Positions 1 through 64,000 of a stretch of 64,000 nt of DNA are shown here, one piece after another. This DNA is from Saprospiraceae bacterium. GTDB lineage: Bacteria > Bacteroidota > Bacteroidia > Chitinophagales > Saprospiraceae. The notes under the pieces were generated by a model. It was not told the DNA's origin. It made no database searches and saw nothing but the letters and a program-made list of their open reading frames with translations. The stretch's first letter is position 1. The number at the start of each line of letters is the position of its first letter. The position numbers were made by a program, and so were the translations under genes. Location: contig JALSGS010000033.1 in assembly GCA_026982695.1 (NCBI GenBank), positions 62,001 through 126,000 on the forward strand, read 5' to 3'.

Positions 1-1287
1 CCTTGGGCTATTGTTTACTACAAAGGACGGGAAGCCTATGTCAACTTGCTCGAGCAGCAGGGCATGCAGAACCCACATGTGGTACTCAACAACTCCATAG
101 CCCTGCTGGAATACAAATTTGCCAATGCAATCTCGAAGTTGATGAAGGGCACCAAGCCTTACATCGCCTTTACAGTAGGGCATGGTGAGCTCAATAACTT
201 GGAGCGCAAAGATTTGGTCAATCACTTGGGCCAGTATTACAACGTGGGCACCTTTGTGCTCGACAGTGCGGCTTATATTCCCGAAGAGGTGGCCGTGCTG
301 ATCGTGGCGCGCCCCACATCGCCTTTTAGTGAAAAAGACAAGTTCAAGATCGACCAATACGTGATGCGAGGGGGCAAAGTCATCTGGTTGATCGATCGCC
401 TCAATGCAGCACTCGATAGCTTGCGCGGCCGCGACGCCTTTGTACCTTTGGACTATCCGCTCAATCTGGAAGACTTATTGTTCAAATACGGCATCCGGAT
501 TGAGCCCAACTTGCTATTAGACCTCCAATGCGGGCTAATTCCACAGGTAGTGGGCATGCAAGGTGGGCAGCCACAAATCGATATGTTTAAGTGGTACTAC
601 TTTCCCGTCGTCACCCCAGACTTGGCCCATCCCATTACTAAGGGTCTCGATGGCATCTATTTGGAATTTCCCAGCACGATAGACACAACCGTGCGCATCA
701 AAACACCTGTAACGCGCACCGTATTGCTACATTCTTCGCCCTATAGTCGGGTACAATATTCGCCTGTGCGCCTCAACTTCGACATCTTGCACTATGAGCC
801 TGACCCGGAAAAATTTAGCAAAGGCCCCTATCCAGTAGCTATGTTGCTCGAGGGCGAATTCCCTTCCTTGTACGAACATCGTGTGACGGAAAAGATGCTA
901 GCAGGATTGGAAAAGATTGGCAAGCCCTTCAAGGCGCGGAGCGAGTACACGCGCATGCTGGTTGTCTCTGATGGAGATATTGCACGCAACCCCGTCAACC
1001 TCGATGGCACCATCATGCCTTTGGGCTACAATCGCTTTATGCGCTATCAATTTGCTAATCGGGATTTTTTGCTCAATGCCATCGAATATTTGCAGGACCC
1101 CGATGGCGTCATAGCTGCACGCGCCAAAGATGTGAAACTTCGCTTGCTGGACACCGTGCGCACACAAGAGGAAAAGCTCAAATGGCAATTGATCAACTTG
1201 GTCTTGCCTTTGGCTTTCCTCATCCTTCTTGGCGTAGTGTGGAATTGGTGGCGCCGTAGAAAATACGCTATACGTCAACCTGTATAG
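1..1287 (+). CDS. gldG: GldG, gliding-motility ABC-transporter auxiliary protein (5' end outside window)
   Basis: The frame is open from base 1 and ends at TAG 1285-1287, so about 428 C-terminal codons are present and the start lies upstream. The protein matches the GldG/ABC_transp_aux family, the extracytoplasmic part of the GldAFG complex linked to gliding. The visible part has the family's repeated Rossmann-like pattern (VGHGEL near codon 60, LIVARPTSPFSEKDKFKIDQ near 100) followed by 'GGKVIWLIDRLNA'. A single membrane helix lies near the C-terminus (LINLVLPLAFLILLGVVWNW), followed by a basic tail, WRRRKYAIRQPV, which fits a periplasmic domain with a C-terminal anchor. A DUF4340 gene follows 21 nt later, the usual arrangement in Bacteroidota. 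The upstream gldF or gldA cannot be seen. Assignment rests on sequence pattern and neighbour. Confidence 0.88.
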   Translation, partial: PWAIVYYKGREAYVNLLEQQGMQNPHVVLNNSIALLEYKFANAISKLMKGTKPYIAFTVGHGELNNLERKDLVNHLGQYYNVGTFVLDSAAYIPEEVAVLIVARPTSPFSEKDKFKIDQYVMRGGKVIWLIDRLNAALDSLRGRDAFVPLDYPLNLEDLLFKYGIRIEPNLLLDLQCGLIPQVVGMQGGQPQIDMFKWYYFPVVTPDLAHPITKGLDGIYLEFPSTIDTTVRIKTPVTRTVLLHSSPYSRVQYSPVRLNFDILHYEPDPEKFSKGPYPVAMLLEGEFPSLYEHRVTEKMLAGLEKIGKPFKARSEYTRMLVVSDGDIARNPVNLDGTIMPLGYNRFMRYQFANRDFLLNAIEYLQDPDGVIAARAKDVKLRLLDTVRTQEEKLKWQLINLVLPLAFLILLGVVWNWWRRRKYAIRQPV

Positions 1288-1308
1288 CTTTTTGTTAGCG
1301 TGCTAAAA

Positions 1309-2364
1309 ATGAGCATTATGCCGAAAAACCTGAGTATACTCCTTGCGCTTGCACTAATCTTGGCATTGCTTACTTGGTTTTACCAATGTGGCCCGTGGAG
1401 TGCGCGCAAGAAAAGGCAAAATTGGGATCGCGATTTCCGCATCGAGCACACCGATGCCATTGGCAAGATATTCATGGTGCGCAAAACTGATGGAGCTATC
1501 GTGACGCTTCAGCGAAAAGGGCAAGCCTGGTATGTCAATGACGAGTACAAAGCCAATCCCAATGTGGTAGATAACTTATTGGAAGCCATTAGTGGCCTTC
1601 GCGTCAAATACATCCCGCCACGCGCCGCATTAGATCACATTGTCAAGGATCTAGCCACGCGTAGTATCAAGGTGCAAATCTTTGATCGAAAAGGCCAACT
1701 GATGAAGAGCTATTACGTAGGTGGCGCACCCCCCGATGAACGCGGCACCTACATGATTATGGAAGGCGCTGAACAGCCTTATGTCATGGAGCTACCTACG
1801 GTATCGGGTAGCGTGCGCGGGCGCTACAACATCTTTAGAATTGATCGGTGGCGCGATAAGACTGTTCTTTCCATTGATCCTGCCCGCATCACTTACGTGT
1901 CGATTGATTACCCGAAGTTGCGCAACAAGTCCTTTGAGCTGAAGCGCATAGGCCAGCAATGGACCGTCGAGCCGCTGTCGGTAACTACAGCTCGAAAGTC
2001 CACACCTCCCGATCCAGGTGAAATTCAGGTGTTTTTGTCGGGCTTTCGTCAGGTATATGGCCAGAGTTATCAGAATGACTGGCCAGGGCGCGACAGCGTG
2101 CGGCAAATTTTGCCGTTTGCTCGCATCACTGTGCGCACTGCCGGCGAAGAAAAAGTCGTCACACTTTGGCCATTAGAGCAGTACGTGTCTGATCGCGATT
2201 TGCCCGTAGTGGATAAATACTTTGCCGATGTGCAGCCACCAGGCGATTTTATGATTGTGCAACATCGCCTGATCAAAAAAATTCTCTGGGCATATGATTT
2301 TTTCTTCACACAGCCGCAACAAGTCACGCAGTCGAGTAGCCGCCATACTGCTGATAGCCGTTAG
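1309..2364 (+). CDS. DUF4340 domain-containing membrane-anchored protein
   Basis: A 351-residue protein with one N-terminal membrane helix (LSILLALALILALLTWFYQ) and a long extracytoplasmic part. The repeated 'WYVNDEYKANPNVVDNLLEAI' and 'SYYVGGAPPDERGTYM' patterns are typical of DUF4340, a family of unknown biochemical role that commonly follows gldG in Bacteroidota. I chose ATG 1309; GTG 1300 and ATG 1318 are in the same frame and cannot be excluded. The 3' end overlaps the next gene by 71 nt in another frame, so the two are probably co-transcribed with gldG. A role beside the Gld ABC system is inference from gene order only. Confidence 0.82.
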   Translation: MSIMPKNLSILLALALILALLTWFYQCGPWSARKKRQNWDRDFRIEHTDAIGKIFMVRKTDGAIVTLQRKGQAWYVNDEYKANPNVVDNLLEAISGLRVKYIPPRAALDHIVKDLATRSIKVQIFDRKGQLMKSYYVGGAPPDERGTYMIMEGAEQPYVMELPTVSGSVRGRYNIFRIDRWRDKTVLSIDPARITYVSIDYPKLRNKSFELKRIGQQWTVEPLSVTTARKSTPPDPGEIQVFLSGFRQVYGQSYQNDWPGRDSVRQILPFARITVRTAGEEKVVTLWPLEQYVSDRDLPVVDKYFADVQPPGDFMIVQHRLIKKILWAYDFFFTQPQQVTQSSSRHTADSR

Positions 2365-3523
2365 TGTAGTACCTTGGGGTTTCTTTGGCCATCGCCTCAT
2401 CAATCGGCAAGCTGTGTTTACCTTGCCCACACCGCTGATTGGCTTTTTTAAAAAGCACCTGGAATACGTCACTGAGCATGCAGTAGATCCCGATGTGCGT
2501 CGGCATGCCACACCTCACGAAGCAGTACGCCATTATATCGATTTGGATCACTTTGGCTCTTGGCCATTCGAGATGATACCCCGTGCTCGCACTGATGCTT
2601 TGTTCAAGTTTTCCAGTTGGTACGTGCGCACTCCTTTGGGCGATACGCTTCAGCTGGTGCCCCCAGGCACTTTTGGACCTTACCAAGATTCCTTTCTGTT
2701 GCTGTTGCCCGATTCGAGTTTTATGGCACTTGCGCAAAAGCCTTGGCGCCAAAAGTTTGTTCATTGGGTGTTGCCCCAATACTACGAAGCTCGTTGGGTG
2801 TTGCCTGCAGACAGCCTACAGCATTGGCTCGACAGCCTCGATGTTCCCATTCAGGTGCAAGAAGCTTGGGTAGAAGATCACCTCACGCCTTATGGCATAT
2901 TGCCTTGGGCACTTGAAGATACTTATCGAAAACTCGTTGCCGCTTTCGCTCAAAAGGACGAAAGGCGCATTCTTCGGTATGCTGCTGATCTGGGCCACTA
3001 TCTTGCCGATGCGTGTGTGCCTTTACATACTACTGAAAACTACAATGGCCAACTTACAGGGCAAGAAGGCATTCACGCCTTTTGGGAGTCGCGTTTGCCT
3101 GAACTCTTTGCCGAAGAGCAATACGACCTGTTTACGGGGCAGGCCAGACTGGTACTAGATCCTTTAGCCTATTTTTGGTCATTGGTGTTGGATAGCCATC
3201 AACTGGTAAATACTGTGCTCGAGATTGAGCGCCGCGTGCGCGATTCCCTGCCATCGGATCGAGTATGGTGTACGGAGTTGCGCAACGGGCAAGCTATACG
3301 AGTGCGCTGTACTACCTTTGCGCAAGCCTATCACGAAGCTTTGAATGGCATGGTTGCACGCCAGATGCGACGTGCTATCAAAGCAGTAGGTGATTTGTGG
3401 TATACGGCCTGGTTAGAGGCGGGTTCGCCCAATTTGGGCTGGAAGGTGGAAGCCGTACCTCCACTGCCCTCAGCCCAAGACAGTGCTGAACATGCCACGC
3501 ATATTTTGCGCAAACACAATTGA
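2294..3523 (+). CDS. S1/P1-type zinc-dependent nuclease / phospholipase C family protein, exported
   Basis: A 409-residue protein with a signal sequence (residues about 14-27). The next residues are W28-G-F-F-G-H33, the spacing seen in S1/P1 nucleases, where the mature N-terminal Trp and a His five residues later bind zinc. The second metal cluster is also visible as HYLADACVPLH (H-x3-D-x5-H) and then HAFWE (H-x3-E). Family members cut single-stranded nucleic acid or phospholipids; the sequence does not tell which applies here. Likely acts in the periplasm or outside the cell. The start ATG 2294 lies inside the DUF4340 gene (71-nt overlap), but a later start would remove the signal peptide. 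It sits between gldG/DUF4340 and DUF368 and looks like part of the same operon. Confidence 0.78.
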   Translation: MIFSSHSRNKSRSRVAAILLIAVSVVPWGFFGHRLINRQAVFTLPTPLIGFFKKHLEYVTEHAVDPDVRRHATPHEAVRHYIDLDHFGSWPFEMIPRARTDALFKFSSWYVRTPLGDTLQLVPPGTFGPYQDSFLLLLPDSSFMALAQKPWRQKFVHWVLPQYYEARWVLPADSLQHWLDSLDVPIQVQEAWVEDHLTPYGILPWALEDTYRKLVAAFAQKDERRILRYAADLGHYLADACVPLHTTENYNGQLTGQEGIHAFWESRLPELFAEEQYDLFTGQARLVLDPLAYFWSLVLDSHQLVNTVLEIERRVRDSLPSDRVWCTELRNGQAIRVRCTTFAQAYHEALNGMVARQMRRAIKAVGDLWYTAWLEAGSPNLGWKVEAVPPLPSAQDSAEHATHILRKHN

Positions 3524-3554
3524 TGCTTTGCAGGCCTTCCGTATCATTGTGCAC

Positions 3555-4508
3555 ATGAAAGACAAAACATCTGTACGTACTCTTGGATTGATATGGCGCG
3601 GCATGGCAATGGGAATAGCTGAGGTGGTACCAGGCGTATCAGGCGGTACCATTGCTTTTATTACCGGCGTATATGAACAGCTGATTCTTTCTATCAAGTC
3701 ATTCGATGCGCAGTTGTTTCAGTACCTGCACAAGCGCCAGTGGCAAGCGGCTTGGCAGCATATCAACGGGCCTTTTTTATTGTACTTGCTATTGGGCATG
3801 GCAGCAGGTATGACAATAGGTGTATTTGGCGTGACGCACGTTTTGGAGCGTTATCCCCTTTTACTGTGGGCATTTTTCTTTGGCCTCATTCTTGCCTCTG
3901 TACGACCTGTAGCCCGATACGTGTCGCGCTGGACAATCGCCCAATTTGTGGGGTTGGGCTTCGGTGCAGCTGTTTCATTTTACATCACCATAGCGACACC
4001 TGCGCAGGGGATAGCCTCGGAGGGATTTATTTTTCTGTGTGGTGCTATCGCTATTTCGGCTTTGATGTTGCCTGGCATCAGTGGCAGCTTTATGCTGTTG
4101 TTGCTCGGCATGTATACTACTATCATTCCGGCAGTCAAACAAGCCTTGTCGGCATTTGATCCTGAAAGCTTGCGCATATTGTCGTTTTTTGCTGCTGGCG
4201 CCTTGGTGGGGTTGTTCAGTTTTTCTCGAGTGCTGACATGGCTATTCCGTCACTACCACGATACGACTATGGCTGTGTTGACGGGCTTTATGCTCGGCTC
4301 GCTCAATAAGCTTTGGCCGTGGAAGGAGGTGCTTTCCTGGCACGTCAATAGCAAAGGAGAGCGGGTACCTTTGCTTGAACGCAGCATATGGCCTACTCAT
4401 TACGAAGGCGATCCCCAGCTGTGGGGTGTGTTGGTGTGTATGGCCTTGGGTTTTGCATTGGTGTGGCTGTTTGAGCGCTGGAGTGCACAGCCGAAAACAT
4501 CTCCCTGA
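3555..4508 (+). CDS. DUF368 family undecaprenyl-phosphate transporter (PopT type)
   Basis: A 317-residue polytopic membrane protein with about eight hydrophobic segments. The conserved N-terminal signature GMAMGIAEVVPGVSGGT and the internal LMLPGISGSFMLLLLGMY repeat are diagnostic for DUF368. Members are known (PopT) to return undecaprenyl phosphate across the inner membrane so the lipid carrier can be reused in peptidoglycan and polysaccharide synthesis. ATG 3555 was chosen because the family signature starts soon after it; an upstream TTG at 3483 in frame would overlap the previous gene. The stop TGA shares its last base with the start of aroE (TGATG), which suggests translational coupling. 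No sign of damage. Confidence 0.87.
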   Translation: MKDKTSVRTLGLIWRGMAMGIAEVVPGVSGGTIAFITGVYEQLILSIKSFDAQLFQYLHKRQWQAAWQHINGPFLLYLLLGMAAGMTIGVFGVTHVLERYPLLLWAFFFGLILASVRPVARYVSRWTIAQFVGLGFGAAVSFYITIATPAQGIASEGFIFLCGAIAISALMLPGISGSFMLLLLGMYTTIIPAVKQALSAFDPESLRILSFFAAGALVGLFSFSRVLTWLFRHYHDTTMAVLTGFMLGSLNKLWPWKEVLSWHVNSKGERVPLLERSIWPTHYEGDPQLWGVLVCMALGFALVWLFERWSAQPKTSP

Positions 4509-5311
4509 TGGACACACATGAAGTGAAGCATCTATTTGGCCTCATTGGTTATCCGTTAGGACATTCATTTTCGGGCCGGTATTTTTCGGAGAAGTTTGCT
4601 CGCGAGGGATTCCACCACTGCCGCTATGAGTTGTTTCCCATTCCGACTATAGAAGCTTTGCCCGATCTATTGGCGCAACATGCTCACTTGCGGGGCCTTA
4701 ATGTGACGATTCCTTATAAAGAGCAAGTGTTGGCATTTGCGCAAGCAGGTGAACCTGCTGTGGAGTCTTTGGGGGCTGCCAATACATTGGTCGTCGACTC
4801 TTCGGGGCAGCTATGGGCCTACAACACCGATGTGATAGGCTTTGAGCGCTCCTTATGTGCGTGGTTGCACGAGTTGGGAGTGTCAGAGTCGGACTTTGAT
4901 CAAATCCAGGCTTTGATACTGGGTACAGGAGGTGCTGCTAAGGCAGTAAGCTTTGTGCTGCGCCAGCTACGCATCTCGTACCGGATGGTGTCGCGCAGTG
5001 CCACTCGGGGTGAGCTGATCTATGAGGAGCTCACTCCTGCTCTGCTTCAGCGCGTCCAGCTGATCGTGAATACCACGCCGTTGGGTATGGCCCCTCATGT
5101 AACGACCATCCCATCGTTGCCTATGGAGGCCATTGGTTGTTCGCATATGATTTTTGACTTGGTATATAATCCGGAAAAAACCCGACTTTTGGCAGAAGCT
5201 CAACAAAGGGGGGCGCATGTGAAAAATGGATTGGAAATGTTGTACTTGCAAGCTGAGCAATCGTGGAATATCTGGCGAGCACACCATCGCATTGAGCCAT
5301 TGGCGCAATGA
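4508..5311 (+). CDS. aroE: Shikimate dehydrogenase
   Basis: A 267-residue cytoplasmic enzyme that reduces 3-dehydroshikimate to shikimate with NADPH, step four of the shikimate pathway to aromatic amino acids. The shikimate-binding GYPLGHSFS motif is at residues 14-22. NVTIPYKE (about 64-71) carries the catalytic Lys, GAANTLV follows, and NTD (about 99-101) carries the catalytic Asp. The dinucleotide-binding loop is LGTGGAAKA (about 138-146). Length is normal for AroE. The start overlaps the DUF368 stop by one base. It is not accompanied by other aro genes here, which is common because aro genes are scattered in Bacteroidota. Confidence 0.94.
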   Translation: MDTHEVKHLFGLIGYPLGHSFSGRYFSEKFAREGFHHCRYELFPIPTIEALPDLLAQHAHLRGLNVTIPYKEQVLAFAQAGEPAVESLGAANTLVVDSSGQLWAYNTDVIGFERSLCAWLHELGVSESDFDQIQALILGTGGAAKAVSFVLRQLRISYRMVSRSATRGELIYEELTPALLQRVQLIVNTTPLGMAPHVTTIPSLPMEAIGCSHMIFDLVYNPEKTRLLAEAQQRGAHVKNGLEMLYLQAEQSWNIWRAHHRIEPLAQ

Positions 5312-5347
5312 GAAGTGCCCAAGTCAAATAGAACCAAACTTATTAGC

Positions 5348-6604
5348 ATGAATCGAATAGGTAAGCCCGTACCCGTATGGCTACAAAAACTCGACGCCCT
5401 GATCAAGAAAGTGTATGCCACAACTACACAGCCTATAGTGGACTTTAGCGATACCTCTATAGCTTTTGAGTCGCGAAGTGATGCTGAGTTGCGAAAGGTG
5501 TACTATTTGTTTCGCCTGATGAATTATCCTTGGTTGGTCAAGCTCGGATCCGCTTTGGCTATGTGGGGCATCAAGATGCACTTGCCGCTGATCGAGCAGT
5601 TCATCTTGCGCACCATTTTCCCACAGTTTGTAGGAGGGCGTACTTTGTTGGAATGCGTGCCTACTATTGAGAAGTTGTGGCAGTATGGTATTTTTTCCGT
5701 ATTGGATTATGGCGTTGAGGGTAAAACCAGCGAAGCTGATTTTAACCATACAATGAATGAAAATTTGCGTGCCCTGGAGTTTGCCGCCAGGCAGAAAAGT
5801 GTACCCGTGATCAGTACTAAAATCACGGGAATGGGGCGTTTTGAGCTACTGGCTAATATGCAGGCTGGCAAGGAACTTACAGCTGCTGAACAACAGGAAT
5901 GGGAAAACGTGCGTAAGCGCGTTGATTCCATTTGTCATGCAGCGGCGCGTTTGGGTGTGAAAGTTTTTATCGATGCGGAAGAAAGTTGGATACAAGACCC
6001 TATCGATGAGTTGGTGCACGAAATGATGGGACGCTATAATAAAGAGCGGGTAGTGGTGTACAATACTTATCAGATGTACCGCCGTGATCGCTTGGAGTTC
6101 TTGATAGCCTCGCACGAACGTGCCCAACGCGAAGGATGGATGCTTGGTGCCAAGCTCGTGCGTGGCGCTTACATGGAAAAAGAACGTGCACGTGCCCGAA
6201 AAATGGGATATGCCGATCCGATTCACCCCAACAAGGAGGCTACTGATAAGGCATACGACATGGGCATTGCTTATTGTGTGGAGCACTATGAAGAAATTGC
6301 TAGTGTCAATGCTTCACACAATGCCAAAAGTGCACTGCTCCAAGCTGAGCTCATCGCTCGGCGCAATTTACCACGTCGCCACCCACATCTGAACTTTTGC
6401 CAACTCTATGGCATGAGCGATCACATCACCTTTAATTTGGCCAAGGCAGGTTTTAACGTGGCCAAATATGTGCCGTATGGCGCTGTGCGCGATGTGATCC
6501 CTTATCTCATTCGCAGAGCCCAGGAAAATGCAAGTGTGACGGGCGACATGAGCCGAGAACTGAGCTTAGTAGTCAAAGAAATACATCGCCGTGGCATTGT
6601 TTAG
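5348..6604 (+). CDS. Proline dehydrogenase (monofunctional PutA-type, FAD-dependent)
   Basis: A 418-residue protein of the ProDH family, which oxidises proline to pyrroline-5-carboxylate using FAD in a TIM-barrel domain. The N-terminal IVDFSDTSIAFESRSDAEL segment is typical of Bacteroidota ProDH. Barrel motifs are visible: VFIDAEESWIQDP, KLVRGAYMEKER, and near the C-terminus LYGMSDHITFNLA followed by AKYVPYGAVRDVIPYLIRRA. There is no fused P5C dehydrogenase domain. ATG 5348 was preferred to GTG 5315, which would add 11 residues. The gene lies 36 nt after aroE and is probably the last of the left operon; the next gene converges with a gap of only 20 nt and no clear terminator. Confidence 0.92.
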   Translation: MNRIGKPVPVWLQKLDALIKKVYATTTQPIVDFSDTSIAFESRSDAELRKVYYLFRLMNYPWLVKLGSALAMWGIKMHLPLIEQFILRTIFPQFVGGRTLLECVPTIEKLWQYGIFSVLDYGVEGKTSEADFNHTMNENLRALEFAARQKSVPVISTKITGMGRFELLANMQAGKELTAAEQQEWENVRKRVDSICHAAARLGVKVFIDAEESWIQDPIDELVHEMMGRYNKERVVVYNTYQMYRRDRLEFLIASHERAQREGWMLGAKLVRGAYMEKERARARKMGYADPIHPNKEATDKAYDMGIAYCVEHYEEIASVNASHNAKSALLQAELIARRNLPRRHPHLNFCQLYGMSDHITFNLAKAGFNVAKYVPYGAVRDVIPYLIRRAQENASVTGDMSRELSLVVKEIHRRGIV

Positions 6605-6624
6605 CATGATGGCAGTAGGGTGTA

Positions 6625-8988
6625 TTATCGCACTTTTACCAACTGGCCATTCACTTCTTGTACGACAAATGCGCCTTTGAATCCCCTTTTCTCAGCTACT
6701 CGCGCTGCAGCACGTGCATCTTCCAAGCTGTCGAAGCCGGAGAGCAGTACGACGGTGAGCTGCCCTTTAGCTCGCTTTTCAATCACGCCTAAATCAAGCA
6801 ACTTGGATTCGTCAAAAAAGCGCATCGAGCTGAATGCACCTACTTGTACTTTGTACGGCCCCACACCAGGATTAGCTATGCGGCCTGGTGAAGCGGAAGG
6901 AGATGCGGCAGGAGGCAATGTATTAAGCTGTGGGCTTTGGGCTACGATAAATGCTTTTCGAAAGCCTCGGGCCTTGACGATCGCCAAGGCTGCTTCAGCA
7001 TCTTGCCGGAGCTCGAAGGGCCCCAAGCGCACCTTTTTCATACCTTTCTCTTCCATGACGTAAATAGGTCCCAGTGTGCCCAACTTTTTCTGAAAGGGGC
7101 TTAAGTCGGGTTGTTTATAGGCACGTACAGCAGCCAATTGGATTGCCCAGCCTCCAGAAGGTGCTGCTGGTTGGGCGGTGGATGTGGAGGGCGATGTGTT
7201 GGTTAGTGGGGTGGTGACGGGTGGTAGTGAAACAATGCCCAAGATCGATTTATCGGTGCCGTCACCAGTGTGCACTGTACGGTTTATTTCTCGGTACCCG
7301 ACCATGGAATAGCGGATCAAGTAAGAGGCGTTGGGTTGCAAGGCCAACTGATAGGAACCATCGGATTGGCTAATTACTTCTTGAAATTGCTGGCTGCGAA
7401 TGTGGGTAGCCCGAATGTGTACGCCTCCAAGTGGTTGAGTACTTTGCGCATCTACCACGCGGCCGGTATATAGATTTTTAGCATTGGTTAGTAGTATTTC
7501 TATAATGCGATCACTATTTGGAATGCTGCTGGTGAAGTTAAGAGTAGCTGGGACATAGCCTTCTTTTTGGACGATCACCTTGCATTGTATCGGTTCGACA
7601 AGTTGAAAGCTGTACATACCATTGGCATCGGTGTGATATCGTTGCTGACCACAGTTGCCAAAGTCAATCGTAGCATTGGCAATAGGCGTGCGCGTGGCCG
7701 CATCTAGCACGCGAAAAGTGAAAAGCGATCCAGCTTGGCTTACCCGATAGATGTCTTCCAAGCCTTGACCACCGGGACGATTCGAACACAAATAGCCAAT
7801 ATTGAGCACCGGATCAAAGGTCAAGCTGTAGTCGTCGTAAGTAGAATTGACACCAGGCCCCAGATTGATCAGTGTGGTAAAGCCTCGTGTGGTACGTTCG
7901 GATTTGAATAGGTCAAAGCCTCCAAAACCGGCATGCCAGTCAGAGGCAAAATACAGCGTGTTGCCTACGACGTAAGGCGTGAGTTCGTGACCCGGTGAAT
8001 TGACTACTGGACCGAGATTTTCAGGAGCCGACCAACTATTTCCTTGACGTACGCTGACGTACAAGTCGAACCCACCAAAGCCACCTGGGCGGTCTGAGGC
8101 GAAGTACAGCATCTGGCCGTCTTCAGAGAAAGCGGCAAAGCCAGTAGAATATCCCGCCATGTTGTGGGGAAAGGGATGCATGCCTGTCCACGTGCCGTCG
8201 GCAGCGACCGTGGCGATAAAGAGCGAAAGTTCTAAGCCTGCCGAAGGAATTTGTCGCGTGCCATTGACGAAGTTGTTTTTCGTAATCACTACGGTGCGCC
8301 CGTCCGGAGAAAAAGCTACAGGACCTTCGTTGAAGTGAGATGCTGGGTCTCGGTGGTAAATGGCTACGTTGCTGAGAAAACCTCTGCTGTCGCGCTGGGC
8401 GCGGAACAACAAGTTGCTTTTCTTAATCCATTCGCGCGTGTTCACTCCTTGAGGTTTGATGTCTTGTCGGGCAGAGCCAAAAACGATTTGTTGCCTGTTC
8501 AAAAAAGAAGGCCCAAAATCCGATTCGGTAGAATTGATGGCCTCTGCCACCACCTCAAAACGCGGTGGGTCATCTATGTGTTCCATGGCAAAACGACAGC
8601 TTTCGGCCATTTGGTTGGCCCACACTGGATCGACTGTGCTGTATTTGAGAAACCACTTGCGTGCTTGCTCAAATTGTCCTAAGGCCTTGAGCACATGCCC
8701 GTATTGAAGGTATACAGGTGGTGGTACTTCCTTGAACTGCACAGCTCGTTCATACCATTTGGCAGCTTCTTCCATCTGGTTGAGATGTCGATAGCAATCG
8801 GCCAGCTTATAGATAGCCTCTAGTACATTGGGGCTGCGATCCAATACGTTTTTATAAGATTGAGCAGCTAGGGAAAAGGCTTTGAGTTCGTATTGCTTGT
8901 TGGCTTTTTTTAGCCCGCGTTGGGCAAAAGCCATATGCCCACATAGGGATAGTAGCACAAAGGCAAACAGCGCAGATTTGAAATACAT
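6625..8988 (-). CDS. PorE-like envelope protein: TPR, PD40 propeller, two carboxypeptidase-regulatory domains, two SPOR domains
   Basis: A 787-residue exported protein (signal peptide 1-22, ending MAFAQ). Domain order: TPR helices about 28-125 (LEAIYKLADCYRHLNQMEEA); a PD40/WD40-like beta-propeller about 150-415 with repeated SPDGRTVVIT, FASDRPGGFGGFDLY and FASDWHAGFGGFDLF blades; two carboxypeptidase-type regulatory beta-sandwich domains about 422-495 and 505-580; a Pro/Thr/Ser linker; then two SPOR domains about 612-685 (GWAIQLAAV) and 710-787 (YKVQVGAF). The TPR, PD40 and regulatory part matches PorE, the T9SS component that normally ends in an OmpA-C peptidoglycan-binding domain. Here SPOR domains, which bind denuded peptidoglycan, stand in its place. 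ATG 8988 is favoured over TTG 9027 because it begins the signal peptide. A glycosyltransferase gene lies 42 nt upstream on the same strand. Confidence 0.85.
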   Translation of the reverse strand: MYFKSALFAFVLLSLCGHMAFAQRGLKKANKQYELKAFSLAAQSYKNVLDRSPNVLEAIYKLADCYRHLNQMEEAAKWYERAVQFKEVPPPVYLQYGHVLKALGQFEQARKWFLKYSTVDPVWANQMAESCRFAMEHIDDPPRFEVVAEAINSTESDFGPSFLNRQQIVFGSARQDIKPQGVNTREWIKKSNLLFRAQRDSRGFLSNVAIYHRDPASHFNEGPVAFSPDGRTVVITKNNFVNGTRQIPSAGLELSLFIATVAADGTWTGMHPFPHNMAGYSTGFAAFSEDGQMLYFASDRPGGFGGFDLYVSVRQGNSWSAPENLGPVVNSPGHELTPYVVGNTLYFASDWHAGFGGFDLFKSERTTRGFTTLINLGPGVNSTYDDYSLTFDPVLNIGYLCSNRPGGQGLEDIYRVSQAGSLFTFRVLDAATRTPIANATIDFGNCGQQRYHTDANGMYSFQLVEPIQCKVIVQKEGYVPATLNFTSSIPNSDRIIEILLTNAKNLYTGRVVDAQSTQPLGGVHIRATHIRSQQFQEVISQSDGSYQLALQPNASYLIRYSMVGYREINRTVHTGDGTDKSILGIVSLPPVTTPLTNTSPSTSTAQPAAPSGGWAIQLAAVRAYKQPDLSPFQKKLGTLGPIYVMEEKGMKKVRLGPFELRQDAEAALAIVKARGFRKAFIVAQSPQLNTLPPAASPSASPGRIANPGVGPYKVQVGAFSSMRFFDESKLLDLGVIEKRAKGQLTVVLLSGFDSLEDARAAARVAEKRGFKGAFVVQEVNGQLVKVR

Positions 8989-9030
8989 GGGGTTGATTTT
9001 TTGTGGTGATGATGGCAATAGGCACATACT

Positions 9031-10062
9031 TTATGCCGAAAAGTTAGGGAAATAGGGCCAATTAGGGGATGCCCATTGAATAGCATGGGGTAAAAGGGCT
9101 TCCACGTCGATGGCAGCACAGCGGAAATGGCCTTCTGGGCAACTTCTGCGTCCATGTAGGCCGCAAGGGCGACAGCGCAGCGATTGTGGGGTCTCTACTA
9201 CGGCCGATTTTTCAGATAGCGGGCCAAACCCAAACCACGGCACTGTACTGCAAAAGATAGCTACTACAGGTGCATTGACAGCAGAAGCCAGATGCAAGGG
9301 TGCCGAATCGTTGACGTAATTGACCTGAGCGCGTTGCATCAGCGCGGCTGCTTCCAGTAGGCTGAGTTTGCCTGCCATGTTGTGCACATGGGGGTGAAGG
9401 CTTGCTGTCTTGATTTGTTCACATGCTTGTATGTCGGCTGGGCCACCTAATAGCTTTATCTGCCATTCCAGAGGTAAGTTGTTGATTAGTTCTACCCACT
9501 TGGTGGCTGGCCATTGTTTGGTGTACCATACCGAAGTAGGTGCAATGCATACGTAGGGCGTATTGGTAGTAGGCACTTTTGCGAAATGGCGTGGGGAAGG
9601 GTACAAGCGGGGACGATAAGTGCCTGACCCGGCAAGTGGTTCGCCCAAACTGCAATTGCGCTCTACTTCGTGAATGGGTTGTTGTGGAGTGCCGATGGCG
9701 TGTGGCATGGCATGAGTAAACCAGCTGGAAAGAGGATTTTTGCGAAAACCCACCCGCTGGGAGGCCATGCTCATCAGCGTAAGCAGGCCGCTGGAGAAAA
9801 AACGCTGCAGATTGAATACCCAATCATACCGCTCTTGCCGTATAGCAACTCCCATTTGGATGAGGTGGCGATACTTTTGCTTGTGCTTGCGCCATACATA
9901 GAGGCGATGTAGGTAGGGATGATCTTCAAACAATTCCTCGTTGCCCTGGCGCACCAGCAGGTCGATTTGAGCGTGGGGCACTCTGCGATGTAGCTTTTCG
10001 AGCAGGGATGTAGCCAGAATGGCGTCTCCGATATACGCTGTTTGGATGACTAAGACCTTCAT
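9031..10062 (-). CDS. Glycosyltransferase family 9 (ADP-heptose:LPS heptosyltransferase-like)
   Basis: A 343-residue GT-B protein. The N-terminus KVLVIQTAYIGDAILATSLL is the standard GT9 opening. The C-terminal half has IAPTSVWYTKQWP, the KLLGGPADIQACEQI strand-turn, and the nucleotide-sugar site VNDSAPLHLASAVNAPVVAI. A Cys/His-rich stretch RCRPCGLHGRRSCPEGHFRC close to the C-terminus is usual in this family. It probably adds a heptose or similar sugar to lipopolysaccharide at the inner membrane; the true donor cannot be read from sequence. ATG 10062 starts the Rossmann strand; the frame runs nine codons further upstream. It probably forms an operon with the PorE-like gene downstream. A hairpin terminator lies only 17 nt upstream of its start. 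Confidence 0.88.
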   Translation of the reverse strand: MKVLVIQTAYIGDAILATSLLEKLHRRVPHAQIDLLVRQGNEELFEDHPYLHRLYVWRKHKQKYRHLIQMGVAIRQERYDWVFNLQRFFSSGLLTLMSMASQRVGFRKNPLSSWFTHAMPHAIGTPQQPIHEVERNCSLGEPLAGSGTYRPRLYPSPRHFAKVPTTNTPYVCIAPTSVWYTKQWPATKWVELINNLPLEWQIKLLGGPADIQACEQIKTASLHPHVHNMAGKLSLLEAAALMQRAQVNYVNDSAPLHLASAVNAPVVAIFCSTVPWFGFGPLSEKSAVVETPQSLRCRPCGLHGRRSCPEGHFRCAAIDVEALLPHAIQWASPNWPYFPNFSA

Positions 10063-10078
10063 GATGGCCAAAGAAACG

Positions 10079-10111
10079 AAAAACCGCACAAGACAGATTA
10101 CCTCGTGCGGT
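10079..10111 (-). terminator. Hairpin terminator or attenuator between the HNH-AP2 gene and the glycosyltransferase gene
   Basis: On the minus strand ACCGCAC (10111-10105) pairs perfectly with GTGCGGT (10089-10083) around a 15-nt loop. It is followed by a run of five T and then CGTTTCTTT. It sits 30 nt after the HNH-AP2 stop and 17 nt before the glycosyltransferase start. Confidence 0.7.
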
Positions 10112-10141
10112 TGTCAAAACACCGTAGACTATGTCGAGTAG

Positions 10142-10708
10142 TCAGCTAATCTCTTCAATTGTTCCATCTGGGTTTTCCTTGATAATAACGTTGAGCTTGC
10201 CATCTTCTCCAAAGAGCTCTCTCGATTTTTTGTTGTAGGCCAGTGCTGCCTCTTCGGCTGTGTCAAACATGCCCAAATGCAGGGATTGGCCGTTAACTGA
10301 AATGACGGCTCGGAAGCGGCGTCCTTCTCGGTACACACCGGTATAGCCCGTTTTAGAAGTGGTCTTGCGTTTTCGGCTGGCTACCGATCGAGATCGGTAT
10401 TCCAGATTTTCCAATCTGCAATCTAGCTTATTGCCATTTTTGGCTCCCACCAGTCGTTTTTCCTCCGTCTTCTGGTCGCGCAAGTACTTTTCTGCGATTA
10501 GTTTGTGCAGGTAAATCGTTTCGGTTTTGTAGCTGCCATCAGCTCGCTTCCACGTTTTTTGGAATACAGCACATCCACTCGAATGACGACGCAAGTTGTT
10601 GATTAAGTCTAACTTGACCAAATGAGGGTCTGTAGTAAGCCATTCAAATACATGGTCGTCGAGGATGACCATGTCATCGGAATTTTTGAGTTTGACTTTG
10701 TACAACAC
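10142..10708 (-). CDS. HNH-like / AP2 domain protein, probable DNA-binding protein
   Basis: A 188-residue protein. Residues about 65-110 resemble the HNH-3 homing-endonuclease fold: IYLHKLIAEKYL, then LVGAKNGNKLDCRLENLEYR. In active members the second part reads like V-D-H-x-N-G-N-K-x-D-N-R-x-x-N-L; here the His position is Ala (GAKNGNK), so catalysis is doubtful. Residues about 118-175 form an AP2/ERF-type DNA-binding domain: TGYTGVYREGRRFRAVIS, then HLGMFDTAEEAALAYNKKS. The start is GTG 10708; the frame has a stop upstream and the next Met is codon 13. AP2 domains in bacteria are mostly found in HNH homing endonucleases of phages and mobile DNA, but no phage genes are nearby. It may be a domesticated DNA-binding protein. 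A strong terminator follows it. Confidence 0.72.
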   Translation of the reverse strand: MLYKVKLKNSDDMVILDDHVFEWLTTDPHLVKLDLINNLRRHSSGCAVFQKTWKRADGSYKTETIYLHKLIAEKYLRDQKTEEKRLVGAKNGNKLDCRLENLEYRSRSVASRKRKTTSKTGYTGVYREGRRFRAVISVNGQSLHLGMFDTAEEAALAYNKKSRELFGEDGKLNVIIKENPDGTIEEIS

Positions 10709-10917
10709 GCTCTCTCTGATTTTGGTGATTAATTAATGTATACAATTTCCGTATTGGGTTTAAAAATATATACTAAGTACTGATTAAATGGAGAAAAAGA
10801 AATTAGGGGCTGAAAGGAGACCCATGTGTACTTTGTCTGGGAAAGAGCGGCGCGCCTAATTTCTGGAAAAGGATAGCTTGTTCCAAATATAAAGAGGTAA
10901 AATTTGTTTTTTTGCTT

Positions 10918-11967
10918 ATGATGGAATGCAGCGTACGATACATGCGACGATGTTTCGATCTGGCTCGTTTGGGCAAGGGCTTTGTCTCGCCTAATCCGCC
11001 AGTGGGAGCACTCTTGGTGTATGATGATGAGATTATTGGAGAAGGCTTTCACAAAAGTTGGGGCGGCCAACATGCCGAGGTGGAAGCTATACAGTCGGTC
11101 CCTGAGCATTTGCGTCCACTAATCCCCAAATCCACATTGTATGTGAGTTTGGAGCCTTGTTGCATCCACGGGAAAACTCCTCCTTGCATTAATTTGATCC
11201 TTGATCAAGGAATTAAAAGTGTTGTGGTTAGCGCGATAGATCAAACGCCAGGAGTACGGGGGCGCGGCCTTTCTGTACTTCGGGAGCATGGCGTAGAGGT
11301 ACATCAGGGGGTATTGGAGGCTGAGGGAAGGTGGCTAGTGCGCTTTCGCAACAAATGGGCAACTACGGGGCGGCCGTGGGTAATCGCAAAGTTTGCCCGG
11401 AGTAAAGATGGCTTTATGGGGTTGCTAGACAGACAAGTATGGATTAGCAATGCGCTGAGTTTTCGTTTGGTACACCGTTGGCGCCACGAGGTAGATGCCA
11501 TTATGGTAGCGACCAACACGGCCTTGATCGATAATCCCAGACTTACTACGCGTTTGTGGTTTGGCTGTTCGCCGCGTCGCGTCATATTAGATCGCCAGGG
11601 GCGTTTGCCGCATCACTTGCACGTGTTCGATGGGCAGGTGCCTACTATTGTGATTACCGAGCGAGCCCAATGTTTTCGCACTTTACCTGTACAGACTATT
11701 CAGCTCGATTTCGGCACTCGGTTCTGGCCTTCGCTTTTAGATCAGCTTGGCACTATGGGCATTACTTCCCTCTTGGTGGAGGGTGGGAGTAGGTTGTTGT
11801 ACAGCTTGGTTGAATCAAATTGTTGGGATGAAGCGCGGGTGTTTGAAAGCCCTATGGTATTAGGCAAAGGAGTAAGGGCACCGTCTTTTAGTGGTCGGGT
11901 AGTACAAAGTCTTTCTCTGGGCGACAATACTTTAACAATTTGGCACAATTTCAAACCTGGATGTTAA
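10918..11967 (+). CDS. ribD: Bifunctional riboflavin biosynthesis deaminase/reductase RibD
   Basis: A 349-residue cytoplasmic enzyme performing the second and third steps of riboflavin synthesis from GTP. The N-terminal cytidine-deaminase-like domain has SPNPPVGALLV, the catalytic HAE (H52, E54) and the zinc cysteines in EPCCIHGKTPPC (C81, C90). The C-terminal reductase domain (about 147-349) has WVIAKFARSKDGFM, DAIMVATNTALIDNPRLTTR and LLVEGGSRLLYSLVE. Length and domain order are normal. ATG 10918 or the adjacent ATG 10921 is the start; TTG 10912 is in frame but less likely. Other rib genes are not in the window. Confidence 0.94.
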   Translation: MMECSVRYMRRCFDLARLGKGFVSPNPPVGALLVYDDEIIGEGFHKSWGGQHAEVEAIQSVPEHLRPLIPKSTLYVSLEPCCIHGKTPPCINLILDQGIKSVVVSAIDQTPGVRGRGLSVLREHGVEVHQGVLEAEGRWLVRFRNKWATTGRPWVIAKFARSKDGFMGLLDRQVWISNALSFRLVHRWRHEVDAIMVATNTALIDNPRLTTRLWFGCSPRRVILDRQGRLPHHLHVFDGQVPTIVITERAQCFRTLPVQTIQLDFGTRFWPSLLDQLGTMGITSLLVEGGSRLLYSLVESNCWDEARVFESPMVLGKGVRAPSFSGRVVQSLSLGDNTLTIWHNFKPGC

Positions 11968-11993
11968 ACTGGGTTAAAAATAGGGACCAAACT

Positions 11994-12005
11994 CATGTAT
12001 ACATG
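11994..12005. promoter_or_regulatory. 12-bp perfect palindrome, possible operator
   Basis: CATGTATACATG is a perfect inverted repeat that lies 21 nt before the -7-like box at 12027, where a -33 element would be. Its core TGTATACA also occurs at 10737-10744, upstream of the HNH-AP2 gene. A regulatory role is inference. Confidence 0.3.
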
Positions 12006-12026
12006 CATTCTTTTTTTTTCAAAAGG

Positions 12027-12034
12027 TACATTTG
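12027..12034 (+). promoter_or_regulatory. Bacteroidota-type -7 promoter box for the thioredoxin gene
   Basis: TACATTTG matches the TAnnTTTG consensus and lies 57 nt before the ATG at 12092. No clear TTTG is seen at the expected -33 distance; a run of T (12011-12019) lies in the spacer. Confidence 0.42.
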
Positions 12035-12091
12035 TCTTTGTAGTCGGGTTGTTGGTAGGGGAATGGCTGAGAGCCATAAAACTGGAGTGTT

Positions 12092-12640
12092 ATGGGTAAA
12101 ATGAACCTTCTCGTTATGTCGCAGATGGCTGCATGTTTGGCGTTTTTTGCTGGGTCAGCACAGGCACAAGTGCGGTGGTTGTCGTGGGATCGAGCCATAG
12201 AACTGATGGCACAGCAACCAAAAAAAATGCTTGTGGATGTCTATACAGATTGGTGTGGCTGGTGCAAACGCATGGATGCCACAACTTTTTCCGATTCGCT
12301 CCTAGGCAACTATATCAACGAGCATTTTTATCCGGTAAAACTCAATGCAGAATCTCGGGACGAGTTGGTTTGGAAAGGAAAAATTTATGAGTTTGTGCGT
12401 TCGGGCAGAAATGGTTACCATGCTTTGGCTGCTGAGCTAACACGTGGTCGGCTGAGCTTCCCCACAATTGTTTTTCTCAACGAGAAGATGGAAGTCATTC
12501 AACCTTTGCCTGGTTATAAAGAACCAAGGCTTTTCGAGCAAATAGTCACTTACTTTGGTGAAAATGCCTATTTGCACATCCCATGGGAAGTGTATCAACG
12601 CAATTATATCTCACTAAAAGAGCGCCAAGCTGGCCATTGA
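12092..12640 (+). CDS. Exported thioredoxin-fold protein with CGWC active site
   Basis: A 182-residue protein with a signal peptide (about 1-26, ending SAQAQ) and a thioredoxin domain. The active site is TDWCGWCKRMD with C55 and C58. The cis-proline loop is RLSFPTIVFLNEKMEVIQPLPGY. It is the thioredoxin-like type found in Bacteroidota periplasm (resembling thioredoxin_7/DUF255 N-terminal regions) and probably handles disulfide exchange in exported proteins; the substrate is unknown. The long extra loop between the CGWC helix and the cis-Pro (about 75-115) is typical of this subgroup. ATG 12092 was chosen; ATG 12101 is also possible. Its own promoter box is seen upstream. It converges with the HerA-like gene, 36 nt apart. 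Confidence 0.85.
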   Translation: MGKMNLLVMSQMAACLAFFAGSAQAQVRWLSWDRAIELMAQQPKKMLVDVYTDWCGWCKRMDATTFSDSLLGNYINEHFYPVKLNAESRDELVWKGKIYEFVRSGRNGYHALAAELTRGRLSFPTIVFLNEKMEVIQPLPGYKEPRLFEQIVTYFGENAYLHIPWEVYQRNYISLKERQAGH

Positions 12641-12676
12641 GTACTTACCGCTCTGCTATGCCTTGTAATGGGTCAA

Positions 12677-14275
12677 TTATCTGCGCGAACTGCGTTTGCG
12701 TGTTCGCCTGCTACGGCGTCTGCTACTGCTTACGCCAAGTACGCCGAGTAGACCTCGAGTCAATTCTCGAGCTACAGTCCGGCCAATTTGTCGAGCCAGA
12801 GAACTGCCCATCACTTCTTCTAAAAGGCTTCTTTCTTTTCGACTTTGGGTACGTGGCCTGACGACTTTTGCCGCTTTTTCGCGTTGCGATAGCAATGCTT
12901 TGCGGTGGGCAGTACTCTGGGCTTCCTCTATCTTTTGTTGCAATATTTCGTATGCACTTTCCCGGTCGATGGGTCTGTTGTATTTACCCGCCAGATAGGA
13001 TTGGCTGACTAGTTGACGAATTTCTTCTTCAGTCAAGATATCCATACGCGATTCCGGAGCACGCAAAAGCGTGTGAACCAATGGTGTAGGGTGCCCCTTT
13101 TCGTTTAATGTGGTGACGAGCGCTTCCCCTATACCTAACTGGGTCAAAAGGCTCGGTACATCGTAAAACTCGGTAAGTGGATAATTGGCAGCAGCTTCCT
13201 TAATGGCCTTTCGATCTTTGGCAGTAAAAGCGCGCAAAGCGTGCTGTATCTTCAGTCCCAGCTGGCTCAGCACCACTTCTGGAATGTCTGTGGGATTTTG
13301 AGTGACAAAAAATACGCCGATTCCCTTGGAGCGTATGAGTTTGATAATTGCCTCTATCTGATCGAGGAGCACATCTGAGGCTTCATCAAATATTAGATGT
13401 GCTTCATCGATAAACAAAACCAGCTTGGGCTGATCTAAATCGCCTTCTTCGGGCATAGTACTGTATAGCTCGGCCAACAGTTGGAGCATGAACGTGCTGA
13501 AGAGTTTAGGCCTGTCCTGTAGGTCGGTTACACGGAGAACATGTACAATACCTCGCCCTTGCTCATCGAGGCGCAGCAAATCATCTGTATCGAATGACGG
13601 TTCACCAAAAAACAAGTCTGCATCTTGTTGTTCGAGTGCGACAATGCGTCTCATAATAGCACCTAAGCTGGCACTGCTGAATGTACCATATTGGGCTCGA
13701 AAGATTTCCTTGCCTTCATTGGCTAGATACTGCAATGTCTTTTTCAGATCTTTGAGATCAAGCAAAGGCATCTCATTGTCTTCAGCAAATTTGAAGACTA
13801 CAGCCATAATGCCAGATTGTGTTTCGTTGAGGCCTAAAATTTTGGAAAGCAAAATAGGCCCGAACTCGGCAATGGTGGCGCGTAATCTGGCACCAGGCTC
13901 ATTGGAAAGGGTGAGCAATTCTACGGGGCTGGCACTGGGTGTAAAGGGAAGCCCAATCAGCTGATGGCGTTCGTCAATCTTGGGATGGCCAGGGCTGGGC
14001 TGGGCAATTCCAGAAAGATCGCCTTTGATATCCATTACTAAGGAAGGTACGCCCTGTTTGGAGAGTTGTTCGGCCAAGATCTGCAGTGTTTTTGTCTTAC
14101 CCGTACCAGTAGCACCGGCAATTAGCCCATGGCGATTGAGGGTGGCTAGGGGCAAGCGAACATGCAAACCGTTGATAGGCTGTTGGTCGTACATCGCACC
14201 ACCCAAAACGATAGATGGCCCCTCGAATGAATATCCAGTTTCAATAGTACGGATGAATGTTTCCTTTTTGTCCAT
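12677..14275 (-). CDS. HerA-like helicase/ATPase, DUF853 family (YjgR-like)
   Basis: A 532-residue cytoplasmic P-loop ATPase. Walker A is GATGTGKT (54-61) and Walker B is KLVLFIDEAHLIF with D290-E291. The sensor-like strand GVFFVTQNPTDIPEVVLSQL follows. This layout matches the HerA/FtsK-like DUF853 family, proposed hexameric DNA-pumping ATPases; the cellular role is not known. The C-terminal tail is very basic (SSSRRRSRRTRKRSSRR), which could bind nucleic acid. The start ATG lies 37 nt after the stop of an endonuclease gene on the same strand, so the two may be co-transcribed. HerA ATPases often pair with nucleases, but DUF853 proteins are also widespread singletons, so the pairing is only suggestive. 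Confidence 0.85.
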   Translation of the reverse strand: MDKKETFIRTIETGYSFEGPSIVLGGAMYDQQPINGLHVRLPLATLNRHGLIAGATGTGKTKTLQILAEQLSKQGVPSLVMDIKGDLSGIAQPSPGHPKIDERHQLIGLPFTPSASPVELLTLSNEPGARLRATIAEFGPILLSKILGLNETQSGIMAVVFKFAEDNEMPLLDLKDLKKTLQYLANEGKEIFRAQYGTFSSASLGAIMRRIVALEQQDADLFFGEPSFDTDDLLRLDEQGRGIVHVLRVTDLQDRPKLFSTFMLQLLAELYSTMPEEGDLDQPKLVLFIDEAHLIFDEASDVLLDQIEAIIKLIRSKGIGVFFVTQNPTDIPEVVLSQLGLKIQHALRAFTAKDRKAIKEAAANYPLTEFYDVPSLLTQLGIGEALVTTLNEKGHPTPLVHTLLRAPESRMDILTEEEIRQLVSQSYLAGKYNRPIDRESAYEILQQKIEEAQSTAHRKALLSQREKAAKVVRPRTQSRKERSLLEEVMGSSLARQIGRTVARELTRGLLGVLGVSSSRRRSRRTRKRSSRR

Positions 14276-14312
14276 ATTTTGTGGTAATGCGTTCGATGGC
14301 TCAAATTAAAGG

Positions 14313-15161
14313 CTATTCCATGGCCCAAAGATCCAGGTCTATTTGGCTTTCTAACACCTTTTCCAGCGAGTCTTCCATGAACTGTGGGAAAAAATCTATT
14401 CCCGTGAGTTGTTCTACCGAATCGATTGTAGTGGCAAATGTGCTCAATGGGGCGCGTATTGGCTTATTGGGAATGACAAAAGCAATCCCTTTCAGTTCAG
14501 GTTGTGACAAATCTAAGATTACTTTGTAAAAAGCACGTGGTACTGCTACGCGATTGCGGCCAATGTATTCAATTGGAGGTAAAGAGGTGATGGGGCCTGC
14601 TATGACATACAGGTGCTTGAATCGCTTAGCCCAATGGCGGGTGAGCACTTCGAGATCGTGCCAAATGCCATTGTTAAATTCGCGATCTTGAGGAGCTATA
14701 TTGCTCATAAGGAAAGATTCCGACATGGCCTTTTTACTAAATGCCATGTCAGCTGCTGGAGCCAAGTGTCCTCGATCCCAACCTGAGCCCCGATAGTCTT
14801 CCGGTTCTGCCGATCCTGTGCGCACTTTAGGGTCAGGACGATAGTTGTCTTGGCGTCGAACGCGCTTCTTTCGAAGCTTGTCTCTTTCCAATTCCCATGC
14901 TACCCATTCGGCTATTTCCCAATCTTCTAAATAGGACAAGGCAAAATAATGATGCACGACCACTTGTCCAGTGGTAGACGTAGGTGCATAATAGGGGGCC
15001 TCTTCCGGAGAAGTGCTACTCGAATAGGTGTTTAATGCCAACCACAGCAGACCCACAAACAGGAGGGCAAGCAGAGCCTGCAATATCAATCGGAAGGCAC
15101 TGGACTTACCTCTTAACCCTCCACCTCTATGAGGTACGTGGCGAGAGTGTAGCTTGGGCAT
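14313..15161 (-). CDS. Membrane-anchored DNA/RNA non-specific endonuclease (NUC1 / beta-beta-alpha-metal family)
   Basis: A 282-residue protein. A basic N-terminus is followed by one membrane helix (about 24-43, LILQALLALLFVGLLWLAL), so the catalytic domain is probably periplasmic. The family motif DRGHLAPAADM is at 129-139 with catalytic His132. The metal-binding Asn region SNIAPQDREFNNGIWHDLE follows. The remaining core matches EndA/NUC1-type nucleases, which cleave DNA and RNA without sequence specificity. No immunity gene is obvious. It lies between rfbB and the HerA-like gene on the same strand, 120 nt after the former and 37 nt before the latter. It may serve nutrient uptake, DNA processing or defence; the sequence does not decide. 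Confidence 0.87.
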   Translation of the reverse strand: MPKLHSRHVPHRGGGLRGKSSAFRLILQALLALLFVGLLWLALNTYSSSTSPEEAPYYAPTSTTGQVVVHHYFALSYLEDWEIAEWVAWELERDKLRKKRVRRQDNYRPDPKVRTGSAEPEDYRGSGWDRGHLAPAADMAFSKKAMSESFLMSNIAPQDREFNNGIWHDLEVLTRHWAKRFKHLYVIAGPITSLPPIEYIGRNRVAVPRAFYKVILDLSQPELKGIAFVIPNKPIRAPLSTFATTIDSVEQLTGIDFFPQFMEDSLEKVLESQIDLDLWAME

Positions 15162-15281
15162 GAGCTATCGATGTTTGCTGTAGTGCTAAAAGGCATCCCA
15201 AGACGTGGCACATCAAAATTTTCTTCGATACATAGTGGTGCTCTATAGGGGATGAGCGCAAATATATGTTTGTCACTCATT

Positions 15282-16355
15282 TCACTGCGACTGTACGCGT
15301 TCGCGGTACTGTTTTTCGTAATATTGCTGATATGCACCAGAAGTGACGTGCGCTAACCACTCTTCATTGTCGAGATACCACTGGGCTGTGAGTCGCAACC
15401 CTTCTTCTGCAGATACCGTAGGCTGCCAACCCAATTCTCGCTTGATCTTACTGGCATCTATGGCATAGCGGCGGTCATGACCAGGCCGATCTTTTACGAA
15501 AGTGATAAGTTGTCGCGAGCTACCCTGTGCTCTGCCCAACAGCTCGTCCATGATGTCACATAGCTTTTCTACCAGATCAATGTTTTTCCATTCATTGTTG
15601 CCACCGATGTTGTACGTTTCGCCATTTCTCCCCTCGTGGAAGATGAGGTCAATTGCAGCAGCATGATCTTTTACCCACAACCAATCACGTGTGTATTGGC
15701 CATCGCCGTAGATAGGTAATGGCTTGTGGTGTTTGATGTTGTGAATGACCAAAGGAATGAGCTTTTCAGGAAACTGATATGGCCCGTAGTTGTTCGAACA
15801 ATTGCTAATGATAATAGGTAAACCGTAGGTATGGTGCCAGGCTCTGACCATGTGGTCGCTACTTGCCTTTGAAGCCGAATAGGGCGAGCGCGGATCGTAG
15901 GGCGTCTCTTCGGTAAATAGGCCTGTCTCACCCAATGAGCCGTATACCTCGTCGGTAGAGACGTGATAAAACAGCTTTCCTGCCGTGTGATCGCCCCAAC
16001 TATGTCGAGCTGCATCCAATAGATTGACTGTACCTATAATGTTGGTCTCTATAAAGGCCAGTGGGTTGAGGATAGACCTATCTACGTGGGATTCGGCAGC
16101 TAAATGGATGACGCCATCGAAGCCATAGCGCGCAAATAACTGCTGGAGCATTTCCCGATCTACAATATCGCCTTTGATGAAAACATAGTTGGGCGCCGAC
16201 TCGATGTCTTTGAGGTTTTCAAGATTGCCCGCGTAGGTGAGTTTGTCGAGATTGACGATCAGGTACTCAGGATACTTTTGCACAAAGTGCCGCACGACAT
16301 GTGAACCGATAAAGCCCGCTCCACCTGTAATGAGAATGTGCTTAGAATATGCCAT
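15282..16355 (-). CDS. rfbB: dTDP-glucose 4,6-dehydratase
   Basis: A 357-residue extended SDR enzyme that turns dTDP-glucose into dTDP-4-keto-6-deoxyglucose, the entry to rhamnose and other deoxysugars for surface polysaccharides. NAD-binding motif is [11 protein letters not shown] (about 10-20). The catalytic region shows [11 protein letters not shown] and [10 protein letters not shown] (the Tyr-x3-Lys pair), and ENYGPYQ-type sequence appears as [28 protein letters not shown] and [11 protein letters not shown] are typical of RfbB. It follows UDP-glucuronate decarboxylase by 53 nt on the same strand, so the two nucleotide-sugar genes form an operon. rfbA, rfbC and rfbD are not present in the window. 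Confidence 0.94.
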
Positions 16356-16408
16356 AGCTTATATGTTCGTTTTGGTACAATGGTTTATGCAACTCAGTAA
16401 TGGGGTGC

Positions 16409-17368
16409 TTAATTCTTTTGCGACCCTAGACCTAAAACCTCTTCCTTGAAATAGGCTAAGGTGCATTTTAGCCCCTCTGAGCGAGGTACTTGAGGTTCCC
16501 ATCCGAGTATTTCACGTGCTCGGGAAATATCGGGTTGACGCACTTTAGGGTCGTCTATGGGTAGGGGCTTATATACGATGTGCGCCTTGGGGTTGCCCAC
16601 TAGCCGAATGACTTCTTCGGCAAACTCCTTAATGGTGATTTCATCAGGATTGCCTAAGTTGACAGGTAAGTGATAATCGCTCATGAGTAGCCGAAAGATG
16701 CCTTCTACCAGATCGTCTACGTAACAGAACGAGCGCGTTTGCGAGCCATCGCCAAAAACAGTAAGCCCTTCCCCGCGTAGCGCTTGAGAGAAAAAGGCAG
16801 GCAATGCGCGGCCATCATCTACACGCATGCGCGGCCCATAGGTGTTGAATATGCGTACAATGCGCGTTTCTAATTTGTGGTAGTTGTGATATGCCATGGT
16901 GATGGCTTCCAAAAAGCGCTTAGCTTCGTCGTAAACACCGCGTGGGCCTACAGGGTTGACATTGCCCCAGTAATCTTCCGTTTGTGGGTGAACTTGGGGA
17001 TCGCCGTATACCTCTGAGGTGGAGGCCACTAAAATGCGTGCATTCTTTGCCTTGGCTAACCCCAACAAGTTGTGCGTGCCCAGTGCACCTACCTTTAGAG
17101 TTTGGATAGGCATCTTGAGGTAGTCGATGGGGCTGGCAGGTGAAGCAAAGTGCAGAATATAGTGGAGTTGGCCAGGTACGTGTACAAACTTCGACACATC
17201 GTGGTGGTAAAACTCGAATCGTGCTAAGGAAAACAGGTGTTCGATGTTTTTCAAATTACCTGTCAGAAGGTTATCCATGCCTATGACGTGAAACCCCTCA
17301 GCAATGAACCGATCGGCTAAATGCGAGCCGAGAAAACCGGCAGCCCCTGTGATGAGTACTCTTTTCAA
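16409..17368 (-). CDS. UDP-glucuronate decarboxylase (UDP-xylose synthase), TTG start
   Basis: A 319-residue extended SDR enzyme. The N-terminus has [17 protein letters not shown]. Distinctive UXS motifs are [45 protein letters not shown] (Tyr-x3-Lys) and [14 protein letters not shown]. It decarboxylates UDP-glucuronate to UDP-xylose for envelope glycans. The start must be TTG 17368: an in-frame TGA lies two codons upstream, and the next Met would remove the Rossmann fold. TTG starts tend to lower expression. It heads a minus-strand run with rfbB, the endonuclease and perhaps the HerA-like gene. Confidence 0.91.
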
Positions 17369-17538
17369 GGTCGGTCAGATTTTGTGATTTGTCGTGGGCA
17401 CAAGTTTAAGTATATTATTGAGTTGTGAAGCCACAACCCAACGGTGAGTTTCCCCCAGAGTGTACAAAAAGTACACCAATAGCATGTTAAAAGACTTTTT
17501 AATTTGGGCTACTGTAACAAGCTTTCTAAAGTTTGTAT

Positions 17539-17546
17539 TAACTTTG
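17539..17546 (+). promoter_or_regulatory. Possible -7 promoter box
   Basis: TAACTTTG matches TAnnTTTG and lies 57 nt before ATG 17604 in the 235-nt divergent gap. No matching -33 TTTG is found at the usual spacing, so support is weak. Confidence 0.33.
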
Positions 17547-17603
17547 TGTAAACTGAAGGTTTGCTTGCTGTTAACTGCAAGTGGGTGTCAAAAAACAGGT
17601 GTT

Positions 17604-18104
17604 ATGGCAGAGAAGGAGAAATACAAAGAGACACAGACTTTTGGCTATCCGGAAGTTTGGATGCTAATTGGTGGTTTGCAAGTAGGGCTGATCATTCGAT
17701 TTGTGCAGCATTGGCTGGAAGGCAGTTATGCCTTGTTCCCGTTTGAGACTTTACTGTTTCTGAGTGCACCCCTAGTGGTGCTGATGGTGTTTTTGTGGAA
17801 ATTGCGAGTCGAAGTGCGCGTTTCGGCTAAAAAAATAGCAATCCATGTGCGCGATTGGTATCGTCACAAGCGGGCAAAAATACCAGTAGCAGAAATTGAA
17901 GAAATTGAGTTGATAGACACGCCGCCTGCAGCGCAATGGGTAGGTGGAAATATTTCTTTCGACCATGCACACCAGTTTAGTCTACAAGGCAGGCGTGGTC
18001 TGTTCATTCGTACACGTGAGGGTGAGGAATATTTCGTAGGGGTAAGCAACATTCAGCAGTTAAAACCTTTATTGCGCAAGCTGAAAAAGAAGCTGAAATC
18101 TTAA
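17604..18104 (+). CDS. Small membrane protein with two helices and a PH-like soluble domain, function unknown
   Basis: A 166-residue protein I do not recognise by name. Two hydrophobic helices (about 18-34, MLIGGLQVGLIIRFVQHW, and 43-62, TLLFLSAPLVVLMVFLW) are followed by a soluble beta-rich part. That part includes RVSAKKIAIHVRDWY, a basic KRAKIPVAEIEEIEL strand and RGLFIRTREGEEYFVGVSN, with a Lys-rich helix at the end (LKPLLRKLKKKLKS). The order (two helices, then strands and a terminal helix) resembles bacterial PH domains of the bPH/DUF304 sort. ATG 17604 was chosen because the frame upstream lies in a non-coding-looking AT-rich stretch. It stands alone between a divergent gene and a terminator at 18161. 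Confidence 0.68.
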   Translation: MAEKEKYKETQTFGYPEVWMLIGGLQVGLIIRFVQHWLEGSYALFPFETLLFLSAPLVVLMVFLWKLRVEVRVSAKKIAIHVRDWYRHKRAKIPVAEIEEIELIDTPPAAQWVGGNISFDHAHQFSLQGRRGLFIRTREGEEYFVGVSNIQQLKPLLRKLKKKLKS

Positions 18105-18160
18105 ATTAGTAAGCAGTAATTGTGCGCTGAATAGTGCATATTATTGTAAGTGTGCCTATG

Positions 18161-18192
18161 ATGGTAGTGGTTACAGGCCGCTACCATTTTTT
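18161..18192 (+). terminator. Rho-independent terminator after the PH-like membrane protein gene
   Basis: ATGGTAGTGG (18161-18170) pairs with CCGCTACCAT (18178-18187) with one G-T wobble and a 7-nt loop, followed by a run of six T. It separates this gene from the promoter of the hybrid kinase gene. Confidence 0.78.
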
Positions 18193-18193
18193 G

Positions 18194-18223
18194 TTTGTAA
18201 AAAGCAGCACGGCATTATGTTTG
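18194..18223 (+). promoter_or_regulatory. Bacteroidota-type promoter of the hybrid kinase gene
   Basis: TTTG at 18194-18197, an 18-nt spacer, and TATGTTTG at 18216-18223 fit the Bacteroidota consensus (TTTG, about 19 nt, TAnnTTTG). Transcription would start near 18230, leaving a short leader before ATG 18256. Confidence 0.66.
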
Positions 18224-18255
18224 TTGGCATAATCCATGATCAAACTAAGTAGATC

Positions 18256-20814
18256 ATGCGACTTTTCTTTCTTTTATTAGGGCTTTCCTTATTTATACGT
18301 TCTTGGGCGGATACGAATACCACGCAACAGCTTCCCGATTCCTTAGCCCAACAATTGGCTAGCACTCGTGGTGAAGCACGTGCTGAGGTACTGCTACATA
18401 TAGGTAGTTGGTGGGCCAAACAAGGAGATGTCGGCAAGGCCTTGCAGCAATGGCAACAAGCGGCAGCTTTGGCTATTGACTCGGGAAATAAACGATTGGC
18501 CTGGAAAGCTAAGCGGCAACAGGCCATGCTTTTGTCTCAGCATTATGCTTATGAGCGAGCCCTGAAACTTTGGCTTGAGTTGTTAGAGGCTTTTGAAAAA
18601 GAAGGCGATCACAAAGAGCAAAGTGAAGCTTTAGTAGCCATTGGGCGCTTGCACTTGCAGATGGAAAATTTTGCGGAAGCAGAAAAAGCTTTGAAACAAG
18701 CCAATGACTTGGCCGCTGTGATGAGTGACAAGCAACTGCTGGCTGAAAGCTGGAGTGCTTTGGGCGATTTGTTCAAGCACAAGGGGGTATTGGGGCAAGC
18801 CAAAATTCACTACAAAAAGGCGCTAGACGCATGGATCAACCAGAAAAATGTAGAAAAATCGCTGGCTTTGGCTTCCTTGATTGGTCAGCTGAGTTTCCAA
18901 CTGGGTGATTATGAAGGAGCCATTTTACATTTCCAGTTGGCTCGAGATATGCACAGTCAGATGGGAGATATGGCTGGCTTAGCCTCTGATCTGTTGTACA
19001 TAGGTGAAGCGCAATTGGCACAAGGATATGTGGATGAAGCTGCACAAACAGTAGATGCGGCATTGGAACTCGGGGGAGGGACATCTATGATCAGGGCTAA
19101 GCTACTCATGCTCAAGGCTAAAATGTCCGAATCTTTAAAACAGGCTTTACCGCTGCTTAGACGTGCCAAACACTTACTGGCTACAGCACCAGCTATTCGG
19201 GAGTTGCCCGACGTGTGGGAAGCACTGGCGCAACAGTTTGCCGATATAGGCGCGTTCGAACAGGCCCTTGAGGCTGCATATCAGGCCAACGAGGCGTTGG
19301 TGCGCTATTTCGACGTAGAGCGCAATCGGGCCATGTTGGAATTATCCAAACGATTTGAAACCCAATCGACGCTTAGAGAGCAGCAGCAACGCATTGAGAT
19401 GCTCGAAATGGAAAAAGCGCGTAGCCAGTTATTCCGCCTTATGCTATTGGTCGTGTTGGGTTTGTTACTAGTAGTAGCAGTTGTGTTGTGGCATGCCTAT
19501 CGCGTCAAGCGCAAGGACAATGCGCTGCTCAAGGAGAAAAATGCCCAAATAGAGCAGGCTCGAAAAGCCATCGAGCACAAAAACAAGGAGCTGGAAGAGA
19601 TGAATGCCAAACTTGAGGTGCTTAACGAACAACTAGTTCGTGAAATAGGCGAACGCGAGAGTGTGGAGAAGTCTTCTTTCGCACGTGATCGTTTTTTGGC
19701 TATCATGAGCCAAGAGATGCGCACTCCACTCAATGTCATTACTAATTTGGCGCATCAATTGATAGAAGATACACCGCGTCCTGATCAGAAAGAACAGCTA
19801 CGACAATTGCAGTTTGCCGCCAATAGCTTGGTCGTTTTCATGAACGATGTATTGGACTTTTCGCGTATCGAGGCAGGTAAGCTGACTCTTGATAGCAGAC
19901 CATTTCCCATAAAAAGGTGGATCAAAGACATAGTAGAACAGTACCAATTGGCTGCAGCACAACAGCAAGTCAAATTCAATCTATATTTAGACCCCAAAAT
20001 TCCTGAATGGGTAGAAGGTGATCCCAGTCGTATAAACCAAATCTTGTCCAACTTGCTTTCTTTGGCCATTGATCGCTCTCCCAAGCAGTCTGTCGATTTG
20101 ATGGTGCATCTGCACGAGTTGCATCCCGGTGAAGCCATTATCAACTTGTCGTTGATTTCTGCAACTCCTTTGTTATCGGAAAAGGAAAGAGTAGAATTGC
20201 AAAAGCATCTTACCATTTCGGATGCAGATCAGATGGAATCCTTCTCGCGGGCCGATCTGTCGTTAGTGATTACTAAACGGCTTGTCGATTTACAAAATGG
20301 GCATATTGAAATAACCGATAAAGAAAATACACATACTATTATGATCTTTTTGCCATTCAAGGTGGCTGAGGCTGAAGACCTACAAGAGGGCAAGCAAACA
20401 GCGGATGCGTCTTCATACGATCATTTGGCAGGCAAACGGGTACTATTGGCCGAAGACAATAAGATCAACCAAGTTGTAGTAGCCAATCTTTTGCGCAAGC
20501 TGGGTATGGAGGTCGTTACGGCCAACAATGGCCAGGAAGCGGTGGAGGCTATTCGACAGGCTGATTTTGACATCGTGCTCATGGATATTCAAATGCCAGA
20601 GATGGACGGTTATCAGGCCACCATGGAGATTCGCAAAATGAAAGACATACGCAAAAGGGAGGTACCCATCATAGCTTTGACGGCTTCGGCCTTTCTTACC
20701 GAGCGCGAGAAAGCACGTCTGTTTGGCATGAACGATCACGTAGGCAAGCCTTTTAGCCCTGAAGAGCTAATCGATAAGATCAGCCATTTGCTCAAGGTGC
20801 ATGCCAAAGGTTGA
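18256..20814 (+). CDS. TPR hybrid sensor kinase with degenerate kinase core and intact receiver domain
   Basis: An 852-residue membrane protein. Signal peptide 1-18; about seven TPR-like helical pairs (35-360) on the outer side; membrane helix about 394-415; coiled coil 418-470; DHp region about 474-540; ATPase-like region 585-702; receiver 727-847. The H-box reads MSQEMRTPLN: Gln486 stands where the phosphorylated His is expected. The ATPase-like region also lacks its motifs: the N-box is SNLLSLAIDRS without the key Asn, no D-x-G box is seen, and the G2 box GTGLGLAI appears as RADLSLVI. The receiver is complete: E733/D734, D777, T809 and K831. It therefore looks like a pseudokinase that carries a functional receiver. 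Many Bacteroidota TPR-HKs exist, but usually with an intact His. A strong promoter is upstream. Confidence 0.88.
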   Translation: MRLFFLLLGLSLFIRSWADTNTTQQLPDSLAQQLASTRGEARAEVLLHIGSWWAKQGDVGKALQQWQQAAALAIDSGNKRLAWKAKRQQAMLLSQHYAYERALKLWLELLEAFEKEGDHKEQSEALVAIGRLHLQMENFAEAEKALKQANDLAAVMSDKQLLAESWSALGDLFKHKGVLGQAKIHYKKALDAWINQKNVEKSLALASLIGQLSFQLGDYEGAILHFQLARDMHSQMGDMAGLASDLLYIGEAQLAQGYVDEAAQTVDAALELGGGTSMIRAKLLMLKAKMSESLKQALPLLRRAKHLLATAPAIRELPDVWEALAQQFADIGAFEQALEAAYQANEALVRYFDVERNRAMLELSKRFETQSTLREQQQRIEMLEMEKARSQLFRLMLLVVLGLLLVVAVVLWHAYRVKRKDNALLKEKNAQIEQARKAIEHKNKELEEMNAKLEVLNEQLVREIGERESVEKSSFARDRFLAIMSQEMRTPLNVITNLAHQLIEDTPRPDQKEQLRQLQFAANSLVVFMNDVLDFSRIEAGKLTLDSRPFPIKRWIKDIVEQYQLAAAQQQVKFNLYLDPKIPEWVEGDPSRINQILSNLLSLAIDRSPKQSVDLMVHLHELHPGEAIINLSLISATPLLSEKERVELQKHLTISDADQMESFSRADLSLVITKRLVDLQNGHIEITDKENTHTIMIFLPFKVAEAEDLQEGKQTADASSYDHLAGKRVLLAEDNKINQVVVANLLRKLGMEVVTANNGQEAVEAIRQADFDIVLMDIQMPEMDGYQATMEIRKMKDIRKREVPIIALTASAFLTEREKARLFGMNDHVGKPFSPEELIDKISHLLKVHAKG

Positions 20815-20828
20815 AGGGCATCTTACTG

Positions 20829-22574
20829 CTACCAGCCTGCTACGTCGTCGTCAGGGTTGCGGTGATCACCGGCAGCGACCAGTTTGCCGTTGGGCAAACG
20901 CGCAATGGCTTTGATGACAGCCATGCGATCCACTTCTTTAGTTTGGTGCCCCATGGCGTGTAGTTGTGCAATAAAGGTGGAATCCCAAGCATTGCGCTCG
21001 TACATTATTACGTCAGGTAAAAATTGGTGGTGAAAACGGGGAGCTTGTACTGCTGAGTCGAGTGACATACCAAACTCCATTTGATTGAGCAGTACTTGGA
21101 ACACAGCTGTAATGATGGTAGATCCACCCGGAGCACCCAATACATATCGCAAAGAGTTATCGTGCTCTACAATGGTTGGTGTCATGGAAGAAAGCATGCG
21201 TTTACCCGGAGCAATAGCGTTGGCTTCAGCACCTACCAACCCAAACTGGTTAGGTACGCCTGGCTTGGCGCTGAAGTCGTCCATTTCGTTGTTGAGGAAA
21301 AAGCCTGCACCACCCACTACTATTTTACAACCGTAATTGGAGTTGAGCGTCGTCGTGACGGATGCTGCATTGCCCTGAGGATCTACTACTGAAGTATGCG
21401 TCGTTTCAAAGTGCTCTGGTAAGGGTTGTGTGCTGAGGGCTTGAAGTGCTGTGCTAGGTGTGGCTCGTTGGGGGTCGAAGTCGCTCATTTTGGCTTTCAA
21501 ATAGTCCGGATCGAGTAGTTGTGCTATAGGCACTGGATAGTAGTCAGGATCACCCAAATAAGCAGCTCGGTCGGCATAGGCACGCCTTTCTACTTCGACC
21601 ATTAGGTGGACGGTGGGCAATGCGTGAAAACCCCATTCTTTTATGGGGTAGGGAGCAACCATCTGGAGCATCTGGAGTAATACAATACCACCACTTGATG
21701 GGGGTGGCATGGAGATAATGCGATAGTTTTTGTAACGGCCTTCAATAGGAGTACGCCAGCTAGCAGTGTAGTTGCGCAAGTCTTCTAGCGTGATCAATCC
21801 GCCTCCACGTTTCATTTCTGCGACGATCAGCTCAGCTACTTTCCCTTGGTAGAAGCCTTTGGGCCCTTGTTGTTGGATAGCACGCAAGGTAGCTGCCAGC
21901 TGGGGTTGTACTAGTAGGTCGCCCTCTTTCCAAGTTTTCTTTCGAGTAAATACGTTGGGTTGCGTATTGAGCTCGACAAAGTCATCGTGATACCGGTTGA
22001 GCCGTGCTGCCTCCGTCGCACTAATGCGAAAGCCATTTTGGGCTAATGAGATAGCTGGTTCAAGTAGCATCTCCCAGCTTTCCAGTTGTCCGAATTTGGT
22101 AAAAGCTTCCCACATCCCCGCTACCGTACCGGGTACACCTACTGCTAAGTGGCCGCGTGTGCTCAGCCCTTCGATTACATTGCCCAAGCTGTCCAGATAC
22201 ATGTCTTTGTGTGCAGCTGCTGGTGCACGCTCGCGATAGTCTAAGGCGGCAGTCTGCCCTTCGGCAGTACGAATAACCATAAAACCACCACCACCTATGT
22301 TGCCTGCTCGAGGGTAGACCACTGCCAGGGCAAATTGAACAGCAATGGCGGCATCCACGGCGTTGCCGCCTTGTCGCATGATTTGCAAGCCAGCCTCACT
22401 AGCCAACGGATGTGCAGAGACGATAGCTGCGCTGTCGAAAACAGCAGTTCGTTGGGCGGTATAACCAAGATCTACCTCATGGCTACCGCCATCACAACTC
22501 CATAGCCCGGATAGGATAATCGGTAGAAAAATAAGGTATTGCCACGCTAAGTGGTATGAATTTTGGTAATTCAT
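20829..22574 (-). CDS. ggt: Gamma-glutamyltransferase, probable lipoprotein or exported
   Basis: A 581-residue Ntn-hydrolase that hydrolyses or transfers the gamma-glutamyl group of glutathione. The N-terminal hydrophobic segment ends LSGLWSC, giving a weak lipobox with Cys27. The autoprocessing site is HFETTHTSVVD, with Thr391 the expected new N-terminus of the small subunit. Substrate motifs are visible: GGNAVDAAIAVQFALAVVYP and GNIGGGGFMV in the large subunit, then SSMTPTIV and GAPGGSTIITAV in the small subunit. Length is normal. It converges with the hybrid kinase gene (14 nt apart) and diverges from the small secreted protein gene with only 27 nt between start codons. A TATATTTG box lies on the minus strand at 22589-22582, very close to the ATG. 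Confidence 0.92.
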   Translation of the reverse strand: MNYQNSYHLAWQYLIFLPIILSGLWSCDGGSHEVDLGYTAQRTAVFDSAAIVSAHPLASEAGLQIMRQGGNAVDAAIAVQFALAVVYPRAGNIGGGGFMVIRTAEGQTAALDYRERAPAAAHKDMYLDSLGNVIEGLSTRGHLAVGVPGTVAGMWEAFTKFGQLESWEMLLEPAISLAQNGFRISATEAARLNRYHDDFVELNTQPNVFTRKKTWKEGDLLVQPQLAATLRAIQQQGPKGFYQGKVAELIVAEMKRGGGLITLEDLRNYTASWRTPIEGRYKNYRIISMPPPSSGGIVLLQMLQMVAPYPIKEWGFHALPTVHLMVEVERRAYADRAAYLGDPDYYPVPIAQLLDPDYLKAKMSDFDPQRATPSTALQALSTQPLPEHFETTHTSVVDPQGNAASVTTTLNSNYGCKIVVGGAGFFLNNEMDDFSAKPGVPNQFGLVGAEANAIAPGKRMLSSMTPTIVEHDNSLRYVLGAPGGSTIITAVFQVLLNQMEFGMSLDSAVQAPRFHHQFLPDVIMYERNAWDSTFIAQLHAMGHQTKEVDRMAVIKAIARLPNGKLVAAGDHRNPDDDVAGW

Positions 22575-22601
22575 ATGTAAACAAATATAAAAAACAATTA
22601 A

Positions 22602-23285
22602 ATGATGATCCCCCCTTTGCGCACATTTGCTTTATTGGTGTTTTTGTCCATTTCATGTATTGCTTGGGTATTACCCCCTTTGTGGGGAGGCGTAATTTAC
22701 GGTGAGGAACTGAGTGTTCGAGAGGTTGAAGTGGGAAATTTTTTGCGCTGGACGACCGTACAGGAGATCGACAACATGCGCTTTCGCATTCAAAAGTCGT
22801 CTGATGGTTTTTCCTTTGTGACTATTGCTGAGGTGAAGGGCAGAGGCACAGCAGATGGCGAAAAGGAGTACCGGTATCTGGATCCTGCTATTGGTGAGCA
22901 GCAAGTGTGGTATCGCTTGGCTCAAGAAGATCGCAATGGCACACTGACTTATTCGCACGTGGTGCGTGTACAGCGTCATTTGCCCAATGAAATGCGCATT
23001 ACGGCCATGTCTAGCACGCGGACGGGGCGTTTCTTTTCTTTTACACTTTTGTCTAAAATTTCGACAGAAGCTGTGCTTCAGATGAGCGATGCTACAGGCA
23101 AACTCGTGTGGTGTAGTAGCCAGGATATCCGACCAGGAGAACAGGTGATAGTGGTTGATATGGAGCCCTTTGCATTGGGGCTGTACAAGATGCAGCTGCG
23201 CACGGCGCATGAGGTGGAAACTGTAATAATCGAGAAAACCTCGCCAGAGGATACGCCGCACATCAATGTGGCAGTTCACCATTGA
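22602..23285 (+). CDS. Small exported protein: FN3-like domain plus degenerate T9SS type A C-terminal domain
   Basis: A 227-residue protein with a signal sequence (about 6-25). Residues 45-130 follow the pattern common in Bacteroidota surface proteins (LRWTTVQEIDNMRFRIQKSS, then VWYRLAQEDRNGTLTYSHVV), an FN3/beta-sandwich fold. Residues about 138-210 resemble the type A sorting domain: SFTLLSKISTEAVLQMSDAT, GKLVW and ALGLYKMQLRTAHEVETVII. The usual PNP motif is missing and about 16 extra residues follow the last strand, so T9SS export is uncertain. It may be a shortened relative of larger cargo proteins. The function is unknown. Its ATG (22602) is 27 nt from the divergent ggt start, and a 14-bp hairpin terminator follows. 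Confidence 0.66.
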   Translation: MMIPPLRTFALLVFLSISCIAWVLPPLWGGVIYGEELSVREVEVGNFLRWTTVQEIDNMRFRIQKSSDGFSFVTIAEVKGRGTADGEKEYRYLDPAIGEQQVWYRLAQEDRNGTLTYSHVVRVQRHLPNEMRITAMSSTRTGRFFSFTLLSKISTEAVLQMSDATGKLVWCSSQDIRPGEQVIVVDMEPFALGLYKMQLRTAHEVETVIIEKTSPEDTPHINVAVHH

Positions 23286-23297
23286 GGGGAGAAAGTT

Positions 23298-23335
23298 GAA
23301 AATGGCATGGCACCTGGCCATGCCATTTTCCTTTT
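23298..23335. terminator. Bidirectional hairpin terminator between convergent genes
   Basis: GAAAATGGCATGGC (23298-23311) pairs perfectly with GCCATGCCATTTTC (23317-23330) over 14 bp around a 5-nt loop. CTTTT follows on the plus strand and AACTTT on the minus strand. It lies between genes converging from 23285 and 23361. Confidence 0.8.
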
Positions 23336-23360
23336 GGGGCGAAAAGCTGTTAGAATATAA

Positions 23361-26300
23361 CTATCTGATCAATGTCGTATTGCCTTTCAAGATGCCTGTA
23401 GATCCGTCGGGGAAAGTAGCTTCAAGGTACCATATATAAGTACCGGCTGGCATGGGCTGCCCCATAAACGTACCATCCCAGCCAACATTTGTATCGTTTA
23501 CAGAAAAGTGGGCTTGTTCAAACAGCACTTCGCCCCATCGGTCGTATATGCGAAACAAGTTGATCTGTACATCAGAGTCTCCATGCACGTGTAGTAAATC
23601 GTTGAGGCCATCGCCATTAGGTGAAAAGGCAGTAGGTACTTGTATGTTGCGCCAGGTGGCCACAAATACGGCTTTTTGGTCAGAACCACGGCATCCGTTG
23701 CTGTCTTCAACTACTAATTCGAAGGTTGTAGGTGCCAATGGTCTGACAAATGGACGGAACCAGTTGGGGTATTGGACGATGGTTGTGTCATTGGGGAACC
23801 ACATGTAGCGCACTATGGAATCAGCAGCTATAATGTTGGGAATAAGTCGGATTTTGTCGCCAAATGTAATGGTCGTATCAGGGCCGAGATCGACAATGAT
23901 GGGGTCGGGTTGGTCGATGTATACACCTTGTGATTGCCATTCACAGCCCTTGCTGTCTCTAATAGTGACGAAGTGATGACCTGCCGCTAACCCCAGCAAG
24001 GTAGAAGTGCCCAAAAACGGCCTACCATCCACGCTAAAGACATAGGGGGGAGTGCCACCTGAAGGAAAAACGAATATTTTCCCATCTTTATATCCGAAGC
24101 AGGTAGCGTCTTCTACATCGAAAGTAGCATTGATGGGATCGCCCGGAGCGCTAATCACAGCTGTATCCACACGTGTACAGCTATTAGCATCGGTAATGGT
24201 AAGCGTGTAGGTACCTGCAGTCACTTGCTCAAGGGACGTACCATTTGCACCTGTACTCCATAGATAGGTATAGGGTGGAGTAGCACCGCTCACCAATACT
24301 TCGCTACTGCCTGTTTGGGCATGGTAGCAGGCTACATGTTGTATTTGAAAATCTACTTGCCATTGAGGGGGCTGCTCAATGACAACTACTGTATTAGTCG
24401 TACAGCCATTGGCATCTGTAATGGTGACTGAATAACTGCCTGCACGCAGATTGACTGCTTTTGCTTGAGTTTGGTGTCCTGCTTGTGCGTCCCAGATATA
24501 GGTGTACGGAGGAACGCCACCGTCGCCTTCTACATGTGCACTACCATCGCTGCCATTGGGGCAAGAAACGGGTTTGATATCTACCAATCGGTAGCTAATA
24601 GGTGGTGGATTGCTTATTGTAAGTGTGGCTGTGCCCGTGCAGCCCAACGTATCGGTGGCCGTTACCGTATAAGTTTGTCCGCCCATTAGTCCTGTCGCTT
24701 GACTGCCCACTTGGGGTGGAGAGCTGTTCCAGTTGATGGTAAAATGGTCAAGCAGTGCCACTTGATTTCCATAAGCAATGGTGGTGACCATTGCCTGGCC
24801 ATCTGATCCATTGTGGCATCCTGGTGGGATTTGTGACAAAGTTATCTGGATAGGCCCTAATTCGTAAAAAGTGGCTTCAGAGAAAGCGGTACAGCCATTG
24901 GCATCAGTGACAGTGAGCATATAGGTACCTGCTGTTAGGCCGGCATTCAGCTGTTCTGTGGCGCCATTGCTCCATAAATAACTATAGGGTGGCGTGCCAC
25001 CTGATGCAACGACTTCCACATAGCCATCATTGCTATTGTGACAAAGCCACTGTTGTGGCTGATTAGTACTGAGAGCAAGTGCACTATTGGGTTGTGAAAG
25101 GGTGGTAGTGAGCGCAAGGGTGCAACCGAGGCTATCATCGGTAACAGTGAGCGAGTAGGTACCGGCTGTCAACTGCACTAAATCTTCTTGTGTAGCCACA
25201 AACCCATTGGGCCCTACCCATTGATATTGATACGATCCGCTGCCGCCGGAAGTACTGACTTCTATAGCGCCGGTAGCTTGTCCAAAACAAGCGATGTCTG
25301 TCGTGTTGAGCGTGACTTCGAGTGGAGCAGCTGCTTCTATGGTATATGTTTGTGTAGTTATACAGCTGTTGGCATCGATCACAGAGACAGAATAGGTACC
25401 AGCACCTAGTCCTGTAGTGAGGCTATCCGTATTGCCATGACTCCACTGATAGGCATAAGGGGGAATGCCTCCCTGTGGCAATAAGGCGATACTACCATCC
25501 ATGGCGTCGTTACAACCTGCATGGGAGAGCACAGCAGTTACATTAAGACTGTCGGGTTGGACTACTGTAGTACACGCTGTGGCTATACAGCCGTTCTGAT
25601 TACTGACAGTAACGCACCAAGTACCTGAGCCAATATTAGCAATAGTACTATCAGCAGGTGCTGCTGGCGTCCACTGATAGGTGTAAGTATCATTTGAGGA
25701 ATAACCATTGGTAAATACTACAGCTAATTGTGCATCGGTGGCACCAAAACAGGACACAGTATCGGCGGTGAGTGTGATGGCAATGGAGTCGGGGGCACTG
25801 ATCCAGATGGAGTCTGAGCTGGTACAACCATTATTGTCGCGCACACTGGCGTATATCCAGCCCGAGCTTAACCCTGTCAATAGTGGGCTGCCTTGATAGG
25901 GCCCGCCATTCCACGACCAAGCGTAGGGCTGTACACCACCATTAGCACTAGCCAGTAGCTGGCCATCAGCAGTGTTATAGCAGCTAGGTGGAGTGGGGTC
26001 GAAAGAGATTTGAATAGGAGGGGGCTCGTTGATCGTTGTTTGTGTACTAAGGCTGCACCCTTTGGCATCTGTAACAGTGACGCTATAAGTGCCTGCCGGC
26101 AAATTTGTTACAAAGCTAGTAGTGGCATTAGTCGCCAGGGAGTCCCATTGATATGTGTAAGGGGCTATGCCACCTGTTGCTACAACAAATACTGCACCAT
26201 CAGTTGCACCATAACATTGAGCATCTTCGCTACTGGCAAAGAGCGTCAGCGGAGGAGGTGCTATAAGTGTATAACTTGTACTTTGAGTACAGCCATTGGC

Positions 26301-28862
26301 ATCCGTCACTGTGACTACGTAAGTGCCTGGAGATAATTGCGTGCGCAGCGAATCGCTGCTACCGTCTTGCCACATAAACGCATAGGAAGGGGTGCCGCCT
26401 GAAACCAGGACTGCGATACTGCCATTATTGCTATCCGAACAGCTAATCTCATTAACCACACTGATATCTACTTGTAAGGCTGTGGGTTGATTAATGCCAA
26501 AAGGCAAGGTGACTTCACAACCTTGTGCATCGGTAATTGTGGCTGTGTATGCACCTGCGACTAGATCTGTAAATGCTCCTGTGTTGTTGGTTTGCCCTGC
26601 TACAGTAAAAGTAAAAGGTGCGTTAGGGCCATTCGCAGACAGAAATACGGCGCCATCATTGCCACCACTACAACTGACGTGCTTTAAGGAGTCGAGGTTG
26701 GGTTGGGCATCTGGGCATGGTGGAGTAGTACAGGTAGCACTGCCTGCTAGGCTAGGACACATGTTTGTTACTGCCCGTACTTGTATCTGTACCGTCTGAT
26801 CATAGCTCAACCCAGTAACTATGTGCATGTCCATTGCATCGGCAGGTATCCACCCCGTTTCATCGACATTGACTTCGTAACTGAGTGCACCAGCTTGAGG
26901 TGACCAGGAGAAAGTGACACTAGAATCCGTAATAGAGCTACACTGTACCTCAGGAGCAGCTAGTGCTGGCAATACTTCTATGGTGATGGTGTCGTAGACT
27001 TCACAGCCATAGCTGTCCCAGGCAGTGAGGTAGTATGTAGTAGTGGTATCGGGAGTAGCGATAGGGTTAGGGCAGTCGTCGCAGCTAAGTCCTTCAGCTG
27101 GTTGCCATTGATAAGATATTTTGTAGAGCGGTTCAAAGGTGATGGTCCAGTCGAGTAGTACGCTGTTGTCGAATCCTTGTGCATCATCAATGATTAATAG
27201 TTGCCAAGTGCCATTAGTAGGGCTGTCGCCATCCCAAAGATCGGACCATGGGCCTTCTGGCGCGAAGTTGCCCGTAAAAGGAGCTGCTGATGCAGGAGCT
27301 ACTGGCCCTGGGAAGTTGATGGGGAATGGCGAGTTAGGAGTGAAGCAAGTATTGATATAGTTGTCGCCATCAGCACCATTATCGGTAGAAAGTTCTAAAA
27401 ACTGACCGCCTGGTGCAATGAGAAATATGTCTAGATCGTCGTCCCAAAGAGAGGAGATGTTGAAACATACTGATTGGATCACACCCGGCCCAAGTTCGAA
27501 TGGTTGCACCCCAGCTACTTGTATAGGCGAATAAATAGGGGTAAAGGGTGGACTGATGAGATAATCTTGGGTGTTGGTAAAAGAAGGTGGGTTGGGGAGC
27601 TGAATGGGTAGGGTGCCATCAAGCCATACCGTATCGCCTTGGCAGATCGTCGTGTCAGGGCCTAATTGAGGTGGGGCTAATTCATTGTCGCGCAGGTAGA
27701 TATAAAAAGTATCGCGGTTGCACAAGTCTCGCTGCACGTCCAATGCTATGTATTCGATGTCCTCGTCTATGCTGTCTGGAATGGCAATAAGAGGTACTTC
27801 TAAAATGCTGTCTCCTGCAGGGATGTACAAAGAGTCGGGGATGATCTCATAATCGACACCATTGATGGCAGTGCCAAATATTTGATAGTCTAGGTAAAAG
27901 TTACTTTCTACCGGTTGGGGCATTTTGAAAGTGATGAGCCCTTGCGCGCAATCTTCTGTGATGGTACCATCCAAGCTTGCGGTGGCTACATCCACTTGTA
28001 ACGATCCCGTGCCAAAGCTTTTGGCTTCGAGAAATACACCTGAGTCATAGATGCCGTCGCCGTTATCGGCAATGACGAGCTTAATGGTATAGGTTTCACA
28101 GGGGATCACTACGGCTTCTGCCGTCAGCACAGTGGTGTAGCCATCGTATACGGGCTGAGTGGGTTGTGCATCGTTGTCGATGTAGTATTGGGAGTAATCT
28201 AAAGAGCCGTTGGGTGGAGTACAGTTGGTGATGTTACCCGCACTTCCCACTTGGCCGCTATTGAGGTTATTGATTGTTACGGGAAGGTTGGTGCCTGGAA
28301 TTTGTGCGATGTTGATGGCGTTGTTTGAATAAGGGCCATTGATACCTGGGCCGCTGATGAAAAAACCGAATACGTCGTTAAAATTCGAGCAAGTGTATTC
28401 GGGATATTCTTCTGATCCCCATACATAGCGGAATCTCAGTGTGTCGGCAGTAGGTACGAAGGTAATGGTGTATCGAGCAATATTGAAAGGCGTGCTACTC
28501 GAAATGGCTACGACATCGGGATCTGTAATGACGCTGGAATTGTTGTTGGAGGCAAAATTGCTGCCCAGCCCATCTGCACCAAAGGATGATCCTGTTGTAG
28601 CAGCTAAGCCAGAGGTCATGACAATGCCCCGTTCAATGCCAATTTCATCCGAGCCATTTTTGAAAAAACCTACTGCCAGAGGGTCACCATCGTATTGTAC
28701 AGAAAGTACTTCTACGCCATCGCCTAAGAATACATTGGTGATCAGATTCTCAGGGGTATAGGGGGCTGTGGTAGCAGCTGTGACCTCAATGGGTTGTGCC
28801 TGAGTAAGTGAAATACATAGGATAGCCAGTAAGAGAGATAAAGACAACGTGTAGATGCTCAT
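23361..28862 (-). CDS. Giant T9SS type B surface protein with choice-of-anchor L, P-domain-like and 12 SprB repeats
   Basis: An 1833-residue exported protein (signal peptide 1-22). Domain order: choice-of-anchor L about 25-285 (GSEEYPEYTCSNFNDVFGFF, IADNGDGIYDSGVFLEAKSF); Calx-beta-like about 290-395; proprotein-convertase P-like domain about 425-580 (DDDLDIFLIAPGG ending GTWQLLIIDDAQG); an FN3-like stretch about 640-720; 12 SprB-type repeats about 725-1650; linker; and a type B gliding-associated C-terminal domain from about 1735, VPTAFSPNGDGLNDLL to GILKGNTTLIR. SprB-like proteins are T9SS cargo that sit on the cell surface as adhesins. Start ATG 28862 begins the signal peptide; 28901 would add 13 residues. 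The protein resembles the right-edge adhesin in its anchor-L and Calx-beta opening. Confidence 0.9.
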   Translation of the reverse strand: MSIYTLSLSLLLAILCISLTQAQPIEVTAATTAPYTPENLITNVFLGDGVEVLSVQYDGDPLAVGFFKNGSDEIGIERGIVMTSGLAATTGSSFGADGLGSNFASNNNSSVITDPDVVAISSSTPFNIARYTITFVPTADTLRFRYVWGSEEYPEYTCSNFNDVFGFFISGPGINGPYSNNAINIAQIPGTNLPVTINNLNSGQVGSAGNITNCTPPNGSLDYSQYYIDNDAQPTQPVYDGYTTVLTAEAVVIPCETYTIKLVIADNGDGIYDSGVFLEAKSFGTGSLQVDVATASLDGTITEDCAQGLITFKMPQPVESNFYLDYQIFGTAINGVDYEIIPDSLYIPAGDSILEVPLIAIPDSIDEDIEYIALDVQRDLCNRDTFYIYLRDNELAPPQLGPDTTICQGDTVWLDGTLPIQLPNPPSFTNTQDYLISPPFTPIYSPIQVAGVQPFELGPGVIQSVCFNISSLWDDDLDIFLIAPGGQFLELSTDNGADGDNYINTCFTPNSPFPINFPGPVAPASAAPFTGNFAPEGPWSDLWDGDSPTNGTWQLLIIDDAQGFDNSVLLDWTITFEPLYKISYQWQPAEGLSCDDCPNPIATPDTTTTYYLTAWDSYGCEVYDTITIEVLPALAAPEVQCSSITDSSVTFSWSPQAGALSYEVNVDETGWIPADAMDMHIVTGLSYDQTVQIQVRAVTNMCPSLAGSATCTTPPCPDAQPNLDSLKHVSCSGGNDGAVFLSANGPNAPFTFTVAGQTNNTGAFTDLVAGAYTATITDAQGCEVTLPFGINQPTALQVDISVVNEISCSDSNNGSIAVLVSGGTPSYAFMWQDGSSDSLRTQLSPGTYVVTVTDANGCTQSTSYTLIAPPPLTLFASSEDAQCYGATDGAVFVVATGGIAPYTYQWDSLATNATTSFVTNLPAGTYSVTVTDAKGCSLSTQTTINEPPPIQISFDPTPPSCYNTADGQLLASANGGVQPYAWSWNGGPYQGSPLLTGLSSGWIYASVRDNNGCTSSDSIWISAPDSIAITLTADTVSCFGATDAQLAVVFTNGYSSNDTYTYQWTPAAPADSTIANIGSGTWCVTVSNQNGCIATACTTVVQPDSLNVTAVLSHAGCNDAMDGSIALLPQGGIPPYAYQWSHGNTDSLTTGLGAGTYSVSVIDANSCITTQTYTIEAAAPLEVTLNTTDIACFGQATGAIEVSTSGGSGSYQYQWVGPNGFVATQEDLVQLTAGTYSLTVTDDSLGCTLALTTTLSQPNSALALSTNQPQQWLCHNSNDGYVEVVASGGTPPYSYLWSNGATEQLNAGLTAGTYMLTVTDANGCTAFSEATFYELGPIQITLSQIPPGCHNGSDGQAMVTTIAYGNQVALLDHFTINWNSSPPQVGSQATGLMGGQTYTVTATDTLGCTGTATLTISNPPPISYRLVDIKPVSCPNGSDGSAHVEGDGGVPPYTYIWDAQAGHQTQAKAVNLRAGSYSVTITDANGCTTNTVVVIEQPPQWQVDFQIQHVACYHAQTGSSEVLVSGATPPYTYLWSTGANGTSLEQVTAGTYTLTITDANSCTRVDTAVISAPGDPINATFDVEDATCFGYKDGKIFVFPSGGTPPYVFSVDGRPFLGTSTLLGLAAGHHFVTIRDSKGCEWQSQGVYIDQPDPIIVDLGPDTTITFGDKIRLIPNIIAADSIVRYMWFPNDTTIVQYPNWFRPFVRPLAPTTFELVVEDSNGCRGSDQKAVFVATWRNIQVPTAFSPNGDGLNDLLHVHGDSDVQINLFRIYDRWGEVLFEQAHFSVNDTNVGWDGTFMGQPMPAGTYIWYLEATFPDGSTGILKGNTTLIR
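23935..26715 (-). repeat. 12 tandem SprB-type repeats within the surface protein gene
   Basis: About 12 units of 60-75 codons each share the pattern C-x(2-4)-G-x-x-D/T-G (start), G-G-x-x-P-Y-x-Y-x-W (middle), and AGTYSVTVTDANGC (end). Two cysteines per unit suggest a repeated disulfide. Spacing varies and the units are diverged at DNA level, so this is an old domain array and not a CRISPR. Confidence 0.85.
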
Positions 28863-29212
28863 AGTCACGTAATTTAGCACGGATAGGCATGCATGAGGCA
28901 TTTCGTTGAGCGAAGTTTAGCTGCATGCCAAGCGCTTCTGCATTCCGCTGACACGAAAATAAGTTTCTTTTAATCAAAGAGATGCTAAACTCCTTACACT
29001 GTTGTCGGGATATGACAAGCAAGTTTGTTTTTTGCTAGGTTCGATCAGCTTGTTGTCAAAAAAGCTCGCTACTTTCTTTTAATGCGCTATGCCATTATTG
29101 AGTCTATACCATTTGAGCATAGATCGCTTGATCTGTGATTGCCATAAATTGATCGAAAAATCGCTATGAGTGGCGCATATTCTCGTACTTTCACCTCTGA
29201 AAAAAGTGAGCC
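28863..29212. other. 350-nt divergent intergenic region
   Basis: Lies between the SprB-repeat gene (-) and sppA (+) and must hold both promoters. I see no strong TAnnTTTG box; TACCATTTG near 29108 is only a near match. No hairpin with a T run and no convincing small ORF. Confidence 0.5.
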
Positions 29213-30979
29213 ATGAAGCAATTCTTCAAATTTGCCTTTGCCTCTTGTTTGGGTGTGTTTCTGTTTTTTGTTTTGTTTGGGGTGATTGGCTCAGTGTGGT
29301 TGGGTCGAAGGGCAGCAGCTGAATCTGCAAAGCCAGTCAAACCCAATAGCGTGTTGAAGATCACTTTAGACAAGCCCATCCCAGAGCGTACCAACAACTT
29401 GCCAATTAGCTTTATAGATTTTAAGGAGGAAAAGACTTTGGGTCTTACCGACATCATCAGAACCATTGAAGCAGCTAAGGCCGATGATCGAGTGAAAGGT
29501 ATCTATTTGGAGCTGGATATAGTGCCATTAGGCCTTTCTCAAGCTACTGAACTACGTCGTGCATTGAAGGATTTTTCCGAAGCGGGGAAATTTATCGTTG
29601 CATGGTCAAAAGGCTATACACAGCAAGCCTATTATTTAGCTTCAGTAGCTGATATAGTAGCACTTCATCCTTTAGGGCTCATCGATTTGCGGGGCTTCGG
29701 AGCTGTGGTACCCTATTTCAAACACTTGCTAGACAAGGTGGGCATTCAAATGGAGGTGTTCTATGCGGGCAACTATAAAAGTGCTACAGAGCCGTTTCGC
29801 CTCGATCGCATGAGTCAGTACAACCGCGAGCAGCTACATGCTTATCTGGACCCCGTATCTAAGGCATTTTTGCGAGAAATTGCCCAGGACCGTGGCCTTA
29901 CGCCCTCAGCTATAGAGGCTGCAGTGCAAAACTTCGATGGGCGCGATGCAGAGTTGTGTCTTGAGCGAGGGTTAATCGACGCAATAGTGTGGAAAGACTC
30001 CGTGCGTCAGCTGATTCGTCAAGAGCTCGGATTGGACGAAGCAGATGATATTCCCGTTGTGACGTTGGGGCGTTATTTCCCACATGTAAAAGATGGTGTA
30101 GACTACGACTTAGAAGACCGCATTGCCATTGTGTATGCAGAAGGATCTATCGTTGATGGTGAAGGTGAACTAGGTCAGATTGGCGATGAGCGCTACACAA
30201 AAATACTCAGAGATATTCGCCACTCAAAGCGTGTCAAGGCAGTTGTGTTGCGCGTCAACTCGCCTGGTGGTAGCGCAATGGCATCTGACAATATCTGGAG
30301 GGAAATAAAACTCCTTAAGGAGGCTGGCAAACCAGTAGTAGTCTCCATGGGTGATTATGCCGCATCCGGGGGGTATTACATCAGCTGTAATGCAGATAGC
30401 ATCTTCGCAGAGCCCAATACTCTTACAGGAAGCATCGGCGTGTTTCTCATGATGCCTAATATGTCTGGGCTGTTTCGAGAAAAGCTCGGCATTACTTGGG
30501 ACACGGTGCGCACTCATGAATGGGCCACCCGTTTGACGCCGTATTTTCCCCTTTCGAAAGATGAAACAAAAGTCATGCAGGGGTTGGCTGATAAAATCTA
30601 CGATATTTTCCTGACCCGTGTAGCCGAAGGGCGAGGCATGACTAAGGAACAAGTACATGCCGTAGCACAAGGGCGTATCTGGTCGGGAGCGCGGGCCAAA
30701 GAATTGGGACTAGTCGATGAGATAGGTGATCTCGATCGCGCTATAGAAGCTGCAGCTGCTTTAGCTGGCTTGGCAAAATATCGCATCACGGAGTATCCTC
30801 GTGTGAAAGAACCCCTACAACAGTTGCTCGAAGAGCTGGTAGGGATGGAAGAATCAGATTTGGCGGCAAAGGCGCTACAAAAAGAGCTGGGCGTACACTT
30901 CGATACCTATGAGCAAGTGCGCGCATTGCTCGACATGCAGGGACCGCAAGCACGCTTGCCATTTTGGATCGAGTGGTAG
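29213..30979 (+). CDS. sppA: Signal peptide peptidase SppA, 67-kDa type
   Basis: A 588-residue membrane-anchored serine protease that degrades signal peptides in the inner membrane. One N-terminal membrane helix (about 10-30). The long type has two tandem S49-type domains; the catalytic Lys is in the first (AGNYKSATEPF, K189) and the Ser in the second (DYAASGGYYIS, S385), the same Lys/Ser division as in E. coli SppA. RVNSPGGSAMASDNIW and AEPNTLTGSIGVFLMMPN are further family motifs. Length is standard for the long type. The start ATG is clear. A terminator with a 10-bp stem follows 12 nt after the stop. Confidence 0.93.
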   Translation: MKQFFKFAFASCLGVFLFFVLFGVIGSVWLGRRAAAESAKPVKPNSVLKITLDKPIPERTNNLPISFIDFKEEKTLGLTDIIRTIEAAKADDRVKGIYLELDIVPLGLSQATELRRALKDFSEAGKFIVAWSKGYTQQAYYLASVADIVALHPLGLIDLRGFGAVVPYFKHLLDKVGIQMEVFYAGNYKSATEPFRLDRMSQYNREQLHAYLDPVSKAFLREIAQDRGLTPSAIEAAVQNFDGRDAELCLERGLIDAIVWKDSVRQLIRQELGLDEADDIPVVTLGRYFPHVKDGVDYDLEDRIAIVYAEGSIVDGEGELGQIGDERYTKILRDIRHSKRVKAVVLRVNSPGGSAMASDNIWREIKLLKEAGKPVVVSMGDYAASGGYYISCNADSIFAEPNTLTGSIGVFLMMPNMSGLFREKLGITWDTVRTHEWATRLTPYFPLSKDETKVMQGLADKIYDIFLTRVAEGRGMTKEQVHAVAQGRIWSGARAKELGLVDEIGDLDRAIEAAAALAGLAKYRITEYPRVKEPLQQLLEELVGMEESDLAAKALQKELGVHFDTYEQVRALLDMQGPQARLPFWIEW

Positions 30980-30991
30980 CGCGATTGCAGT

Positions 30992-31042
30992 AAAAAGCCC
31001 TCAGAAATTGCACGTAATGTGTTTCACTTCTGAGGGCTTTTT
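30992..31042 (+). terminator. Terminator after sppA
   Basis: GCCCTCAGAA (30997-31006) pairs perfectly with TTCTGAGGGC (31028-31037), 21-nt loop, followed by five T; a run of five A before the stem makes it work in both directions. Confidence 0.78.
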
Positions 31043-31093
31043 GCATAGAAAAAGTGTGGTCTGTAGAGAAGTGCTAAGATGTGTCGCATAGGC

Positions 31094-31122
31094 AAAAAAA
31101 AAGCCCGATGCTGGCATCGGGC
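31094..31122 (-). terminator. Terminator after the outer-membrane barrel gene
   Basis: On the minus strand GCCCGATG (31122-31115) pairs with CATCGGGC (31110-31103) around a 4-nt loop, followed by nine T (31102-31094). Perfect 8-bp stem, GC-rich. Confidence 0.85.
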
Positions 31123-31217
31123 ACTTTGACAAATCTTACAATTTTAACCAAAACTTACATCAAATTGATAACCAATTATCGTGCCATACGAAAAGTACTT
31201 GTGTTTTTTTTAATGGT

Positions 31218-32582
31218 TTATCGCCCATTTTTTTGATTGACGGCGATGGATATACCGATACGAATGCCACCAGATCGAGCTGTGACAGGGTTGATAGCTA
31301 ATAAAATGTTTTCCGAAAGGATATGCCAACGGATGGGGCCCACCTGAAGCACCATGCCTGCTCCTATACTGAGCTTGCTTCTGTTGCCCCAGCTTATCCC
31401 ACCTATCAATTCGATTGTGCGATTTGGGTGCCAGAAGAGTGAAGTGTTTAGGTGTTGACGTAGCCCTATGTGGTCTGAAATGGCTTGCAAAAAGAAAGCT
31501 GTGCGCAAATACGGGGTCCAGTCAGCGGTAGCACCTATGGTAATTGCAGGCCCTAGTAGGTTGATCTGTACTTTTGAGGGCTGCACTGCGATGGGGAAGG
31601 CTTCTTGGAGTTGTTGCCGCAAGTCGTTGACTTGGTCGTCAAGTGTGGCCGCCTTGTCGTTGCCAGGTTCAAGTGAGAAGCCTTCGAATGTGATTTGCCC
31701 TGTGCCAGCTGTGTAGATGCGTTTAGCATCCGCAGCTGATACAAAGAGAAAATTGCCTAAGTTGTGTGCGGATAACAAAAAAGCCCATCGCGGGTTGATT
31801 CTATAGTTGGCACCTAGATCGAATGCAATGCCTGTGCCATATCCCAGTGGTGAAACAGAGCGCATGTCGTTGGAATCTAGTAGGATAGCATAGGCACCGG
31901 TAGCTGCTACGCTCACTTCTGCTGATGTATTGAGGGCATAGGTGGGAAAAGATTGTTCGTCCGTTTGTATACGTATGTACCATCGATCCAGCGAGAGGGT
32001 ACCAATCGATCGCAATATGTGTAAGCGCCCACCTACTTTAATGCCATCGCCCAAGTAGCGTGCATATCCTATAGAAGCATCAAGGTAATGTTGGGCTGTA
32101 AGCGACTCCTGGTTAAGCATGATGGGTGAGTCGGTGTTCCCGTTTCCATTGGCTAAAAAATTCAATAAGTTAGGACTGTATCCCAGTTGTACTTGGTTGC
32201 GCAAGGCCAACCCCAATGACCAAAAGCCATTGCCTATGCGAATGCCTACGGTGGCCAATTGTAGTGAAGGGGATAACCGTAATTCGTTGAGCGATGGACT
32301 GTCGGTCGCCATTTTGTTGAAGTCCAGATAAAACCGTCCATCGTTGCCTTGGGTGAGCATCTGGCGTAGGCTGAGCGTGCTGTTGCCGCCAATGTACACC
32401 GAGTGCAGTAGCGGCAAGCCTATATACCATTTGTCGTTGTTGGAAAAGGAGGCCGCGTTATATGCTAAGTTTAAGAATGTAAGGCGGCTACCCAAGCCAA
32501 AAGCTGGATTTTGTGCTGGCGATGTGTAGAAAGATACCAGCACATAGTAAGCTAAGAGAATAAAACGCATGGATTGTTGCAT
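31218..32582 (-). CDS. DUF5723-like outer-membrane beta-barrel protein
   Basis: A 454-residue exported protein (signal peptide, MRFILLAYYVLVSFYTSPAQ near the start). The rest alternates short amphipathic strands and turns, such as SLGLALRNQVQLGYSPNLLN, GTGIAFDLGANYRINPRW and KLSIGAGMVLQVGPIRWHIL, ending in repeated strands typical of an outer-membrane barrel. The N-terminal 'ALNPAxG'-like opening (NPAFGLGSRLTFLNLAYNAA) is seen in the DUF5723/PorV-like families. Assignment to DUF5723 is by pattern only. ATG 32582 was chosen; ATG 32570 is an alternative. It is 29 nt after a 694-residue lipoprotein gene on the same strand, so the two probably form a unit at the outer membrane. Confidence 0.68.
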   Translation of the reverse strand: MQQSMRFILLAYYVLVSFYTSPAQNPAFGLGSRLTFLNLAYNAASFSNNDKWYIGLPLLHSVYIGGNSTLSLRQMLTQGNDGRFYLDFNKMATDSPSLNELRLSPSLQLATVGIRIGNGFWSLGLALRNQVQLGYSPNLLNFLANGNGNTDSPIMLNQESLTAQHYLDASIGYARYLGDGIKVGGRLHILRSIGTLSLDRWYIRIQTDEQSFPTYALNTSAEVSVAATGAYAILLDSNDMRSVSPLGYGTGIAFDLGANYRINPRWAFLLSAHNLGNFLFVSAADAKRIYTAGTGQITFEGFSLEPGNDKAATLDDQVNDLRQQLQEAFPIAVQPSKVQINLLGPAITIGATADWTPYLRTAFFLQAISDHIGLRQHLNTSLFWHPNRTIELIGGISWGNRSKLSIGAGMVLQVGPIRWHILSENILLAINPVTARSGGIRIGISIAVNQKNGR

Positions 32583-32611
32583 GGGATTGATTTTTCGATT
32601 TTTGAGAAATG

Positions 32612-34696
32612 TCAAAAACCTTGTTCTAGCTCGAGTGCCGCTTTGATACCCACGCCTATGTCAATTTGGTAGTCGGTATAAAGTGCTACGGGAATCTGAC
32701 CTTGTTGGTAAGAAGCAATTTGTATGCGTGCGAGTATTTGCGAAGATTGGAAGAGTACATCTGCCTGGTCTGCAGTAAGGGTAATAGTCTGGCGCCCGGT
32801 TTGTACAGCCTGTACCCGGCCGTTGCCATTAACAGAAGCGGCAGGGAGTGTGATACCACTTGTCAAAAGTATATCAGTAGTGAGGTCGATCAAATCCATT
32901 GTGGCTTCAAAAGGAAAGCCATTGAGGTAGTCCAGTTGGATATCGGCCTGACGTATTTTGCCTACCAGACTATCTTTAGGTGTAAGTGATAGCGTATCGT
33001 AGACCGTAATTTGGGTAGCACGCAGGTATAAAGGCAAATCAAAAGTGGCGTGAATCAGGAGATAGCTGTTGGGCAGTACGTAGTTGATCATCCCTTGATT
33101 GCCTTGTGGATTGATGCGCCCCGAACTACTGTAAGCAAATCTATTGGGATAAATGCTGAGTAAGTCGACGAGATTGCTATTGTATTTATTTATAACAATG
33201 GCACTGTATAGTGGCTGGCCTGCTTGGCTGAGTGGCGGATAATCGAAAATGAGCGAAGGAGCATTGAGCAAGCTGGTTTGTCCTTGTGGCCCATAGGCTG
33301 TGAGCTCGAGTTGAACTTCCAAGGGAAAGCCAAATGAATTTTCGTATTCCAAAGTCAGGCTGGGACTTTCAAAAAAGATGGGATTGTTCGAAGCATCAAT
33401 GAAACTAAGATCGAGGTCAAGTGTGATTTCATCGGGGGCAATTTGTTTTTCCACTTGTCCGAAATAGCCTTGTGCTTGTGTGATCTCGAGCTGTGCAAAA
33501 TTGAGTTGGATGTGTATGCCGTCATTGGCATCGAATACCACTTGTTGGTTGGTGGGTGGTAAGGCGTTTATGGCCACACTCAAAGGAATGCGGTTGTAGG
33601 GCTGGTCTGTATCTTGCGACAAGTCAATCTGGGCACCACTAAGATCGATACTCTGACTTACCTGTCCCTGAGCAGGTAGTTGAATTACTTGTTGGACGGG
33701 ACTGCCACCTAAAGTGGCAGAAGGCAGTGTGTACTGTACTTGTACGGGAAAGGACAAGCTTGAGCTGAGCGTGTATTGTATTGCGGTGTTATCGCCGAAT
33801 GTAAGCCATGATATGCGTGCGTCGTTGTCTGTCTGTATTTCGAAAAAGGCGTTGTGCTCCAAGTGGAGCATGGGTATTTGGACTAGCCTACTAGAAATCA
33901 GGATGGATTCAAGGCTTATGGAAAGCTTGAGTTGGTCATTTAAGTCGATCAAAGCAGGTCCAGTACTTCCAGATGATTCAATATAGGTAATGCGCAAAGC
34001 CAGGTTGTCGTGCAAGGTCTTTTGTACGATCTGATATTGGATGCTTTGCATCTGCCCTGTAGACACGTTGAATGGCGGCAGTGTGATCGTCTCATTATTT
34101 TCCAGATCGACAAGGGCCAATGTGATTTGCTGCAAATCGAATGGCAATTCATTGACCAAGGTGAGTGTCAATTGGGCTGTGTCGATCTGTATTTGTGAAA
34201 AAGAAGAAGGGGTAGGAATGGCAAAGGGTATTGTAGAAGTACCACTAAAAGGCGGTATAGTACCCATGTTGCCAGCCATTCCCAAAATGAGCGTAGAAAT
34301 AGCTGGATCGCTGAAGTTGTTCATGAGCTCACCCAAGGTAATACTTCGTTGTTCACTTACAGGGGCTAACGTCACTTTGCCTATGGCTTCTTGTTGATCG
34401 AGGGAAGCCGACCAATTGCTCGTGATTTCCGTGGCAATGTCCTTAAAGGATAGGTAGATAGCTGAGTCGCGCCGATATTTAAGGGAAAGAGAGTTATCAG
34501 AATTGGTGGTGAGTAAGCTATCTTGGTCGCTCAGTATGTTTCCCAACACTACGTGAAGTTTCCCTAAAGGAAATGCCAAGGTTGGGTTCAGCTTTACACC
34601 TGCAAAGTCTGTGATCTCTTTTTTCAAACAACTGGAAAAAAATACCATCCCCACTGCCCCGAAAAATAGGGCATGCTTCATACGCATACGGCTCAT
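32612..34696 (-). CDS. Large lipoprotein of unknown function with repeated beta-sandwich segments
   Basis: A 694-residue protein beginning with a lipoprotein signal: hydrophobic segment, then FFSSC with Cys23 (from ATG 34696). I do not recognise a named family. The mature part has several weakly similar segments with the pattern N-x-L/F-P-F/L-x-x-x: VNELPFDLQQITLALVDLEN, SFGFPLEVQLELTAYGPQG and LNGFPFEATMDLIDLTTDIL. These alternate with long hydrophobic strands, suggesting several LEA- or Ig-like beta-sandwiches in tandem. No enzymatic motif is seen. Start ATG 34696 gives a normal lipoprotein signal. Followed 29 nt later by the barrel gene. Together they could form a surface-exposed barrel/lipoprotein pair, an inference from order and localisation signals. 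Confidence 0.65.
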   Translation of the reverse strand: MSRMRMKHALFFGAVGMVFFSSCLKKEITDFAGVKLNPTLAFPLGKLHVVLGNILSDQDSLLTTNSDNSLSLKYRRDSAIYLSFKDIATEITSNWSASLDQQEAIGKVTLAPVSEQRSITLGELMNNFSDPAISTLILGMAGNMGTIPPFSGTSTIPFAIPTPSSFSQIQIDTAQLTLTLVNELPFDLQQITLALVDLENNETITLPPFNVSTGQMQSIQYQIVQKTLHDNLALRITYIESSGSTGPALIDLNDQLKLSISLESILISSRLVQIPMLHLEHNAFFEIQTDNDARISWLTFGDNTAIQYTLSSSLSFPVQVQYTLPSATLGGSPVQQVIQLPAQGQVSQSIDLSGAQIDLSQDTDQPYNRIPLSVAINALPPTNQQVVFDANDGIHIQLNFAQLEITQAQGYFGQVEKQIAPDEITLDLDLSFIDASNNPIFFESPSLTLEYENSFGFPLEVQLELTAYGPQGQTSLLNAPSLIFDYPPLSQAGQPLYSAIVINKYNSNLVDLLSIYPNRFAYSSSGRINPQGNQGMINYVLPNSYLLIHATFDLPLYLRATQITVYDTLSLTPKDSLVGKIRQADIQLDYLNGFPFEATMDLIDLTTDILLTSGITLPAASVNGNGRVQAVQTGRQTITLTADQADVLFQSSQILARIQIASYQQGQIPVALYTDYQIDIGVGIKAALELEQGF

Positions 34697-34828
34697 GGAA
34701 TTAAGCTTGATCAAATGATTAAAAGAACTACTCCAGCTACTAATGCTACAAGATGCATTCCAGATTATACGAATGTAATATAGGGATTTTACTCATGTGT
34801 TTTGTGGGTTGCTTTTAACTTTCATGCG

Positions 34829-36056
34829 ATGATTAGTGATTGGGTACTGGCAGTGGGAGTTTTGCTTTTAAGTGGGTTTGTTTTGGGGCGTCTGTGGGCC
34901 TATTGGGGTATTCCCAAAGTGACGGGCTATATCTTGGCAGGCATTGCGCTTAACCCGGATTTGTGGCCATTGTTGCCTGCGCATATTGACACGGTGACGG
35001 CGCCACTGACAGATGTATGTTTGGCGTTTATCACATTTGAAGTGGGAAGTGAGCTGCGCTTTTCCAGTTTGCGTGCTTTGGGCATCAAGGTGTTGGGACT
35101 AACTATAGGTGAAAGCTTGGGTGCCTTCATCTTAGTCACTATAGGTATTGCAGGCATGCAATGGATGGGGGTTAGCGCATTGGGAATGGAGCCACAGGAT
35201 GGCTTGCCTCTTGCCCTGTTATTGGCGGCATTGGCGGCACCCACTGATCCTACGGCTACGCTGGCTGTACAGCATGAATATCACGCACACGGGCCGGTAG
35301 CAGATATAATTTTACAAGTGGCTGCTTTTGATGACTTGATGGGGATTTTATTGTTTTCGATAGGGGTAAGCCTTGCTGCATTGATAATAGATGGGGAGTC
35401 ACTATCGGTATATTCCATCTTGCATGGCCCTGTAGTAGCTATAAGTGGTGGTATTATAGTAGGTGTGGGTGCTGGATAGTTTTTCATCCGATTGAGTAAA
35501 TGGCTACACCCTTTAGCTGAAGGTAGTTATGTCGTGCTTTTGTTGTCGGTGCTGGCCATTACTTTTGGCTTGAGCTGCCTCAGCCACTGGGACAGTGTAT
35601 TGAGTACTATGGTAATGGGAGTAGTGATAGGCAACTGGCACCCGCAACGCTACCTTTTGCTCCAGATCGTTCGGCGTTATACTGAAGAACTTGTCTTTGT
35701 ACTATCCATTTACTTTGGGCGCCATGCATTTGGATCTGAGCCTTGCGGCAAAAATGTTGCCTTGGGCCAGCGTGTACGTGCTTTTGCGCGCAGTGGGCAA
35801 GTTGAGTGGCTTCAGGTTAGTGGCCATGGGTGAAGGACTTGATAGCAAGGTACGTACGTGGGCACCTTTGGGGCTTATTCCACAGGAGGGAATTGTCATA
35901 GGATTGGCATTGGCTGTGCAGCAAAATGTGCGTTTTGCTGCTTTTGGCGATCAGTTATTGGCCGTGGTTATGGCAGCTACTGTAATACACGAATTAGTTG
36001 GACCACTATTGGCTCGGTTTGCTTTGCAAAAGGCAGGCGAGATAGGGCCCCTGTAG
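34829..36056 (+). pseudogene. Broken cation:proton antiporter (CPA2/KefB-like): in-frame TAG plus frameshift
   Basis: Homology to monovalent-cation/proton antiporters runs across the whole region: WGIPKVTGYILAGI, LAFITFEVGSEL, LAAPTDPTATLAVQHEY, AAFDDLMGILLFSIG and, further on, LGLIPQEGIVIGLALAVQQ. Two lesions break it. A TAG at 35477-35479 (codon 217) falls where GAGWFFIRLSKW would be expected, a TGG-to-TAG change by the look of it. The same frame continues to about 35700; then the homology moves one base forward (YFTLGAMHLDLSLAAKML), suggesting one extra base near 35701-35712. The third part ends at TAG 36056. The likely intact protein would have about 408 residues. Sequencing error could explain the frameshift but two lesions argue for decay. 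A helix-rich C-terminal RCK domain is absent. Confidence 0.8.
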
Positions 36057-36098
36057 TCCATGGTTCAATTGTTACCTTTGCAGAAAATTTGACAATCC

Positions 36099-37205
36099 AT
36101 GCAGATGAATACGGCTAACATTGTGGAGTTGCTCAAGAAGGTGCCAGACCCTTTGACCGGTCAAGATATCGTGACGGCGCTGCGCATCAGAGACATGAAG
36201 GTGGAAGGGCGCGCTGTTACCTTTTCCCTTGAGTTTCCCAAGATTGACGATGAGACCAAAATGCAGTTGTTGGCCAAGTGCAACGAGCTAATTCAACAAG
36301 CTTTTCCTGAGGCTGAAGTGAACATCCACTTTTTATTGCAAGGTGGAGGGGGCACCGGGGAATTGAAAGAGGCTGAGCGCCCCTTGCCCCATATTCAAAA
36401 CATCATTGCAGTGGCTTCGGGTAAAGGTGGTGTGGGCAAGAGTACCGTATCGGTCAATTTGGCCTTAGCGCTCAAAGCCTTGGGTGCCAAAGTCGGATTG
36501 ATGGATGCCGATCTGTACGGCCCTTCAATTCCCACTATGTTGGGGATAAAAGGGCAACGCCCCAAAGTGATGGAAAGATACGGCCAACCCAAAATCGCAC
36601 CATTGGAGGCTTATGGCATGCCCGTTATTTCGTTGGGAAATATCATTGAGCCGGAGCAAGCCGTTGTGTTGCGGGGCCCACGTTTGGCTGCAATTATCAA
36701 GCAGTTCTTCTTCGATGTCATTTGGCCTTCCCTAGACTTTCTAGTGGTCGATTTACCACCAGGTACTGGTGATATTCAACTCACACTGGTGCAGACCGTA
36801 CCTGTGACGGGAGCAGTGATGGTCACTACGCCGCAAGAAGTGGCTTTTGCCGATGCACTCAAGGCCATGAACATGTTTCGCTTGCCTTCTGTCAATGTAC
36901 CTGTATTAGGTGTAGTAGAAAATATGGCTTGGTTTACGCCGCCAGAATTGCCTGGTAAGCGTTACTTCCTATTTGGAAAAGATGGTGGAAAGCGCTTGGC
37001 CAAAGAGGCCAATTCAGTTTTGCTGGGGCAAATCCCCATTGTAGAGCAGGTACGTGAAGGTGGCGATGCAGGCCAGCCTGTCGTATTGGATGAAGCCTCC
37101 CCCGTGGCAAAAGCCTTTATGGAGGTGGGCAAAAACGTACTGCGTCAAGTAGCCATTCGCAATGAAATGTTGGAGCCTACGCGCATTGTAAAAACAGAAA
37201 GCTGA
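36099..37205 (+). CDS. Mrp/NBP35-family Fe-S cluster carrier ATPase (ApbC-like)
   Basis: A 368-residue protein. An N-terminal DUF59/MIP18-like domain (about 1-90) is followed by a ParA-type ATPase with the deviant Walker A GKGGVGKS (108-115), DADLYGPSIPTMLG and FLVVDLPPGTGDIQLTL. Mrp/ApbC proteins hold and pass on iron-sulfur clusters. The usual C-terminal CxxC is replaced by ENMAWFTPPELPGKRYFLFG; this form without the Cys pair is familiar from Bacteroidota, so it is not by itself damage. ATG 36099 was chosen, ATG 36105 is an alternative. A NifU-like gene follows 55 nt later, consistent with Fe-S assembly. Confidence 0.9.
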   Translation: MQMNTANIVELLKKVPDPLTGQDIVTALRIRDMKVEGRAVTFSLEFPKIDDETKMQLLAKCNELIQQAFPEAEVNIHFLLQGGGGTGELKEAERPLPHIQNIIAVASGKGGVGKSTVSVNLALALKALGAKVGLMDADLYGPSIPTMLGIKGQRPKVMERYGQPKIAPLEAYGMPVISLGNIIEPEQAVVLRGPRLAAIIKQFFFDVIWPSLDFLVVDLPPGTGDIQLTLVQTVPVTGAVMVTTPQEVAFADALKAMNMFRLPSVNVPVLGVVENMAWFTPPELPGKRYFLFGKDGGKRLAKEANSVLLGQIPIVEQVREGGDAGQPVVLDEASPVAKAFMEVGKNVLRQVAIRNEMLEPTRIVKTES

Positions 37206-37260
37206 ACTCACTTGCCAAGTGCGTGTTTCAATATGCAAATGCTCAATTAAAGTAAACGCC

Positions 37261-37518
37261 ATGACGCGCGAACAACGCATGCAGCTCCTAGAACGCGTAG
37301 ATAGAGCCTTGGACGGCGTAAGGCCCCACTTGGCTGTAGATGGTGGTGATGTGGAAGTTGTAGATATAACAGATGACATGTTTGTCAAAATACGCTGGGT
37401 GGGCAATTGTGAATCTTGCAGCATGTCTGCCATGACGCTGCGGGCTGGCTTGGAGCAAGCTATCAAAGGTGCTGTACCTGAAATTGCAGGTGTAGTGCCC
37501 ATTAATGGCGTGCAGTAA
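37261..37518 (+). CDS. NifU C-terminal-domain-like Fe-S scaffold protein
   Basis: An 85-residue protein matching the NifU C-terminal (Nfu) domain that holds a 4Fe-4S cluster between two subunits. The motif VRPHLAVDGGDVEVVDI starts the fold and GNCESCSMSAMTL gives the CxxC (C50, C53). ATG 37261 is favoured; the frame extends to 37219 without a family match. The gene sits between the Mrp gene (55 nt upstream) and pyrF (39 nt downstream), all on the same strand. Together with Mrp it probably serves Fe-S cluster delivery. Confidence 0.9.
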   Translation: MTREQRMQLLERVDRALDGVRPHLAVDGGDVEVVDITDDMFVKIRWVGNCESCSMSAMTLRAGLEQAIKGAVPEIAGVVPINGVQ

Positions 37519-37557
37519 GTATAGCGTTGTCCAATTTCCTTTCCTTCTACTCGAGCT

Positions 37558-38379
37558 ATGAATTCAGAGCAACTTTTTCACCTCATTCGGCGGCGACAGT
37601 CGTTTTTGTGCGTGGGCTTGGATACCGATGTAGATCGCATACCTGTCCACTTGTGTCACCAGCCTGATCCGGTATTTGCCTTTAATAAGGCCATCATAGA
37701 TGCCACGCGCGATTTGTGCGTAGCCTATAAGCCCAATGTAGCCTTTTACGAAGCTTTGGGCGCCAGTGGCTGGAAAAGCTTAGAGCGCACCATCGCTTAC
37801 ATAGGCGATGAACATTTGGTAATAGCCGATGCCAAACGAGGTGATATTGGCAATACTTCAAAGCGATATGCACAGGCCTTTTTCGAGCAGCTCGGCGCCG
37901 ATGCGCTTACAGTGGCGCCTTACATGGGGCGCGACAGTGTGCAGCCCTTTCTGGGCTTTCCAGGCAAATGGGTGATTTTGCTGGCACTGACTTCCAACGT
38001 GGGAAGTCATGACTTTCAGATGTTGCACCTGGAGACGGGGATGCGGCTTTACGAGCAAATCGTCGTACAGGCAATGGAATGGGCAGGACCCGATGAGTTG
38101 ATGTTTGTAATTGGTGCTACTCATCCGGAGAAACTAGCACGACTGCGCGCTTTGGCCCCGGATTACTTTTTTTTGGTGCCTGGCGTGGGTGCACAGGGAG
38201 GGCAACTCGGTGAAGTGGCTCGTGTGGGGCTCAATGTGCGCTGTGGACTATTGGTCAATGCGTCGCGCAGTATCATTTACGCGGGTAGTGGCCTAGATTT
38301 TGCCCAAAAGGCACGTGAAGCTGCGCGTGCGTTGCAGGTGCAAATGGCTGAGGTGCTTTGCCAACAAGTTTCAGAATAG
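37558..38379 (+). CDS. pyrF: Orotidine 5'-phosphate decarboxylase, type 2
   Basis: A 273-residue TIM-barrel enzyme converting OMP to UMP, the last step of pyrimidine synthesis. It has CVGLDTD at the first strand, the catalytic IADAKRGDIGNTSKRYA with the D-x-K-x-x-D array, and FLVPGVGAQGGQ with the phosphate-binding loop. The length and motifs put it with the longer type 2 (PyrF2) enzymes and not with the short E. coli type. The last 9 nt overlap the 3' end of the convergent DUF72 gene. It follows the NifU-like gene. Confidence 0.93.
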   Translation: MNSEQLFHLIRRRQSFLCVGLDTDVDRIPVHLCHQPDPVFAFNKAIIDATRDLCVAYKPNVAFYEALGASGWKSLERTIAYIGDEHLVIADAKRGDIGNTSKRYAQAFFEQLGADALTVAPYMGRDSVQPFLGFPGKWVILLALTSNVGSHDFQMLHLETGMRLYEQIVVQAMEWAGPDELMFVIGATHPEKLARLRALAPDYFFLVPGVGAQGGQLGEVARVGLNVRCGLLVNASRSIIYAGSGLDFAQKAREAARALQVQMAEVLCQQVSE

Positions 38380-39279
38380 TCGTAGCTGAGTACCGGTAAG
38401 TGGGCTGTCGGGATTGGGAAATCTGCATTGTGCCCATTCTTGGGTGCATAGCCTAGTGCCCAAAGCATGGGCTAATACAGGGACGTGTTGGGCTTGGGGC
38501 TCGTGTGTAAAAAACCAAACAGCACGGAGCCCTTTGTGATGCCATGTCTTGAGGCGCGCTACCCATTGATCCAAGCGTTCAAAGTCGGTGGGATGTAAGT
38601 CGTTGCCTACGAAGCGCACCAGTAAGGCGGGACCCGTAAGTGTCATATGGGCGGCATCTCTGCGGCCAGCTACGTCGGTGATTACGGTAAGTATGCCGTG
38701 TTGGCGAAAGTGAGCGCTCCACGTGCAGCGTGCAGTAGGCATAAACCAGGCCTTGTGTCTAAATTCTACTGCCAACTGCAGATCTTTAGGCCATTGTGCG
38801 ACGAAATCCAATAGCAACCCTAGGCGCTCAAGGCCGAAAAAAGGAGGTAACTGTAGAAAACACGGCCCCAGTGTGCGGCCAAAATGGCGGATGGCTCGTG
38901 TAAATGACTTTCCGTAAGGCTGGCCATGTGCCAGCTTGGGGTCATGGGAGATGAGTTGTGGTACTTTGGGGCAAAAGCGGAAGTCGGCAGGTACTTGGGC
39001 GGCCCACTTGCGCACTTGCCCGGGATCGGGTATGCGGTAGTGGGTAGTGTTGAGCTCAATACTGTTAAATTGCTTGCCATACCACTTTAAATAATCCGAC
39101 GGCTGTGTGCCTTCCGGATAGATTTGCCCTACCCATCTCTGCTCGGCCCAACCCGTGGCTCCGATCCACACCTGCAGTGGAGTAGTTGGAAGGCCTGACC
39201 ATACGTGCTCGTTTTCCGGAGGATCTGCGGGAAGGGAAAAATCCACGTGGCTGACGTCTTCCAGCTTGCCGAATTCCAT
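38371..39279 (-). CDS. DUF72 family protein
   Basis: A 302-residue protein of DUF72, a TIM-barrel-like family of unknown function. Typical features are WIGATGWAEQRWVGQIYPEG, LKWYGKQFNSIELNTTHYRI, ADFRFCPKVPQLISHD, FLQLPPFFGLERLGLLLDFV and LAVEFRHKAW. ATG 39279 was chosen; an in-frame TTG at 39327 is further upstream. It overlaps pyrF by 9 nt tail to tail and is divergent from tpiA with a 151-nt gap. The family often sits near metabolic genes but has no agreed reaction. Confidence 0.84.
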   Translation of the reverse strand: MEFGKLEDVSHVDFSLPADPPENEHVWSGLPTTPLQVWIGATGWAEQRWVGQIYPEGTQPSDYLKWYGKQFNSIELNTTHYRIPDPGQVRKWAAQVPADFRFCPKVPQLISHDPKLAHGQPYGKSFTRAIRHFGRTLGPCFLQLPPFFGLERLGLLLDFVAQWPKDLQLAVEFRHKAWFMPTARCTWSAHFRQHGILTVITDVAGRRDAAHMTLTGPALLVRFVGNDLHPTDFERLDQWVARLKTWHHKGLRAVWFFTHEPQAQHVPVLAHALGTRLCTQEWAQCRFPNPDSPLTGTQLRLF

Positions 39280-39364
39280 GTCGTTGTATTGTGAATGTTG
39301 GTGAAAATGGACGATTTGTTTTGCCAAAAGTACATGTATAGCCCCAGGGCTGAGTTGTGCCTTT

Positions 39365-39372
39365 TATCTTTG
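39365..39372 (+). promoter_or_regulatory. Bacteroidota-type -7 promoter box for tpiA
   Basis: TATCTTTG matches TAnnTTTG and lies 58 nt before ATG 39431 in the divergent gap. A clear TTTG at -33 is not seen. Confidence 0.42.
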
Positions 39373-39430
39373 GTGCCTCAATTGCGTACCACGGGATGCA
39401 AGATTGCAAAAACCAACAAAACCATTGACC

Positions 39431-40192
39431 ATGAGTGAAGAGCGACTCAAAATCGTAGCTGGCAACTGGAAAATGCACAAGACCTATCGCGAAGGTCGGG
39501 AATTGGCATTAGACATCGTCGAAAGGCTTACTACCACCCAAACTATGGTGATACTTTGCCCGCCTTTTATCCATTTAAAGAGTATCAGTACCATCATTAA
39601 TGACATTACCCATCTGGAATTGGGTGCCCAAAACTGCCACTTTGCTGAACAAGGTGCGTATACTGGGGAAGTTTCGGCATCCATGCTGCGTTCGGTAGGT
39701 TGTACGTGGGTCATTCTTGGGCATTCTGAGCGCAGGGAATACTTTGGTGAAGACGAAGCGCTTTTGGCTAAAAAAGTGGATGCAGCGCTTACCCATGGTT
39801 TGCGCCCCATTTTCTGCTGTGGCGAGCCGCTTGAGGTACGCGAGGCCGCACAGCACATAGAGTGGGTACAGCGCCAACTGGAAGGCGCGCTGTTCCACCT
39901 CGAGGCCGACGAGTTTGCCCGATTGGTCATTGCGTATGAGCCAATCTGGGCTATAGGTACAGGCAAAACGGCTACGCCACAACAAGCTCAAGAAATGCAT
40001 GCAGCTATCCGTCAGATGGTTGCCGACAAATACGGTGCGCAAGTAGCACATAAGCTCAGTATACTTTACGGCGGCAGTGTAAAGCCCAACAACGCCAAAG
40101 AGCTGTTCGCACAGCCCGATGTAGATGGTGGCCTAATAGGGGGCGCTTCACTGCGTGCTGAAGATTTTGTCACTATCGTAAAATCGTTTTAG
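39431..40192 (+). CDS. tpiA: Triosephosphate isomerase
   Basis: A 253-residue TIM-barrel enzyme interconverting dihydroxyacetone phosphate and glyceraldehyde-3-phosphate in glycolysis. Catalytic residues are visible: N12 and K14 in AGNWKMHKT, H98 in VILGHSERREYF, and E170 in AYEPIWAIGTGKTAT with the closing loop. LSILYGGSVKPNNA and GLIGGASLRAEDF complete the phosphate site. ATG 39431 is the natural start; the frame extends upstream but without homology. The stop TAG ends one base before the GTG of the next gene. Confidence 0.96.
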   Translation: MSEERLKIVAGNWKMHKTYREGRELALDIVERLTTTQTMVILCPPFIHLKSISTIINDITHLELGAQNCHFAEQGAYTGEVSASMLRSVGCTWVILGHSERREYFGEDEALLAKKVDAALTHGLRPIFCCGEPLEVREAAQHIEWVQRQLEGALFHLEADEFARLVIAYEPIWAIGTGKTATPQQAQEMHAAIRQMVADKYGAQVAHKLSILYGGSVKPNNAKELFAQPDVDGGLIGGASLRAEDFVTIVKSF

Positions 40193-40193
40193 C

Positions 40194-41102
40194 GTGCAAG
40201 GGTGGTGCTGGATCAGCCTATGTCTATGTGTAAGCCAGGCAATAGCGCAACGCTTTGCTTTGCCCGATGTATTGGCGGAAGTGTCTGGGCTGTACGTAGC
40301 CACTGCTGATTCGCTTTGGTGGCACAACGACTCGGGCAATCGCCCTGTGCTGTATTGCACCGATGGGCAGGGCAGGCTAAAAGACAGTATTGTGTTGTCG
40401 GTGCCCAATCGCGATTGGGAAGACCTCACAGCTGATGCACAAGGACACATGTTCATCGGCGATTTTGGCAACAACCGCAATACGCGTACCGACCTGATAA
40501 TTTGGCGCCTTTCGGCAAATGAGCCTGCTGAACCTCAGCCTATTGCTTTTTCTTGGCCCGACCAGCGTGCATTTCCCCCGTCTATGCCGTGGCGCAATTT
40601 CGACTGTGAGGCATTCTTTTACTATCGCGATAGCCTATACTTGTTGTCGAAAGACAAAGTAGGGCGCCAACGCGGCCGCTATCGCACCAAGCTGTATGTC
40701 CTACCCGACAGCGCTACCTCGCCACTAGTAGCGCACCTACTCGACAGCTTATGGCTCAAAAACCGCGTCGTGACGGGTGCTGCCTTGAGTCCCGATGGTA
40801 CGCAGGTGGCGCTGATAGCCTATGACTTTCGGTTTATTTTTGGCTTTTTGCCCTGGTCACGTGCTTCCATCTTTGTGTTCGAGGGCTGGCAAGGAAAGCG
40901 CCTTTCGGGTTTGCGCGTTTGGCGCAAGCATGTGTCATGGCTACTCCCTACTCAATACGAGGCTATCGATTTTCTGGACGACCAACATTTGCTCATAGGG
41001 CGAGAGCGCACGCCCTTTACCAAACAGCTGGCAAAAGTTGTTTCTTTGCGCCGCCTTAGACCATGGCGCAAGCAGGTACGCCTTATCCAAACACGACCAT
41101 GA
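40194..41102 (+). CDS. Exported beta-propeller-like protein, function unknown
   Basis: A 302-residue protein with a signal peptide (CWISLCLCVSQAIAQ, 5-19). The mature part has repeated strand patterns ADSLWWHNDSGNRPVLYCTD, DWEDLTADAQGHMFIGDFGN and GAALSPDGTQVALIAYDFRF, as in SdiA-regulated/NHL-type propellers. No catalytic motif is seen. GTG 40194 follows one base after the tpiA stop, and its TGA is shared with the ATG of folC (ATGA, 41099-41102). The close packing suggests tpiA, this gene and folC are translated from one message. Role unknown. Confidence 0.7.
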   Translation: MQGWCWISLCLCVSQAIAQRFALPDVLAEVSGLYVATADSLWWHNDSGNRPVLYCTDGQGRLKDSIVLSVPNRDWEDLTADAQGHMFIGDFGNNRNTRTDLIIWRLSANEPAEPQPIAFSWPDQRAFPPSMPWRNFDCEAFFYYRDSLYLLSKDKVGRQRGRYRTKLYVLPDSATSPLVAHLLDSLWLKNRVVTGAALSPDGTQVALIAYDFRFIFGFLPWSRASIFVFEGWQGKRLSGLRVWRKHVSWLLPTQYEAIDFLDDQHLLIGRERTPFTKQLAKVVSLRRLRPWRKQVRLIQTRP

Positions 41103-42439
41103 AACACGTGGCACGAACGCATACATCGCTCGATGAGGGCCAATGGCAGGCCCTGCTACAGTGGCTGTATGCCCAATTGCCCATGTACCAACGGCAGGGA
41201 GCACCTGCCATGAAAAAGGACTTAACACCTATCCGACAGCTCATGGATCGGCTGGGGCATCCTCATCGCCAATGGCCTGCTATCCATGTAGCAGGCACCA
41301 ATGGAAAGGGATCTGTGTCGCACATGCTGGCTGCACTCTTTCAGGCCATGGGATGGCGTACCGGCTTGTACACCTCGCCGCATTTGCTGGACTTTCGCGA
41401 GCGCATCCGCGTAGATGGGCAAATGGTAGCGCGCGAATGGGTGCATCGGTTTGTGCATACGCATCAGTCTGCCTTTACTTCGATTCGTCCTTCTTTTTTT
41501 GAAATCAGTGTAGCTATGGCTTTTCAGTATTTTGCCGAAAGGCAAGTAGATATGGCCATAGTGGAAACTGGGCTTGGGGGGCGGCTCGATTCGACCAATA
41601 TTTTACAACCTCATGTGTCGGTAATTACCCATATTGGCAAAGACCATCAGCAGTTTCTGGGCGAGACTTTGGAACAGATAGCTGCCGAAAAAGCGGGCAT
41701 TATCAAGCGAGGTTGCCCAGTTGTGGTGGGACAACGACAGCCATCTATAGATGTCGTCTTTTGCCGAAAGGCACAGCAACTGAATGCCCCTATCACCTTT
41801 GCTACAGATACTTGGAAGGTGCGCTTTCGCAAAACAGCAGAAGCTGGCCAATATGTGGATATATGGCATGCAGGGCAATTGTGGCTCCCAAATCTCTATC
41901 TTGACCTAGGAGGGCGATATCAATTGAAAAACTTGGCCACTGCATTGGCCACTTGGAAGCAGTGGGCTACTATGCAGGGCATTGACTGGGCTGATAAAGC
42001 CCTAATCAGGCAGGCTATGGGGCAAGTGCGCACTACTACAGGATTGCGTGGGCGCTGGGAAGTGTTGGGGCAAAATCCCCTGATCATTGGAGATGTGGCG
42101 CATAATGTCGATGGTTTGGCTGCTGTGTGGCGACAACTACAGGCCTTGCCATACCAGACACTGCATGTAGTGTTGGGTATGGTACGCGACAAGCGCCTCG
42201 AAGAAGTATTGCCACTTTTTCCTCGGGCGGCCCATTATTACTTCACCTGTCCCGACATCCCAAGAGGATTAGATGCCAAGCAGTTGCAGCGAGCAGCGGC
42301 TACCTTTGGGTTGAGGGGAGAGGTATGGCCTTCAGTGGTAGCGGCCTATGAAGCAGCTAAGGCTACAGCGGGTAAATCCGATTTGATTTTTGTAGGAGGC
42401 AGTACCTTTGTGCTCGCCGAAATTTTGGCTCGCCTGTAA
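41099..42439 (+). CDS. folC: Bifunctional folylpolyglutamate synthase / dihydrofolate synthase
   Basis: A 446-residue Mur-ligase-type enzyme that adds glutamate to dihydropteroate or tetrahydrofolate. The P-loop is HVAGTNGKGSVSHML, followed by GLYTSPHLLDFRERIRVDG. The DxT-type MAIVETGLGGRLDSTNI and the Mg/ATP site ITHIGKDHQQFLG are clear, as is GDVAHNVDG in the C-terminal domain. Length is normal. Start ATG 41099 overlaps the previous stop by four bases (ATGA); the frame upstream lies within the propeller gene. It belongs to the tpiA to folC run, with lysA 29 nt downstream. Confidence 0.93.
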   Translation: MKHVARTHTSLDEGQWQALLQWLYAQLPMYQRQGAPAMKKDLTPIRQLMDRLGHPHRQWPAIHVAGTNGKGSVSHMLAALFQAMGWRTGLYTSPHLLDFRERIRVDGQMVAREWVHRFVHTHQSAFTSIRPSFFEISVAMAFQYFAERQVDMAIVETGLGGRLDSTNILQPHVSVITHIGKDHQQFLGETLEQIAAEKAGIIKRGCPVVVGQRQPSIDVVFCRKAQQLNAPITFATDTWKVRFRKTAEAGQYVDIWHAGQLWLPNLYLDLGGRYQLKNLATALATWKQWATMQGIDWADKALIRQAMGQVRTTTGLRGRWEVLGQNPLIIGDVAHNVDGLAAVWRQLQALPYQTLHVVLGMVRDKRLEEVLPLFPRAAHYYFTCPDIPRGLDAKQLQRAAATFGLRGEVWPSVVAAYEAAKATAGKSDLIFVGGSTFVLAEILARL

Positions 42440-42468
42440 TTGGATTCTTTAACCATGTATTTTTCGCT

Positions 42469-43713
42469 ATGAACTTGAACAACGGCCGCTTTGAGTTGCC
42501 TTCGGGTAGCGATCCTCTGGCATTAGTAGCGCGCTTTGGTGCACCGCTATACGTGTATGATGCATCTGTGATGCAGCGCCAATATCAACGGATGCTACGT
42601 GCTTTTGACCTGCCGCGATTAAAGATCAACTATGCGTGTAAAGCGCTGTCTAATGTCCATGTACTCAAGCGCTTTGCCCAGTGGGGAACAGGGCTCGATA
42701 CGGTGAGTATTCAAGAGGTGGAGTTAGGGCTAAGGGCTGGCTTTCAACCTGGAGATATCTTATTTACACCTAATAGTGTGAGCTTAGAGGAGTATGAGAT
42801 GGCTGCACAGCGTGGCGTGCGCATTAATATTGACAGTACCAGTATCTTGGAGCAGTTTGGCAATTTGCATCCCGATGTGCCGGTGTGCATCCGATTCAAC
42901 CCCCACATTATGGCAGGAGGGGGGCACAAGATCTCTGTGGGGCATATCGACAGCAAGTTTGGCATCAGCATCCACCAACTGCCGCATGTGTTGCGCATCG
43001 TCGAAGCGACGGGCCTGAAAGTAGAAGGGTTACACATGCATACTGGTAGCGATATCCTGGATCCCGAAGCATTTCTCACAGGTGCGGAGATCTTGCTCGA
43101 TCAGGCGCGCCATTTTCCCGATCTGGATTTTATCGACTTTGGCTCGGGCTTCAAAGTGCCGTACAAAGAAGGCGATGTAGCTACTGATATAGAGGAGCTA
43201 GGCCGACGATTGTCGATGCGTTTTCGCGCATTTTGCGAAAGCTATGGCAGAGAGCTGGCGCTGATGTTTGAGCCGGGGAAGTTTCTGGTCAGTGAGGCAG
43301 GGTATTTTGTGGTGCGCACGAATGTGGTGAAAACCACACCTTCTACGGTGTTCGCTTGTGTAGATTCGGGCTTTAACCACCTCATTCGGCCCATGTTTTA
43401 CGATGCGTATCACCACATTGTCAATTTGTCTAACCCTTTGGGCAAACCCCGCATCTATACAGTGGTGGGATACATCTGTGAGACCGACACCTTTGGGGTG
43501 AATCGAAAACTACCAGAAGTGCGCGAAGGCGATTACCTAGCCTTCTTCAATGCTGGAGCTTATTGCTATAGTATGTCATCCAATTACAACTCGCGTTTTC
43601 GACCAGCTGAAGTGTTGGTAGAAGACGGGCAAGCCAAGTTAATACGCCGCCGAGAGACACTTGAAGACTTACTGGCTACGCAGATGATTGATGAGCGTGA
43701 ATTTGCTCAATGA
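42469..43713 (+). CDS. lysA: Diaminopimelate decarboxylase
   Basis: A 414-residue PLP enzyme (fold III) that makes lysine from meso-diaminopimelate. The PLP Lys is K58 in NYACKALSN. GLHMHTGSDI, FGSGFKVPY, FEPGKFLV and the other-subunit Cys motif GYICETDTFGVNR with YNSRFRPAEVLV near the C-terminus are all present. The GxGG-like variation (FGSGFKV) is usual in this branch. ATG 42469 is 29 nt after folC. valS follows 32 nt later, so folC, lysA and valS may be co-transcribed. Confidence 0.9.
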   Translation: MNLNNGRFELPSGSDPLALVARFGAPLYVYDASVMQRQYQRMLRAFDLPRLKINYACKALSNVHVLKRFAQWGTGLDTVSIQEVELGLRAGFQPGDILFTPNSVSLEEYEMAAQRGVRINIDSTSILEQFGNLHPDVPVCIRFNPHIMAGGGHKISVGHIDSKFGISIHQLPHVLRIVEATGLKVEGLHMHTGSDILDPEAFLTGAEILLDQARHFPDLDFIDFGSGFKVPYKEGDVATDIEELGRRLSMRFRAFCESYGRELALMFEPGKFLVSEAGYFVVRTNVVKTTPSTVFACVDSGFNHLIRPMFYDAYHHIVNLSNPLGKPRIYTVVGYICETDTFGVNRKLPEVREGDYLAFFNAGAYCYSMSSNYNSRFRPAEVLVEDGQAKLIRRRETLEDLLATQMIDEREFAQ

Positions 43714-43745
43714 ACGCATAATTAGTGAAAAACGGTAAAGAACAT

Positions 43746-46475
43746 ATGGAGTTACCTAAGCGTTATGACCCCAAGGATACAGAAGGTAAGTGGTATGACC
43801 ATTGGATGAAAAAGGATTACTTCCGCTCTGAACCTGATGAGCGTGAGCCCTATACCATAGTTATCCCCCCCCCTAACGTGACAGGCGTGTTGCACATGGG
43901 ACACATGCTCAACAACACCATTCAGGACATTCTCATTCGGCGTGCACGGCAAAAGGGCTACAATGCCTGTTGGGTACCAGGTACGGATCATGCTTCTATA
44001 GCTACTGAGGCCAAAGTCGTACGCATGCTGCGCGAGCGAGGTATTCAGAAGGGGCAGCTAAGCCGCGAAGAGTTCTTGGACTACGCTTGGGAGTGGAAAG
44101 AAAAGTACGGTGGTATCATTCTGGAGCAGCTGAAAAGGCTAGGGGCCTCGTGCGACTGGCATCGCACGCGTTTCACTATGGAAGAAAAGCTGAGCCGTGC
44201 GGTAATTCACGTCTTTGTGGATTTGTATCGCAAGGGCAAGTTGTATCGCGGACTGCGCATGACCAACTGGGATCCCGAAGCTCAGACTGTGTTGTCGAAC
44301 GAAGAGGTCATTTATCGGGAGGAAAAGTCTAACCTTTATTATGTGCGCTATGAGGTCGTCGAACAGGATGGGACTAAAACGGGTGAATGGATTACCATCG
44401 CTACGGTGCGCCCTGAGACGATCTTGGGCGATACGGCCATTGCCGTACATCCACAAGACGGACGTTATGTCCATCTGAAAGGGAAATGTGCCATAGTGCC
44501 TCTGGTGGGGCGCAAGGTGCCCATTATCGCCGATGAGTATGTGGAACGGGATTTTGGAACAGGCGCCTTGAAAATCACTCCGGCCCACGACCCCAACGAC
44601 TACGAGATTGGCCAACGCCATGGCTTGGAGGTAATTGACGTGTTGAATCCCGATGGCACGCTCAGTGAGGTGGCACAGTTCTTTGTCGGGATGGACCGTT
44701 TCGAAGCGCGCAGGGCTATGGTCAAGGAATTGGAGGCGCGCGGGCACTTGGTGAAGGTCGAAGAATACGTCAACAAGGTAGGGCGTTCTGAGCGTACCGA
44801 TGCTGTGGTAGAACCGCGCCTCACCTTGCAGTGGTTTGTCGATATGAAGGGATTTGCGCGCACAGCACTTGAAGCGGTGCGCAAAGGCGAAGTGCGTTTT
44901 TTCCCTGAGCATTTTTGGAATATGTACTACAACTGGCTCAATGAGGAGAATATTCGCGACTGGTGTATCTCTCGTCAGTTGTGGTGGGGGCAGCGTATTC
45001 CTGCCTGGTACTATGGCGATGAAGTATTCGTGGCAGAGACAGCCGAAGAAGCTTTGGCTATGGCCCGAGCGAAATTGGGCAAGCCCGACCTGACACTTGA
45101 CGAGCTACAACAAGATCCCGATGTAGTAGATACCTGGTTTTCTTCCTGGCTCTGGCCTATCAGTGTATTCGATGGTTTTGACTGTACAGAGGACTTCAAG
45201 TATTACTATCCGACCAGTGTGCTGGTGACGGGATGGGACATCATGTTTTTTTGGGTGGCCCGCATGATCATGGCTGGATATGAGTATGCCGAGGAGCTGT
45301 TGGGGCCCGAGCTAGCTGCTAAAAAGGGCAAGCAGCCCTTCCGAGATGTATTCTTCACAGGCATGGTGCGTGACAACAAGCGCCGTAAGATGAGCAAATC
45401 GCTAGGCAACTCGCCCGATGCTTTGGCCCTCATCGAGCGATATGGTGCCGACGGTGTGCGCTTTGGCCTCATGTCGGCTACTTCGGCAGGCAACGACATC
45501 ATCTTCGATGCACCGGTAGATCCCAAGACGGGCCATGTACGCAATGAAAGCAAATTGTGCGAGCAAGGACGCAACTTTTGCAACAAGATGTGGAATGCCT
45601 TGCGCTTGGTACGTGGTTGGCAAGTGAGCGATGAGTTGTCCCAATCGGATGTCAATCACTTAGCTGTGGAATGGCTCGAAGCTAAGTTCAACCAACATTT
45701 GGCGCAAGCCGAAAAGAATTATGAGCAATACCGCCTCAGTGACGTGCTTATGTCGCTTTATCGTCTTATTTGGGATGACTTTTGCTCGTGGTACCTCGAG
45801 ATGGTCAAGCCCGCATACGGGCAGCCCATCGACCGCACTACCTATGAGGCTACCATCAACCTGTTTGAGCGCCTGATGACAGTGTTGCATCCCTTTATGC
45901 CGTTCATCACCGAAGAAATTTGGCATGGCTTGCGCGAACGGCAGCCAGGCGACGATTGCATTGTGAGTTCCTGGCCAATAGGTGGTGCGTGGGATGCCCA
46001 ATTAATAGAAGATGTAGAACAGGCAAAAGATATCGTGTCGAAGGTGCGCGAGGTGCGCGCCAAAAATCAGCTCAAACAGCGAGCACCTTTGCAGTGCTTC
46101 ATTGAGCACAGTACGCGTGCACAGACTTTGCTACAGCGGTCGGGCTTGCGCCAGATGCTCGAGAAAATGGCTGTACTCAAAGGCGTGGAGTTAATCGATG
46201 AGGAGCCCCCCAGCAGCGTATCGTTTATCAGTGGCACGGAACAGTGTTTTGTGGTCGTGGAACAGCAAATCGATGTAGCTGCCGAGCGCGCTCGCTTGGA
46301 AAAAGACTTGGCGCATGCGCGCAAGTTCGTAGCGAGCATCGAGCGCAAACTGGCAAATGAAAAATTTATACAAAATGCGCCCCCACAGGTGGTGGCACGC
46401 GAGCGCAAGAAGCTCGCTGATGGCAAAGAGCGCATTAAAATTTTGGAGGAGGCCCTTCAGCGTTTGGTGGGATAG
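43746..46475 (+). CDS. valS: Valine--tRNA ligase
   Basis: A 909-residue class I synthetase. The HIGH motif is HMGH in TGVLHMGHMLNN, and the KMSKS motif is in RRKMSKSLGNSPDAL. The CP1 editing domain region reads TIATVRPETILGDTAIAVHP, and the anticodon-binding domain has MPFITEEIWH. A C-terminal coiled coil (ERARLEKDLAHARKFVASIE) is the typical ValRS tail. ATG 43746 was chosen; GTG 43725 in frame adds seven residues. Length is normal and no damage is seen. Confidence 0.95.
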   Translation: MELPKRYDPKDTEGKWYDHWMKKDYFRSEPDEREPYTIVIPPPNVTGVLHMGHMLNNTIQDILIRRARQKGYNACWVPGTDHASIATEAKVVRMLRERGIQKGQLSREEFLDYAWEWKEKYGGIILEQLKRLGASCDWHRTRFTMEEKLSRAVIHVFVDLYRKGKLYRGLRMTNWDPEAQTVLSNEEVIYREEKSNLYYVRYEVVEQDGTKTGEWITIATVRPETILGDTAIAVHPQDGRYVHLKGKCAIVPLVGRKVPIIADEYVERDFGTGALKITPAHDPNDYEIGQRHGLEVIDVLNPDGTLSEVAQFFVGMDRFEARRAMVKELEARGHLVKVEEYVNKVGRSERTDAVVEPRLTLQWFVDMKGFARTALEAVRKGEVRFFPEHFWNMYYNWLNEENIRDWCISRQLWWGQRIPAWYYGDEVFVAETAEEALAMARAKLGKPDLTLDELQQDPDVVDTWFSSWLWPISVFDGFDCTEDFKYYYPTSVLVTGWDIMFFWVARMIMAGYEYAEELLGPELAAKKGKQPFRDVFFTGMVRDNKRRKMSKSLGNSPDALALIERYGADGVRFGLMSATSAGNDIIFDAPVDPKTGHVRNESKLCEQGRNFCNKMWNALRLVRGWQVSDELSQSDVNHLAVEWLEAKFNQHLAQAEKNYEQYRLSDVLMSLYRLIWDDFCSWYLEMVKPAYGQPIDRTTYEATINLFERLMTVLHPFMPFITEEIWHGLRERQPGDDCIVSSWPIGGAWDAQLIEDVEQAKDIVSKVREVRAKNQLKQRAPLQCFIEHSTRAQTLLQRSGLRQMLEKMAVLKGVELIDEEPPSSVSFISGTEQCFVVVEQQIDVAAERARLEKDLAHARKFVASIERKLANEKFIQNAPPQVVARERKKLADGKERIKILEEALQRLVG

Positions 46476-46698
46476 CTGAGGTGCATGGTGGACTAAATGG
46501 TTCTTTGCTGAAAGGCTGTGAATCGTGCTGGCTCCACTTTGCTACCGATCGAAAAACCATACCCTGGTTGTGATGTCGTACAGCTGGGGTACTTGTTTTT
46601 GTAGATATGTGTGTTGGTGCACCTTTATCACTTGATGATCTTTTTGCACATCTTTTGTCCATCAATGATTTGGACAAGTAGGGTATAATTTCTTCATT

Positions 46699-46940
46699 TT
46701 AATTGGATTGGCCCCAATATAGATCGTAGAATGATAAGTTGCTGGGCAAATTCTGAGCAGCTTCTTTTCCGTATTCGTTCCAGTTGATCCGTAGCGTGTT
46801 GGTGCCATCGTCGGGGAAGCTGGCCCAGTTAGTCGAGTTGTCGGTTGGAAATGGCTCAAAGAGTAGCGTGTCGGTTTGGGCGATAAGGGTAGCTTCACCA
46901 CCCATAACATGAATAAGCGTAGCAGATACATTTGCTTCAT
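46699..46940 (-). pseudogene. Truncated, frameshifted remnant of a T9SS cargo (choice-of-anchor J-like) gene
   Basis: From ATG 46940 the minus strand reads a signal-peptide-like start (MKQMYLLRLFMLW). The next sensible protein is in the other frame: TLIAQTDTLLFEPFPTDNS, then NWASFPDDGTNTLRINWNEY, ending FYDLYWGQSN before TAA 46699. The opening resembles choice-of-anchor J exported proteins, as in the neighbour at 48995-51427 (WSETFADSLNGW). The switch occurs around 46900-46915 and costs one frame. Only the first 80 codons of what would be a protein of several hundred residues remain. No C-terminal sorting domain is present. The 46476-46698 stretch downstream, between valS and this remnant, shows nothing recognisable. 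Confidence 0.55.
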
Positions 46941-46970
46941 GGAAAAGTTTGGAGTAAATAGATGGAGGAA

Positions 46971-46999
46971 AAACAATAGGGCTACACTTGTAGCCCTAT
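46971..46999 (-). terminator. Terminator after the T9SS cargo gene at 47011
   Basis: On the minus strand ATAGGGCTA (46999-46991) pairs with TAGCCCTAT (46984-46976) perfectly, followed by TGTTTTT. It lies 12 nt past the stop of the 47011-48807 gene. Confidence 0.78.
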
Positions 47000-47010
47000 C
47001 GGTGTGTTTG

Positions 47011-48807
47011 TCATTCCAGGTTGATGAGCTTGGCTGTGTATACAGCATGACCGTCGGTAGCCCGAATTAGATACATGCCTTTGGGCAGGTGCGTCAGTGG
47101 TATTTCCAGTGAGCCTACAGTAGCATGCGGCAATTGCCATTGCTCGAGTGCGCGTCCTGTGAGGTCGAGTAGCTGGACGTCTAATTGGGTAGATTGGGGC
47201 AGGTGGAAGTACAATCGACTTAACTCTGAAGCGGGGTTAGGTGCCAGCTGGAAGGCCTGGGCAAAGGCGTTGGCTTCTTTCACACTCGTCTCGGGATCGA
47301 AGGCCAGCACCCATTGGAAACCCGGGCTATCAGTATCTTCGCTGTCCCATTCGATGTAGTAGGTGGTACCTGCCGTGACGGGAAAGTCGAAGATGAGGCT
47401 CTGTAGATCGCATTCGTCATCACTGGAGGCAACGAGTTGCAAATTGCCAAAGCCGCATGCTCCCGTATAGACCCATACGCGAGTATCTTCAGTGGTGAAG
47501 CCGCAAGAAGAGATGCTGACCATACCATTGATTTCGGGTGTAAATCGATACCATTCTGACTGGGCATAGTTGGTAGTGCTAGCACCCGTGTGATTGATAT
47601 TGGGCCCAGCTACAGCGGCGTCGCCATTGATCTGGTCGATGGTGATTGTGTCACCTTCTATGACGGGAATGGCCGTTTCGCAGAAGTCGCCTGGTGTGGG
47701 CGCATCGGTGGTAAAGTTGAGCTCAAAGTCGAAGCCGCCACTGTCCCAGATATCGTCCCAACAGATGTGGTAAGTGGTACCGGCATTGACCAGTACTTCT
47801 CGGTAGGATGCGTATTCGTCATCACCTGGCGCCATTTCGCAGCGATCATCGTTGACGCCTTCGAGTTGGAGGACAGAGCAACCTTCTGAGAAGATCCACA
47901 CACGCGTGTCTTTACCACTGTTGCACGAGCTAATGCTGAGGATACCATCGGCAGGGGCTGTCCATTCATACCAAGCACCGGCTAGTCCTTGCCCACCGGC
48001 GCGCACTGTAAAGCCTGCACCGTAGCACTCCAGCTCAATGGCGGTGTGTAGCCCCGTGTCGATAGGGATAGCCATGTGGCAATATTGCCCTGCCTCTGCT
48101 TCAGGTAGTTGAGCAAAATACACGTCATCAACAAAGTAGTAGTGAGTCGTATTAATGGGGAAGAAATCCACGGCGCCAATTTGCATGTAGCCCCCTGTGG
48201 TGCTATTTGCTTGCCAGCTGACCGGCCATGCACTGATGAACTGGGTGTCGAAGAACAGATACATGAAGTCATTACTCACATCAATGACCATGCGCACTTC
48301 GAACCATTCTTCCTGCGTATAGGTAAAGCTAATTTCTTCATCACCTACAGAGACATAGCCCGTTGCGTCATTTTCGAAGAACACTTCTACAGCCCACTGT
48401 TCGCCAGGAGTCTGCGAGCGCTGTAAGTTGTAGTAAGCCCCTGACTCGCCAGGTATGTACATCTTCCAGCGCAAGAGGAATATGCCATCGGGTTGGTTGC
48501 CCAGATCCAGGATGACATCTTGTGGCCCTCCCGAATCGCTGCCACCTTCAATGACCAGACTTTGATTGCCAGAGGCAGCATTGTCGCTGGTGACGATGCC
48601 ATCTTCGGCACCGCCTTCATTGCCACTCCAAGTAGTCCAGTGGGCTGCTTGTGGACCCAAGACACCTAAGGCATAACTTTCAAAGTCGTCGTAAATAAGA
48701 GTGTCAGGGTTAGCACAGGTAGGACCTTGCTGGGACCACAGGTTTTGGCTACTCCACAAGAGCAGCAAGATAATGGTGGATGAAAGGTAATGTTTTGCCA
48801 TGTGCAT
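47011..48807 (-). CDS. T9SS type A cargo protein with a concanavalin-like domain and two pre-peptidase-like domains
   Basis: A 598-residue exported protein (signal peptide MAKHYLSSTIILLLLWSS). Residues about 35-230 look like a concanavalin/LamG-type jelly roll (YDDFESYALGVLGPQ, DGIFLLRWKMYIPGESGAYY). Two related domains follow, about 240-370 and 375-510, of the PPC type (CHMAIPIDTGLHTA to TTYHICWD; FCETAIPVIEGDT to TTYYIEWD), each with DTRVWIFSEGC- or DTRVWVYTGAC-like cores. The C-terminal 80 residues form a type A sorting domain: FQLAPNPASELSRLYFHL, LLDLTGRALEQWQL and KGMYLIRATDGHAVYTAKLI. The surface protein is cargo of the T9SS; substrate unknown. ATG 48807 or 48801. A terminator lies 12 nt downstream. 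Confidence 0.85.
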   Translation of the reverse strand: MHMAKHYLSSTIILLLLWSSQNLWSQQGPTCANPDTLIYDDFESYALGVLGPQAAHWTTWSGNEGGAEDGIVTSDNAASGNQSLVIEGGSDSGGPQDVILDLGNQPDGIFLLRWKMYIPGESGAYYNLQRSQTPGEQWAVEVFFENDATGYVSVGDEEISFTYTQEEWFEVRMVIDVSNDFMYLFFDTQFISAWPVSWQANSTTGGYMQIGAVDFFPINTTHYYFVDDVYFAQLPEAEAGQYCHMAIPIDTGLHTAIELECYGAGFTVRAGGQGLAGAWYEWTAPADGILSISSCNSGKDTRVWIFSEGCSVLQLEGVNDDRCEMAPGDDEYASYREVLVNAGTTYHICWDDIWDSGGFDFELNFTTDAPTPGDFCETAIPVIEGDTITIDQINGDAAVAGPNINHTGASTTNYAQSEWYRFTPEINGMVSISSCGFTTEDTRVWVYTGACGFGNLQLVASSDDECDLQSLIFDFPVTAGTTYYIEWDSEDTDSPGFQWVLAFDPETSVKEANAFAQAFQLAPNPASELSRLYFHLPQSTQLDVQLLDLTGRALEQWQLPHATVGSLEIPLTHLPKGMYLIRATDGHAVYTAKLINLE

Positions 48808-48931
48808 TTTTTTTGTATTTGAAGTGATACAATAATAAGTGTTAGTGATCCAACAAGATATTGAAATTGATTTGGTTGTTTATGTCCTTTCTTATAGGAA
48901 GTTTTGATTGAAAAAAAAATTCAATAGAACG

Positions 48932-48967
48932 AAAAAAGGTGCTATAGCTTAGCTGCTATAGCACCTT
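48932..48967 (-). terminator. Terminator after the T9SS cargo gene at 48995
   Basis: On the minus strand AAGGTGCTATAGC (48967-48955) pairs with GCTATAGCACCTT (48948-48936) over 13 bp, 6-nt loop, followed by six T. Very strong stem, 28 nt after the stop. Confidence 0.85.
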
Positions 48968-48994
48968 GTATTTCAGTAAAAAGCCGAAAGGCAA

Positions 48995-51427
48995 TTAGCG
49001 CACGATTTGTACTTTTTGTGAAGTGATACCTTCTGCTGTGCGTATCAGTAGGAAGTAGTTGCCTTGAGGCAGCGTGCTCAAGTCAAGTGTAGTGGTTTGT
49101 CCATTGCCTAAAGTAGCCTGTTGTACCAACAGGTGCTTGCCTTGTGGGCTAACCAAGCGCAGTTCAACCTGTGTGTGATCGGAGTTGGGCAGGCTTACCT
49201 GCAAGAGATCTGAAGTGGGATTGGGCGAGAGCAGTACTTTCAGGTTGCTGAGCAGTGGTTCGTTAGTAGCAGTAGATATTGGACGGACGTTCAGGCGCAC
49301 GACGGGTACAAAATCCCAGCCGAAGCCCAAAGAGCTATATGTTTCGACAGTTAGATCGCCATTGATGCCCAACATGCCGGCGTAACGCGGAGCGCCCAAT
49401 TGGATGCTATTGAGAATCATAGCGCCATAGTCAAAATCTTCACTAGCCACAAATTCCACTTCAGTATCGGTATCGGTGATGTACTCGAGCATGAGCACGT
49501 AAGCAGTGTTGGATTCCAACATTACGTACTCATCGTCTAGAGTGTATAACATCACAGTGACAGGGATCACAGGCGTTTCATCGCCCTGGATTTCATAGAA
49601 ATTGATTCCTACCAATTCGCGTTCGTCGGGATTGCAATTGCCATCTTCATTCAGGTCATTCCATTTGTACAATGAAATGTAGACTGTTTCACCTTCGACG
49701 TCTTCAGCGTTGCCCAAAGCGAAGCTTGCCGTATAGGCATACATGCCTCCATTGGGGACATAGTAATAGTTGCCATAGGCCCATGAACGCGGCTCACCTG
49801 GATCCCAGTTGCTTGGAGCAGGATAGATGGTGCGTGTACCGCCATCTTCTTTGGCGAAGGTAGAGTCGGTAATTTCGAAAAAGAAGGGGATCTGGTTGTT
49901 GTCTGGATCGGAGTCTAAGGCGATTGAGTCGTATTCAAGTACGTATTCAGCTCGATAGATGCCCTGATCTGCAGGTGGCAAGAAAGCGCCAAAGGATTGG
50001 TTTTCAGCCAGGCTATCGCGCGCAATGGTGCCATAGTCGTGATAATCGGTGTATACGGTATCGCCTCCTACCTTGCGAATGATCATGTGTAGCCTGACAT
50101 TTGTTTCGTCGAATGCACCTACATTTTCGATGTCGGCCAAAAAGCCAAACTCTTCGCGCTGGCTTTCAGGAATTTTGAAGTTGGGCGCAATGGCATACCA
50201 ATTGTCGTTGATTCTCATTTCGTGATTTGTGCGACGTACAATCTTGACGTCGTCAATTACCCAAAAATAGTAATTGGCTTCATAGATAAACTTGATGCGG
50301 AACTGGCTAGATCCCGAAGCGCCTTTTAGTGGTACATAGACCACATTGTCGCGGGTAGTCATTTCGTTGATACCGATGTCTTCGTTGAAGAAGATGGGAT
50401 CGCTCCAAGTATTGCCGCCGTCCATACTCCAAGCTACTGCGTAGGTACTTTGGAAGTTGCGCGTAAATTGGTTGAAAGTGACAGCCAGTGCATCTTCTCC
50501 AGAAAGATCCATTATAGGAGAGATCAACTCAGCTACTTGTGGTGCTGGATAGGGACCTTGACCGATGGCGTTGGGGTCACCTCCGTTATCGTAGAAGTCT
50601 GAGTCGAATACCATGGCGCCGTTATCTACACTGGGCGATAGGATGCTCAAAGTACCTGTACCAGAAGAAAAAGCACCTTGATCGGCCTTGCCATCGGCCT
50701 CCCAAACCCAATTGGCCTCGGGATAGGTGATGCCTACAGCTGTCCAGTCGTTCAAGCCACCGTCAAATTCCGAATTGGGATCACCTGCACCACCCCAGAC
50801 GACGTTGGGGTCGGGAGGTGGAGGAGGAGTGCCTTGACTTTCCAGGCGGATATCGTCGATTTGCCACGAATAGGCGCATCCGCTGCTTGGGTTGTTGGGA
50901 TCATCACTCAAAAATTGGAATGCAATGCGTGCGGTAGCGCTATTAGCCACGTATTGCGAGATGTCGATTTCTACTGTGGAAGGGTTGTCTGTACCCTGAT
51001 TGATTCCTATTGCTTCGTTGACTTCAATAGCTGTCCAGGTAGCACCATCATCGTTGCTGACTTGTACAAAAGTTTGGCTGAAAAAGGCAGCATAATACTG
51101 TTCGAAGAAAAGCACTACGGTATCGTGGCCACTTAAGTCGATAGTAGGTGAAATCAGCCAGGCATTTTGTGAGCCACTACATAGCAAGTCCGAATCGAAG
51201 ATGGCCCAGCCATCGTTGGCAGTGGTGCTGGCAATAGGGCCAATGGAATAAGTTCCTTGAGGTCCTACATTGGTCCAAGTCCATAGATCACCGGTGCTAT
51301 TCATCGATTGGTCTTCCAATGTCCAGCCATTGAGGCTGTCGGCAAAGGTTTCGCTCCAGATTTGTGCATGCGTAGATGTGCATGCCAGCAGAAGGACTGC
51401 GGTGAAAAATGAGGAAAGTTTCATCAT
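48995..51427 (-). CDS. T9SS type A cargo protein with two choice-of-anchor J domains
   Basis: An 810-residue exported protein (signal peptide ending TSTHAQ). Two choice-of-anchor J/MAM-like jelly rolls lie at about 25-205 (WSETFADSLNGWTLEDQS, AWLISPTIDLSGHDTVVLFF) and about 220-405 (SPIMDLSGEDALAVTFNQF, YFWVIDDVKIVRR). A bridging region about 410-700 contains a beta-sandwich (FGFLADIENVGAFDETNVRL) and segments like YISLYKWNDLNEDGNCNPDE. The C-terminal type A sorting domain is clear: VLLSPNPTSDLLQVSLP, ELRLVSPQGKHLLVQQ, LPQGNYFLLIRTAEG and SQKVQIV. Probably exported and attached by the T9SS. Start ATG 51427 or the next ATG. Confidence 0.87.
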   Translation of the reverse strand: MMKLSSFFTAVLLLACTSTHAQIWSETFADSLNGWTLEDQSMNSTGDLWTWTNVGPQGTYSIGPIASTTANDGWAIFDSDLLCSGSQNAWLISPTIDLSGHDTVVLFFEQYYAAFFSQTFVQVSNDDGATWTAIEVNEAIGINQGTDNPSTVEIDISQYVANSATARIAFQFLSDDPNNPSSGCAYSWQIDDIRLESQGTPPPPPDPNVVWGGAGDPNSEFDGGLNDWTAVGITYPEANWVWEADGKADQGAFSSGTGTLSILSPSVDNGAMVFDSDFYDNGGDPNAIGQGPYPAPQVAELISPIMDLSGEDALAVTFNQFTRNFQSTYAVAWSMDGGNTWSDPIFFNEDIGINEMTTRDNVVYVPLKGASGSSQFRIKFIYEANYYFWVIDDVKIVRRTNHEMRINDNWYAIAPNFKIPESQREEFGFLADIENVGAFDETNVRLHMIIRKVGGDTVYTDYHDYGTIARDSLAENQSFGAFLPPADQGIYRAEYVLEYDSIALDSDPDNNQIPFFFEITDSTFAKEDGGTRTIYPAPSNWDPGEPRSWAYGNYYYVPNGGMYAYTASFALGNAEDVEGETVYISLYKWNDLNEDGNCNPDERELVGINFYEIQGDETPVIPVTVMLYTLDDEYVMLESNTAYVLMLEYITDTDTEVEFVASEDFDYGAMILNSIQLGAPRYAGMLGINGDLTVETYSSLGFGWDFVPVVRLNVRPISTATNEPLLSNLKVLLSPNPTSDLLQVSLPNSDHTQVELRLVSPQGKHLLVQQATLGNGQTTTLDLSTLPQGNYFLLIRTAEGITSQKVQIVR

Positions 51428-51561
51428 GATTGTGGAAAATTTGTTTTACCAAATTGGGTGCGGCCAAGATAATATGTCTTTAGGCCTGGTTGTGGTGATA
51501 ATAATGGGCTTTGTCTTTCAGTTGCCAATGGATCTTATGGGTGAGCAAGCATAAGGCGTGA

Positions 51562-51948
51562 TCATCCGCCTTTGCGAACTACTTGAAACCCACGTGATGT
51601 GAGCAGTGTGACTACCTTGTCTCGTTGGTCACCTTGTATGATGATCTCGCCGTCTTTGACGCTTCCGCCTACCCCACATTGCTTTTTAATCCACCTGCCC
51701 AACTCTTTAAGATCGGCTTCTGCTCCCACGTATCCGGTGATAAGCGTGACTTCTTTACCACCTCTTTTCTTTCGGTCGCGCGCTACGTAGAGCTTTTGCT
51801 TGTGGGCCGGCAAAGGAGGATCTTGTAATTCGGACTCCCGATTGAAGTAATTACCTAAGACACTTTGTAGCGTGGCATTGGGATCAGTAGAATACACTAA
51901 GGGATCATCTTTAGCGCGTTTTTTCTTGGCTTTTTGCTTTTTAGCCAT
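51562..51948 (-). CDS. SUI1/YciH-family translation initiation factor-like protein
   Basis: A 128-residue cytoplasmic protein. The N-terminal 45 residues are very basic and rich in Lys (KKQKAKKKRAKD). The SUI1 domain, about 50-125, has KEVTLITGYVGAEADLKELG, KQCGVGGSVKDGEIIIQGDQ and DKVVTLLTSRGFQVVRKGG. This matches bacterial YciH, a homologue of eukaryotic eIF1. Its role in bacteria is not settled but may be in start-site fidelity. It stands alone on the minus strand between a T9SS cargo gene and a beta-lactamase-like gene. Confidence 0.88.
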   Translation of the reverse strand: MAKKQKAKKKRAKDDPLVYSTDPNATLQSVLGNYFNRESELQDPPLPAHKQKLYVARDRKKRGGKEVTLITGYVGAEADLKELGRWIKKQCGVGGSVKDGEIIIQGDQRDKVVTLLTSRGFQVVRKGG

Positions 51949-51988
51949 GGTGCTTTATGATTTTTATTTTTTGTGTCTTGAGTGCAAT

Positions 51989-53137
51989 TTAGCGTGCATC
52001 TCGCAGTTTCTTAACGTGCCATCCGCGCATTAAATAGCGCAGGGAGAGATAGCCGAACTTACCCAGTCCAATTGCGGTATCTGCAAAGACAATTATGGCT
52101 TTTTGATAATCTGGTGCAATAGCGATGTATGCGCTATGGCCATCTGTAGCACCCGATTGAGCCACCACTTTGATGTGTTTGCGCGGAAAGGTGGCGTGGC
52201 CTCCGGCCGTGGCCCATACGCCCTTGCGATAGGGTACGGCTGTATATGGATCGAATAGGGGTTGGCAACTGGGCTCTTGGAGTAGCCAGCGTATCAAGGT
52301 CGCCATATCGCGTGGTGAGGTCTTGAATGCCAAAGCACCTTCAAACGAACTGAATTTCCAAGGTGCAACAGTTCTTCCCCCTCGATTATGTGGTATGGCC
52401 ATTTGCGTCCACATATTTTTCGTCCATTGATATCCCGATTCGTATAAGCCTGCTACTTGGCCAATCCACGCGTCGAACAATTGCTCGATGGGCTGGCTTG
52501 TGAGATGTTCTAGGATGAGTTGTACCAAGGCATAGTGGACGTAGCTGAAGCTATAGGCAGCTGCATCGCGGGGTTCAGGCAATTGTTTGAGCCATGCGAG
52601 CAGATCAGACCATGAATATTGTGCGAATGGCGATTGATCAGGTTGGTTCAAAGTGCCTTTCATATCGGGCTGGCGGGCTAGTCCTACTTGGTGTGTGAGC
52701 AACTGGCGCAAGCTGTAGGGTGCAAGCCATTCTAAGCGAAAAGAATCGGGTAGATAGTGATTGATGCTGCTATCTAGTGAAAGTAATCCTTTTTTTGCCG
52801 CAAGGCATGCTAGCGCAGCAGTGGGTAGCATACTCAAGGCACCAACTTCGTACACGGTTGCACTATCAGCTGATGAAGTGTGCTGGCGGCCCGTGGCTTC
52901 AAAGTGGGCTATCCAAAGGGAATCGCCATCGATCAGCACCATCTGTATTTCGGGGCGATGCTTGGGATCGATAGCAGTTTCTACTTGTAGTATGCGGCTT
53001 AGATCGCGGTACATGGATTTTGGAAGTGGGCTAAATGTGTGCTGTGCCCAAGTGGGAGCAATGATGCCCAACCAACCTAAACCCAGCCATAAAGCTCTTT
53101 TCACAAAAGTTTGCTGTATTATCGTTCCTATTGCCAT
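51989..53137 (-). CDS. Beta-lactamase-related serine hydrolase fold with catalytic motifs lost
   Basis: A 382-residue protein with a signal sequence (ending PTWAQ). The overall pattern matches the class C/AmpH beta-lactamase-related family: LRQLLTHQVGLARQPD (typically LLTHTSGL), PIEQLFDAWIGQVAG, and a C-terminal KVVAQSGATDGHSAYIAIAP (typically GHTGxxPG). The active-site motifs are altered. Where SxxK is expected (IGSISKxFTA) the protein has VGALSMLPTAALAC, with no Lys. The YxN motif region reads AAYSFSYVHYALVQL. So the usual nucleophile pair is missing; the protein may be inactive or bind ligands. ATG 53137 was chosen over an upstream non-ATG start. Confidence 0.75.
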   Translation of the reverse strand: MAIGTIIQQTFVKRALWLGLGWLGIIAPTWAQHTFSPLPKSMYRDLSRILQVETAIDPKHRPEIQMVLIDGDSLWIAHFEATGRQHTSSADSATVYEVGALSMLPTAALACLAAKKGLLSLDSSINHYLPDSFRLEWLAPYSLRQLLTHQVGLARQPDMKGTLNQPDQSPFAQYSWSDLLAWLKQLPEPRDAAAYSFSYVHYALVQLILEHLTSQPIEQLFDAWIGQVAGLYESGYQWTKNMWTQMAIPHNRGGRTVAPWKFSSFEGALAFKTSPRDMATLIRWLLQEPSCQPLFDPYTAVPYRKGVWATAGGHATFPRKHIKVVAQSGATDGHSAYIAIAPDYQKAIIVFADTAIGLGKFGYLSLRYLMRGWHVKKLRDAR

Positions 53138-53296
53138 AAAGAGGTAGTTGGTGATAAATGGAGCACGTGTGGCACACAAAGCTGCCAATTATATACAAAA
53201 GAAAATGGCTTGAAGCATCGTTTTGCTGTTTTAAGTGCATGTTATTTGCCAAGTCTGTTGGGGGTATAGATGTGGCATCTTAAAGAAGATATTTGG

Positions 53297-53851
53297 ATGA
53301 AAAAAGTGGTGTGTTTGGTTTGTTGGATGATCGTGGTGGGATGGCTCGGGGCACAGCAATTGGACAACTGGCCAGAGACCATCAGTTATGAAGGCAGATT
53401 TCGAGTACAAGCGCCAGATATATTGCACGAAGCTATAGATAGTGCCGATACTGAATTGGGGCGCTTGGCATTTCATAGGCATTTTTTTCAACCCCCAGAC
53501 CCCCAGTCTGCTGCCAACTTATTTTATCAAGTTATGTGGATAGACTATCCCGAAGCGATTCCTCTGGCAGATAGTGTAGACTTGCTGCGCGATTTTTTTG
53601 ATACCACTATTGAAGAGGCTGCTGAAAGCGTAAAAGGAGAAGTGGTTTACCAAGCAGATCAGTTGTGGAAGGGCTATCCTGGCCGTGTGTGGCGTATCAG
53701 CTATTTGGATGGTCAAGCTGTGATCAAAAGCCGAGCCTTTTTGGTAGGGCATCGCTTCTATTTGTTGTCGACAATCAGCTTACGCGAAAAAGCACTCAAC
53801 CCCGATTCGGATCGCTTTTTCAATTCCTTTCGCTTGCTGTCGGATGATTAG
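53297..53851 (+). CDS. Exported protein of unknown function
   Basis: A 184-residue protein with a signal peptide (VVCLVCWMIVVGWLGAQQ). I do not recognise a family. The mature part has an alternation of strands and helices, such as SYEGRFRVQAP, FYQVMWIDYP, LLRDFFDTTIEEAAESVKGE and RVWRISYLDGQAVIKSRAFL, with a final RFYLLSTISLREKALNPDSD. That pattern resembles small lipid- or stress-related PsbP-like folds, but this is not firm. ATG 53297 is the best start. It diverges from the beta-lactamase-like gene and precedes a large propeller protein by 131 nt. Confidence 0.68.
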   Translation: MKKVVCLVCWMIVVGWLGAQQLDNWPETISYEGRFRVQAPDILHEAIDSADTELGRLAFHRHFFQPPDPQSAANLFYQVMWIDYPEAIPLADSVDLLRDFFDTTIEEAAESVKGEVVYQADQLWKGYPGRVWRISYLDGQAVIKSRAFLVGHRFYLLSTISLREKALNPDSDRFFNSFRLLSDD

Positions 53852-53982
53852 GCCTAGCTACATGGCTGTGCGTACATCACATCTCACTGAGTTGTATCTG
53901 CTCGCAGCAGGACATGGAAGCTGCAGCGTGGCTTTTTCTATATTCGCCCAGCTCACCTGATTGTTCATGAAAGGCTAATACT

Positions 53983-56900
53983 ATGAAAAATTTCATTCGC
54001 TACACATTGAGCATGTGGTTATGGTTGGGCTGTTGTTTCCCCTTGACGGCTCAACAACTCAACTTGAATCAGTTTAAACACATGAAGATCCGGAATATCG
54101 GCCCTGCTGGTATGAGTGGACGCGTGACAGCCATAGATGTAGTTTTGGCTGACCCTGACATTATTTATGTAGGTACAGCTTCTGGCGGTGTATGGCGATC
54201 GACCAGTGGTGGTATCGATTGGGAGCCCATTTTTGACCAAACTGCTACCCAATCTGTAGGAGCTATTGCGATCAATCAGCGCAATCCCGATGAGATATGG
54301 GTAGGTACAGGAGAAGGCAATCCTCGAAACTCTCAAAATAGTGGCAATGGCCTGTACAAATCGATAGATGGAGGACGTACTTGGAAGCATGTGGGCTTGA
54401 GCAATACCAAGGCAATCCACCGCATTATTATTCATCGAGACGATCCAAACACTGTTTTTGTAGCTGCTTTAGGATCGGCTTGGGGGCCTACATCAGATCG
54501 TGGTGTATACAAAACTACTGATGGGGGGCGTACCTGGCGCAAGGTGCTATATGTCAACGAGTTGACAGGATGCGCCGATCTGGTCGTCGATCCCACCAAC
54601 CCTAACAAGCTCTTTGCTGCTATGTGGGAATACCAACGCAAGCCCTGGACTTTTCACTCTGGTGGGGAGGGCTCAGGCCTTTACAGGAGCTATGATGCTG
54701 GAGAAACTTGGGTTAAGATTACTGAAAAAGATGGGTTGCCCAAGGGGCCGTTGGGAAGAATAGGTATTGCCATTGCCCCTTCAAAACCTCAAATTGTATA
54801 TGCCATTGTCGAAGCACAAGAGAATGCGTTTTACAAAAGCACAGATGGCGGGCATACTTGGAAAAAAACGGCTACTAAAGGGATTGGTAACCGCCCCTTC
54901 TATTATTCCGACATTTTCGTGGATCCCAAAAACGAAAACCGGGTGTGGAGTCTTTTTTCCGTCATCAACTGGTCGCAAGATGGCGGTGAAGACTGGCAGC
55001 AATTTTTAGGATGGAAGATCCATCCCGATCACCATGCTTTTTGGGTGCACCCCGACGATCCCAACTACATCATAGAAGGGAATGATGGGGGAGTAGCCAT
55101 CAGCCGAGATGGTGGTCAAAGCTGGGATTTTGTCGACAATTTGCCCTTAGCCCAGTTTTACCACATTAGTGTCGACAATGATATACCCTATCACGTGGCA
55201 GGAGGAATGCAAGACAATGGCTCTTGGGTAGGGCCTAGCCAGGTGTGGAAGCGTGGAGGTATCCGAAATGCCGATTGGCAGGAAGTGTTTTTTGGCGATG
55301 GCTTTGACGTGGTCTTTCGACCTGATGATAGTCGGTATGTATATGCCATGAGCCAGGGTGGCAACGTAGCTTACATCGATCGCCTTACGGGAAAAACAAA
55401 GTTTATCAAGCCCGTGCATCCCGATGGCATCGAACTGCGATTCAACTGGAATGCTGCTATTGCCCAAGACCCCTTTCACCCATGTGGTGTGTATTTTGGC
55501 AGTCAGTTTCTCCATTATTCTCCGGATTGTGGTGATAGCTGGCAGACCATTTCTCCTGATTTGACAACCAATGATTCGATCAAACAAGCCGAAAGCAGGC
55601 GTTCTGGTGGCTTGACCCCCGATGTGACGCATGCAGAAAACTTCACTACCATCATTGCCATAGCATCTAGCCCCTTGGATAGCCAGGTGATCTGGGTGGG
55701 TACCGACGATGGTCACTTGCAGCTCACACGCGATGGAGGAACTACATGGACGGAACTGTCGGGGCGCCTACCTGATTGTCCTCCTGGCAGTTGGATACCA
55801 CAAATTCGCGCCTCTACCTACGACCCCGCTGAAGCGTTTGTCGTCGTCAACAACTACAGGCGTAACGATTGGCGCCCAATGGTGTATCATACCAAAGATT
55901 TTGGGCAGAATTTTCAGCGCATCGTCGATGAAGGGCAAGTGGGAAGCTTTGTACTGTCGATTGTGCAAGACCCTCAAGTGCCCCAACTATTGTTTCTCGG
56001 TGCAGATGATGGCTTGTATTTTACTCTGGATGGCGGATCTAATTGGCAGAAATGGGATAAAGGTTTTCCCAGTGTACAAGTCTCTGATTTGCAAATTCAC
56101 CCACGTGAAGGTGACCTAATCATCGGTACTTTTGGCCGAGCTGCTTGGATCTTCGATGATATTCGCCCCTTGCGTGCTATAGCGCGTACGAGGGGAAAGG
56201 TGCTTCAAAATCCCTTGACCATATTTGATCCCCCCGATGCTTATTTGGCCCAGTATCGCTCTGTAGAAGGCATGCGCTTTACAGGTGATGGCATATTTGT
56301 AGGAGCCAATAGGCCTGCAGGTGCACTTCTGACCGTATGGCTGCATCGCGACTCAGTATTACAATTGCAAAAGAAGGCCGAAGTAAAACAGCTTGAGCAT
56401 AGCAAAAACGCCAGTCAAAAAGCCGCTACACCTAAGTCCAAGAGAATGCGCGCTACAATTCGCATTGTCGATGCTGAGGGTGACACCATTCGCACCTTTA
56501 AGTCGCCTATTGATACGGGCATGAATCGCATCGTTTGGAACTTGCGCATGGATGGCGTGCAACCCCCTCGTAGGCAAATGCCGCAAAGAGCTGAATCTCA
56601 TGGCATGCCATCGGGCCCCGAGGTGTTGCCGGGCACTTATAAAGTGATCGTCACCTATAAGGGATGGGCGGATTCAACTATTGTCACGGTGCATCCAGAT
56701 CCTCGAATACCTTATGACGCCGATAGAAAAAAAGCGCAATTGGCTGCCTATAGCGCACTGAAAAAGGTCATTGAAACAGCCAACGAGGCATGGAAACAGC
56801 TGACGAATGCACGCACTTCGCTCGATGTAGTCGAGCGATCTGTTTCCTTTTTACCCGATAGCATCAAAAAAGCAATCAGCAGGCAAATCAAAGAGCTGAA

Positions 56901-57201
56901 TGCGCAAATCGATTCTTTGGAAACAGTTTTTGTAGGGCCCAAAGAACCCAAGGGTATCATACGTACCTCTGAAACGGTATCGAGCTATTTGTGGCGCGCC
57001 ATACGCTACTTGGATGCTGCAGATGGGCCGCCTAATCAGAATGCCCATATCAGTATGGAGTTAGCTCAAAAGAAAGTGGGCGAAGGAGTAGCTCGTGTCA
57101 ATGAGTTTCTGGAAGAGGATTTTCGATCTTTTAAAGAAAGCATCAATTCAATGAGCATTCCTCTATTTATGGACACTGAATCGGTAGAAATCAAATGGTA
57201 G
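53983..57201 (+). CDS. Large exported BNR/sortilin-type beta-propeller protein
   Basis: A 1072-residue exported protein (signal peptide ending PLTAQ). Residues about 30-720 contain many BNR/VPS10-type blades: GLYKSIDGGRTWKHVGL, GVYKTTDGGRTWRKVLYV, AFYKSTDGGHTWKKT, VAISRDGGQSWDFVDNL and LQLTRDGGTTWTELSG. The long arrangement with NIGPAGMSGRVTAIDVV near the N-terminus and TASGGVWRSTSGG is typical of the 'glycosyl hydrolase' propeller proteins of Bacteroidota. After about 760 comes a beta-sandwich (NRIVWNLRMDGVQPP, PGTYKVIVTYKG) and a helical C-terminus (about 920-1072) with coiled-coil-like character. No T9SS signal is visible. Substrate unknown. The terminator at 57294 follows. Confidence 0.85.
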   Translation: MKNFIRYTLSMWLWLGCCFPLTAQQLNLNQFKHMKIRNIGPAGMSGRVTAIDVVLADPDIIYVGTASGGVWRSTSGGIDWEPIFDQTATQSVGAIAINQRNPDEIWVGTGEGNPRNSQNSGNGLYKSIDGGRTWKHVGLSNTKAIHRIIIHRDDPNTVFVAALGSAWGPTSDRGVYKTTDGGRTWRKVLYVNELTGCADLVVDPTNPNKLFAAMWEYQRKPWTFHSGGEGSGLYRSYDAGETWVKITEKDGLPKGPLGRIGIAIAPSKPQIVYAIVEAQENAFYKSTDGGHTWKKTATKGIGNRPFYYSDIFVDPKNENRVWSLFSVINWSQDGGEDWQQFLGWKIHPDHHAFWVHPDDPNYIIEGNDGGVAISRDGGQSWDFVDNLPLAQFYHISVDNDIPYHVAGGMQDNGSWVGPSQVWKRGGIRNADWQEVFFGDGFDVVFRPDDSRYVYAMSQGGNVAYIDRLTGKTKFIKPVHPDGIELRFNWNAAIAQDPFHPCGVYFGSQFLHYSPDCGDSWQTISPDLTTNDSIKQAESRRSGGLTPDVTHAENFTTIIAIASSPLDSQVIWVGTDDGHLQLTRDGGTTWTELSGRLPDCPPGSWIPQIRASTYDPAEAFVVVNNYRRNDWRPMVYHTKDFGQNFQRIVDEGQVGSFVLSIVQDPQVPQLLFLGADDGLYFTLDGGSNWQKWDKGFPSVQVSDLQIHPREGDLIIGTFGRAAWIFDDIRPLRAIARTRGKVLQNPLTIFDPPDAYLAQYRSVEGMRFTGDGIFVGANRPAGALLTVWLHRDSVLQLQKKAEVKQLEHSKNASQKAATPKSKRMRATIRIVDAEGDTIRTFKSPIDTGMNRIVWNLRMDGVQPPRRQMPQRAESHGMPSGPEVLPGTYKVIVTYKGWADSTIVTVHPDPRIPYDADRKKAQLAAYSALKKVIETANEAWKQLTNARTSLDVVERSVSFLPDSIKKAISRQIKELNAQIDSLETVFVGPKEPKGIIRTSETVSSYLWRAIRYLDAADGPPNQNAHISMELAQKKVGEGVARVNEFLEEDFRSFKESINSMSIPLFMDTESVEIKW

Positions 57202-57293
57202 ATCACCTCTGTCAGTGTACCCGAAACTTGTCAGGAGATACTTTCAATTTCTCCCACCCTTTAGCGTGAAAATCTAATAAAAACACTGGATTA

Positions 57294-57332
57294 GCTGGAT
57301 CTAACAGTAGAGAGTGTAGATCCGGCTTTTTT
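57294..57332 (+). terminator. Terminator after the BNR propeller gene
   Basis: GCTGGATCT (57294-57302) pairs with AGATCCGGC (57318-57326) with one G-T wobble, 15-nt loop, followed by six T. Confidence 0.72.
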
Positions 57333-57681
57333 GTATTCTCTAATGACTTGAAAGATGAGTCATATATTAATGGTTTGATTAACGCAATGTTTGACAATTC
57401 ATTTGTTTGGCTAATAATGATTTGGAGCATAATTGTAATTGTCCAATGCTTATTTTATATTCTGGCCGACAGAATTGGTGAATATTAAAGTGTGGTGCAG
57501 AAAGCTGCTATATCTTTTGCCGGTATTGAAGTTCAGGTAGACCATACGAGTTCGCATAACGCCCAATCTGTCTACCTTATCAACTAAGAGGAGATCGAAG
57601 TGAAAAATAGGATGGAATACACACGCTAAAGCCTTGTTGAACTGAAGTAAATGTGCATAGTCACTTTTCAATTATGGCTTT
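57333..57681. other. AT-rich intergenic region upstream of the giant adhesin
   Basis: 349 nt with no clear gene. The minus strand has two short open stretches, 57450-57671 and 57212-57430 (the latter overlaps the terminator). The former reads FHFDLLLVDKVDRLGVMRTR, which looks protein-like but matches no family I can name. I see no clear TAnnTTTG box. It may hold a decayed gene and the adhesin promoter. Confidence 0.35.
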
Positions 57682-60600
57682 ATGCAAAGAGTATGTCTTT
57701 TTTTCATATTTGTTCTGTTTTGTTTCTATACACAATTGTCCAAGGGACAGGTAATAGGAAAGGTAGCACAGGATATTTCAGCGATTTACCAGCTAAATGG
57801 ACATACCAAAGGGCGTTTCCTGATTGATCAGCCTGTCGATGAAATGCAGGTGCAAATCTGTGATTTACTGCCAGGAAAGCGCTATCGATTGTGGGTAGTA
57901 GGGCCACAGCCTGCTTCGTTTACTGCAAAGTTGGAGTTGTACAAGGCTGCCCAACCTACAGCTCATTTGCCAGACAATACACCTACTTGTGAGTGGTGGG
58001 GCTATTATCACATTTTTTATGCAGAGAGCGATTGCCTCACGGTAACATTAAATGGTCAGAGTCGCTTATTGGGCAATCGACCTTTGTACGTGAGTATTCA
58101 ATGCACTGATTGTACGGCGCAGGCCCAGGCGATGGAAAAGGGGGATCAGCCGGAGCTCCCCGTGCTTTCTGTTTTGTCGCAATCACCTACTTATCTTATC
58201 CAAGATGTATTGGTAGGAGGTGGGTGTTTTGACGTGAGTGCCATTTCGCCAATCGGTTCATCAGCGGGTTTGGGAGAGTTTTTTAATGGATTGAGCTCGG
58301 TGGGCTTCGACCATGGCGTGTTGTTGGAAACGGGGTCTATCTTCAATGCACTAGGCCCCAACAATTCCAACAGTGCGGGCAATAATTTAGGTAGTGGTGG
58401 AGATCCCGATCTGAATATTCTTGGCGCAGGGCCTGTGTACGATGCCGTAGGCATTGAGTTTGATTTTACGCCTACTGTAGATACAATCACCTTTAATTAC
58501 GTGTTTGCTTCAGAAGAATATTGCGAGTATGTCAATTCTCCCTATAATGACGTGTTTGGCTTTTTCATCAGTGGGCCAGGATTTAATGGTGGCTTTACCT
58601 CTAACGGTGAGAATATTGCTTTGGTACCAGGTTCGAGTCAGTTTGTTGCCATCAATACGGTTAACCATCTGCAGAATCAAATTTACTTCAACCCCAACCA
58701 AAACAATTGTAATGGCACGACCAATATGACGGATATTCAATTTGATGGATATACCACTATATTGACAGCTACTGCAGTTGTGGTGCCATGTGCTACCTAT
58801 CACATCCGCTTGGTAGTAGGCGATGTAGGTGATGGCATATATGACAGCGCTGTGTTTTTAGAAGCCAATAGTTTTACACCAGGTAATGCGGTGGCAGCTA
58901 ATGTGGTGTCAGGAGTGGGTAGCTCGGGTAGCAGCAATGCGACTATCTATGAAGGATGCACAGGGAACTTTCTCGTTTTTGAACGTCAAAACAACGACAA
59001 CTCTCAACCTATTACTGTCTCTTACATTATATCCAACACGAGTACCGCTACTGCCGGTGTAGACTATGATCCGCTACCTGTCACTGTGACGATCCCTGCT
59101 GGACAAGACACCGTGATGATACCTTTGACGGTATTTGCCGATGGCATTCCCGAAGGTGTGGAAACCATAGTGATTGAGCTGGATAATCCCTGTACCTGTA
59201 CGGGCAACATAGTCACGATCAACATTGAAGATGTGGACCTACAGGCTGCTCTCAGCAATATAAATGGATGTGGTGCTGCCCCCCAAACTTTGACTCCTTC
59301 GGTAGAGGGTGGCCCTGCACCGTATTCCTATGTCTGGAGCAATGGTGCTACCACCCCCAGTATTACTGTTTCTCCCCCTTTGGGTACACCTACTACTTAT
59401 GTGGTGACTGTGACAGATGCCTGTGGCAATACTGATACAGCTGCAGCTACAGTGACCTTGGCTGTGCCACCTACTGCAGTACTATCTGGCAATGGCACGG
59501 CTTGCGGTACTGGAACTACATCAGTTGATGTAACGGTTACCTTCACTGGCACGGGGCCTTGGCAGTTTGTTTATACTATTAATGGCGCAGCTCAGCCAGC
59601 AGTGACCACTTCTGACAATCCCTATACTTTTACAGTAACGGGTGTGAATGCTGGGGATGTGATTGGCTTGTTAAGCGTCGATTATGTGGATGTGGCGTGC
59701 CCTGGTGCAGTTTCGGGTACAGTCACTATCTCTCAGGTGGATTTGCAGCCATCGGCTACTACCGTCGATGTGAGTTGTGCAGGTGCCAACGATGGGCAAA
59801 TTAATCTTAGCGTATCAGGTGGTACGGGGAATTATAGCTATCAATGGAGTGGTGGCCTGCCCTCTGTGCCCGTATTGACCAATGTGCCACCAGGCACGTA
59901 CACTGTGACAGTAACTGATAATGGGGCGGGGGGATGTATGGGTACGGCTACTGTGACGATCAATGAACCGCCTCCCTTAGATGTGTCGATTAGTACAACA
60001 CCTGTAAACTGTAATGGGGGTGGAAGTATTTCTGTAAATGTAACAGGTGGGACACCTGCTTATACATACATTTGGAGTGATGGGTTGGCAGGAGCAAACC
60101 CTTCCAACTTGTCATCAGGTACTTATGACCTTACTGTATCAGATGCCAATGGCTGCACAGATATGGCTTCTGTCACGATAGGCGAGGACCTCGTGCCTCC
60201 TACGGCAGCTGCTACTGCCAGCGGAATCATTACCTGTGCGCAGCCCGAGCTTACTTTATCAGGTGTGGGCTCCTCTACTGGTAGCAACTTTACGTATCAG
60301 TGGTCGGGTCCAGGCATTGTTTCGGGTGGCACGACGCTGACACCTACTGTCAATGCGGGGGGGACCTATACACTTACCGTGACAGATGAGTCTAATGGCT
60401 GTACGGCTACGGCAACTGTGAGTGTACCTGAGGACACTACGCCGCCAACGGCTGTAGCTTCAGGTGGTACGATTACCTGCTACAATCCACTTATTACCAT
60501 CAACGGAGTGGGTAGTAGTACGGGAAGCGATTTTACGTATCAATGGTCGGGTCCAGGCATTGTTTCGGGTGGCACGACGCTGACGCCTACTGTCAATGCA

Positions 60601-63600
60601 GGGGGTAGTTATACGCTTACCGTGACAGATGAGTCTAATGGCTGTACGGCTACGGCAACAGTAACTGTATTTGACAACACAACGCTGCCACAAGTGAACG
60701 CTTCCGCACCGCCGATTACGTGTGCACAACCTGAAGTAACACTTAGTGGAGCAGGTACGAGTATAGGGTCCAACTTTGCATATCAATGGACGGGCCCTGG
60801 AATTGTGTCAGGCAGCAATGGCCTCTTTCCTACTGTCAATATGCCAGGTACGTATACTTTGGTCGTGACCAACTTGGTCAATGGTTGTGTAGATAGTGCG
60901 TCGGTGACAGTAGTAGAAAATACTACTCCGCCTCAGGCACTCATTCAACTGCCTGAACCATTGGATTGCATGCAACCTACCGTTACGCTAAGCGGAGCTG
61001 GGTCGAGTACAGGACAGCATAGCTATCAGTGGGATGGCCCTGGAGTTGTTTCGGGTGGCAATACCCTTATGCCTGTAGTGAATGCACCAGGGACATACGT
61101 CCTCGTAGTGACGGATAATGTCAATGGCTGTACGGACACGGCTTTTGTCACTGTAGTAGACAACAGCGATCCTCCTATAGCAGTAGCATCGGTATCTAAT
61201 CAACTAGATTGTGTACATAGCACGGCTACTTTGTTCAGCAGTGGTTCCACTACGGGTACGGGTATTCAATATACCTGGACAGGTCCAGGAATTGTCAGCG
61301 GGCAATTTAGCCCTACAGCACTAGTCAATGCACCAGGCAATTATGTACTTTCTGTGTACAACAGCAATAATGGTTGTGCCAGTTCTGCAGTCGTAACGGT
61401 AATCAGCGATACGGCTCCCCCCACGGTACAGATTGCCCAACCTCCTCCGTTTACTTGTAATACCAATTGGGTGACTATTCAAGCTGCAGGCACCTCTACT
61501 GGCAATGAGTTTAGCTATTTGTGGACCACTACCGATGGTGTTATTCTTACAGGGCAGGGTACATTGACACCTATAGCAGGAAGCCCTGGTACGTATGTGC
61601 TAGAAGTGACCAATACAGATAACGGCTGCAGCGCTTCAGACTCAGTGACCATTACATCGGATACACTGACCCCTGTGGCTGATGCCGGTCCCCCACAAAT
61701 GCTGAATTGTGCGCATCCTGAGGTTACCTTGCAGGGAAGTACATCGAATGGTAGTACTAATAATTTGGAGTTTTTATGGATAGGGCCTGGCATTGTGTCG
61801 GGTGAAACTACATCTACACCCATAGTCGATCAGCCAGGAACTTATACGCTGATTGTCACCAATGCAACTAACAACTGTAGCGATACGGCTTCGGTAGTAG
61901 TAGATGAAGATGTGCAAATACCTACAGCGATAATCCAGCCGCCTGGTACACTGAACTGTCAAGATACTGTATTGCAGCTCGATGCTTCACAAAGCTCTAC
62001 GGGTACTTACATCATGTATACCTGGACAACTACTGACGGACTTATACTCGATGGCGCAACGACGCCTATGCCCACTATTGGGGCGCCTGGATTGTATATA
62101 CTCAGTGTCTACAATACAACCAATCAGTGTAGCAATATTGCTTCGGTGACTGTTGATGCTGTGTACAACTATCCAATAGTGGATGCGGGGCCAGATATGA
62201 TCATCACGTGTACGACCTCAGAAGTTGTGCTCGATGCGACCAACTCGCAAGTAGCTTCTGGGCAAGTGATTCAATGGCATTCCCTTTCGGGAAATATTGT
62301 ATCGGGAGCTCAATCTCTGACCCCTTTAGTCAATGAGCCGGGCACTTATGTGCTTACCATTACAGACACGCTTTCTGCCTGCGCGGCTACTGATGAAGTA
62401 GTCGTCAGTGTGGATGCCAATGTGCCTGTTGCAGATGCAGGGCCTGATGTCGCGTTTAATTGCATTAGTGGCGATACACTGATGCTCGATGCCAGCAACT
62501 CTTCCTCTGGTCCGAACTTTGTGTATGCCTGGCAAACTGTTGAGGGTCAAATCATTAGTGGCGACAGTACGCTCATGCCCCTCGTTGGCGCACCTGGTAC
62601 TTACGAACTAGTTGTGACCAATACGCAAAATGGTTGTGTGGCATTTTCTTCCGTTACTGTGGGAGAAAATTATGTGGCGCCTATTCCTACTATTGCCTCG
62701 CCCGAAGTGATTAACTGTACGCAATCTGCGGTGTGGTTGGATGCATCAGCCTCAACAAATGCAGATTACTATGCCTGGAGTACGCCCGACGGCTCTTTTC
62801 TGTCGGATACACTCACTGCATCTGTGGTGAAAGTTGGTGCAGCAGGTACCTATGTACTCACTTTGACTAATGAGTCCAGTGGCTGTACGGTTACAGACTC
62901 TGTGGAAGTGACTGAGGACTTTACCACACCGCTGCCACAAGTGGCTGCTGTACCGCTGCTTACCTGTGCCCAACCACAGGTGATGATTGATGCCACCCCT
63001 TCTGTGATTGATAGTTTGACCACGATATATTGGACTACAACCGATGGCCACATCATTGATGGAGATAGTACACTTACCCCTGTGGTAAATGCGGTCGGGC
63101 AATATTTGTTGACCCTTACGCACCAGCTCAGCCAATGTGTCGATTCAATGACTGTAACTGTAGTGGCGGATCAAGCATTGCCCGAGGTAGATGCAGGTCA
63201 GTCCTTTACACTAGATTGTAGTGAGCCTCAGGCGTCGCTTTCTGGCATGTCCGACAGCACAATGGTTGTATGGTGGACTACTTCTGATGGCCAAATTGTG
63301 TCGGGAGATAGTACGCTTACTCCTATAGTCAGTAGTAGTGGCACCTATGTATTGCATGCGATGAACCCGCAAACGGGCTGTTTGGCTCAAGATTCAGTGG
63401 TGGTACAAGATGATAGCTCTTTGCCACAAATCTATATTGAAACGCCTGAGCCTTTATCCTGCTATCAAAGCGAAGTGGTGCTCGATGCCACCAATTCGGA
63501 TTCGGATAGTATGTTGATAATCACTTGGGAAACGTTTGATGGGCATTTTGTGTCTGGGCAAAATTCACTTATGCCTGTAGTGGATGCGGCGGGTGTCTAT

Positions 63601-64000
63601 ACACTGAGCATTGCCAATCCCCTTACGGGCTGTGTCAGTGAGGAGAGCGTGACCGTCCAAATAGATACGACAGCCCCCGTGGTGACTATCGCGCCGCCAC
63701 CACTTATGGGATGTGGAATCAATTCAGTGGTACTCGATGCATCTGCTTTTGCACAAGGTGCAAATATTTCCTATTTGTGGACGACACCAGACGGACAAAT
63801 ACTTGAAGGCGAGTCATCTGCCACACCAGTAGTAGGTGGGCCGGGTACCTATGTACTCACTGTGCACAACACAGTCAATGGTTGTCAACGCACTGATACA
63901 GCGGTGGTAGTACAAGACTTGACACAGCCTCAGATTTCTGTAGGCGAAGATCGCTTCCTCACTTGCGCCCAGGACACCTTAATTATTCAGGCACAAGTGG
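57682..64000 (+). CDS. Giant choice-of-anchor L / repeat adhesin (3' end outside window)
   Basis: The frame is open from ATG 57682 to the right edge, 2106 codons with no stop; in-frame stops occur just upstream. Signal peptide about 1-22. A Cys-containing N-terminal beta domain (about 25-155) is followed by choice-of-anchor L about 165-400 (FASEEYCEYVNSPYNDVFGF, VGDVGDGIYDSAVFLEANSF), Calx-beta-like about 413-520 (ATAGVDYDPLPVTVTIPAGQ), PKD- or Ig-like segments to about 690, two SprB-like repeats to about 833 and then at least 15 repeats of about 80 residues. The order is close to the 23361-28862 protein. It probably ends in a T9SS type B domain beyond the edge. Surface adhesin is the likely role. 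The antisense strand carries long open frames that are side effects of the repeats. Confidence 0.86.
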   Translation, partial: MQRVCLFFIFVLFCFYTQLSKGQVIGKVAQDISAIYQLNGHTKGRFLIDQPVDEMQVQICDLLPGKRYRLWVVGPQPASFTAKLELYKAAQPTAHLPDNTPTCEWWGYYHIFYAESDCLTVTLNGQSRLLGNRPLYVSIQCTDCTAQAQAMEKGDQPELPVLSVLSQSPTYLIQDVLVGGGCFDVSAISPIGSSAGLGEFFNGLSSVGFDHGVLLETGSIFNALGPNNSNSAGNNLGSGGDPDLNILGAGPVYDAVGIEFDFTPTVDTITFNYVFASEEYCEYVNSPYNDVFGFFISGPGFNGGFTSNGENIALVPGSSQFVAINTVNHLQNQIYFNPNQNNCNGTTNMTDIQFDGYTTILTATAVVVPCATYHIRLVVGDVGDGIYDSAVFLEANSFTPGNAVAANVVSGVGSSGSSNATIYEGCTGNFLVFERQNNDNSQPITVSYIISNTSTATAGVDYDPLPVTVTIPAGQDTVMIPLTVFADGIPEGVETIVIELDNPCTCTGNIVTINIEDVDLQAALSNINGCGAAPQTLTPSVEGGPAPYSYVWSNGATTPSITVSPPLGTPTTYVVTVTDACGNTDTAAATVTLAVPPTAVLSGNGTACGTGTTSVDVTVTFTGTGPWQFVYTINGAAQPAVTTSDNPYTFTVTGVNAGDVIGLLSVDYVDVACPGAVSGTVTISQVDLQPSATTVDVSCAGANDGQINLSVSGGTGNYSYQWSGGLPSVPVLTNVPPGTYTVTVTDNGAGGCMGTATVTINEPPPLDVSISTTPVNCNGGGSISVNVTGGTPAYTYIWSDGLAGANPSNLSSGTYDLTVSDANGCTDMASVTIGEDLVPPTAAATASGIITCAQPELTLSGVGSSTGSNFTYQWSGPGIVSGGTTLTPTVNAGGTYTLTVTDESNGCTATATVSVPEDTTPPTAVASGGTITCYNPLITINGVGSSTGSDFTYQWSGPGIVSGGTTLTPTVNAGGSYTLTVTDESNGCTATATVTVFDNTTLPQVNASAPPITCAQPEVTLSGAGTSIGSNFAYQWTGPGIVSGSNGLFPTVNMPGTYTLVVTNLVNGCVDSASVTVVENTTPPQALIQLPEPLDCMQPTVTLSGAGSSTGQHSYQWDGPGVVSGGNTLMPVVNAPGTYVLVVTDNVNGCTDTAFVTVVDNSDPPIAVASVSNQLDCVHSTATLFSSGSTTGTGIQYTWTGPGIVSGQFSPTALVNAPGNYVLSVYNSNNGCASSAVVTVISDTAPPTVQIAQPPPFTCNTNWVTIQAAGTSTGNEFSYLWTTTDGVILTGQGTLTPIAGSPGTYVLEVTNTDNGCSASDSVTITSDTLTPVADAGPPQMLNCAHPEVTLQGSTSNGSTNNLEFLWIGPGIVSGETTSTPIVDQPGTYTLIVTNATNNCSDTASVVVDEDVQIPTAIIQPPGTLNCQDTVLQLDASQSSTGTYIMYTWTTTDGLILDGATTPMPTIGAPGLYILSVYNTTNQCSNIASVTVDAVYNYPIVDAGPDMIITCTTSEVVLDATNSQVASGQVIQWHSLSGNIVSGAQSLTPLVNEPGTYVLTITDTLSACAATDEVVVSVDANVPVADAGPDVAFNCISGDTLMLDASNSSSGPNFVYAWQTVEGQIISGDSTLMPLVGAPGTYELVVTNTQNGCVAFSSVTVGENYVAPIPTIASPEVINCTQSAVWLDASASTNADYYAWSTPDGSFLSDTLTASVVKVGAAGTYVLTLTNESSGCTVTDSVEVTEDFTTPLPQVAAVPLLTCAQPQVMIDATPSVIDSLTTIYWTTTDGHIIDGDSTLTPVVNAVGQYLLTLTHQLSQCVDSMTVTVVADQALPEVDAGQSFTLDCSEPQASLSGMSDSTMVVWWTTSDGQIVSGDSTLTPIVSSSGTYVLHAMNPQTGCLAQDSVVVQDDSSLPQIYIETPEPLSCYQSEVVLDATNSDSDSMLIITWETFDGHFVSGQNSLMPVVDAAGVYTLSIANPLTGCVSEESVTVQIDTTAPVVTIAPPPLMGCGINSVVLDASAFAQGANISYLWTTPDGQILEGESSATPVVGGPGTYVLTVHNTVNGCQRTDTAVVVQDLTQPQISVGEDRFLTCAQDTLIIQAQV
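60187..64000 (+). repeat. Tandem array of about 80-codon repeats, 15 full plus a partial 16th
   Basis: Units start at roughly 60190, 60436, 60676, 60919, 61159, 61411, 61669, 61915, 62161, 62419, 62677, 62929, 63178, 63421, 63673 and 63922. Each has the order P-x-x-x-A (start), L-x-C, V-T-L-x-G/D-A, Y-x-W, G-x-I-x-S-G, L-x-P-x-V, PGTYVLTVTN and N-G-C. Two cysteines per unit, one near each end, suggest one disulfide per domain. Units 1 and 2 are nearly identical over about 120 nt (60295-60415 and 60538-60658, offset 243 nt). Confidence 0.88.

Follow-up and report, generated by a model that had tools for sequence, protein, structure and literature searches.

A TPR-sensor hybrid histidine kinase of Saprospiraceae with lost kinase motifs and a conserved receiver, probably a regulator that draws phosphate off a neighbouring pathway

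We found that a hybrid histidine kinase with a TPR sensor, encoded by a Saprospiraceae bacterium, has lost its kinase motifs while its receiver and DHp domain are kept, and that such losses are repeated among its orthologs. Judged from its residues, the protein is almost certainly kinase-dead and would be expected not to autophosphorylate. It is probably not a broken gene but a regulator that draws phosphate off a neighbouring signalling pathway. The specific reading that we prefer, in which a membrane TPR sensor that has lost its autokinase activity now only strips phosphate from an HPt hub or from the hybrid kinase of that hub, stands in our judgment at about even chances.

Gene, domain layout, and catalytic residues

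The host genome comprises 61 contigs (3.84 Mb), and the focal gene lies in the window, by which we mean the whole 64,000-nt stretch of DNA that was analysed (Table 1). The original prediction had placed the gene correctly, and its translation revealed 852 open codons with no interruption. Pfam recognized TPRs, HisKA (PF00512, 6e-13), and a receiver (Response_reg, PF00072, 1e-26), with HATPase_c falling below threshold (24.0 bits versus a cut-off of 26.4). According to Pfam, the AlphaFold model, and fold matches, HisKA, HATPase, and a C-terminal receiver are joined in one chain, which is the architecture of a hybrid histidine kinase. The TPRs lie between the signal peptide and the TM helix, consistent with the "outer" TPR region proposed earlier, and a coiled stalk separates the TM helix from HisKA. 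In the AlphaFold model, whose input was the window and related-locus sequences rather than true orthologs, the whole CA fold is kept with high confidence; the nearest solved folds in the PDB include RetS, HK853-RR468, and DivL (4q20).

Table 1. Features of the focal gene and its upstream region (positions in the window)
Feature	Position	Strand	Evidence or remark
Terminator-like hairpin, then T-run, upstream of the focal gene	18160..18188	+	upstream sequence
Candidate Bacteroidota-type promoter TTTG-N18-TATGTTTG	18194..18223	+	weak
Gene for 852-aa TPR pseudo-hybrid kinase	18256..20814	+	ORF translation, Pfam, orthologs
Signal peptide-like N-terminus, residues 1-19	18256..18312	+	sequence; helix 2-20 in model
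TPR sensor region, about residues 40-380	18373..19395	+	Pfam TPR matches; helical repeats in model
Transmembrane helix, residues 393-411	19432..19488	+	hydropathy maximum 3.0
HisKA/DHp domain, residues 476-541	19681..19878	+	PF00512
Gln486 codon (CAA) replacing the phospho-His	19711..19713	+	H-box M-S-Q486-E-M-R-T490-P
Retained E487-x-x-T490 (ExxT transmitter phosphatase motif)	19714..19725	+	sequence; motif meaning from PMC5992135
Degenerate HATPase/CA domain, residues 588-701, fold predicted intact	20017..20358	+	Pfam; model pLDDT mostly >90
N-box remnant NLLSLAIDR, second Asn = Leu603	20050..20076	+	residue check
G1 remnant SAT (S635-A-T637) replacing DxG	20158..20166	+	residue check
G2 remnant RADLSLVI, residues 665-672 (R-A-D667-L-S669-L versus G-x-G)	20248..20271	+	residue check
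Complete receiver domain, residues 727-845	20434..20790	+	PF00072 1e-26; pentad invariant in family
Asp777 phospho-acceptor codon	20584..20586	+	residue check

The replacement of the phospho-His by Gln486, claimed in the original prediction, was confirmed, and the ortholog in G028, the only other genome of the genus compared, has the same Gln. The claim that the D-x-G and GTGLGL boxes are missing also held, with SAT and RADLSLVI in their places. For the N-box Asn, said to be lacking, the picture is more nuanced: the second, Mg-binding Asn is indeed Leu603, but the first (N599) is kept. The residues that mark an active HisKA-type kinase are thus replaced at the H-box His (Q486) and in the N, G1, and G2 boxes (L603, S635/T637, and D667/S669), and neither of the genus members compared keeps any of the six scored kinase residues. 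All receiver residues listed beforehand (E733/D734, D777, T809, and K831) are present. With its kinase residues lost, purifying selection (see below), and an intact receiver, the protein classifies as a pseudo-hybrid histidine kinase.

A "very good promoter" had been claimed as well, which is borne out only in part. A sigma-70 scan upstream of the focal gene gave nothing above shuffles, but a weak Bacteroidota-like candidate sits behind the terminator-like hairpin (Table 1). Just upstream, at 17460–18104 on the same strand, the window encodes a 214-aa protein with a sub-threshold DUF3093 match only, which was not found beside the focal ortholog in G028. At the other end of the window, 57682–63999 holds one reading frame of at least 2,106 aa that runs past the window end; an Rfam search of this ORF-poor region matched no family.

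Repeated losses in a conserved ortholog family

Full-length orthologs were found in 71 of 398 Saprospiraceae genomes (26 of 112 genera), and an order-level sample yielded none outside Saprospiraceae, its three matches all belonging to the same family. The five receiver residues are present in every one of 72 orthologs (72/72), the His in 54 of 71, and all six kinase residues in 18 of 72. The corresponding counts for 103 other hybrid kinases (from other bacteria, plus paralogs) were 103, 102, and 101, in a control set that was picked by similarity, is alignable across the whole core, and may under-count dead kinases. A matched control, the hub hybrid kinase encoded in the ortholog-bearing genomes (see below), has the full set of six in each of 19 cases. 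Intact orthologs share a housekeeping neighbourhood with several others, among them G168 and G108, which have no His, and this confirms orthology for those members. Intermediate states also occur: the phospho-His is kept and several ATP-site residues are lost in G352, G270, G379, G371, G279, G181, G244, G097, G075, G165, and G091, and the G033 group displays the reverse pattern, most of its members having Asn for His with G1 and G2 intact.

The G028 ortholog, 61% identical over its full length, shares all six losses, and therefore sequencing error or a local mutation is ruled out. According to the original prediction, close relatives with the standard His and G boxes would refute it; the outcome is split, with the same losses in the congener and a mixture of intact and independently dead orthologs in other genera. 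The dead kinase is therefore a recurrent, lineage-specific conversion, neither a fixed family trait nor a local mutation.

The His was lost independently at least five times and probably seven. Specifically, losses in the own genus, g79, g46, g33, and G108 were required in 200 of 200 bootstrap trees, which were built from the orthologs without the kinase-core columns and without G375 and G301 (incomplete or long rows); a quick tree sets these two apart and adds two further losses. The replacements in the seven lineages are Gln, Gln, Arg/Ala, Asn, Asn, Asn, and Gln, i.e., amides in six of seven, compared with the one third expected from codon neighbours alone (p about 0.007), although selection for a polar helix surface would give the same result. 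A Thr or Asn at H+4 is kept in five of the seven lineages and absent from g46 and G301. With the own genus, g97 and G279 form a group (98/95 support); these two keep the His but no longer have the second N-box Asn or the G2 box, and the ATP site was therefore probably lost first in this branch.

The coherent reading frame had been taken to argue against plain decay, and the evidence for selection indeed excludes it. Between the focal and G028 proteins, identity is 88% in DHp, 87% in the receiver, 57% in CA, and 50% in the TPRs; the Gln codon differs synonymously (CAA/CAG), and the two genes have no shared neighbour in the stretch compared. For this pair dN/dS is unusable, dS being saturated, so that the case for selection draws on the domain identities and on other pairs: the less diverged G079 and G168, both His-less, give an omega of ~0.025 at a nearly saturated dS of 2.8, and for G181 and G244, whose ATP sites are dead, omega is 0.026 at a dS of 0.45. 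On a fixed tree, the CA/TPR and REC/TPR ratios are no higher in His-less members than in intact ones, and the HisKA/TPR ratio is slightly higher without the His (0.31 versus 0.23). Relaxed selection, under which a once-active hybrid kinase would be heading for loss, agrees with the large CA distances of dead lineages and with the graded motif loss across the family. Set against it are the low omega values, the CA/TPR and REC/TPR ratios, the invariant receiver pentad, the synonymous change of the Gln codon, and the lack of an internal stop in any ortholog match; we regard this explanation as largely refuted and very improbable.

A candidate phosphate partner and competing readings

As a likely phosphate partner of the focal protein, we propose a stand-alone HPt together with its hybrid kinase. 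In the own genome, this hub operon (C34; L246:9382-12116, − strand) consists of an intact REC-PAS-HK-REC hybrid kinase (C34:212740-215115, −) and then the HPt (C34:212387-212743, −). An HPt domain is present in 20 of 20 genomes tested besides the own one, is orthologous in all genomes tested except the His-less G375 (where the draft was searched), and lies directly behind the hybrid kinase gene in the own genome and in 19 relatives with a parsed HPt region; in G028, the HPt at C273 adjoins a hybrid-kinase match on the same strand, as judged from neighbouring matches. In many relatives the gene next after the hub HPt encodes a single-domain receiver of ~125 aa, and in the own genome an apparent sugar nucleotidyltransferase gene occupies that slot. 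The own-genome receiver closest to the focal one is that of the hub kinase (48%), followed by those of other hybrids (43–45%) and then by ordinary regulators.

Of the 71 genomes that carry the focal gene, 65 yielded the hub HPt, and five of the other six are ≤87% complete; of the 327 that do not carry it, 67 yielded the hub HPt. By genus, the counts are 26 of 26 with versus 24 of 86 without the focal gene, obtained with a profile built mainly from focal-gene genomes and across genera that are not independent, owing to shared ancestry. This co-occurrence supports the link as a correlation, short of proof. Two other candidates were rejected. The conserved neighbours of the gene, assigned by reading their sequences, are housekeeping genes (e.g., dapB, cysteine desulfurase, BCAT, and rdgB), which disposes of a partner encoded next door, and obligate pairing with an intact TPR-hybrid paralog (L141 type) is incompatible with the distribution of close full-length matches to that paralog, found in genera g10, g49, g63, and g72 and in none of the His-less lineages.

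In the phosphate drain that we propose, the ancestor would have been a working hybrid kinase in which ATP binding was lost and the phospho-His later, with selection keeping the DHp dimer and the receiver. Phosphoryl groups would pass to Asp777 either from the stand-alone HPt or from the adjacent intact hybrid kinase; these would then be lost by hydrolysis, aided by the ExxT motif of the DHp helix, and the periplasmic TPR domain may gate their removal. We favour a signal-gated drain because CqsS mutants and RetS drain phosphate, E487 and T490 are kept in the focal protein, and the CA fold is predicted to be kept. Specifically, CqsS H194Q and G379A/G381A still dephosphorylate the HPt protein LuxU~P and D618N does not (PMC3310172), while RetS, without G boxes, does not autophosphorylate; its REC2 serves as a phosphate sink, and its HExxT motif confers transmitter phosphatase activity (PMC5992135). 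The original prediction held that the protein cannot autophosphorylate and is either a receiver serving another kinase or a scaffold gated by a signal; this agrees with the evidence and is supported in part, and the form proposed here, a drain or transmitter phosphatase with the HPt hub as partner, is sharper. Several observations count against a drain: the focal gene is an orphan without a signalling gene among its conserved neighbours, other hybrid receivers of the own genome are nearly as similar to the focal one as that of the hub kinase, the own genome has no single receiver in the place after the hub HPt where relatives often have one, the His-less G375 has no orthologous HPt in its draft, and g46 and G301 have no Thr/Asn at H+4. 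In addition, DivL, a pseudo-HK of the same fold, has no phosphatase activity (PMC4211667).

The main rival, by analogy, is a DivL-like scaffold or phospho-sensor, because the DivL core binds a receiver without any catalysis. Without any catalytic step, the dead DHp-CA core would bind a phosphorylated receiver, either its own or that of another protein, or heterodimerize with a live kinase and act on it allosterically, its own receiver serving as the input, phosphorylated by another kinase or an HPt. DivL, however, is not known to have a C-terminal receiver of its own, the invariance of the five receiver residues (72/72) is equally compatible with active phosphotransfer, synteny pointed to no partner kinase, and the intact L141 paralog is absent from the His-less lineages. 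What speaks for a scaffold is that the focal DHp, though it has no phospho-His, matches the receiver in conservation, that the CA fold is predicted intact with DivL 4q20 among its PDB matches, that the H+4 Thr is not universal in dead members, and that DivL itself, with Tyr for His, binds DivK~P via the RR docking surface and is neither kinase nor phosphatase (PMC4211667). On balance, we retain the scaffold as a tentative possibility.

Signal flow could also be reversed, with D777 phosphorylated by another kinase or HPt and the signal running outward via DHp and the TM helix to the periplasmic TPRs. The fusion of a complete receiver to a DHp coil, a TM helix, and a TPR sensor would suit such a membrane-bound response regulator, and for DivL reversed flow has been proposed and periplasmic signalling raised as a possibility (PMC4211667). 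Yet the TPR region, 50% identical between the genus members, evolves fastest, a pace better suited to a varying input than to a conserved output, and no periplasmic effector or partner is known; we consider this reading unlikely. Scarcely credible is an unorthodox kinase, in which another residue is phosphorylated or the CA domain still catalyses phosphorylation through non-standard motifs. The confidently predicted CA fold and the sequence RLVDLQNG behind the G2 position, kept in nearly all orthologs, would be in keeping with it, but no alternative acceptor was seen, both genus members have other residues in the N, G1, and G2 boxes, and the changes vary by lineage, as expected from loss and not from one new chemistry.

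An extension of the drain reading holds that an ancestral TPR hybrid kinase of Saprospiraceae turned several times into a dedicated, signal-gated drain of the one conserved HPt hub and that His-to-Gln/Asn changes were selected, placing an amide opposite the aspartyl-phosphate. CheZ and CheX have an amide opposite the receiver aspartyl-phosphate. We consider this extension doubtful; if it is true, then together with the second, older dead-hybrid family described below, "phosphatase-only" hybrids would be a standing part of Saprospiraceae signalling.

A second dead hybrid and comparison with known systems

The own genome encodes a second dead-kinase hybrid (C8:92481-94460; L247:8482-10461, + strand), a 660-aa REC-PAS-HK-REC protein whose gene adjoins a single-domain receiver and which resembles the focal protein only as an HK, the two being otherwise unrelated. 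Among 120 Saprospiraceae genomes, 57 have long matches to it, spread over 53 of 112 genera, and all 12 members read have Phe at the His position, mostly degraded ATP-site boxes, and an intact receiver. The remaining own-genome HisKA proteins found by a PF00512 search keep the His. Ideas on the route from kinase to pseudokinase have so far mostly been guesses drawn from single examples. In the present family of orthologs, dozens of genomes supply members that are intact, half-dead, or fully dead, with repeated independent losses and an invariant receiver, next to a hub kinase that is undecayed in every genome read; it forms a natural series for direct tests of the function that pseudo-histidine kinases retain. 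It also implies that annotations as "hybrid histidine kinase" in Bacteroidota can cover proteins that are probably unable to self-phosphorylate.

RetS of Pseudomonas aeruginosa is among the closest PDB matches to the focal protein by sequence and fold, although at about 24% identity in the core it is not treated as an ortholog. It has a 7TM/DISM sensor, a second receiver, and the H-box His, whereas the focal protein has a TPR sensor, one receiver, and Gln486. Like the focal protein, RetS is a hybrid with a CA domain without G boxes and a kept ExxT motif; it cannot autophosphorylate, and its receiver Asp is a phosphate sink for another hybrid kinase (PMC5992135). The quorum-sensing proteins CqsS, LuxN, and LuxQ are likewise hybrid kinases, with one HPt in common; the engineered H194Q and Cat- mutants of CqsS have the same kind of residue pattern as the focal protein and still drain LuxU~P through the receiver Asp (PMC3310172). 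They differ from the focal protein in being live kinases, their dead forms being laboratory mutants, and in having unrelated sensor domains; LuxQ is among the best NCBIfam matches of the focal protein, far under its cut-off.

The DivL combination of Tyr at the His position, PAS sensors, and no known receiver is not that of the focal protein. DivL of Caulobacter nevertheless resembles it in its HisKA-CA fold, replaced phospho-His, poor ATP binding, and a DHp surface that still binds a receiver, and differs in having Tyr rather than Gln, in its PAS sensors, and in being neither kinase nor phosphatase (PMC4211667). Another Caulobacter hybrid kinase, CCNA_03265, also has no conserved His and keeps the receiver Asp, and its authors suggested phosphorylation by an HPt; in the available part of that source, it is a single case mentioned in passing, with no family-level conservation or repeated loss described (PMC11481889). 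Single pseudo-hybrid kinases were known before, and it is the repeated, independent conversion within one orthologous family that is notable. A eukaryotic parallel is offered by the plant subfamily II ethylene receptors (e.g., ETR2 and EIN4), some of which have a receiver, and which differ from the focal protein in their ethylene-binding TM domain and in acting through CTR1. Like the focal protein, they have a degenerate histidine kinase domain without catalytic residues (PMC7994261).
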